32,772 bases of DNA from Balneolaceae bacterium (GTDB lineage: Bacteria; Bacteroidota; Rhodothermia; Balneolales; Balneolaceae), in NCBI GenBank assembly GCA_020832225.1, contig JAFIFA010000181.1:1-32772 (forward strand), read 5' to 3'. Shown in pieces: positions 1 through 32,772 of the stretch. Both the position numbers and the translations under genes were made by a program. The notes beneath the pieces were generated by a model, which saw only the letters and a list, made by a program, of their open reading frames with translations, did not search any database and was not told where the DNA came from. The first letter of the stretch is position 1, and each line of letters begins with the position of its first letter.

Positions 1-12
1 CATCAAAAGTCC

Positions 13-218
13 GAATCACACCCCAAACGTGCCTTTAGGGACGTAATATGGGTAGAAAACGATGATTTACGCACACTCCACCGTGCCGTAGGTACGGAAT
101 GTGATTCTATTTGAGGCCCAATTGCAATTCCTGCCCGTTCATATAGCGTACCTAACGGCACGCTCCCCGGATTGGCTCATCACTCGTTTCTACCCATATT
201 TTGTCCCTAGCGGGACAA
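13..218. repeat. Palindromic repeat, copy 1 (complete)
   Basis: The left arm (29-97) and right arm (146-216) are imperfect reverse complements. Each arm carries two small hairpins, one of the gtccct/agggac type and one of the ccgtgcc/ggtacgg type, joined by a conserved core containing 'atatgggtagaaa'. The whole unit could fold into a long hairpin with a loop of about 50 nt. Copy 4 (1501-1704) matches it over 204 bp with about 16 differences and no length change, so the two share a recent origin. Such REP/BIME-like palindromes are often linked to Y1 (RAYT-like) transposases, and one lies at 782-1243. No coding function is supported. Confidence 0.85.
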
Positions 219-345
219 GGGGATCACAATGCAATCTCGGGCAAATTTATAGGATTTTTAACCAAACAATATCATTCCTGACGCAGAATGGATCAAGCCA
301 GATACAGAGTGGAATCCAATCAATTCCAATTATCCCGCACGGTTG
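205..345. repeat. Tail repeat following palindrome copy 1
   Basis: This stretch of about 130 bp after copy 1 is clearly related to the stretch after copy 3 (about 1312-1450). Shared landmarks in order are a 'cgggcaaat' block, an 'aatggatca' block and an 'aatcaa..tccaat/ccatt' block. The repeating unit is therefore larger than the hairpin: palindrome plus an AT-rich tail. The tail has no convincing coding capacity. Confidence 0.65.
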
Positions 346-393
346 ATATCAATTCAAAGGGCATTCTTGCTCTTCCATAAATTATAGTTATGC

Positions 394-590
394 CCAAACG
401 TCCCTTTAGGGACGTAATATGGGTAGAAAACGATGATTTACGCACACCCCACCGTGCCGTAGGTACGGAATGTGTTTTTTGATGGGTGCGAACTGCCATT
501 CATGCCCGATTATATGACGTACCTAACGGCACGCTCCCCTGGATTGGCTAATCGCACGTTTCTACCCATATATAGTCCCTAGCGGGATAA
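394..590. repeat. Palindromic repeat, copy 2 (complete)
   Basis: The left arm starts at 400 with gtccctttagggac and the right arm ends at 575-588 with gtccctagcgggat. The arms match those of copies 1 and 4, but the central loop (about 470-512) differs. The copy is therefore older or has exchanged its loop. It lies about 190 bp upstream of the transposase gene. The stretch 591-781 between them shows only a small cccctcgggg palindrome (616-625) and no gene. Confidence 0.82.
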
Positions 591-781
591 GGTCACCAAT
601 CAAATACAGGTCTATCCCCTCGGGGCCATTGGCGTCTGACCATTTTGTTTGGCTATAAATTGAGCAAAAAGCACATCCGGGAAATAATACCCAATGATTG
701 AAATTTACCCCTTGGTTAGATTGATACTGCCAAATTCATTGTTAGAAATAAAACCTAAAAAAGAATGGGGGATCAAGGGCA

Positions 782-1243
782 ATGGCCAATACCTATACTC
801 AAATTCATATTCACGCCATTTTTGCTGTTCAAAACCGTCAGAGCTTAATTCGTAATGAATGGGAAAATGACCTTTATAAATACATTACAGGCATCATAAG
901 TAATCACAACCACAAATTGCTACAAATAAACGGAATGCCCGATCATGTACATATGCTGATTGGATTGCGACCTTATCAAAGCCTCTCCGAACTGATGAAG
1001 TATGTTAAACAGGATTCATCAAAATGGTTAAACCAAAATGTGTTATATAATAGCAAATTTACCTGGCAGGATGGATTTGGTGCTTTTTCATACTCTAAAT
1101 CTCAGGTTCCCGGAGTTATTAAGTACATTCAAAATCAGAAAGAGCATCACAAGAAAAGAAGCTTTAAGGAAGAGTACTTGGATTTTCTAAAGAAATTTGA
1201 TGTCGATTTTGATGAGAGATACATCTTTAAACCAATCGAATAG
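782..1243 (+). CDS. IS200/IS605-family Y1 transposase (RAYT-like)
   Basis: This is a single-domain HUH/Y1 transposase of 153 aa, the usual length for IS200 TnpA. Visible motifs are the metal-binding His pair H55-V-H57 in the 'PDHVHMLIG' block and the catalytic Tyr115 in 'IKYIQNQKEHH', with Gln119 following. In the family these enzymes cut and rejoin single-stranded DNA next to small hairpins, using a 5'-phosphotyrosine intermediate. No TnpB or IscB gene is present. The gene lies between a complete palindromic repeat (394-590) and a lone right arm that begins only a few bases after its stop. That layout fits a REP-associated transposase maintaining the surrounding repeats, or a solo IS200 element whose ends are the repeat arms. 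All key residues are present, so it may be active. No strong ribosome-binding site is visible beyond 'gggggatcaagg'. Confidence 0.93.
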   Translation: MANTYTQIHIHAIFAVQNRQSLIRNEWENDLYKYITGIISNHNHKLLQINGMPDHVHMLIGLRPYQSLSELMKYVKQDSSKWLNQNVLYNSKFTWQDGFGAFSYSKSQVPGVIKYIQNQKEHHKKRSFKEEYLDFLKKFDVDFDERYIFKPIE

Positions 1244-1245
1244 AT

Positions 1246-1327
1246 CATATAGCGTACCTGACGGCACGCTCCCCGGATTGGCTAATCGCTTGTTTCTACC
1301 CATATATAGTCCCTAGCGGGACAAAGG
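1246..1327. repeat. Palindromic repeat, copy 3 (right arm only)
   Basis: This is the right half of the palindrome: 'gcgtacctgacggcacgc', the conserved core, then gtccctagcgggac ending at 1323. No matching left arm is found immediately upstream, because the transposase reading frame ends at 1243. Its tail (to about 1450) is homologous to the tail of copy 1. The half-copy marks either the right end of the transposase element or the site where insertion replaced the left half. Confidence 0.8.
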
Positions 1328-1450
1328 GGGAACATAATGCAACTACGGGCAAATGATTGGGATGATTACCCAATTACAACCATTCCCAATCCATAATGGA
1401 TCATATCAGATGTAGGGTACAATCAAATCCATTCCGATAATTCCACATTG
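1312..1450. repeat. Tail repeat following palindrome copy 3
   Basis: This is the direct-repeat partner of 205-345 with the same ordered blocks: 'cgggcaaat', 'aatggatca' and 'aatcaaatccatt'. Divergence is greater than between hairpin copies 1 and 4, so the hairpins appear more conserved than the tails. Confidence 0.6.
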
Positions 1451-1500
1451 AGGGATTGAGAGTATGGATTAACAGAAAAATCTTGATCTTGGAACAATCA

Positions 1501-1706
1501 GAATCACACCCCAAACGTCCCGTTAGGGACGTAATATGGGTAGAAAACGATGATTTACGCACACCCCACCGTGCCGTAGGTACGGAATGTGATTCTATTT
1601 GTGACCCAATTGCAATTCCTGCCCGTATATATAGCGCACCTAACGGCACGCTCTCCGAATTGGCTAATTGCACGTTTCTACCCATATTTTGTCCCTTGCA
1701 GGACAA
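1501..1706. repeat. Palindromic repeat, copy 4 (complete)
   Basis: The left arm runs 1517-1586 and the right arm 1633-1704. It has the same length as copy 1 and about 92% identity over 204 bp, including the non-palindromic loop. Some differences in the terminal hairpins keep pairing (left: gtcccgttagggac), while the right end (gtcccttgcaggac) has drifted. It lies about 155 bp beyond the 3' end of the minus-strand amidohydrolase pseudogene. Confidence 0.85.
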
Positions 1707-1767
1707 TGAAATCCTAAACCTGATCGGGCAATTAAAGAAAAAAATTGCTCAAGACTATGAATTGAAA

Positions 1768-1788
1768 TGCATGAACAGAATTCATGCA
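1768..1788. other. Small perfect hairpin downstream of the amidohydrolase pseudogene
   Basis: An 8-bp perfect inverted repeat, tgcatgaa/ttcatgca, with a 5-nt loop lies between repeat copy 4 and the stop codon of the minus-strand pseudogene. On the minus strand it is not followed by a clean T-run, so terminator function is only a possibility. The rest of 1707-1861 shows nothing else. Confidence 0.4.
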
Positions 1789-1861
1789 ATTAAACAGAGG
1801 AAATCGCCCTTTATCTCATTTTCTCATTTTCGTCCAATGAGCAATGAGACATTTAATCTGC

Positions 1862-3403
1862 TTACTCCACGTTCCTCCGAATCATTCCTGAAGGTAAAAG
1901 GCCATTCCTCTCACCCTCCTCAATCAAAGCCACCCCGTTCACGATCACCCAATCAAACCCTTCAGCGAGTGTATGAGGATTTTCGAAATCGGCTGGATCG
2001 TTGACTTTTTCAGGATCGAATATAAGCAGATCCGCTGCAAAACCTTCACGGATTAGCCCGCGCTGAACGTCAACCTGAGCTTCGTCTGTTAGACCGAGTG
2101 TTTCAGCCGGCAAACCACTCATTTTGTAGATCGCCTCCTCCAGAGGAAAAAGATTGAGCTCATTCACATACTTACGAATAATCTTCGCAAAACTGCCGAA
2201 TCCCCTGGGGTGCCTCATTTCCGGTCCGCCATCGGTGCTTACCATCACGTGTGGATCGACCAGAAACCGCTGCATCACATCTTCATTCATCACAAAATAA
2301 GCGGCACTTCCACCCTCCGGGCCTATATCTTCAATTCACCCCTCCTCGAACGGGTTGTCCAGCTCATCTGCAACTTCAGCGCGTGTCAGACCGGTCCACG
2401 GCTCGGGGCCAAAAAGAGTTGCTTCCGGCCCGTTTCTCTGTTCAATGCGGTTGCGAAGATAGTCGGAAAGTTCATCACGCCGTGTTTCAATCGCCTCATC
2501 AAACTCCTCCTGCGTGTTGGCCCAGTCAGGGAAGACCAGCCCAATCGTGGTAAAGCTTGCGATATATGGATAGAGATCGGAGGTAACTCTCAGGCCAGAC
2601 TGCCTCGCTTCCTCAATCAGCTCCAGCACATCCTCTGCCCGCTGAGGATCATCAGCAAAGACGATCTTCAGGTGGGAAATGTGTGTCTGAACATCCGCCT
2701 CGAGGCCAATCTCCATCAGTTCGATCACCGAATCATCGATCCGGTCGTCATCTTCACTTCGAACGTGTCCCATCAAAATACCACCCCGATCGGCCACGGC
2801 CGAAGCAAGGTCCACAAGTTCATCACGCCCGGCAAAACTTCCCGGTTCAAACTCAAGTCCGAGAGAAAGCCCGAATGAACCTTCGTCCATCGCATCCTGA
2901 AGCTGCTCCCTCATCGCGTCAATGTATGAAGCGTCCACATCCTCTTGCCGTGGTATACCTGTCAGCTCACGAATGGTGCTGTGGCCTGTGAAGTGAATGA
3001 TATTCGGCCCCGTACCCTTTTCGTCCACGCTGCTCATCCAACTGGCGAGATCTTCTGCTCCGGGACTGGTTCCAACAAGGCCGAGCGTAATTGTGGTAAC
3101 GCCCATAGAGAGAAAGTTATCGAATCGGGGTGTCTCAAGCGGCTCCCCTCTTGAGTGGGAATCTATAAAACCTGGGGAGATGACGTGTCCCTCAGCATCA
3201 ATTGTTATTGATGCAGTGAGCGTTGTAAGATCAAAATTACCCGCCTGAACGATCACTCCATCGTGAACCAACACGTGCCCCTCTGCCGGCACAGTACCGC
3301 TGCCGTCATAGATCATTCCATTCTTGATCAGAAGATCGTAATCGGGTTGAGAGCAGGAGATTGCAAAGAGAATTAGAAAAAAAAGGGTAACGAGCTTATT
3401 CAT
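1862..3403 (-). pseudogene. D-aminoacylase-type amidohydrolase, broken by an in-frame UGA
   Basis: This is a paralogue of the intact gene at 4221-5789. The N-terminal 355 residues (2339-3403) and the last 157 codons (1862-2335) lie in the same frame. They are separated only by a TGA at 2336-2338, where the paralogue has a leucine codon just after 'PFEE'. No indel is needed. The combined length is about 513 codons, against 522 aa for the intact copy. The start gives a lipoprotein signal ending at Cys17. The family is the N-acyl-D-amino-acid deacylase branch of the amidohydrolases. The usual metal-site HxH is H83-S-R85 here, so the second histidine is lost, and the paralogue's GQDG is LVG. These changes suggest relaxed constraint before or after the nonsense mutation. 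Alternatives are a sequencing error at the TGA, UGA readthrough, or expression of a C-terminal piece from the Met codon at 2293. Confidence 0.85.
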
Positions 3404-3564
3404 CAGGACGTAATTTGATTAACTTTTTCGAATTGTTGATCCCTTCAATATGAAAAGACGCTATTTGTAGCTTCACCGCAAATACCCACAAAACTTTGAG
3501 CTTAACTCACAAAATCATGAGATCTTTGTGAAACCTGGGCAAACATGCCAATTTAAATCGATCT

Positions 3565-3867
3565 TTATCGTGATTTTAAAATATCTAAATGAAGTAATTG
3601 CTCTTCTCTAATCACGTGGATAATGTAGACTATTTCACCTGACAGCCGATAAAAAATTCTGCACGGTGGCAATATAATTTCTTTATAAACAGATACTTCA
3701 AATTCATCCACAAGTTTACCACTTTTGGGATGGTGAGCTAAATGGTCTACCCTTTTGAATGCCTCAAGAACCAATTTTTTTGCAGCTATTGGGTTATCCA
3801 ATGAAATGTAATCGGCAATTTCGTCGAGCTCCTGCAGAGCCGGTTCAGTCCAGATTATTCGAGCCAT
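3565..3867 (-). CDS. RelE/ParE-family toxin
   Basis: The 100-aa protein has the family pattern: N-terminal 'WTEPALQELDEIADYI', a central 'HHPKSGKLVDEF' loop, then 'CRIFYRL' and an 'IIHVIREE' strand near the C-terminus. This is the small RelE/ParE fold. ParE-like members poison DNA gyrase and RelE-like members cleave mRNA on the ribosome. The spacing and 'AAKKLV' helix look ParE-like, but the target cannot be decided from sequence alone. Its start overlaps the end of the antitoxin gene by 13 bp in another frame, implying translational coupling and shared transcription. The pair sits between two amidohydrolase paralogues on the same strand. Confidence 0.88.
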   Translation of the reverse strand: MARIIWTEPALQELDEIADYISLDNPIAAKKLVLEAFKRVDHLAHHPKSGKLVDEFEVSVYKEIILPPCRIFYRLSGEIVYIIHVIREEQLLHLDILKSR

Positions 3868-4112
3868 CGCGCCATGCGCTTTTTGGCATCAGCATGAGAG
3901 ACAACCCGATCTTCAAGTATGGCTTTTTCTCCTCTGGCCAAACCTTCCAGAAGTTTTAATTTCTTTTGAATCTGTTCGAAATGATCCACATCAACCAGAT
4001 AAGCAGAAGGCTTTCCGTGTTCAGTGATCAATATAGGCTCTTTTTCTTCTTTCAGCTCTTTTAAGAGCTTTGTTGCCTGGCGTTTGAGTGTTGTAACAAG
4101 TTCCGTCTTCAT
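3855..4112 (-). CDS. Phd/YefM-family antitoxin
   Basis: The 85-aa protein is first in the pair, as is usual for type II modules. The N-terminal part (about residues 1-50) has the Phd/YefM layout, including 'EPILITEHGKPSAYLVD', which forms the DNA-binding dimer in the family. The charged C-terminal half (about 50-85, rich in K, E and R) would wrap and neutralise the toxin. A near-perfect palindrome lies directly against the start codon (4113-4132) and is a good autoregulatory operator candidate. It overlaps the toxin start by 13 bp. Confidence 0.87.
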   Translation of the reverse strand: MKTELVTTLKRQATKLLKELKEEKEPILITEHGKPSAYLVDVDHFEQIQKKLKLLEGLARGEKAILEDRVVSHADAKKRMARWLE

Positions 4113-4132
4113 AGTGATACTAAAGTATTACT
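4113..4132 (-). promoter_or_regulatory. Candidate toxin-antitoxin operator palindrome
   Basis: The 20 bases directly upstream of the antitoxin ATG read agtgatact-aa-agtattact. The 9-bp arms match at 8 of 9 positions. On the minus strand the centre contains TACTTTAG, one mismatch from the Bacteroidota -7 element TAnnTTTG. Further upstream (about 4136-4154) is a direct repeat of ttggaaatt. Phd/YefM antitoxins typically repress their own promoter through such palindromes. Binding here is inferred. Confidence 0.5.
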
Positions 4133-4220
4133 TTTTTGGAAATTTTGGAAATTCCCAACAGTTCAATGGTATTAAACTGCATTTTGAATAAGGCCCCAGA
4201 AAAAGGAAATCTGCTCGGTT

Positions 4221-5789
4221 TTAATCAGAGCCTGGCAACGACCTCCGAAGCACCCCGGCCGGCCGCTCCTCATTCAGCTCACCTTCTTCGATAACGGCAA
4301 CCCCGTTCACAAATACCCAGCTGAAACCCTCAGCCAGGGTATGGGGATCCTCAAATGTGGCATTGTCTCTTACCGCATCCGGTTCAAAAATAAGCAGGTC
4401 GGCCGCAAACCCCTCACGAATGAGTCCTCTTGGCACTCCAACGGCTGCAACATCAGTGAGACCAAGCGTCTCGGCCGGCAAACCGCTCATCTTTCTTACT
4501 GCCTCTTCCAGGCTGAGCAACTCCAGTTCATTAACATATTCGCGGATGATTTTGGCAAACGTACCATACCCTCTTGGGTGACGCATGGTCGGGCTGCCGT
4601 CTGAACTTACCATCACGTATGGATCCTGCAGAAATCGCTGCATTACATCCTCATCCATCACAAAGTAGGCCGCGCTCGCGCCTCCCGGACCGATATCATC
4701 AATCAAAACCTCTTCGAACGGCTTCTCCAGCTCTTCAGCAACATCGGCCAGTGTCATTCCGGCCCATGGTGCAGTTCCAAAAAGCGTAGCTTCAGGGCCA
4801 TTACGCATATTCACCCGGTTCCTCAGATACTCTTCAAGCTCATCACGCCGGGCTTCCACCACGTCATCAAAATCGTTTGGAGGGAGAGCCCACTCGGGAA
4901 ATACAATGGAGATACCGGTAAAGCTGGCGGTGTAGGGGTAAACATCACCTGTCACCTGCAGGCCTTCGTCTCGCGCTTCATTCATCAAATCGAGTACCTC
5001 TTCAGCCTGCGAAATCTCATCACCAAAAACGATTTTCATATGCGAGGCGTGCACGGCTGCCCCCGAACCGCGCCCCTGTTCCAGCAGCTCATTCACGGAC
5101 TCCATTATCCGGTCATCATCTTCACTCCGCATATGGCTCATCACCAGGCCACCGGCTTCGGCAACCGGCTCAGCCAAAGCAATCAGTTCGGGAAGATCAG
5201 CAAATGTGCCATGGTCATACTCGAGGCCGGTCGTCATCCCAAACGATCCTGCCGCCATCGATTCCCTGATCAGCCGCTGCATCTCTTCGATATACTCCTG
5301 ATCCAACCCGCTTTCCCTGGGAGCCTCTACATGATTTCTGAGCGTGTTATGCCCAACAAAGTGAATGATATTGGGCCCGGTCCCCGTTCCGTCAACCTCA
5401 CGCATCCACCCTTCAATATTATCCATTCCGGGGCTTCGTCCATCCTGCCCGAGGCTGATTGTGGTAACACCCATGGCCAAAAAGTTATCAAAACGGGGAG
5501 ATTCCAGAGCGTTGCCGTGCGAATGGGTATCAATAAAACCTGGAGAGAGAGCGGCGCCATCGGTATCAATTACACGATCGGCAGTTCGTTCATCAAAGTC
5601 TGTATCTCCCACTTCAACAATGATGCCTTGGTGAACCAGAACGGATCCTAAAAAAGGCTCCTCACCGATTCCGTCGTAAATCATGGCGTTTGTTATGAGC
5701 AGATCAAATCTTTCGGAAGTGCCGGCATTGTCGCAAGAGGCAAGAAACAGTCCGGTAGTAAATAGAATTAGGAACGATAGTCGCAGCAT
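4221..5789 (-). CDS. N-acyl-D-amino-acid deacylase-type amidohydrolase (lipoprotein)
   Basis: The 522-aa protein has an N-terminal lipoprotein signal (lipobox LASC, Cys19), so it is probably anchored in an envelope membrane. The amidohydrolase TIM-barrel motifs are intact: H89-S-H91 after 'PGFID', 'HMRSEDDDR' around H219, 'HASHMKIVFG' around H247 and H250, and the C-terminal 'SSDGSPTMRHPRG' block with the catalytic Asp region. Members of this branch hydrolyse N-acyl-D-amino acids or related D-amino-acid conjugates and dipeptides. The usual metal-ligand Cys of classical D-aminoacylase (in GNCG) is replaced by GQDG, so the substrate may differ. It is the intact paralogue of the pseudogene at 1862-3403, with the toxin-antitoxin pair between them. 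It lies head-to-head with the DUF1684 gene at 6014. Confidence 0.9.
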   Translation of the reverse strand: MLRLSFLILFTTGLFLASCDNAGTSERFDLLITNAMIYDGIGEEPFLGSVLVHQGIIVEVGDTDFDERTADRVIDTDGAALSPGFIDTHSHGNALESPRFDNFLAMGVTTISLGQDGRSPGMDNIEGWMREVDGTGTGPNIIHFVGHNTLRNHVEAPRESGLDQEYIEEMQRLIRESMAAGSFGMTTGLEYDHGTFADLPELIALAEPVAEAGGLVMSHMRSEDDDRIMESVNELLEQGRGSGAAVHASHMKIVFGDEISQAEEVLDLMNEARDEGLQVTGDVYPYTASFTGISIVFPEWALPPNDFDDVVEARRDELEEYLRNRVNMRNGPEATLFGTAPWAGMTLADVAEELEKPFEEVLIDDIGPGGASAAYFVMDEDVMQRFLQDPYVMVSSDGSPTMRHPRGYGTFAKIIREYVNELELLSLEEAVRKMSGLPAETLGLTDVAAVGVPRGLIREGFAADLLIFEPDAVRDNATFEDPHTLAEGFSWVFVNGVAVIEEGELNEERPAGVLRRSLPGSD

Positions 5790-5817
5790 ATATGGTCGTT
5801 TTGTTCAAATTGTCCCC

Positions 5818-5825
5818 CAAACATA
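5818..5825 (-). promoter_or_regulatory. Possible Bacteroidota-type -7 promoter element
   Basis: On the minus strand this reads TATGTTTG, a full match to TAnnTTTG, 29 nt upstream of the amidohydrolase start codon. A convincing -33 TTTG at the usual spacing was not found, so the call rests on one short motif plus position. The remaining divergent gap (5826-6013) shows no other clear signal. Confidence 0.28.
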
Positions 5826-6013
5826 TAGCAGAAATGGCGGATTGTCTATCCGCTTGCAAAAGTTTTACCGCTATCTGAATTTGAACCTCTAATACTGTTC
5901 TACATTAAAATGTTATCTTTATGGAATATTTCAGTGTCATAAATCCGTTATGATATTGGTTCGACCTCGACAATTTATCACCACACTACTGTAGACCTAT
6001 CGAATATCCGTTT

Positions 6014-6928
6014 ATGCTCAGATTTTTTACGATATCTTTTTTGATCTCTATTTTGGCTCTGGTAGCCTGCGACCGTAACGATCTCGGCCAGGCTCCTCTT
6101 GCTGAAGATTACCCCCAGGAAGTTAAAGAGTGGCAGCAAGAGCGTATCAACACCCTTAAGGAGCCACATGGATGGCTGCGCCTTTCCGGTATGTTCTGGC
6201 TCTCTGAAGGTGAAAACCGGTTTGGTAGTGGCGAGGATGCTGACATTCGCTTTCCTGAAGGTGCTATACCGGAGAATGCCGGCAACTTTGTATTGGAAGG
6301 CCGCACCGTTACCATGATTGTTGATGAGGACGTTGAAGTAACTGTTGAGGGCGAACCCGTTTCAGAGATGATTCTCTTTGATGGGGATGAGACCCCTGAG
6401 GCAGAGCACAACTCTCTGATGTGGCATGTGATTGAAAGGGACGACCTGATTGGTATCCGCCTCTACAATTCTGAGAATGAGCAGGCCGACAATTTTGATG
6501 GCTTTCCACGCTATGAGATAGATCCCGAATGGCACCGCAAGGCGAAGTTCATCCCTAACCCGGAAGGCACCACGATCTCCATTGCCAATGTGTTGGGTCA
6601 GCAGATCGATGCCCCATCACCTGGTGTTCTGGAGTTCTCGTTCGCCGGTGAAATCTATACACTGGATGCGCTGGAAGGCTCTGAACGACTCTTCATCATA
6701 GTTGGGGATGAGACCAACCGCACGGAGACCTATCAAGCCGGGCGCTACCTCTACATCGACTATCCGGAGGAGGGATCAGACTACACCGTCATCGATTTCA
6801 ATACCGCATATAACCCGCCTTGCTCCTATAACCGCTTTACAACCTGTCAGCTCCCGCCCCTCAATAACCGTCTCGATCTTGCCATCGAGGCCGGAGAGAA
6901 ACGGCCTGTTGGATGGGATGGTCTCTAA
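6014..6928 (+). CDS. DUF1684 domain lipoprotein, copy A
   Basis: The 304-aa protein has a signal sequence with lipobox LVAC (Cys19). It carries the DUF1684 signature: 'WLRLSGMFWLSEGENRFGS' near the N-terminus, 'FPRYEIDPEW' in the middle, and the C-terminal 'AYNPPCSYNRFTTCQLPP' followed by 'NRLDLAIEAGEK', with two conserved cysteines. The molecular function of DUF1684 is unknown to me. The conserved C-terminal block suggests a binding or catalytic site rather than a pure scaffold. It is tandem with copy B, which starts within or just after its stop codon, so the two are co-transcribed and probably translationally coupled. Confidence 0.88.
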   Translation: MLRFFTISFLISILALVACDRNDLGQAPLAEDYPQEVKEWQQERINTLKEPHGWLRLSGMFWLSEGENRFGSGEDADIRFPEGAIPENAGNFVLEGRTVTMIVDEDVEVTVEGEPVSEMILFDGDETPEAEHNSLMWHVIERDDLIGIRLYNSENEQADNFDGFPRYEIDPEWHRKAKFIPNPEGTTISIANVLGQQIDAPSPGVLEFSFAGEIYTLDALEGSERLFIIVGDETNRTETYQAGRYLYIDYPEEGSDYTVIDFNTAYNPPCSYNRFTTCQLPPLNNRLDLAIEAGEKRPVGWDGL

Positions 6929-6938
6929 ATTTCTCATC

Positions 6939-7886
6939 ATGAAACCAGGTATCACCATTCTTGTCCTATTGTCCGCCAGTCTGACTCTCTTTTCAGCATG
7001 CGGATCGGCTGACGACCTACCCGGCCGGGCTGAGATTCCCGAAAACTACCCGGAACCGGTTGAAGAGTGGCAGGAGTACAGAATCGGGGTGCTCACCGAT
7101 TCCACCGGATGGCTCCGCCTTGTCGATCTGATCTGGCTCAGCGAGGGTGAAAACCGTTTTGGGAGCTCCGAAGAGGCCGACATCCAATTCCCGGAAGGAT
7201 CGATTACAGAATTTGCGGGGATCTTTCACAAAGAGGATATGCGAATCAGAATAGAGGTGTCAGACGAAACTGAAATTATCGAACACGAATCGGGAGAAAT
7301 GGTCCGTTCAGCCCTGATTTTTGACCCCGATTCTGAAGAGGACCCACCACATCTGCGTCACGGTACCCTTCGCTGGTTCATCGACCAGAGGGGAGATCAA
7401 CTCGGAGTGCGGCTCTACGACATGAATACTCCGAAAGCGGATGAGTTCAGCGGGTTCCCACGATATGAGGTGGATGAGTCGTGGGTGCGTGAGGCTCGGT
7501 TTATACCCGCTGATGAAGACCACGAGATTGAGGTTGTCAATGTTCAAGGCGATCTCATTAATCGACATTCGCCCGGAAAAGTTGAATTTACAATCAACGG
7601 CGAGCTACTCTCTCTTGATGCCTTTGAAGCAAACAGCGGGCTCTTCCTGATGTTCACCGATCAGACCGGTCGTGATGAAACCTACCAGGCCGGTCGATAT
7701 ATGATCATCGACTTTCCTGATGATGATAACCGCACAGTAATCGACTTCAACAAGGCATACAATCCGCCATGTGCATTTAGTCCACACACAACGTGTCAGC
7801 TTCCGCCACCTCAGAACAGACTCGATGTTTCAATTACAGCCGGAGAGAAGAGGCCGGTTGGTTGGGACGGTGTAGAAGACCTTTAA
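6939..7886 (+). CDS. DUF1684 domain lipoprotein, copy B
   Basis: The 315-aa protein is a paralogue of copy A, with 'WLRLVDLIWLSEGENRFGS', 'FPRYEVDESW' and the cysteine-bearing 'AYNPPCAFSPHTTCQLPP' block. The ATG at 6939 gives a clean lipoprotein signal ending at Cys21. An in-frame ATG at 6918 would overlap copy A by 11 bp and is also possible. The longer open frame back to 6702 overlaps copy A out of frame and is not credible. The two copies differ most in the N-terminal beta region (about residues 75-135), so they may bind different ligands. A small ctaag/cttag hairpin (7907-7919) follows the stop, without a T-run. Confidence 0.87.
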   Translation: MKPGITILVLLSASLTLFSACGSADDLPGRAEIPENYPEPVEEWQEYRIGVLTDSTGWLRLVDLIWLSEGENRFGSSEEADIQFPEGSITEFAGIFHKEDMRIRIEVSDETEIIEHESGEMVRSALIFDPDSEEDPPHLRHGTLRWFIDQRGDQLGVRLYDMNTPKADEFSGFPRYEVDESWVREARFIPADEDHEIEVVNVQGDLINRHSPGKVEFTINGELLSLDAFEANSGLFLMFTDQTGRDETYQAGRYMIIDFPDDDNRTVIDFNKAYNPPCAFSPHTTCQLPPPQNRLDVSITAGEKRPVGWDGVEDL

Positions 7887-8096
7887 CCTGTAACCTGAGT
7901 TCGATTCTAAGATTCTTAGGAAATCGACTCCCCTCCCCGAGGCATCAAGGCGCAAGCGCAAAAGTAGACTTTTTATTTTCGAAGCCTCCCTCTTCGCGAA
8001 TTGCCTGATGGCGTGAACATAAAGGGGGGGGCAGAGGGTGATATTACCAATATAAATTTTTGGTATAACTAAAGTTTACGATTGAGCTTCATCCGG

Positions 8097-8250
8097 CCTT
8101 GAATCAATTGGCGGGAAAAGGGCGGCTGGTGGGTGACGAATAGAAAAATTTCATCAGCCGAATAGTAAGTTTATGAAGGAATTTAAACCAAATCGGCCTT
8201 GAAATTTTTCCGTCACCCAGAAGCACCCGCCGCCAAGTGATTCACCGCCT
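8097..8250. repeat. Large imperfect palindrome (potential stem-loop)
   Basis: Nested arms pair as follows: gaatcaattggcggg (8101-8115) with the complement at 8229-8243; gggtgacg (8131-8138) with cgtcaccc (8211-8218), perfect; gaaaaatttc (8143-8152) with gaaatttttc (8201-8210), a perfect 10-bp match; then gccg with cggc. The loop is about 33 nt (8161-8193). Its size and layered pairing resemble a MITE-like or REP-like element or a structured RNA. It is unrelated in sequence to the palindromes at 13-1706. Confidence 0.65.
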
Positions 8251-8366
8251 TGATCTTTTGGTTCGTTTTGGATCAAGCCAAAATGAACAACGATCTTACC
8301 AAACGAATTAAATCGTTGTGCTAAATCATTTTTTAATTCAGAAAAAAATTACGTGGGTAGGGTCAG

Positions 8367-8398
8367 GGGTGATTTACTAAAATCTATAAATGTCACCC
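8367..8398. repeat. Small inverted repeat beyond the GWxTD gene end
   Basis: The arms are gggtgattta and taaatgtcaccc (a 2-base bulge), 20 nt beyond the stop of the minus-strand GWxTD gene. Read on the minus strand, the nearest T-run is about 17 nt further on, so it is not a textbook terminator, but RNA 3'-end function is possible. Confidence 0.45.
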
Positions 8399-8417
8399 AT
8401 GTATATATTCATCGATT

Positions 8418-10463
8418 TTAGTCGATTACTTCAAAGCGAATTTCGCGCTCCTTCTCCTGGCCAGTAACCGTATCGGTAACGTGAACGCGCAGATCGTAAA
8501 GCCCGGGCCGTAGATCAGCCGTCTCTATTTCGAGATCCTCGATTACGGTTTCATACTCGTTGGTAAAGTTGAGCGTGAGAACAAATTCAGCCTGATCGGT
8601 ACGGGTCTCTCCGTTTTCATCAACAGGCAGAATTCGATAGGTGAGCTCAAACTCGGTAAACTGAGTATCATCTGCCCTTCGCTCCAGGTTGTAGACCTCA
8701 AAATGGAGTACGAGGGTTTCATCTGAAGGGATTAAGGCGTTATTTGCAACCTGAAAAGAGAATGGTTCGGTCACTCTTTCCGACTCAAAGCCGAGTACCA
8801 GATCTGCCATTTCGAGTGAATCGGGGTAATTTACCAGAGGCTCAGGTACCCGGAACTGCAAACGGTTCAGTCCTCGCAGCGCCGGATTGAATGGTGTTTC
8901 GTAAACGGTTCTTGTATCGGGATCGTAGTTCATCAACTCTGCAGAGGCCGATTTGTTGACTCGCTCTTTATGCTCCGACCTGTACATCGAACGTGCAACT
9001 TCTCTACTATCAGAACTTGATCTCGATAGAATGATCGGCGGTTCATCAACATCTGAAGAGATTCTGTTCCAGTTTTCGTCATATTGCTGAAGACTGTGAA
9101 TCAGCTCGTAGAACGGAAAAGCCGATCGCACATCCTCACCCTCAGGTAGTTCAGCTTCCGACTCCATACGGGAGCGATTTCTGTGGAAGTCGATCATAAA
9201 AGCTTCCTGTGGGTCACTCTCTATATATGTGAGCAGGTATGGCTCGCCATCCTCATCCAAAAAACGGTATTGATATACGTCAAAAGGGATCCGCGGAATC
9301 AGACCGCTATATGTAGAGCGTTCACGCGGAGCACTAAGGGCCCGCTGATTGATCTTCTCCCGACTCTCTGCTTTAAATGCGAGATCCATACCGCGCAGCG
9401 CATCAATGCCCTGCTCCAATACATTATCGCGAAGGCTGTTTAGCCTCTCATTAAAAAACGGATCCACATCAACAAGCTGCTCGTAGTAGAGCATCTGAAG
9501 CATGAGCGCAGGTGTTATTCCAACCCTTGTAAACTCAACACCATCTTGCTCTCTGGCACGGTCGGGGTGGTAAGCTCGTTCCGGTATGAAATCTTCCACG
9601 CTACGCTGCAGGCGAAACTCATCCGAGCGGATATCGGTGCCAAATATAAAGGGAACCGGTTCGTCACCTTCTCCACCAATCGACTCATAAAACCAGACTT
9701 CATACTCAGGATAGCGGTGAAATTCGTAGATCGCATCCATCAGCCTGCCGGCATAGTCTCTGTCTGCCGTTGGCATATCATCCCTGCTGGTGGAAGAGCG
9801 ATTGCCGCTATCATCTTCCGTATAGGGGTTGAGCTGATTCTGAAGCCACTGCTGAATATTGAAATTTTGGATCGTTAGAATGCCATTTTTGGAGCGATCG
9901 GGTTCGCCGTAACGGATGTAGATCAGAGCACGCTCATCGGTTCCGTAGATGGTGCGACTGTTTCGGTTGAAACGCTGGCGTGCCTCCGCAATCCGTTCCC
10001 AATGCTCTATCAGTCTCTCATTGGAGTCTCTGGACGGGGTAGGATCCTCCTGAACCCAATATCCTCGAATGTCGGGCCCAAGACGGCGATCCCGATCTTC
10101 CCACCAATCCATCCACTGCCGATATACGCCATCACCCACAAGCGGACGCATTCTCTCTACCTCCTGTCTCATCGCAACACGGCTGTCGATACCATCAGCA
10201 TCAACCAAAGCCCGGTAATACAGTCGAGTGGCATCTTCATAGTAGCTCTTCATCCCCTCTTCGGTAACTACCCGAATAAATTCGAACCCGATTCGGGAAT
10301 CTACGCCGCCATCCCGTTCATAGGCCTGATACCAGATATCCAGAGCCTGAGTGGTATTTCCTCGATAGAGCTCTTCCAGACCGCGGTCGTACGCCACCTG
10401 CGGCTGTGCATTCACTAAAGCAGTTGTTGCCACTGTAAGTAGAGCTGTAAGTATGTACTTCAT
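8418..10463 (-). CDS. GWxTD-domain exported protein
   Basis: The 681-aa protein starts at the Met that begins a clear signal peptide ('MKYILTALLTVATTALVNAQ', cleavage after Ala19). An open frame continues 31 codons further upstream but would bury that signal. Residues 20-100 look like short TPR-type helices. Residues about 130-190 carry the GWxTD-type core: 'RGYWVQEDPTP' followed by 'YGTDERALIYIRYGEPDR'. The name-giving GW is changed to IY while TD is kept. The C-terminal part (about 560-681) looks like beta-sandwich sequence. GWxTD proteins are common in Bacteroidota-related and Acidobacteria genomes, with no established function. It is monocistronic and divergent from dnaX. Confidence 0.72.
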   Translation of the reverse strand: MKYILTALLTVATTALVNAQPQVAYDRGLEELYRGNTTQALDIWYQAYERDGGVDSRIGFEFIRVVTEEGMKSYYEDATRLYYRALVDADGIDSRVAMRQEVERMRPLVGDGVYRQWMDWWEDRDRRLGPDIRGYWVQEDPTPSRDSNERLIEHWERIAEARQRFNRNSRTIYGTDERALIYIRYGEPDRSKNGILTIQNFNIQQWLQNQLNPYTEDDSGNRSSTSRDDMPTADRDYAGRLMDAIYEFHRYPEYEVWFYESIGGEGDEPVPFIFGTDIRSDEFRLQRSVEDFIPERAYHPDRAREQDGVEFTRVGITPALMLQMLYYEQLVDVDPFFNERLNSLRDNVLEQGIDALRGMDLAFKAESREKINQRALSAPRERSTYSGLIPRIPFDVYQYRFLDEDGEPYLLTYIESDPQEAFMIDFHRNRSRMESEAELPEGEDVRSAFPFYELIHSLQQYDENWNRISSDVDEPPIILSRSSSDSREVARSMYRSEHKERVNKSASAELMNYDPDTRTVYETPFNPALRGLNRLQFRVPEPLVNYPDSLEMADLVLGFESERVTEPFSFQVANNALIPSDETLVLHFEVYNLERRADDTQFTEFELTYRILPVDENGETRTDQAEFVLTLNFTNEYETVIEDLEIETADLRPGLYDLRVHVTDTVTGQEKEREIRFEVID

Positions 10464-10753
10464 AATGGAGAAATTCGTCTGCGCCATAGAGCTGCACAAA
10501 TTAACGGATTTTAAACTAAATACCATTGCAACTGCCAACAGGTTCCGAGTTAACAACGGCAGAGGTAGTCCGGGTGTTATATACTGTTTGATTCAGGTTG
10601 TAACAAGCGATGAATATAATGCCATCTGCATCGATTATACAGTCACAATCTTCGAGACGGCCAGATTCGCAAAACGTTGTTATAATCGGCGGATTGAAAC
10701 AGACAGAAAGTTCTTTTTTTAGTACCTTTGATATGAACTGATTAATCGATCCC
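10464..10753. other. Divergent intergenic region upstream of dnaX and the GWxTD gene
   Basis: This 290-bp gap should hold promoters for both flanking genes. It is AT-rich near the middle and has a TATAAT-like string at about 10682-10687. No credible small gene or structured RNA is visible. A TTAATTTG (minus-strand reading of 10497-10504) is a one-mismatch -7 candidate for the GWxTD gene. Confidence 0.4.
10723..10730 (+). promoter_or_regulatory. Possible Bacteroidota-type -7 promoter element of dnaX
   Basis: TACCTTTG matches TAnnTTTG fully and lies 23 nt before the dnaX ATG, placing a start site about 17 nt upstream of the gene. A TTG at 10694-10696 is 26 nt away, longer than the usual spacing. 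It is therefore suggestive only. Confidence 0.33.
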
Positions 10754-12658
10754 ATGTCTGAAAATTATCGCGCATTAACCCGTACTTACAGGCCCCATAC
10801 GTTTGACGACATCGTCTCTCAGGAGCACGTTAGCAGCACGCTCAAGAATGCGATCAAACAGAATCGCATCTCTCACGCATACATGTTCTGCGGACCAAGG
10901 GGTGTTGGGAAAACCACGATGGCCAGAGTACTGGCGCGTGCAGTTAACGAAATCGGGGACGATGTTGACGGTGAGTCGCTGAACCAGACTCTCAATATTG
11001 TGGAGATGGATGCGGCATCTAACCGCAAGATCGAGGATGTGCGCCAGCTCAAGGATGTGATTCGGGTTCCTCCCCAAAACGGGCGCTATAAGATATTTAT
11101 CATCGATGAGGTTCACATGCTCACCAAAGAGGCGTTCAACGCGCTTCTGAAGACGCTTGAGGAGCCCCCTGCCCACGCTATCTTTATTTTTGCGACCACC
11201 GAACCTCACAAGGTTCTGCCAACCATTCTATCCAGAGTGCAACGATTCGACTTTAAGCGAATCAGTGTAGAAGAGATTGTCTCCCGACTGAAGGAGATCT
11301 GTCGCAAAGAACAGATTACCATCGATGAGGAGTCGCTCCACGTGATTGCCAAAAAGGCCGACGGCGCGCTCAGGGATGCCCTTGGTCTGATGGATCAGGC
11401 GATCGCATTCTGCGGAACCACGATTAGCCACAGCGACCTGCTACAGGCACTTAACGTAACCGGCATCGAGCAGCTCTTCGATTTCAGCAGTGCGATTCTG
11501 AATCGAGATTCGCAATCGGGACTTCTTCTGATTGACGCCCTGATGCGCGAAGGTGCCGATATTCAGGAGTTTCTGGTTGCACTTACCGAACACTTCCGAA
11601 ACCTCTACATTGCCCGTGACGGACAAAACCTGAGGCTCATTGAAGCTACCGACGATACCCGCAGCAGATATGTGGAAACCGCAAAACAGTTCACCTCAGA
11701 TGATCTGATGCGGATGATGCACCTCACCGGCGAAGCGCAGATCCGGATTAAGGATGTGCAACAGCCACGTGTTCATTTTGAAATGCTGCTGCTGAAACTG
11801 ATCCATATGGGTCGCTCGAAAGAGCTTAAAGAGATTTTGAACGGTCTCGAGCGGTTAAAAAAAAACTCCGGGAATCGGGAAGTAACAACTGAAAAGGCAG
11901 AATCGAAGCATGAACCGGTCAGAGATTTAGAAAAAAGCCCGCCTACTCCGGATAAAGAGACTGTATCTTCCAAAGGGGAACAAAAGCCGGAAGCGCGGGC
12001 TGCTGAGCGGCAGACTCCAGAAGTTAAAATGGATCAGCCACAGGAGGCCAACACTCCGGAACCACAAAAGGCGACGAAAGTGCCAACCGCACAGGCTACT
12101 GAAGATAGAGCACCCGAAATGGCCACCGAATCGCGGCCAACACCACCGGCTGATGACGACGGTGATGTCTTCTCCCTCAAACCGAGTCTGGGCTTTGCCC
12201 GCGGCTACAGCTCCTCAAATGGCAAGGCAGATGATACAGATGTAGCTGAACTGCCGGATACAGCACGGGAAGAGCCGGAGACTACAACGGTCCTGAAGGG
12301 CGTTGAAGATGTGGAATCAAAATGGAAGGAGTTTCTGAACCGCGTGAAGGATGAAGCTCCGCAAATGCTCTACTTTCAGATGCTGAGAGTGCAGATTCGT
12401 GAGCTAAAAGGCTCGGAGCTGATTGTTGCTGCAGACAGCGAGTTTGCCACCAACCTAATGCAGGAGAATCAACAGCTGCTTTCCATCCTGATGAAACGAA
12501 CAGTGGGCATTCATATCCGGATTAAAGCAGTTGTAGTTCAGAATAAAGAGAAGCAGAAGGAATCCATCAGCCCTTATGAACGTTTTAAAGAGCTACAGCG
12601 GAAAGATCCCCACCTGAAGACGATTGTGGAACTTTTCGGCGCGGAGCTGGAATACTAA
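10754..12658 (+). CDS. dnaX: DNA polymerase III subunit gamma/tau
   Basis: The 634-aa clamp-loader ATPase drives loading of the sliding clamp during replication. AAA+ motifs are clear: Walker A GPRGVGKT (47-54), Walker B IIDEVH (116-121) and sensor-1 ATTE (147-150). The DnaX domain III helices follow to about residue 365. A long, low-complexity acidic/proline linker (about 370-500) leads to a C-terminal tau-like domain (about 520-634). Two family features are changed. The four-cysteine zinc module normally between Walker A and 'MDAASN' is absent, replaced by a short acidic stretch, and the SRC box reads SRV. The run of A residues at about 11860-11867 (in a Lys-Lys-Lys stretch) could be a frameshift site giving a shorter gamma form, but this is inference. 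It heads the dnaX-ybaB-recR cluster. Confidence 0.95.
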   Translation: MSENYRALTRTYRPHTFDDIVSQEHVSSTLKNAIKQNRISHAYMFCGPRGVGKTTMARVLARAVNEIGDDVDGESLNQTLNIVEMDAASNRKIEDVRQLKDVIRVPPQNGRYKIFIIDEVHMLTKEAFNALLKTLEEPPAHAIFIFATTEPHKVLPTILSRVQRFDFKRISVEEIVSRLKEICRKEQITIDEESLHVIAKKADGALRDALGLMDQAIAFCGTTISHSDLLQALNVTGIEQLFDFSSAILNRDSQSGLLLIDALMREGADIQEFLVALTEHFRNLYIARDGQNLRLIEATDDTRSRYVETAKQFTSDDLMRMMHLTGEAQIRIKDVQQPRVHFEMLLLKLIHMGRSKELKEILNGLERLKKNSGNREVTTEKAESKHEPVRDLEKSPPTPDKETVSSKGEQKPEARAAERQTPEVKMDQPQEANTPEPQKATKVPTAQATEDRAPEMATESRPTPPADDDGDVFSLKPSLGFARGYSSSNGKADDTDVAELPDTAREEPETTTVLKGVEDVESKWKEFLNRVKDEAPQMLYFQMLRVQIRELKGSELIVAADSEFATNLMQENQQLLSILMKRTVGIHIRIKAVVVQNKEKQKESISPYERFKELQRKDPHLKTIVELFGAELEY

Positions 12659-12753
12659 AAGAGATTGATGGTAACGAAAGGCATTCTCTATTTTATGCTG
12701 CTCTGCTGATTCCGGATTTCAAATTATATCAATACATAAAAAACAGAAGAACC

Positions 12754-13101
12754 ATGAGTAATTTCAATATGGCCGATATGTTCGGCAGAATTTCCGACAT
12801 TCAGGCAAAAGTAAAAGAGGCACAGGAGCGTCTTGGCGAAGTTACCGTTGATGCGGAAGCCGGCGGCGGAATGGTCAAGGTTGTGGCCAACGGCAAGCGT
12901 GAGGTGATCAGCATTGAACTGGACAAAGATATCATCGACCCGGAAGACAAGGAGATGCTCGAAGATCTTGTTGTTGCCGGAGTGAATAAAGCGCTCGAAA
13001 AAGCCGAAGCGGCCGGTAAAGAGAAGATGCAGGATGTTTACAAGGATATGATGCCGGGCGGAGGTATTCCAGGTATGGACCTCAGTAAATTCGGACTCTG
13101 A
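12754..13101 (+). CDS. YbaB/EbfC-family nucleoid-associated protein
   Basis: The 115-aa protein is the usual size for the family. An N-terminal helix is rich in K, E and Q ('RISDIQAKVKEAQERLGEV'), followed by the YbaB beta-sheet ('VDAEAGGGMVKVVANGKREV') and a C-terminal helix with 'MLEDLVVAGVNKALEKA'. The protein ends with the Gly/Met-rich tail typical of the family. Homologues form tweezer-like dimers that bind DNA. The position between dnaX and recR is the classic conserved order and strongly supports the call. It is 95 bp after dnaX, with an AT-rich leader. Confidence 0.94.
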   Translation: MSNFNMADMFGRISDIQAKVKEAQERLGEVTVDAEAGGGMVKVVANGKREVISIELDKDIIDPEDKEMLEDLVVAGVNKALEKAEAAGKEKMQDVYKDMMPGGGIPGMDLSKFGL

Positions 13102-13159
13102 CAGAGAGTACCCCTCCCGCAGATTTTATGCAATCATATTCAACCATCATCCACCCAGA

Positions 13160-13765
13160 ATGCAGATAACTTCTGAAGCCCTTGAACGGGTTATCGAAGA
13201 GCTTGCGCGGCTTCCCGGAACAGGTCGTAAGTCGGCGCAGCGAATTGCCATCCACCTTCTCAAGCAGAATGAAGAGAGGGTGCTTACCCTGGCCGAAGCT
13301 CTGGTTCAGCTTAAAAAAGCCGTGAAGCGGTGCTCCGTCTGCGGCACCATTACCGACAGCGATCCCTGCCCCATCTGCAGCAACGAAAAGCGTAAAAATG
13401 GCAGTGTCTGTGTGGTTGAAGAGTTTCAGGATGTATACATCATTGAAAAGACCAATGAGTTTCGGGGTAGATATCACGTTTTGGGAGGTATCATCTCTCC
13501 GCTTGAGAATATCGGACCTGATGACATCCGCATCAAAGAGCTGCTGCAGAGAATAAGCAGCGGTAAAGAGGAGATCACAGAGGTGATACTTGCCCTCAAT
13601 CCCGATGCGGAAGGCGAAGCCACATCCTACTACATCAACAAGTTGCTCCTCAACTACGATGTCAGCGTTACCCGAATCGCCTACGGCATTCCGATGGGTA
13701 CCGAGCTGGAGTTTATTGATGAGGCCACCCTCAGCCGTGCTTTTGCAAGCCGCACATCTTTTTAA
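13160..13765 (+). CDS. recR: Recombination protein RecR
   Basis: The 201-aa protein is standard length. An N-terminal helix-hairpin-helix ('LARLPGTGRKSAQRIAIHLL') is followed by the C4 zinc finger (C58, C61, C70, C73) and a Toprim domain from about residue 80 ('VCVVEEFQDVYIIEKT', later 'ALNPDAEGEATSYYI'). RecR acts with RecO (and RecF) to load RecA at gaps. It is the third gene of the dnaX-ybaB-recR set, 58 bp after ybaB, and an M1 peptidase follows 23 bp later, so the transcript may extend. Confidence 0.96.
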   Translation: MQITSEALERVIEELARLPGTGRKSAQRIAIHLLKQNEERVLTLAEALVQLKKAVKRCSVCGTITDSDPCPICSNEKRKNGSVCVVEEFQDVYIIEKTNEFRGRYHVLGGIISPLENIGPDDIRIKELLQRISSGKEEITEVILALNPDAEGEATSYYINKLLLNYDVSVTRIAYGIPMGTELEFIDEATLSRAFASRTSF

Positions 13766-13788
13766 ACAACCACCATAAAAAACGACTC

Positions 13789-15702
13789 ATGAAACGATCG
13801 CTACTCCCTGTACTTTCAGTTTACGCCCTTTCAGTTATCCTTTTCCTATCATTCATTTTGATCCCGGCTCAACAGGCCGATGCCCAGCGCGCCGGCTACT
13901 GGCAACAGCAGGCAGACTATGTGATGGATATCGATTTTGATGTGGAGACCAACCGGTTTGATGGCCACCAAACCCTCACCTACACCAACAACTCTCCACA
14001 TACACTAAACCGCGTCTTCTATCACCTCTTCTTCAATGCATTCCAGCCTAATAGCATGATGGATAAGCGGTCGAGAACCATCGCCGATCCGGATAATCGG
14101 GTGCGAGACCGAATCTACCACTACGATGAGACAGAGATCGGCTATCAAAAAATCGGCTGGCTCAAGCAAAACGGCACTGAGGTCGATTTTACCGTAAAGG
14201 GAACCATTATGGAGGTACACCTGGCAGAGCCAATCAAACCGGGTGAGACTGTTGAGTTTGAGATGGAGTTTGAAGCACAGGTCCCCCTTCAGACACGTCG
14301 CTCAGGTCGCGATAATGCCGAGGGAATCCGCTATTCCATGGCCCAATGGTATCCAAAGATTGCCGGGTACAATGAACTTGGCTGGTACGCCAATCCCTAC
14401 ATTGGCCGTGAATTCTTTGCTCCGTTTGGAGACTTTGACATCACCATCCATATCGACCGTGACTATGTTGTCGCTTCCGGCTCCATTCTCCAAAACCCTG
14501 AAGAAGTTGGGTATGGATATGAGAAACCCGATATGCAGGTTCAGAGACCGGATGGTGACAAACTAACCTGGCACTTCCGCGCAGAAAATGTACACGATGT
14601 GATGTGGGCTGCCGATCCGGACTATACGCACGTAACTGCACAGGTTCCGGACGGACCGCTGCTCCGCTTCTTCTACCAGACCGATCCCGTTGCAGAGAAT
14701 GCAGATGATGATGCCCAGAGCGAACTGCTTTCCAATTGGGAAGCTCTCCCTGAGTATACCATCAGGGCCTTTGAGTATATGAATGAGAACTACGGCAAGT
14801 ATCCATATGACGAGTATGTGGTTATTCAGGGTGGAGACGGCGGCATGGAGTATACCATGGGAACGCTGATCACCGGTAACCGAAACTTCGGCAGCCTGGT
14901 TGGCGTAACCGTGCATGAGCTGGTGCACGCCTGGTATGAGGGAGTTCTGGCAACCGATGAGGTTTACGAGCAGTGGATTGATGAAGGGTTCACCGTATAT
15001 CTCTCCGCTTTTATCATGAATGAACTTTTTAACGATGGCGAGGGCGATCCGATGATCTCCCGCTATCAGAGCTACTACCGCGTGGTTAACGCCGGTATTG
15101 AAGAGCCGATGCACAAACATGCCGATCACTATATCACCAATGCTGCGTACGGTATGGCATCCTACACGAAAGGGGCAATTTTCCTGCATCAATTGGGATA
15201 CATCATTGGCAAGGACCTGGTTCAGGAATCCCTGCTTCGATTTTATGATGAGTGGAAGTTCAAGCATCCAACAGGTCAGGATTTTATGAGAATAGCCGAA
15301 GATCTGAGCGGAATCGACCTGAAGTGGTACTATGAGTACTGGATCACCACAACCAAGACCATTGACTACGGCATTGAATCGGTTGAGGAGAGCAACGAAG
15401 GAACCAAGGTAACTCTCGAAAGAATTGGCCACATGCCGATGCCGATCGACCTTGAAGTTGAGTATAACGATGGTACCATCAAGCACTACTACATCCCGAT
15501 GCGAATCATGTGGGGAACCAAGGAGAATGAATTTCCTGAGATTGAACGTGTTACGGCTGAAGACTGGCCGTGGGTATTTCCGGAGTATGAACTTCTGATC
15601 GACGCTCCCAAGAGCGACATCAAACGAATTGAGATCGATCCAACCCAAAGAATGGCTGATGTGGACCGATCAAACAATCTTTGGGAACGCTCCGACTCAT
15701 AA
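13789..15702 (+). CDS. Exported M1-family metallopeptidase
   Basis: The 637-aa protein has a long hydrophobic signal peptide ending near 'QQADAQ' (about residue 33). The zinc site is complete: H376-E377-L-V-H380 and the distal E399 in 'WIDEGFTVY'. The exopeptidase GxMEN motif appears as GGMEY (351-355). The N-terminal M1 beta domain spans about 40-230 and the C-terminal beta domain about 540-637. M1 enzymes remove N-terminal amino acids from peptides. Export suggests nutrient peptide processing in the periplasm or outside. It is shorter than classical aminopeptidase N and lacks the large C-terminal helical domain, like other Bacteroidota M1 proteins. It is followed by a hairpin at 15743-15767. 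Confidence 0.93.
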   Translation: MKRSLLPVLSVYALSVILFLSFILIPAQQADAQRAGYWQQQADYVMDIDFDVETNRFDGHQTLTYTNNSPHTLNRVFYHLFFNAFQPNSMMDKRSRTIADPDNRVRDRIYHYDETEIGYQKIGWLKQNGTEVDFTVKGTIMEVHLAEPIKPGETVEFEMEFEAQVPLQTRRSGRDNAEGIRYSMAQWYPKIAGYNELGWYANPYIGREFFAPFGDFDITIHIDRDYVVASGSILQNPEEVGYGYEKPDMQVQRPDGDKLTWHFRAENVHDVMWAADPDYTHVTAQVPDGPLLRFFYQTDPVAENADDDAQSELLSNWEALPEYTIRAFEYMNENYGKYPYDEYVVIQGGDGGMEYTMGTLITGNRNFGSLVGVTVHELVHAWYEGVLATDEVYEQWIDEGFTVYLSAFIMNELFNDGEGDPMISRYQSYYRVVNAGIEEPMHKHADHYITNAAYGMASYTKGAIFLHQLGYIIGKDLVQESLLRFYDEWKFKHPTGQDFMRIAEDLSGIDLKWYYEYWITTTKTIDYGIESVEESNEGTKVTLERIGHMPMPIDLEVEYNDGTIKHYYIPMRIMWGTKENEFPEIERVTAEDWPWVFPEYELLIDAPKSDIKRIEIDPTQRMADVDRSNNLWERSDS

Positions 15703-15742
15703 TTCGTATATTCCACTGCACCACAACTGATTTTATAACTTT

Positions 15743-15767
15743 CAGCCCCTGCACAGTGCGGGGGCTG
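15743..15767 (+). terminator. Hairpin after the M1 peptidase gene
   Basis: A stem of cagcccc/ggggctg with an inner gca/tgc pairing lies 40 nt after the stop. It is not followed by a strong T-run, so this is a terminator-like hairpin and not a certain Rho-independent site. No gene lies in 15703-15894. Confidence 0.45.
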
Positions 15768-15894
15768 GTTCTATAACCTATCGGGGCTCATCCCGCATTA
15801 ATTCCATTTTTATTTAACCATTAGCCACTCTCATTTCACACTCGGTGGCGATGAATCATTTTCTTTAATTAAAAAATACCATTCCCCTTTATCC

Positions 15895-17059
<1,165 letters not shown>

Positions 17060-17067
<8 letters not shown>

Positions 17068-17590
17068 AAGCGGCCTCATCCTAACTCTTGTTCTGCTGCT
17101 CACCGGCTGTGCCTCTGCGCGCCAGCTTCAAGCCGAGGCGGAGATTCTCACGCCCGCTGGTTCAAGCCTTGAGGGCATAGAGGCTCATGAGGTCGATGAG
17201 CCACAAAACTTCAGAAGTGAAGATGTGGTTCTCTATCTGCCGTTTCCCGCCAATATGGGCGTAATCAGGGCAGGAGAAGAAGAGCTCAAAACGTTGATCA
17301 TGGCGCCTGCTATAACTGCAGGTAGCCAGATCGATATTATTCCGTTGGCACTCTTTTTACTTACCGACTCCGGAGCTGAAGAGAAGATTTTACTCTCCGT
17401 ACCAGCCGACCCATCCATTCAGGTGATAAAATCACCAACACTGGAACAGCTAAACAGCAACTATCCGGGAGTGATTGATATTTTGACCATCTGGCTCACG
17501 AACCATAAAGGTGGCGGACTGGTTACCGTCAACTCCGTTGCTGATGAGAGAGAAGCGGCGGCCTATTTGAGGGAGTTTCTTCGGGAATAA
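17060..17590 (+). CDS. Small lipoprotein of unknown function
   Basis: The 176-aa protein begins at GTG and has a classical lipobox, LTGC (Cys17). The mature part is a mixed alpha/beta sequence with a hydrophobic middle (about 75-100, including 'IIPLALFLLT'), which is too polar overall for an integral membrane protein. I do not recognise the family. It is coupled to the malic enzyme (8-bp overlap, shared ribosome-binding site in the gene end) and converges on proline dehydrogenase with only 18 bp between stops. Co-expression with malic enzyme is likely. A role in the same pathway is not implied by the sequence. Confidence 0.75.
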
Positions 17591-17608
17591 ACGCTTCCTG
17601 GCTGACGA

Positions 17609-18460
17609 TCACTTCTTAAACATCGTGCTTAGCACAAACCAAACGTTCTCTTTTCTCTCCATCAGGCGGCGCTTGAAGTAGGGAAACCACATGGTTCCGT
17701 ATGGCACATAGACCCGGGCGTTGTACCCCTCCTGAACCAGCTGCTCCATGGTCTCTTCCCGGAGGCCGTAAAGCATTTGAAATTCAAAGCGCGCCTTCCC
17801 GATCTTCTTCTCTGTGGTATACTCTTTTACCCAATTTACCAGTTCGTCATCGTGCGTGGCGATGCGTGGGTAGGTGGTTTTTTCAAGAAGAACCTTCGCA
17901 TACTCCTTAAAGGCATCTCGAATCGCAGGCATATTTTGCAATGCCACCCGCTCCGGCTCACTGTAGGCACCTTTACAGAGGCGGACATCCGCTCCAAGCT
18001 CGGCCAGTTCGGTTATGTCACTCTTTGTGCGGTGCAGGTAGGCCTGAATCACAATTCCAACGTGCTTACCATACTCTTTGAAGGCATCCTTATAGATCTC
18101 GATGGTCTGACCGGTATAGCCTGAGTCCTCCATATCGATACGTACAAATGAATCATACTCCCTGGCCTTATCCAGTAGCCTAAAAAGGTTATCACGGCAG
18201 TACTCCTCATCAATATCCAGGCCCAGCATCGTCAGTTTGATAGAGATTGTACTGTTCAGGCCGGCATCGTGAATAGAGTCGAGCAGGCCGATATACTCAT
18301 CCACCGTCTGGTCTGCCGTTGTTCTCTCTTTCACATTCTCACCGAGAAGATCCAGAGTCACTTTGATATTTTTTTCGTTAAGCGCCTTGATTTTTGGTAC
18401 AGCTGAGCTGAATGTCTCTCCGGCAACGAATCGTTTTGCGAGTATAAAGGGTAGCTTCAT
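17609..18460 (-). CDS. Proline dehydrogenase
   Basis: The 283-aa protein is the monofunctional bacterial form (PutA proline dehydrogenase domain only). It is an FAD-dependent (beta-alpha)8 enzyme oxidising proline to pyrroline-5-carboxylate with quinone as acceptor. Family motifs are 'VRIDMEDSGYT', 'VIQAYLHRT', 'DVRLCKGAYSEP', 'IATHDDELV', 'FEFQMLYGLRE' and 'ARVYVPYG'. The start is taken at the ATG at 18460; a TTG three codons upstream is also in frame but less likely. No P5C dehydrogenase gene lies next to it. It probably feeds proline carbon into respiration. Confidence 0.95.
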   Translation of the reverse strand: MKLPFILAKRFVAGETFSSAVPKIKALNEKNIKVTLDLLGENVKERTTADQTVDEYIGLLDSIHDAGLNSTISIKLTMLGLDIDEEYCRDNLFRLLDKAREYDSFVRIDMEDSGYTGQTIEIYKDAFKEYGKHVGIVIQAYLHRTKSDITELAELGADVRLCKGAYSEPERVALQNMPAIRDAFKEYAKVLLEKTTYPRIATHDDELVNWVKEYTTEKKIGKARFEFQMLYGLREETMEQLVQEGYNARVYVPYGTMWFPYFKRRLMERKENVWFVLSTMFKK

Positions 18461-18660
18461 GATGATCAATTTGGTAGAAATCGGGCGTAATAATAGGAAA
18501 CTCTTCAGATATTAACATCAGGAAAAGCCTGAACTATCCCTCTTTTTTTCCAGCGACCGAAACAACTGCCGGGTTCACGCCGTAATGAAACTTGTAACTA
18601 TATTGGTGCCCGATCCAAATACTTATGCGGCACATACACTTCAGGAAAGGTGAAACAGCC

Positions 18661-19596
18661 ATGGCAAAACGACTTATCTCTTTTTTAGCATCCCTTATAG
18701 CAATCATTCTGGCGCTCTTCTCATTTACTGCTGCGCAGAGTTCGGATGACGTTTACCGCACAGAAACGTTCCAAACATCCGCATCTCCTGAGGTTGCGAT
18801 CCAAACATCAGGAGGGGCCATCTCGGTGACAGGCCATGATAAAGATGAGGTGGAGGTGAGAATGTATGTACAAAGACGAGGAACCTACCTTTCACCATCC
18901 GATACCGATCTTTCTGAATTTGAAATCACTATTGCTCAAGAGGGTGACAAAATCATAGCCAAAGCAGAAAGAGAGGAGGGATGGAGCCGGATGCTAAGAC
19001 AAGATCGCTCCACAAGTATTTCATTCGTTATTTATGCACCAAGCGGCTCTTTGATCAATGGAAGCACAAGCGGGGGTGTTGTAACGGCAAAAAATATTCA
19101 TAACGATATTTCACTCCGAACTAGTGGTGGCTCAGTGAGGGCTGAAAACATATCCGGAAAATCTGATTTTCGCACATCCGGCGGATCGATCAGGCTTAAC
19201 ATGATTGAAGGCGACCTCCATGCACGTACCAGTGGCGGTTCCATCCGGGCGGAACGCATCACCGGAACAGCAGAACTTCGAACCTCCGGTGGGGGTATCC
19301 AGCTGGAGCAGATCAACGCCAAACTTTCAGCCCAAACATCCGGCGGTTCCATTACAGCGGATTTTATTAGCTTCAGAGATGATATTGAATTGAGAACAAG
19401 CGGTGGCAGCATCAACATCCGGATACCTGAAACCGAGCACTTTGATATCAATCTTGCCGGAATGCGTGTAAACAGCGACCTAAAGAACTTTACCGGCAGC
19501 TCAAGCCGGAACAGCTTAAGCGGCAAGATTGGTGATGGCGGGCCGATGCTCTCGGCCAGAACCAGCGGCGGATCTGTTAGGGTCAGCACTCAATAA
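18661..19596 (+). CDS. DUF4097 beta-strand-repeat exported protein
   Basis: The 311-aa protein starts at the ATG after 'aggaaaggtg' and has a signal peptide (cleavage near 'FTAAQS', residue 25). An in-frame ATG 12 codons upstream is less likely. The C-terminal half is a regular repeat built on TSGGS(I/V)R. TSGG begins at residues 136, 154, 172, 190, 208 and 226 (exact 18-residue steps), then 246 and 301, with an isolated one at 49. This predicts a right-handed beta-helix or beta-solenoid with one rung per repeat, as in the DUF4097 'adhesin-like' family. Function is unknown; such proteins are often next to anti-sigma or envelope-stress genes, but none is seen here. It ends with a clear terminator. 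Confidence 0.87.
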   Translation: MAKRLISFLASLIAIILALFSFTAAQSSDDVYRTETFQTSASPEVAIQTSGGAISVTGHDKDEVEVRMYVQRRGTYLSPSDTDLSEFEITIAQEGDKIIAKAEREEGWSRMLRQDRSTSISFVIYAPSGSLINGSTSGGVVTAKNIHNDISLRTSGGSVRAENISGKSDFRTSGGSIRLNMIEGDLHARTSGGSIRAERITGTAELRTSGGGIQLEQINAKLSAQTSGGSITADFISFRDDIELRTSGGSINIRIPETEHFDINLAGMRVNSDLKNFTGSSSRNSLSGKIGDGGPMLSARTSGGSVRVSTQ

Positions 19597-19616
19597 GCCA
19601 CTGCCTTCCATATTTT

Positions 19617-19650
19617 AACCCGCTGAATTCTTTCAGGCGGGTTTTATATT
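19617..19650 (+). terminator. Rho-independent terminator after the DUF4097 gene
   Basis: The stem aacccgctga/tcaggcgggtt has one bulge and a 6-nt loop (attctt), followed by ttttatattt. It separates the DUF4097 gene from the oxidase operon. Confidence 0.8.
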
Positions 19651-19710
19651 TCACTTCTATCTACTAAATTCAACCAACTATCTGTTAGGGATTGCACTTA
19701 TACCTTACTA

Positions 19711-19722
19711 AGGGGAGCCCCT
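19711..19722. promoter_or_regulatory. Short palindrome upstream of the oxidase operon
   Basis: AGGGG-AG-CCCCT, a perfect 5-bp inverted repeat, lies 68 nt before the first oxidase gene in an otherwise unstructured leader. It could be an operator. No regulator binding it can be named. Confidence 0.3.
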
Positions 19723-19790
19723 ATACTTCCCTGTTTGGCTTGAGTCTATCTTCCCTTTATTAACAGCTAACTATAAAAAACGGATACGAT

Positions 19791-19919
19791 ATGGGAGAAG
19801 AGAAAAACGAAGAACAAGAGGAGTTTAAACCAAGGGGTGCGGTAGCATTTTTTATCGCTCTAATGATCTTTTTTCTGGTCATCTGGTTTCTGCTCTACTT
19901 TGAAATGTTGGGGAGGTAG
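19791..19919 (+). CDS. ba3-type cytochrome c oxidase small subunit IIa
   Basis: This 42-aa protein is easy to overlook. It has a charged N-terminus (to about residue 12), the 'EFKPRGAVAFF' lead-in, and one transmembrane helix (about residues 17-37). The CoxIIa family of Thermus ba3 oxidase has the same pattern: a short acidic/lysine start, a Pro-(Lys/Arg)-Gly-Ala turn, then a single helix that replaces the missing helix of subunit II. Position is decisive: it ends 2 bp before the CuA subunit gene and is followed by subunit I. The ATG is the only sensible start, and 'ggggaggtagg' at its 3' end serves as the next gene's ribosome-binding site. Confidence 0.82.
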   Translation: MGEEKNEEQEEFKPRGAVAFFIALMIFFLVIWFLLYFEMLGR

Positions 19920-19921
19920 GT

Positions 19922-20395
19922 ATGGATAAATCGGAAAAACTGGCCTTCTCACTTAGTGGAATACTTCTGGCTGTATTTCTTGGCGCTATCGTCTATGCTT
20001 CAGTTGCCAAGGATATCGATGTGCCAACATGCATTACAGATATGGAGCCATTTGCGAAAGATACGCTCTTTCAAACAGGGCCCGACACCTATGAACTGCA
20101 GATGGTGGCTCGTATGTGGGCTTTCCAGCCATCAACGGTACGCCTGCCTGTTGGTTCAACCGTAGACCTCTACGTTACATCCGAAGATATCATTCACGGT
20201 TTCAAAATTGACCGGAAAAACGTCAACTTGATGGCGATTCCCGGGGCAATTAATTACATGAGGGTTACATTTAATGAACCGGGTGAGTATCTATATGCTT
20301 GCCATGAGTTCTGTGGTGCTGCACACCACACTATGGCCGGAAGATTTGTGATCGAAGAGGGACTTGATGAACCTGAAACCGAGGAGGAGATCTGA
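19922..20395 (+). CDS. ba3-type cytochrome c oxidase subunit II (CuA)
   Basis: The 157-aa protein has a single N-terminal transmembrane anchor (about residues 10-28) and a periplasmic cupredoxin domain. The binuclear CuA site is complete: H92 ('IHGFKI'), then C127-x-E129-x-C131-x3-H135-x2-M138. It is short compared with aa3-type subunit II, as expected for the ba3 type, whose missing helix is supplied by the IIa protein. It receives electrons from a soluble donor, here probably the blue copper protein at 22794. The next gene starts 2 bp after the stop. Confidence 0.95.
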   Translation: MDKSEKLAFSLSGILLAVFLGAIVYASVAKDIDVPTCITDMEPFAKDTLFQTGPDTYELQMVARMWAFQPSTVRLPVGSTVDLYVTSEDIIHGFKIDRKNVNLMAIPGAINYMRVTFNEPGEYLYACHEFCGAAHHTMAGRFVIEEGLDEPETEEEI

Positions 20396-20397
20396 AA

Positions 20398-22089
20398 ATG
20401 AGCGACTACTCCTTTAAATTTTCAAAATCATCCAAATGGCTCAACGTTACGCTTCTTATAATTCCGATGGTGCTTCTCTTTATCGGGATCTATGGCGGTT
20501 TGATGCAGACTCTATTCCGGGCCGGTATTATTACCAGCGACCCGTTTGTAGGCGGAGATTACTATAAAGGGCTCACCTTTCATGGTGTTTTGAACGCCAT
20601 TGTTTTTACCACCTTTTTCGCCGTGGTAATAGGAAATGCACTGGTAGCTTACTCACTCAAGAAACCACTCAACTCAAAAATAGAGTGGCTCTCCGGTATT
20701 TTGATGCTCGTTGGCTCCGTAATGGCGGCTATCACCATTTTTATGGGCGAAGCTACCGTTCTTTACACCTTTTATCCGCCATTAAAAGCACATCCGCTTT
20801 TCTATGTCGGGCTTGTGCTGCTTGTGGTAGGTTCATGGGTCGCCTTCTTCAACTGGATACCAAAATATCTGGAGTGGCGCCGTGAGAATAAGGGAAAAAA
20901 AACACCAATGGCTGTGGTGGGTATGTTCACCACCTTCATCATCTGGTTTATTGCTACGCTGGCTGTTGCCGTAGAGATTCTTTTTATGCTCCTGCCCTGG
21001 TCGCTAGGCCTTGTTGATGAGATCAATGTGATGCTGGCCAGAACGCTATTCTGGTTCTTTGGTCACCCGCTGGTCTACTTCTGGTTGCTTCCTGCTTATG
21101 TGATGTACTACGTCTTCATGCCAAAACTTGCAGGTGGTAAACTCTACTCCGATATGGCCGGCCGGCTGGTTTTCATGATGTTTATTCTCTTCAGTATTCC
21201 TGTAGGAACACATCACCAGTATATGGATCCCGCGATCGGTGCACAGTGGAAATTCCTACACGGTATCTTCACCTTTGCGGTGGCACTGCCAAGCTTGATT
21301 ACCGCCTTTACACTGGCCGCCTCCCTGGAGCATGCCGGACGCAACAATGGCGGAACAGGACTATTTGGCTGGGTTCGAAAACTTCCCTATTTCGATAAGG
21401 AGAAGTGGATGTTCTCATACCTGATCACCGGCCTTATTATCTTCATCCTGGGCGGTATTGGGGGAATCATCAACGCATCATATCAGATGAATACGGTGAT
21501 CCACAACACAGCATGGGTGCCGGGCCACTTCCACCTGACTGTTGCCGGACCGGTACTGCTGGCGTTTCTTGCCGGTAGTCTCTATCTGGTGGGTCAGTTC
21601 ATGAATAAGAAGGTTCGAATGAAAGGATGGGTCACATTTGTGCCTTATGCCTATACAATAGGACTTTTGGTGATGTCTTACGGGTTAAAGATCGGCGGAC
21701 TAAAAGGAATGCCCCGGCGTACTATGACGGGCACCTCCTACGCCAACCCAGACAGCTTGCTCTATCAGGCAGACTGGATACCATACATCGAAATGAGTGT
21801 TGTTGGTGGAAGCGTGATGTTTGTTGCGATTCTGATCTATATCATCGCATTCTTTGCAACGGTGTTTGGAAAGGCTGAAAGTGTTGAAGAGGGAGCTACG
21901 GTTACATTCCCGATCTCCGAACCGCTTCATGATGAAGAGGCTAAATACCTGAGAAATTTCACGCCTTACATTATCATTGCGATCATCCTCATCGTACTTT
22001 CATATACACCTGTTATTTTGGACGTACTTGAGGCAACAACAGGCGGGTCGCTGCCCTATTCACCGGACAGCCCAATCCCACTGAGATAA
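20398..22089 (+). CDS. ba3-type cytochrome c oxidase subunit I
   Basis: The 563-aa protein is almost exactly the length of Thermus ba3 subunit I, with about 12-13 membrane helices. All redox ligands are seen: low-spin heme b H62 and H379, high-spin heme H377, CuB H223, H272 and H273, and the His-crosslinked Tyr227 ('FGHPLVYFWLLPA'). It lacks the aa3-type D-channel signature and belongs to the B-type heme-copper oxidases, which have high oxygen affinity and a reduced proton-pumping ratio. A strong 'gaggaggag' ribosome-binding site sits at the end of the subunit II gene. SCO and blue copper genes follow in the same operon. Confidence 0.96.
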   Translation: MSDYSFKFSKSSKWLNVTLLIIPMVLLFIGIYGGLMQTLFRAGIITSDPFVGGDYYKGLTFHGVLNAIVFTTFFAVVIGNALVAYSLKKPLNSKIEWLSGILMLVGSVMAAITIFMGEATVLYTFYPPLKAHPLFYVGLVLLVVGSWVAFFNWIPKYLEWRRENKGKKTPMAVVGMFTTFIIWFIATLAVAVEILFMLLPWSLGLVDEINVMLARTLFWFFGHPLVYFWLLPAYVMYYVFMPKLAGGKLYSDMAGRLVFMMFILFSIPVGTHHQYMDPAIGAQWKFLHGIFTFAVALPSLITAFTLAASLEHAGRNNGGTGLFGWVRKLPYFDKEKWMFSYLITGLIIFILGGIGGIINASYQMNTVIHNTAWVPGHFHLTVAGPVLLAFLAGSLYLVGQFMNKKVRMKGWVTFVPYAYTIGLLVMSYGLKIGGLKGMPRRTMTGTSYANPDSLLYQADWIPYIEMSVVGGSVMFVAILIYIIAFFATVFGKAESVEEGATVTFPISEPLHDEEAKYLRNFTPYIIIAIILIVLSYTPVILDVLEATTGGSLPYSPDSPIPLR

Positions 22090-22096
22090 AATCCAT

Positions 22097-22726
22097 ATGA
22101 TGATGCCTCAGTTTAAATTTACTGTTATTTTTGCAGCAGCCGTGGCCGTGATCTGGATCACACTGCCCGGCTGCGATCAATTGAAGGTAAAAGACACCTT
22201 CGATGAAGATGAGACCTACGTACTGCTGGATCAGGAGAACCGGGAAATAACATTCCCGGACTCCTTTAAAGGCAATGTGATGCTTGTCAGCTATGTATAC
22301 ACATTCTGCCCGGATATATGCCCGCTTATCACCTATAACCTTCGCGATATTCAGCGGGAACTGCCCGATGTAGAAAATTTTATGCTGGTAAGCGTCTCTT
22401 TCGACCCTGACCGGGATACTCCTGAAATTCTTTACGATTACGCCAACAACTACAGGCTTGATCAATCGAACTGGAGACTCCTGACGGGTGAGCGCAGAGT
22501 TGTTGAAGATCTGCTAAAGAAGCTTCGAATATCAACCCTGAAATCTCCTTCGAGGTTTACGGAAGATAACAAAGAGCTCTACTTTATTGATCATACCGAC
22601 AGAATTACCCTGATCGATGCCGATGGCAATGTTCGAAGACACTACCCCGGCAGCGAGATGGATCATGAGACCGTATTAAGAGATATAAAACAACTTCTTG
22701 ATGAGAAAAACAGCTCGAATTTGTGA
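22097..22726 (+). CDS. SCO1/SenC-family copper chaperone lipoprotein
   Basis: The 209-aa protein has a thioredoxin-like fold with the copper-binding C71-x3-C75 ('FCPDICP') and H166 ('FIDHTDRITLID'). A lipobox, LPGC (Cys26), anchors it in the membrane. SCO proteins deliver copper to, or reduce, the CuA site of subunit II. The gene is 7 bp after subunit I, so it should serve this ba3 oxidase. Three consecutive ATG codons open the frame and any may be used. Confidence 0.92.
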   Translation: MMMPQFKFTVIFAAAVAVIWITLPGCDQLKVKDTFDEDETYVLLDQENREITFPDSFKGNVMLVSYVYTFCPDICPLITYNLRDIQRELPDVENFMLVSVSFDPDRDTPEILYDYANNYRLDQSNWRLLTGERRVVEDLLKKLRISTLKSPSRFTEDNKELYFIDHTDRITLIDADGNVRRHYPGSEMDHETVLRDIKQLLDEKNSSNL

Positions 22727-22793
22727 ATGCTAAACGAAGTCGAACTGTTTACTCATAAGATTTTTAACCAACCCTCAATAACAACTAAAAGAC

Positions 22794-23345
22794 ATGAAAT
22801 CATTATTTATTAATTTCCTATTAATTGCTTTCGTATTTGGCCTCGCCGCTTGCGGCAATGGTGACACTACCGAACAGGCACAGCAAGAAGAGGCTGTAGA
22901 TGACGGAGTACGTACCATTGAGATCATCGGAACCGACGACATGAAGTTCGTTGTGCGTGAAGCGCAAGATGGCCTCGTTACCGGTGGAGCTGCTGGACAA
23001 AATATCCTTCTCGAAGCGATCGAAGCTGAGCCGGGTGAAGAGATTCGTATCAGACTCACAACCGTGAGCAACCTGCCTGCATCCGCCATGTCTCACAACC
23101 TGGCTATCATCGATCTTGGCACTGATCTCGAAGATTTCGCCAGACAGTCCGTTACAGCCCGAGACAATGAGTATATTGCCCCGGACTATGAAGACCGCGT
23201 AATCGCTGCGACAGCAATGCTTGGCGATGGCGAAACCGACACCATTACATTCACTGTTCCTGATGAACCGGGTGAGTACGACTACGTATGCACCTTCCCG
23301 GGTCACTTCCAGGGTGGCATGGTTGGTAAACTGATCGTTCAGTAG
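22794..23345 (+). CDS. Azurin/auracyanin-like blue copper lipoprotein
   Basis: The 183-aa protein has a lipobox, LAAC (Cys20), and then a short Glu/Gln linker (about 23-37) before the cupredoxin domain. Type 1 copper ligands are H101 ('MSHNLAI'), C166, H171 and M176 ('CTFPGHFQGGM'). The Cys-x4-His-x4-Met spacing matches auracyanin rather than azurin (x3). It is probably a tethered electron shuttle feeding the CuA subunit, standing in for a c-type cytochrome. No cytochrome c CXXCH gene is seen in the operon. It is 67 bp after the SCO gene and followed by the operon terminator. Confidence 0.91.
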   Translation: MKSLFINFLLIAFVFGLAACGNGDTTEQAQQEEAVDDGVRTIEIIGTDDMKFVVREAQDGLVTGGAAGQNILLEAIEAEPGEEIRIRLTTVSNLPASAMSHNLAIIDLGTDLEDFARQSVTARDNEYIAPDYEDRVIAATAMLGDGETDTITFTVPDEPGEYDYVCTFPGHFQGGMVGKLIVQ

Positions 23346-23380
23346 TAATCAGTTCAGAATTACCGATTTAAGGTATATCC

Positions 23381-23412
23381 AAGGGCGCAGTTTTTACTGC
23401 GGCCTTTTTTTA
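23381..23412 (+). terminator. Rho-independent terminator of the oxidase operon
   Basis: The stem aaggg-cgcagt/actgcg-gcctt has one mismatch and a short T-loop, and a run of seven T follows. It ends the cytochrome oxidase/blue copper operon before the convergent serine hydrolase gene. Confidence 0.87.
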
Positions 23413-23462
23413 TACCTATAGATCAATTTTTTGTGAGTCCTTAAATGGAAGTTTACCCCAAT

Positions 23463-24386
23463 CTACCAGTACTGCTCTCTCTCCTCATCAGGCGTCCAGT
23501 CGCTGTCCGGCTCGAAGTGATCGTACAAAATTCTTGAGACTTCACGAATCAGCACCCACCCTTCATTATCATACTCATTCCGGGTATCCTCCTGATTTTT
23601 GGTGACCACGCTGAACAGATAATCACCGGACGGGCCATTTACCAAAACTACCTCCGATTTTGATTGCCTTACAGATCCATTTTTTGACGCAACCTGCACA
23701 GTCGGGGGTATAATAGACATCGCTTCATGATCCCAATAGTTCCGCGTCATGATTCTGTACATCTGTTCCGATGCATGCGGACTCACAATCTCCCCGCGAT
23801 AGATTCCCTCAACCAAGGTGGCCATCTCTTTTGGCGTGGTCTGCCCCCATCCATACTGACTAAAGGCATCACTGCGCCCGTCGGTTCTGGAATTGACGCG
23901 TGTATTCTCCAGCCCGAGCTCCGCCATCTTCTCATTGATAGCTGTACCTGAACCGGCCAGGTGCTGTAGCCAGAGGCTTCCGGTATTGTTGGAGACAGAC
24001 ATCATCAGGTGGATCAGCTGTGCAATGGAGATCTCTGTTCCAGGCTCCAGATAGGCTATAATATCTCCCGAGTACTCATACTCTGGTTCGGGGCCATATT
24101 CAACATCATCCCTGTAACCCAATTCACCCTTCTCAATCAGGTCAAAGATTTTTACCATGATGGGAACCTTTACCATGCTTGCGGTAGGGAAAACCGTATC
24201 GGCATTCACTTCTGCCACAGTTCCGGTCTCAAGGTCTTTTACGTACACTCCTGCCACTCCATTGAAGGATTCAACCAGCGAGGAGATCTCACCAAGAGGA
24301 ATTTCAGAGCGATCGTGCTGATCCTGAGTACAGGCAATCATGAGAATGATCAAAATCGGCAGAATAAAAAGGTATCGAAGAGTCAT
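23463..24386 (-). CDS. Class A beta-lactamase-fold serine hydrolase (lipoprotein)
   Basis: The 307-aa protein has a lipobox-like MIAC (Cys19). Active-site elements are S70-x-x-K73 ('TASMVKVP'), S132-x-N134 ('MSVSNNTGS') and K235-x-G237 as KNG. The omega-loop Glu166 typical of true class A beta-lactamases is not recognisable (the region reads 'NSRTDGRSDAFSQYGWG'). It is therefore probably a DD-peptidase-like or esterase-like member of the beta-lactamase2 family rather than a resistance enzyme. It is the last gene of the four-gene minus-strand unit, 25 bp after GltS. Confidence 0.85.
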   Translation of the reverse strand: MTLRYLFILPILIILMIACTQDQHDRSEIPLGEISSLVESFNGVAGVYVKDLETGTVAEVNADTVFPTASMVKVPIMVKIFDLIEKGELGYRDDVEYGPEPEYEYSGDIIAYLEPGTEISIAQLIHLMMSVSNNTGSLWLQHLAGSGTAINEKMAELGLENTRVNSRTDGRSDAFSQYGWGQTTPKEMATLVEGIYRGEIVSPHASEQMYRIMTRNYWDHEAMSIIPPTVQVASKNGSVRQSKSEVVLVNGPSGDYLFSVVTKNQEDTRNEYDNEGWVLIREVSRILYDHFEPDSDWTPDEEREQYW

Positions 24387-24411
24387 GGTGATTTTTTATA
24401 AAGGTTGGTAA

Positions 24412-25794
24412 TTAAGAGGAGTTGGTACGTTTCAAAAACTGCCAGGCGAGTATGATTAGGGCCAAATAGATGATAAGTGCCCCCAGCACAATCCAAAAGC
24501 CCTGAACCACATCCGTAAAGTAGTGAACCGGAGCATTGATCAGGATCAGCAGTGGAAAACCGAAAACGAGGGCCAATCCGCTGCCATATACCAGATTAAA
24601 ACTTACGGGAGACTTCATCCCTGAATCGAGAATTCTGAGCAGCACCAGCCCCGACTGAAGCGTTCCGGTCATATTTCCAAAAATCGCGGCAAAGCGCTCC
24701 AGTTTAAATTCGTGAAATGCATTCTGCGTCATACGGCGCACCACCCACCATGTAGCCAGAGCCACCACTATAGAAATTAGAGTTAATGGCAGCCAGTAGG
24801 CGGCCACCACCAGAAAACTGATTGCTGCAACCGATGCCACAATCATAAAGTCCATGAAGAGATTGGAGCACCGTGTCATCGTCTCATCATCCACCACACG
24901 GCTCCATCCGGCCGTGTCGAGAACCCTGCGTATCGTGATGGCAATGATTGCGGCGAAAATGAAGTGGAATGACCAAAGAGTGGTGACCTCATTCTCGGCT
25001 CCCGCAGCCATTAAGCCGAGCTCCATCAGCTTCAACACACCATAAGTAGCAGCATAGGCGAGCCCGATCATACCAATGTGAAAGGAGAGCGATTCAATCG
25101 ACTCTGCTGATGTCGTGATCTTTTCGCGAACGTTGGGCTTTGGCTCGGTCATCAGACCCGTTCTCACATCCTCAGGCATCTCTTCATGGGATGAGATATA
25201 GGCCGCCTCACCACGCTCAATGCCCCTCCTTACAAACCAAATGCCTGCGGTATAGGCTACCAAAAAACCCGAAGCGGCAAATGTGAGACCCACAATACCT
25301 CCAGACTCAAACCCGAACTGCTCCCAGTTTTCACCAATCGAATAGGCGATACCCGGGTTCATGCCAAATGAGAGCGGCGGGAGCAGGCCAATGCCAACAA
25401 AGAGATCGGGCATCAGCGTATAAAACAGAAGTAGGGCGATCAGTAGCCCGGCAATTGCCTGTACCAGATAGACCGAGAGAAAGATCAGGCCAAACTTCAG
25501 AGATGAGAGGCCCAGACGTTTTTTCGGAGCTCGCAGACCGAGTGCTATGAAAAGAAGCGCGAGCAGATGGTAGACATAGGCACCAAGGCGTTCAGAAGTG
25601 AGGTCAATCAGCCCCAATCCATTCATCCCGATCAGAAGTCCGATTACCCCGGCAAGTAGGTTTGCCGGAATCAGATTCCGCTGCAGCACGTTGATCCGGC
25701 TACGCATCAACGTAGCAATGATCAACAAAACACCAATCCATGCAAAATCGAGAAAAAATCGGCCGGCCGTAATCTCTATAGTCCAGGAGCTCAT
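24412..25794 (-). CDS. GltS-type sodium/glutamate symporter
   Basis: The 460-aa membrane protein has about 11-12 hydrophobic segments in two halves, separated by a cytoplasmic loop near residues 205-240. Family landmarks are the Gly-rich re-entrant stretches 'LLPPLSFGMNPGIAYSIG' and, in the second half, 'FGNMTGTLQSGLVLLRILD'. These look like the ESS/GltS (glutamate:Na+ symporter) superfamily, but identity appears modest, so the substrate may be another acidic amino acid. The ATG at 25794 overlaps the acyltransferase stop (atga), implying translational coupling. A longer frame 20 codons upstream would place a hydrophilic tail inside that gene and is rejected. Confidence 0.82.
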   Translation of the reverse strand: MSSWTIEITAGRFFLDFAWIGVLLIIATLMRSRINVLQRNLIPANLLAGVIGLLIGMNGLGLIDLTSERLGAYVYHLLALLFIALGLRAPKKRLGLSSLKFGLIFLSVYLVQAIAGLLIALLLFYTLMPDLFVGIGLLPPLSFGMNPGIAYSIGENWEQFGFESGGIVGLTFAASGFLVAYTAGIWFVRRGIERGEAAYISSHEEMPEDVRTGLMTEPKPNVREKITTSAESIESLSFHIGMIGLAYAATYGVLKLMELGLMAAGAENEVTTLWSFHFIFAAIIAITIRRVLDTAGWSRVVDDETMTRCSNLFMDFMIVASVAAISFLVVAAYWLPLTLISIVVALATWWVVRRMTQNAFHEFKLERFAAIFGNMTGTLQSGLVLLRILDSGMKSPVSFNLVYGSGLALVFGFPLLILINAPVHYFTDVVQGFWIVLGALIIYLALIILAWQFLKRTNSS

Positions 25795-26990
25795 CCGTTC
25801 AGCGACCTCACCGTTTTTTCTCCGTTCACCAGCCTTTTCAGATAGATCTGCCACTGCAGTGCACTCTGCCCGGATAGATTGAGCTGAAAGGTTCGCTCTG
25901 CAGTGGTGATGGTCAGTTTGTGATTCTGTTCAATGGAGAGCGCTTTTATCTGATCGAGTCCGATCGTCTGCAGATCTGAATCGTAGGATATCCGAATATA
26001 CTCTTTGTGAAGAGAGACCAGCCCTCTCCCCAAACCGACCAGCCTGTGCTCATCATTTACCATATGGATGTCGCCACCGTTCTTTTCAAGCAGCAGATCA
26101 CCGCTCTGAGAAACCATCGGCATTTCGTTTATACGGTCAAAAAGGGCGATCAGTGAGTGAGATCGTCCATCACGGTCGATCAACCTTGATGCGATGTCCA
26201 TTTTGTAGTTCATGTCAGACTCCCGGCTGAAAACCCTCTCCCCATCGGGCGAGTATACTGCCCCGCTCACACCGGTATCGGGGCAGCGGTAGATCAGCCG
26301 CTGTACACCTGCTGCAGGCTTCTTGCACCGCTTCGGCAAAGCCTTTTCCTGGGGATTGTATTCATCAAACCGAATCAGCTCTCGACATTTTTCGGCAAAT
26401 GAGTCGTAATCATCGAAATCAGAAACGTGAAGCGGTTTTAGAAAATGGACCTGTAAGCTTCCGCGCCGATAGTGATCGGCCCATCGCGGCCAATGGAGAT
26501 GAGAACCGTGTATCTGCACGGGATGAACCGGTATCTTCATCTTCCAAAAGAGCTTTAGGGTTGTTTCGATGAGTGGTTTGGGGCGGCCATCCCACCGTCT
26601 GCCCCCCTCGGGAAAGATCACAATCATTCTCTCCTGATCGATCATCTTCATTACGCTTCGGATGATTCCCGGCTCTGCCACATATTTGCTGGTTGGCACA
26701 ATACCGATGCTGTCCATGAAAATTCGGGGAATCGTTTTGTGAAATTGATCCCGGGTCATCACACCAGCAGTCGGCTCACGGGTCAACTCCGTGTTGATCA
26801 CGAATGGGTCGAAGTAGTGCGAATGATTTCCATAAATAAAGCATGGGCCGGTTAGAGGCATATATTGCCGGTTCACGATTTCTGGTGCAAAAAGAGCTTT
26901 TGTAACCGGAATGATCGTATTCCTCATGAACCGGAAGGTTTTGTTTGAGAACCCCCGTTCGTTTTTGCTGAATGTAAAATCTCTGAGCAT
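25791..26990 (-). CDS. PlsC-type 1-acylglycerol-3-phosphate acyltransferase with C-terminal extension
   Basis: The 399-aa protein has an acyltransferase domain in residues about 40-230: the catalytic N55-H56-x4-D61 ('GNHSHYFDPF') and FPEGGR (126-131). PlsC members use acyl-CoA or acyl-ACP to acylate lysophosphatidic acid or related lipids at the membrane. The last ~150 residues are extra. They begin with a Cys-bearing segment (CKK, then RCPDTG) and end in a beta-rich stretch with a closing helix resembling a bacterial PH-like domain (about 285-395). The ATG at 26990 is preferred over a GTG at 27008. It overlaps the GltS start by 4 bp. Confidence 0.85.
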   Translation of the reverse strand: MLRDFTFSKNERGFSNKTFRFMRNTIIPVTKALFAPEIVNRQYMPLTGPCFIYGNHSHYFDPFVINTELTREPTAGVMTRDQFHKTIPRIFMDSIGIVPTSKYVAEPGIIRSVMKMIDQERMIVIFPEGGRRWDGRPKPLIETTLKLFWKMKIPVHPVQIHGSHLHWPRWADHYRRGSLQVHFLKPLHVSDFDDYDSFAEKCRELIRFDEYNPQEKALPKRCKKPAAGVQRLIYRCPDTGVSGAVYSPDGERVFSRESDMNYKMDIASRLIDRDGRSHSLIALFDRINEMPMVSQSGDLLLEKNGGDIHMVNDEHRLVGLGRGLVSLHKEYIRISYDSDLQTIGLDQIKALSIEQNHKLTITTAERTFQLNLSGQSALQWQIYLKRLVNGEKTVRSLNG

Positions 26991-27043
26991 GGAGCAGATT
27001 TCGTACACCGGACTTTCCAGCCGGCAACATTAAAGATTGGGAT

Positions 27044-29497
27044 CTAAAATTCGCAGAGCAGGTGCAGGCCTGAGCTATCCCCGCTTCCGATCGGTGCTCC
27101 CGGTGGCGTGTATGGTGCCGGCGGAATCGTGAAGGAATCGGGATCCTCCTTAAAGTCCTCAATCATCAATCCAAGCTGACTGTAGTGGGCTCTCCAGATC
27201 ATCTCATCGGAACCGGACTCTCTATCCTGAAGATCACTCTGCAGCTCACGAAGCATATAGTTTGTGACTGCGTGCACATCGGGTGAGGTGCCGCTGTCTC
27301 CGGCCAGAGAGAGCAGGTTTCGCATCACGGCCATATTTACCGCACGCTGTATCGATCCATGATAGCCATTGTGCTGATCTGCCAGGATCGTTTTCCCGAT
27401 CACCGACTGCAGCAGATCATCGTATGAAAGCTGATCGCTATAGCGGGCCGACTGGTTCAACAGTCTGGCGGCACGCTCCCTGTTTAGAATAAGGGAAGCG
27501 GCGTGATCGGCAGCAGCCTCAGCCATTGCCACCGGATCAAGAATGGGATCGGTGTAGCTTCGGAAGTGCTCCCGGGTGGTTGGAATTCTGGCCGGTCTTG
27601 GGGGGATCTCACTGAGTATCGGCTCAGGAAGGGCAAGTAGTTCAGGGTCGAGGGTTCGAAGCATCGCATCGAGTGCTGCACGTTGCATTCCGGCTTCCAC
27701 TATTTGTGGACCCGGTTGTCCGTCACCCCTCAAATTATAGACGTAATCCACGCCACCAATCAGTTTTACGGTCGCCTCCGTCTGATACCGGTGGTAGAGA
27801 TAGATCGGCACCAACACATCTTCCAGATCCGACATCATCCTCCCCTCACGAATATTTCTTTCACCAAAGCGGGAGAGAGCTGCCTCACGGATATCAAGAA
27901 TATGATCGAGCTGTGAAACCGGATCGGAACCATAATCCCATAGGTGTGCATAGGAGTGGGAGCCGCCTTGCGGGCGCGCCACTTCATCCGAGAGATAGAG
28001 CAGCCCCATTTCGTTGGTTTCGCGAATAATCTCCTCAAGGGCATCCTCTTCATCAACACCTTCCGGAAAATCCTGATAGCCCCATATTACCGCTCGTTTG
28101 TCCCACTCTCCGATGCCGCGATCGTACGCGTTATCGAGAGAGAGCGAACCATCTTCGTTGATGGTTGCCATTGGATGGGGATAGTCCATTACAGAGGCCA
28201 GATCGTTCACACTTGCCGCAAAATTGTGGGCAATCCCAAGTGTATGGCCAATTTCATGTGCAGAGAGCTGTCGGATTCGGTCGAGCGCCATCTCAAGCAT
28301 CACCGGATCGGGATCCACACCCTCCTCATACGGTGCAAGTAGTCCCTCGGCGATCATATAGTCCTGACGAACGCGCAGCGATCCGAGCAGCACATTTCCT
28401 TTGATGATCTCACCCGTTCGCGGATCAACAACCGATGATCCATAAGACCAGCCTCTCGTTGAGCGGTGCACCCAGTTGATAACATTGTATCGAACATCGA
28501 GAGGGTGGGCATCATCCGGAAGCATCTTTACCCGAAAAGCATCAATATATCCGGCAGCCTCAAATGCCTCGTTCCACCACTCTGCACCCTCCAGAAGTGC
28601 CGTGCGTACGGGTTCGGGCGTTCCGTTATCCAGATAGAAAATAATCGGCTCAACCGCCTCACTCATTTCGGCCTCGGGGTCCACCTTCTCAAGCCGATGG
28701 CGAACCGCGTAGCGCCGGGTAAACTCACCGCCAATCGGTGCGCTGTAATCCTGATAGGAGACCGGAAAGAGGCCGGAGCGTGGATCAAATTTACGTGGCT
28801 TGTAGCCATCATCTGGCAGCTGCACAAACGAGTGGTGCTGGCGAACCGTTATCGCATCGTTTGATGGCGCCACCGATCGGAGCCAGCCCCCTGCGCCCGA
28901 ACCGGTAAAGGTGAGTTTCGCCTCAAATTCACTGTTTTTGGGAAAGTTGAATGTACCCGGCAGATAGATGGCAGAGCGGGAACGGTCGAGGGAGAAACTG
29001 CCCTGATCACGTGCACGGAGCCTCTCAGCAACGCCATGAGCATCCTGCATCAGAAATTCGGTAGCGTCCACAAGAATTCGGTCTCCTTCTCGGATCTCAA
29101 CATCAAAACCAAAGAGCACAGATCGTGCAAAGGCCTCATCCACCGATTTCTCCTCCAGCTCCACACCCGATGTGGCCCTGAAGTTGTAGTTCGGCTGAAC
29201 CATCAGCACTTTCGGTCCGATCCGGGTAAACTTCACGATGCGCGTATTTCCAAGCTGGCTTCGATCCAGCCCAATATCGTTGGAGCCCACTCCGGCTGCG
29301 AGTGAATTTACATAGATAAACTCTTCATCAAGTTTGTCGATCTCGAGCCAGATTTTCCCCTCATCATCATCCCACCAGAAATTGAAGTACCCCTCATACT
29401 TCTCCATTCCGGATGTTTTCTCATTGATGGAGTCCTGCGCGGCAACGCCGGTTGCGGATAGCAGAGTAAGAGCAAGAATAATAGCGATCGATTTCAT
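27044..29497 (-). CDS. Exported zinc-dependent metalloprotease (DUF5117/DUF4953 type)
   Basis: The 817-aa protein has a signal peptide with a cleavage site after 'GVAAQ' (about residue 21). The metzincin-like zinc motif H414-E415-I-G-H418-x5-H424 ('HEIGHTLGIAHN') is complete, with Met437 in 'ASVMDYP' as the Met-turn. The architecture matches the large secreted zinc proteases of Bacteroidota: an N-terminal beta region (about 40-270), the catalytic part (about 285-560) and a helical C-terminal part. Substrates are unknown; extracellular protein degradation is likely. It heads the four-gene unit with the acyltransferase, GltS and serine hydrolase. Confidence 0.92.
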   Translation of the reverse strand: MKSIAIILALTLLSATGVAAQDSINEKTSGMEKYEGYFNFWWDDDEGKIWLEIDKLDEEFIYVNSLAAGVGSNDIGLDRSQLGNTRIVKFTRIGPKVLMVQPNYNFRATSGVELEEKSVDEAFARSVLFGFDVEIREGDRILVDATEFLMQDAHGVAERLRARDQGSFSLDRSRSAIYLPGTFNFPKNSEFEAKLTFTGSGAGGWLRSVAPSNDAITVRQHHSFVQLPDDGYKPRKFDPRSGLFPVSYQDYSAPIGGEFTRRYAVRHRLEKVDPEAEMSEAVEPIIFYLDNGTPEPVRTALLEGAEWWNEAFEAAGYIDAFRVKMLPDDAHPLDVRYNVINWVHRSTRGWSYGSSVVDPRTGEIIKGNVLLGSLRVRQDYMIAEGLLAPYEEGVDPDPVMLEMALDRIRQLSAHEIGHTLGIAHNFAASVNDLASVMDYPHPMATINEDGSLSLDNAYDRGIGEWDKRAVIWGYQDFPEGVDEEDALEEIIRETNEMGLLYLSDEVARPQGGSHSYAHLWDYGSDPVSQLDHILDIREAALSRFGERNIREGRMMSDLEDVLVPIYLYHRYQTEATVKLIGGVDYVYNLRGDGQPGPQIVEAGMQRAALDAMLRTLDPELLALPEPILSEIPPRPARIPTTREHFRSYTDPILDPVAMAEAAADHAASLILNRERAARLLNQSARYSDQLSYDDLLQSVIGKTILADQHNGYHGSIQRAVNMAVMRNLLSLAGDSGTSPDVHAVTNYMLRELQSDLQDRESGSDEMIWRAHYSQLGLMIEDFKEDPDSFTIPPAPYTPPGAPIGSGDSSGLHLLCEF

Positions 29498-29790
29498 GTA
29501 GCTGACTTCAGTTTTCGGATTAAAGGAAGTAACGAAATGTTGACAGCTAAGGAAAGGCGCAATTTGATCCTGAAAACCGGATCTGTCCCGTCAGGGGTTA
29601 ATTCAAAAGAAGGGCAACCAAAAAGTCTCCCTTAGGAAGGAGCTCATCTTTTGAACGCGTAAGCGAAATTTAGAGGGGGCTAGAGTAAAAAACATCGCTG
29701 TGCATCTACACCCCCCTCAGTCCCCCCTTGATAGGGGGAATACTCTGCTTCGTTCATCTATTCTACCCACACAAACCAACTTTGAGCCAT
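29498..29790. other. Non-coding stretch between two minus-strand genes
   Basis: No gene is seen in this stretch. It holds a promoter region for the metalloprotease, an agggggct/acccccct pair (about 29671 and 29710), and a small hairpin tccccccttgataggggga (29723-29741). C-rich/G-rich palindromes of the latter form are common interspersed repeats in bacterial genomes. Confidence 0.4.
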
Positions 29791-29826
29791 AAAAAAACCC
29801 CCGCTCCGGAGTACGGAACGGGGGTT
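29790..29826 (-). terminator. Rho-independent terminator of the ankyrin gene
   Basis: Read on the minus strand, the arms aacccccgttccg and cggagcgggggtt are separated by a 5-nt loop with one mismatch and followed by seven T. It lies 27 bp after the ankyrin gene stop. It is the strongest terminator of the window. Confidence 0.9.
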
Positions 29827-29852
29827 TAAGAGGTCACGTATGAAATTTCCGC

Positions 29853-30338
29853 TTAGCGGGTCACATACCCTGAAGTTCCGGTTCCCAGAAATTCGAGGAT
29901 ATCGGAGTGGCCATTTTGCATAGCCATATCGGCAGCCGTCAGTCCATTCTTGTCGATAAGCATCGTGTCTGCGCCTTTGCCTAACAGTTTACCAACTACG
30001 ACCAGCTGTCCGTTTTCGGATGCGATCATCAGGGCAGACTTGCCGTCAATGTTTCGCCTGTTTACATCAGGCTCATGCGCCAGAATAATGTTGACCATTC
30101 GCAGGTTACCAATCTTTGATGCAAGCATCAGAGCCGTGTTACCGTTTTGGTCTGTGGTGTCAATTTCGGCACCATCAGCAAGAAGAACATTCAGGCTGAT
30201 CATGTCGATATCCTTCACCGCTTCAATGATGTCGTCGCTGATCACAAAGTCAGTGGTGTCAGCTTCCGCATCGGCACTCTTCACGAAGAGTGAAAAAGCC
30301 AGTGCAATTGTCAAAATTAGGGTTATTACGTACTTCAT
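29853..30338 (-). CDS. Small exported ankyrin-repeat protein
   Basis: The 161-aa protein has a signal peptide (cleavage near 'SADAEA', residue 25), then three ankyrin repeats with the consensus 'DQNGNTALMLASKIGN', 'NIDGKSALMIASENGQ' and 'DKNGLTAADMAMQNGH', spaced 33 residues apart. A short variant cap precedes them (about 35-60). Ankyrin repeats mediate protein contacts; here in the periplasm. No partner gene is adjacent: it has its own terminator and a long upstream gap. Function is unknown. Confidence 0.9.
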   Translation of the reverse strand: MKYVITLILTIALAFSLFVKSADAEADTTDFVISDDIIEAVKDIDMISLNVLLADGAEIDTTDQNGNTALMLASKIGNLRMVNIILAHEPDVNRRNIDGKSALMIASENGQLVVVGKLLGKGADTMLIDKNGLTAADMAMQNGHSDILEFLGTGTSGYVTR

Positions 30339-30910
30339 TTTTATACAGATGATTTTTTCTTTCTTAATCCTGATTTATTCTAATTATGCCGGGTTTTTTA
30401 CAGGTTTTTTTCTCTATTTATCCGGCCTCTAAACTGTGGTTGTAAATACGATTTAAAGATACGGAAGGTTCCGTTTTGAAGGTGGGTTAACTACCGATAC
30501 AGCAAAAGTAAATCGACTCTATTCAACAGCTTAAAAAAGTAAAATCGGGGGTGTTTAATAATTAAACTATATCCAATAAGCAGCTTCATTGATTAAAGTT
30601 TTATTGTGCATTTTCAACCAAATTGCCGTAATAATTAAAGTTTTTGTTCTGATTTCCTGAAATGATTCGTTTTTTGTGCGATAAAACACACTTTGGCACG
30701 CACGTCCACATTTACGCTACTTCACGACTCCACCTTAACTGTTCCAAAAGATTTTTAGACTCTTTTTCAAAACAATTGGGGATGTTACATTTCGGCTCAA
30801 AACATTAAGATGAGAATGGCTCATTTATAACAAACAAACCGGATGAAGAGCACTTTTAGACAGCGAAAAAAAGTCCGAAATTCTTTAACCATAATGGTGA
30901 GGTCAAGTCT
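30339..30910. other. AT-rich intergenic region upstream of the ankyrin gene
   Basis: This 572-bp stretch has no credible gene. It includes a perfect palindrome gtttaat-a-attaaac (30553-30567), two copies of attaaagtttt (about 30592 and 30637), and a minus-strand TACTTTTG (30503-30510) that matches the -7 element TAnnTTTG 165 nt upstream of the ankyrin start. A 23-codon basic frame at 30843-30914 is not supported. Confidence 0.45.
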
Positions 30911-32488
30911 CTAATAAGTTGCAGGAGCACCTTTCCGGGCAACCTCAACCTTGCATCCTGTAACCTCTTCAAGAAGAGCGTTCTTTCGCATTGCTCCCCA
31001 AATTTCCAGATGAGGATCTGCTTCGGTACGAATCTCTATTCGCAGCTTGCCATTTTTCTGCACCACATTCAACTTCCGGACATTCTGGTAGTGGCTACGA
31101 TCCAGACCATCAGCAACACGCAGAATTGCGGAGAGCTTTTTAATTCTTGACTTATGCTTCTTGTTCAGCCTGTTGTAGTGAGGGTGCCGCTGCTTCGGAG
31201 TTGATCTTCGGTGATATCGTGCAACATTTGCCATCAGCTCAATCTCATGCTCCTTGAAACCGAGCAGGTCTGAATTCCGAATAATATAAAGTGCGTGTTT
31301 GTGATGTTTTCTGTGGGAGATGTGGTACCCTATGTCGTGCATCCATGCGGCATACTCCAGAAGCTCCCCGTCCAACTCATCCAGACTCAGGCTCTCTTTC
31401 AGCTCATCAAAAAGCTTCATCGACAGTTTTGCGACATGGCGAGAGTGCTGTTCGTGCCAATTGCATTTGTGAACGAGCTCCAGAACACTTCTTCTTCGCG
31501 GATTCCCGGCCGTATGCAGATCCTTCAGGTCCTCCAATTCACGATGTATATAGCGTAAAATAATCCCCTCTCTAAGTGCCTGCGAGGATATTCTTACCCT
31601 ACGAATGGAGAAGGTATTGATGATGTAGTTTACCAAAACCAGTCCGGCAGGAAGCAGATCGATCCGTTTTTCATCAAGCCCTTTCAGTTTTGCCCGTTCG
31701 TCTCGATCCATCTTCATCACATCATCATAGAGCTTGAAAAAGTCTGAATCAGAGAACTCATACTCGTTTAGGGTGAACGATGGAGTTTCATCTTTTCTGG
31801 CGGCAATCATCGCCGCAATATTCTGCATGGTACCCGATGAGCCAATCAGCGTGGATGCCCGGTGCATGGCAAATGCCTCTGCAACATCAGTAAGGTTTTC
31901 GTGGTAGTGCTTTTGAAGTGTGAGGATATCCTCCTTTGAGAGGGGGTCGCTATTGGCATGTGCTGCCGTCATTCTCGCTACTCCAAGCTTTTTGCTGGTG
32001 AGGTAGAGCAGCTTCTTTTTATCGGCCAGTATATACTCTACGCTGCCGCCCCCAATATCCATAATCAGTGCAGGTCGGTCAGGCATTTTCACACCATGCT
32101 GAACCGCGAGACCTATCAGTTCCGCCTCCACACGCCCCGGAATGGCGTTGATCTTTATCCCCGCCTCATCAATCGCTTTCTGAATAAACTCTCCTCCATT
32201 CTCTGCTTCACGGATTGCGCTGGTGGCATAGGCGAGAATCTCCTCCGAACGCTGGTGGTCTGATAATGTTCTGATCTTTTTCAGCGCGTCCAAACCACGC
32301 TCCATAGCCGCATCAGACAGTCGGTTATCCGATCCCCGCTCGGATAGCAGAACCATCTCCTTGAGTTTATCAACCGTGTAAAAGCTTCCGTCCGAATAGA
32401 TATCGACGATCAGGGCGTGAAAGGAGTTCGTACCGAGATCGATTGCCGTAATACGACGCACCGGTTCATTTCGGGAGGATTGAGTCAT
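30911..32488 (-). CDS. Ppx/GppA phosphatase with HD domain
   Basis: The 525-aa protein is an exopolyphosphatase/guanosine pentaphosphatase family member. The actin-like ATPase fold shows 'AIDLGTNSFHALIVD' (15-29), the catalytic Glu121 region ('RVEAELIGLAV') and the phosphate-binding loop DIGGGS (144-149). The C-terminal part (about 345-525) has an HD module, 'WMHDIGYHISHRKHHKH', as in Ppx-type proteins. It releases phosphate from polyphosphate and/or converts pppGpp to ppGpp. The length and HD domain favour the Ppx/GppA long form. The start follows the conserved N-terminus. It lies head-to-head with the partial YheT gene (111 bp apart). Confidence 0.93.
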   Translation of the reverse strand: MTQSSRNEPVRRITAIDLGTNSFHALIVDIYSDGSFYTVDKLKEMVLLSERGSDNRLSDAAMERGLDALKKIRTLSDHQRSEEILAYATSAIREAENGGEFIQKAIDEAGIKINAIPGRVEAELIGLAVQHGVKMPDRPALIMDIGGGSVEYILADKKKLLYLTSKKLGVARMTAAHANSDPLSKEDILTLQKHYHENLTDVAEAFAMHRASTLIGSSGTMQNIAAMIAARKDETPSFTLNEYEFSDSDFFKLYDDVMKMDRDERAKLKGLDEKRIDLLPAGLVLVNYIINTFSIRRVRISSQALREGIILRYIHRELEDLKDLHTAGNPRRRSVLELVHKCNWHEQHSRHVAKLSMKLFDELKESLSLDELDGELLEYAAWMHDIGYHISHRKHHKHALYIIRNSDLLGFKEHEIELMANVARYHRRSTPKQRHPHYNRLNKKHKSRIKKLSAILRVADGLDRSHYQNVRKLNVVQKNGKLRIEIRTEADPHLEIWGAMRKNALLEEVTGCKVEVARKGAPATY

Positions 32489-32599
32489 TTCAGAAATGTT
32501 TGGTTATCTTGGGTATAGTTCTCAATTTTTAGAAATTATACTGAATGTGACTGCCAATATCTTCGAAGATTTTTGCCTGCAGCCCTGCCTGAATTCCCC

Positions 32600-32772
32600 A
32601 TGAACAGCTATACTCAATCTTTTAGACCGGCACCGTGGTGTCTCAACGGTCACCTACACACTATTTTATGTTCGCTGATCTTCTCCTCTCCGATAATGAA
32701 GACAGAGCGGATTACAATTGAAACTGAAGATGGTGACTTTCTCATCGCAGATGTCTGTGAAAACAGGAAGAA
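32600..32772 (+). CDS. YheT-type alpha/beta hydrolase (partial, cut by window end)
   Basis: The first 57 codons are present. They show the YheT N-terminal signature: 'FRPAPWCLNGHLHTIL' followed by 'ERITIETEDGDFLIAD', known from the family as FxPPxxLxNGHLQTI and R-x(2-3)-TxDGDF. The catalytic Ser, Asp and His lie beyond the window. The family includes esterase-like hydrolases of uncertain substrate. It is divergent from the Ppx gene. Confidence 0.8.
   Translation, partial: MNSYTQSFRPAPWCLNGHLHTILCSLIFSSPIMKTERITIETEDGDFLIADVCENRK

Follow-up and report, generated by a model that had tools for sequence, protein, structure and literature searches.

A REPIN-like family of two-hairpin inverted arms associated with an IS200-type subclass 1.2 Y1 transposase in Bacteroidota

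Overview

The window, a stretch of 32,772 nucleotides from a Balneolaceae bacterium, carries at its start an array of long palindromes around a Y1 transposase gene, and this locus is probably a REPtron-like cluster in which an IS200-type Y1 transposase of subclass 1.2 is accompanied by its own REPIN-like repeats. Matching arms flank tnpA genes of subclass 1.2, and palindromes without tnpA as well as single arms are scattered in genomes. Two inverted arms together make a long palindrome of 155-210 bp. A broader reading, towards which we lean only slightly, is that IS200-class transposases of subclass 1.2 run a phylum-wide and strand-specific REPIN system built on two-hairpin arms, that REP-type systems arose outside RAYTs and that the mobile unit is the long composite palindrome.

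Domestication of a bacterial transposase is usually illustrated by REP/REPIN systems, of which the well-described examples are those of class 2 RAYTs. If the broader reading is true, class 1 enzymes have a parallel system, present in a large phylum and within a subclass for which a survey recorded no REPs. It would provide a second case for testing the coevolution of enzyme and repeat and for asking why hosts retain both, would explain a frequent type of intergenic palindrome in Bacteroidota (a hairpin plus GGTAGAAA), and would show the GTAG tag in a geometry different from that of RAYT REPs.

Architecture of the palindrome array

Coordinates are window positions, and the window start is a contig end. 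The hairpins of an arm are called hp1 and hp2, and hp2' and hp1' on the inverted side. The features are as follows.

13-225, unstranded: composite palindrome copy 1, a left arm (hp1 29-42, GGGTAGAAA 50-58, hp2 83-95) plus an inverted right arm (hp2' 148-161, TTTCTACCC 187-195, hp1' 203-216)
219-339, plus strand: tail behind copy 1 (related tail: 1327-1447)
393-592, unstranded: composite palindrome copy 2, left side (hp1 400-413, ATATGGGTAGAAA 417-429, hp2 454-466) and right side (hp2' 519-532, TTTCTACCC 559-567, hp1' 575-588)
782-1243, plus strand: tnpA, intact Y1 HUH transposase of 153 aa, subclass 1.2 type
1245-1328, unstranded: right half arm, immediately following the stop codon of tnpA (hp2' 1254-1267, TTTCTACCC 1293-1301, hp1' 1309-1322)
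1327-1447, plus strand: tail after the right half, related to the tail at 219-339
1501-1706, unstranded: composite palindrome copy 3, left side (hp1 1517-1530, ATATGGGTAGAAA 1534-1546, hp2 1571-1583) and right side (hp2' 1636-1649, TTTCTACCC 1675-1683, hp1' 1691-1704)

The three full palindromes, the right half and the intact Y1 HUH transposase that the first-pass annotation had described at 13-1706 are all present. Its estimate that the arms pair over about 70 bp also held, as 58-60 of 69-72 aligned positions agree when the right arm of each of the three full palindromes is reverse-complemented and compared with the left, and each arm does contain two smaller hairpins (in copy 1, for example, hp1 and hp2 of the left arm). 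Arm-pairing scores in the window were 24-31, while the maximum over 1000 shuffles was 10. Folding as single-stranded DNA gave z scores of -6.9, -4.7 and -4.1 for the full palindromes, each inverted doublet thus forming one long hairpin as REPINs do.

Copies 1 and 3 are identical at 188 of 204 aligned positions, which bears out the 16 or so differences counted earlier. The tails, rightly noticed as related, belong to copy 1 and to the right half, and agree at 89 of 118 aligned positions. A leader, GAATCACACC, is common to copies 1 and 3 and precedes each. The kinship of the tails points to local duplication as a further contributor to the array. One could go further and ascribe the whole array to local tandem duplication and recombination between arms, with no part for TnpA; the tails and the shared leader speak for such an origin, but it leaves unexplained both the dispersed modules on other contigs and the filled Flavobacterium sites described below, and we hold it to be very unlikely. 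Local duplication can nonetheless operate within the REPtron-like reading, as far as the array itself is concerned.

The window tnpA has no adjacent left arm of its own, the nearest one being that of copy 2. The last 78 bases of another contig, C100, match the window start at 76 positions, so the array may run on leftward or C100 may be its neighbour. An Rfam search of positions 1-4000 gave chance-level matches, all below gathering scores, and a known structured RNA was rejected on this ground.

An in-frame stop divides the amidohydrolase-like gene adjoining the array (1862-3403, minus strand) into ORFs 2336-3403 and 1862-2293, and an intact paralogue occupies 4221-5789. A two-gene pair at 3565-4112 resembles a toxin-antitoxin module. 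It has 80-86% DNA identity across congeners, whereas the neighbouring hydrolase has only about 65-68%, which suggests horizontal spread of the pair. With this level of identity in the hydrolase, and with the contig end on the other side, no base-exact empty site for the window array was obtained from congeners.

The transposase and its class

The window TnpA carries the motifs GMPDHVH, WQDGFG and YIQNQKEHH and is a Y1 HUH protein of IS200 type. It scored 102 bits against PF01797, 75.3 bits against the NCBIfam IS200/IS605 model NF033573 (cut-off 55) and 34.5 bits against the RAYT model REP_Tyr_transpos, below the cut-off of 80. All 10 members of alignment A1 match both the IS200 and the RAYT NCBIfam models at E <= 0.001. 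A profile comparison with the solved TnpA proteins of ISDra2 and IS608 (PDB 2xm3, 2a6m) gave E values of 1e-12 and 7e-8.

Subclass 1.2 has been defined by DH[IV]H, WQ and Y-I--NQ--HH, a length of about 150 aa, low copy number and occurrence in Bacteroidetes (Quentin et al. 2018, PMC6006769). The window protein and its relatives display these traits (DH[IV]H, WQ, Y---Q--HH, about 148 aa, low copy). Identity as a RAYT, i.e. a class 2 TnpA-REP, was ruled out by YIQNQKEHH in place of Y---NP and by the model score. Judged by motifs and scores, the window enzyme is an IS200-like protein of subclass 1.2 and not a RAYT. The first-pass reading of the locus is partly supported: a REP-like family tied to a Y1 transposase is well supported, but this transposase belongs to subclass 1.2.

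It has to be considered whether the locus is an IS200-like insertion sequence of the ordinary sort, mobile as a unit and lacking a REP-like life style, whose MITEs are the palindromes. The NCBIfam name of the protein is IS200/IS605, and most relatives have one arm on each side of tnpA, close by, in a manner that resembles IS ends. Yet the near-identical multiple copies per genome that characterize IS200/IS605 were not seen: this genome (G000) holds one close tnpA copy, the next match having 36% identity, and copies inside other genomes are mostly diverged. A different Y1 tnpA in the same genome behaves as a real IS would, since it is cut off at three contig ends (L033, L034, L035) with near-identical sequence, as expected of a multi-copy IS200. 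Moreover, arms exceed genes, with 44 modules for one close tnpA. An ordinary IS is therefore unlikely, though it is the least improbable of the alternatives weighed in this study. The 36%-identical transposase, on contig C20, was also considered as the driver of the dispersed copies and was rejected, no shared arm motif being found at its locus.

Arm structure across relatives

A contig scan returned at least 575 TnpA relatives, and 80 loci were kept, from Flavobacterium, Algoriphagus, Dyadobacter, Pedobacter, Draconibacterium and others, with a few from Ignavibacteria and Verrucomicrobia. The relatives include one in a Balneolaceae MAG (L139, 59% identity), and several with 68-73% identity have matching arms on both sides of tnpA. 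The common arm plan consists of hp1 with a 5-bp stem, 7-9 nt, GTAGAAA (GTAG or ATAG followed by AA), about 20-30 nt and hp2; in most arms a tag variant (GTAG, ATAG or GTAA) stands 7-9 nt 3' of hp1. Arms usually lie within about 85 bp upstream of subclass 1.2 genes and, inverted, just downstream, typically at -85..-10 and +2..+75 relative to tnpA.

The inverted-arm test was applied to subclass 1.2 loci. Among 104 loci with two flanks, the best inverted match between upstream and downstream had a median score of 25.2 against 12.5 for pairs from mismatched loci, and the score exceeded every shuffle at 45 of them. For placebo intervals taken within these loci the median was 11 and the 99th percentile 17, compared with a median of 25.5 for the real flanks. 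About a quarter of the loci have no clear inverted arms, the 25th percentile of the scores lying near the placebo maximum. The arm plan was present in 73/110 upstream and 61/110 downstream flanks, against 31/320 segments taken 1150-1500 nt away.

Pairing was assessed in differently chosen sets. When arms were picked by similarity between upstream and downstream alone, 61 of 106 had at least two hairpins (1.6% of shuffles). In flanks picked by the GTAG-type motif alone, a perfect 5-bp hp1 was found in 76 of 122 (2.0% of shuffles); 38 different stems are represented, and the outer positions show all four Watson-Crick pairs. The second hairpin of these flanks was perfect in 56 of 104 (9.6% of shuffles). 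In alignment A4, 98.7% of cells are paired and 26 changes are two-sided, a result reached by 0 of 500 shuffles; its arms had been preselected for at least 4 of 5 pairs, so these counts are partly circular and serve as support only. The general whole-arm alignment A2, which misplaces stems with 3- versus 4-nt loops, was kept out of the covariation analysis.

The second hairpin is often GTGCC-loop-GGTAC; on the hp1-GTAG-hp2 strand this includes a G.T pair, and on the complement an A.C mismatch. Distinct arms with G.T numbered 77, against 1 with A.C, and among arms picked regardless of hp2 mismatch 24 had one G.T and 3 had one A.C; common descent accounts for part of these asymmetry counts and of the pairing counts. 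From these substitution patterns, the hairpins are strand-specific and their stems vary with compensation.

At L101, head-to-tail tandem units of a single hairpin and GTAG flank tnpA, which suggests that the hairpin-GTAG unit can multiply in tandem. A subclass 1.2 match with arm-like DNA was found in a MAG labelled Methylococcaceae (L104) and reflects transfer or contamination. At L039, L065, L067, L069 and L071, arms repeatedly stand beside the starts of genes whose proteins begin like MIKFFRTIRKKLIEQ...YAIGEILLVVIGILIALQINNW, often as duplicated pieces.

Copies within genomes and link to the enzyme

The strict pattern GGGACNNNATATGGGTAGAAA, with at most 1 mismatch, occurs at 40 sites in this genome and is absent from most congeners; the reversed control pattern gave 0 sites in all 129 genomes of the order. 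A covariance model counted 44 copies in this genome, 18 in G039, 31 in G027 and 41 in Flavobacterium cutihirudinis. Across the 129 genomes, at an enzyme threshold of E <= 1e-20, the module was present in 37 of 66 genomes with a subclass 1.2-like protein and in 4 of 63 without (Fisher p = 3.8e-10, shared ancestry being ignored). The strict pattern likewise accompanied the closest enzymes (8/12 versus 12/117 genomes, p = 2.8e-5). Four genomes thus had modules yet no enzyme at that threshold. G027 and G030 have 31 and 6 modules and no subclass 1.2 enzyme at E <= 1e-20; their repeats may be orphaned or the assemblies incomplete. In F. cutihirudinis, a subclass 1.2 tnpA (L230) has an in-frame TGA, and the genome still holds its 41 modules.

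Palindromes of this kind might alternatively serve the host, as bidirectional terminators, mRNA ends or nucleoid and supercoiling sites, with no active link to TnpA. Their strong folding in the window fits such roles, as does a copy in F. cutihirudinis (L226) whose gap directly follows a terminator-like hairpin. But a single transposase class has the arms on either side at a constant spacing, the presence of repeats follows the transposase gene across genomes, and most congeners are without the repeats, so that a purely host-serving role appears highly improbable. Inverted repeats both around the gene and scattered elsewhere in the genome are a RAYT-type trait that this system shares.

The dispersed copies of this genome resemble the window arms over about 30 nt only, hp1-GTAGAAA, and are joined to other modules, with AGCCCTGAAGGGGCG before and CGCGCCGAGGAG...CCGAGGCGC after. 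Because the dispersed module sits in other composites here, dispersal in this genome mainly concerns units other than the 200 bp palindrome. The composites (L007-L030) form a second family with apparent tandem G-A mismatches in the stem, and no transposase was found with them in this genome. In G039, from another family, the combination of array and tnpA resembles that of the window, and the same architecture recurs in G091. Relatives within the order likewise have intact dispersed composite palindromes. In F. cutihirudinis, whole composite palindromes of 155-176 bp with different stems lie away from tnpA (L223, L224, L226), and inside-out arm pairs occur as well.

Filled and unfilled sites in Flavobacterium

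In F. cutihirudinis the L226 palindrome lies between the terminator-like hairpin and the next gene, and its two flanks were used as a query against Flavobacterium congeners. A related palindrome occupies the orthologous site in G222. It is absent from G206 and from G151, where the interval is 77 nt instead of 262. Palindromes of other subfamilies fill the slot in G234 and G200, and most other congeners have unrelated repeats there. Presence/absence variation thus exists at one orthologous site, between species and with junctions that are not base-exact. This Flavobacterium intergenic slot (L244-L258) holds several unrelated repeats, TTTGTCATTTCGACGAAGGAGAAATC among them, and is a repeat hot spot.

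These results bear on the earlier suggestion of a host-lineage REP family with a long palindrome as its mobile unit. Further copies were found in the genome (about 40 of the hairpin module), hairpin changes keep pairing, and presence/absence variation exists between species at the Flavobacterium site, most congeners being without the repeats. A REP-like family is well supported; its architecture, however, is spread over the phylum and is no speciality of one lineage. As a dispersed unit, the palindrome is intact in F. cutihirudinis and in relatives of the order, but only the module of about 30 nt is dispersed in the present genome.

Proposed mechanism

The repeats are probably mobilised by TnpA as single-stranded DNA. 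TnpA would recognise the folded arm on the strand with the order hp1-GTAG-hp2, probably in the lagging-strand template, and the HUH site and Tyr115 would cut and rejoin it. The GTAG tag would likely have the role that it has in REP systems (PMC8266576), that of a guide or contact. Since each strand of a palindrome contains one correctly oriented arm, either strand would be usable. The palindromes may be relatives of the tnpA unit that were internally deleted or never bore tnpA, and local duplication would enlarge the array. We infer that TnpA may act catalytically on two-hairpin arms and, from filled versus unfilled sites, that the whole palindrome may be mobile.

Comparison with known systems

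The system shares with REPIN/RAYT systems (REPtrons, BIMEs) a Y1 HUH gene in low copy number with inverted hairpin repeats on either side, the dispersal of these repeats in intergenic DNA, the GTAG tag, the folding of inverted doublets into one long hairpin and a strand-specific element. In contrast, the enzyme has the class 1 signature Y---Q--HH where RAYTs have Y---NP. In RAYT REPs, GTAG is found at the 5' foot of a single hairpin; in these arms GT[AG]G is not directly at the 5' foot, and the tag comes 7-9 nt after a short hairpin, on its 3' side, and precedes a second one by 20-30 nt. Unlike in REPINs, the arms are two-hairpin units, and the doublet is therefore 155-210 bp long. The locus is REPtron-like in working, but it departs from RAYTs in enzyme signature and model score and in the position of the tag, and is hence not filed as a RAYT.

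With IS200/IS605 elements (IS608, ISDra2) the system has in common a homologous TnpA, small subterminal hairpins and the expected single-strand chemistry. Those elements have single subterminal hairpins and no long inverted repeats, whereas the ends here are inverted two-hairpin arms of about 75 bp (range about 70-85). Gene copies are few and diverged, many copies are gene-free, and no tnpB ORF adjoins tnpA in the window.

The likeness to TnpA-Y1 subclass 1.2 covers signature, size of about 150 aa, low copy number and occurrence in Bacteroidetes. The 2018 survey listed this subclass without REPs and generally without IS200-type terminal structures (PMC6006769), while structured inverted arms are the rule in the loci studied here. 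Its automatic search targeted GT[AG]G at the hairpin foot (PMC6006769), so two-hairpin arms would probably have been missed. No description of REPs for subclass 1.2 was found in the literature searched, ISfinder and most subscription papers lying outside that search. Finally, TIRYT genes and their TIRtrons resemble the present system in having a Y1 gene between terminal inverted repeats in moderately abundant families, and were for the most part assigned to subclass 2.1 (Di Nocera et al. 2013, PMC3733652); their TIR motif, GGGGWSAS, is unrelated to the arms described here.
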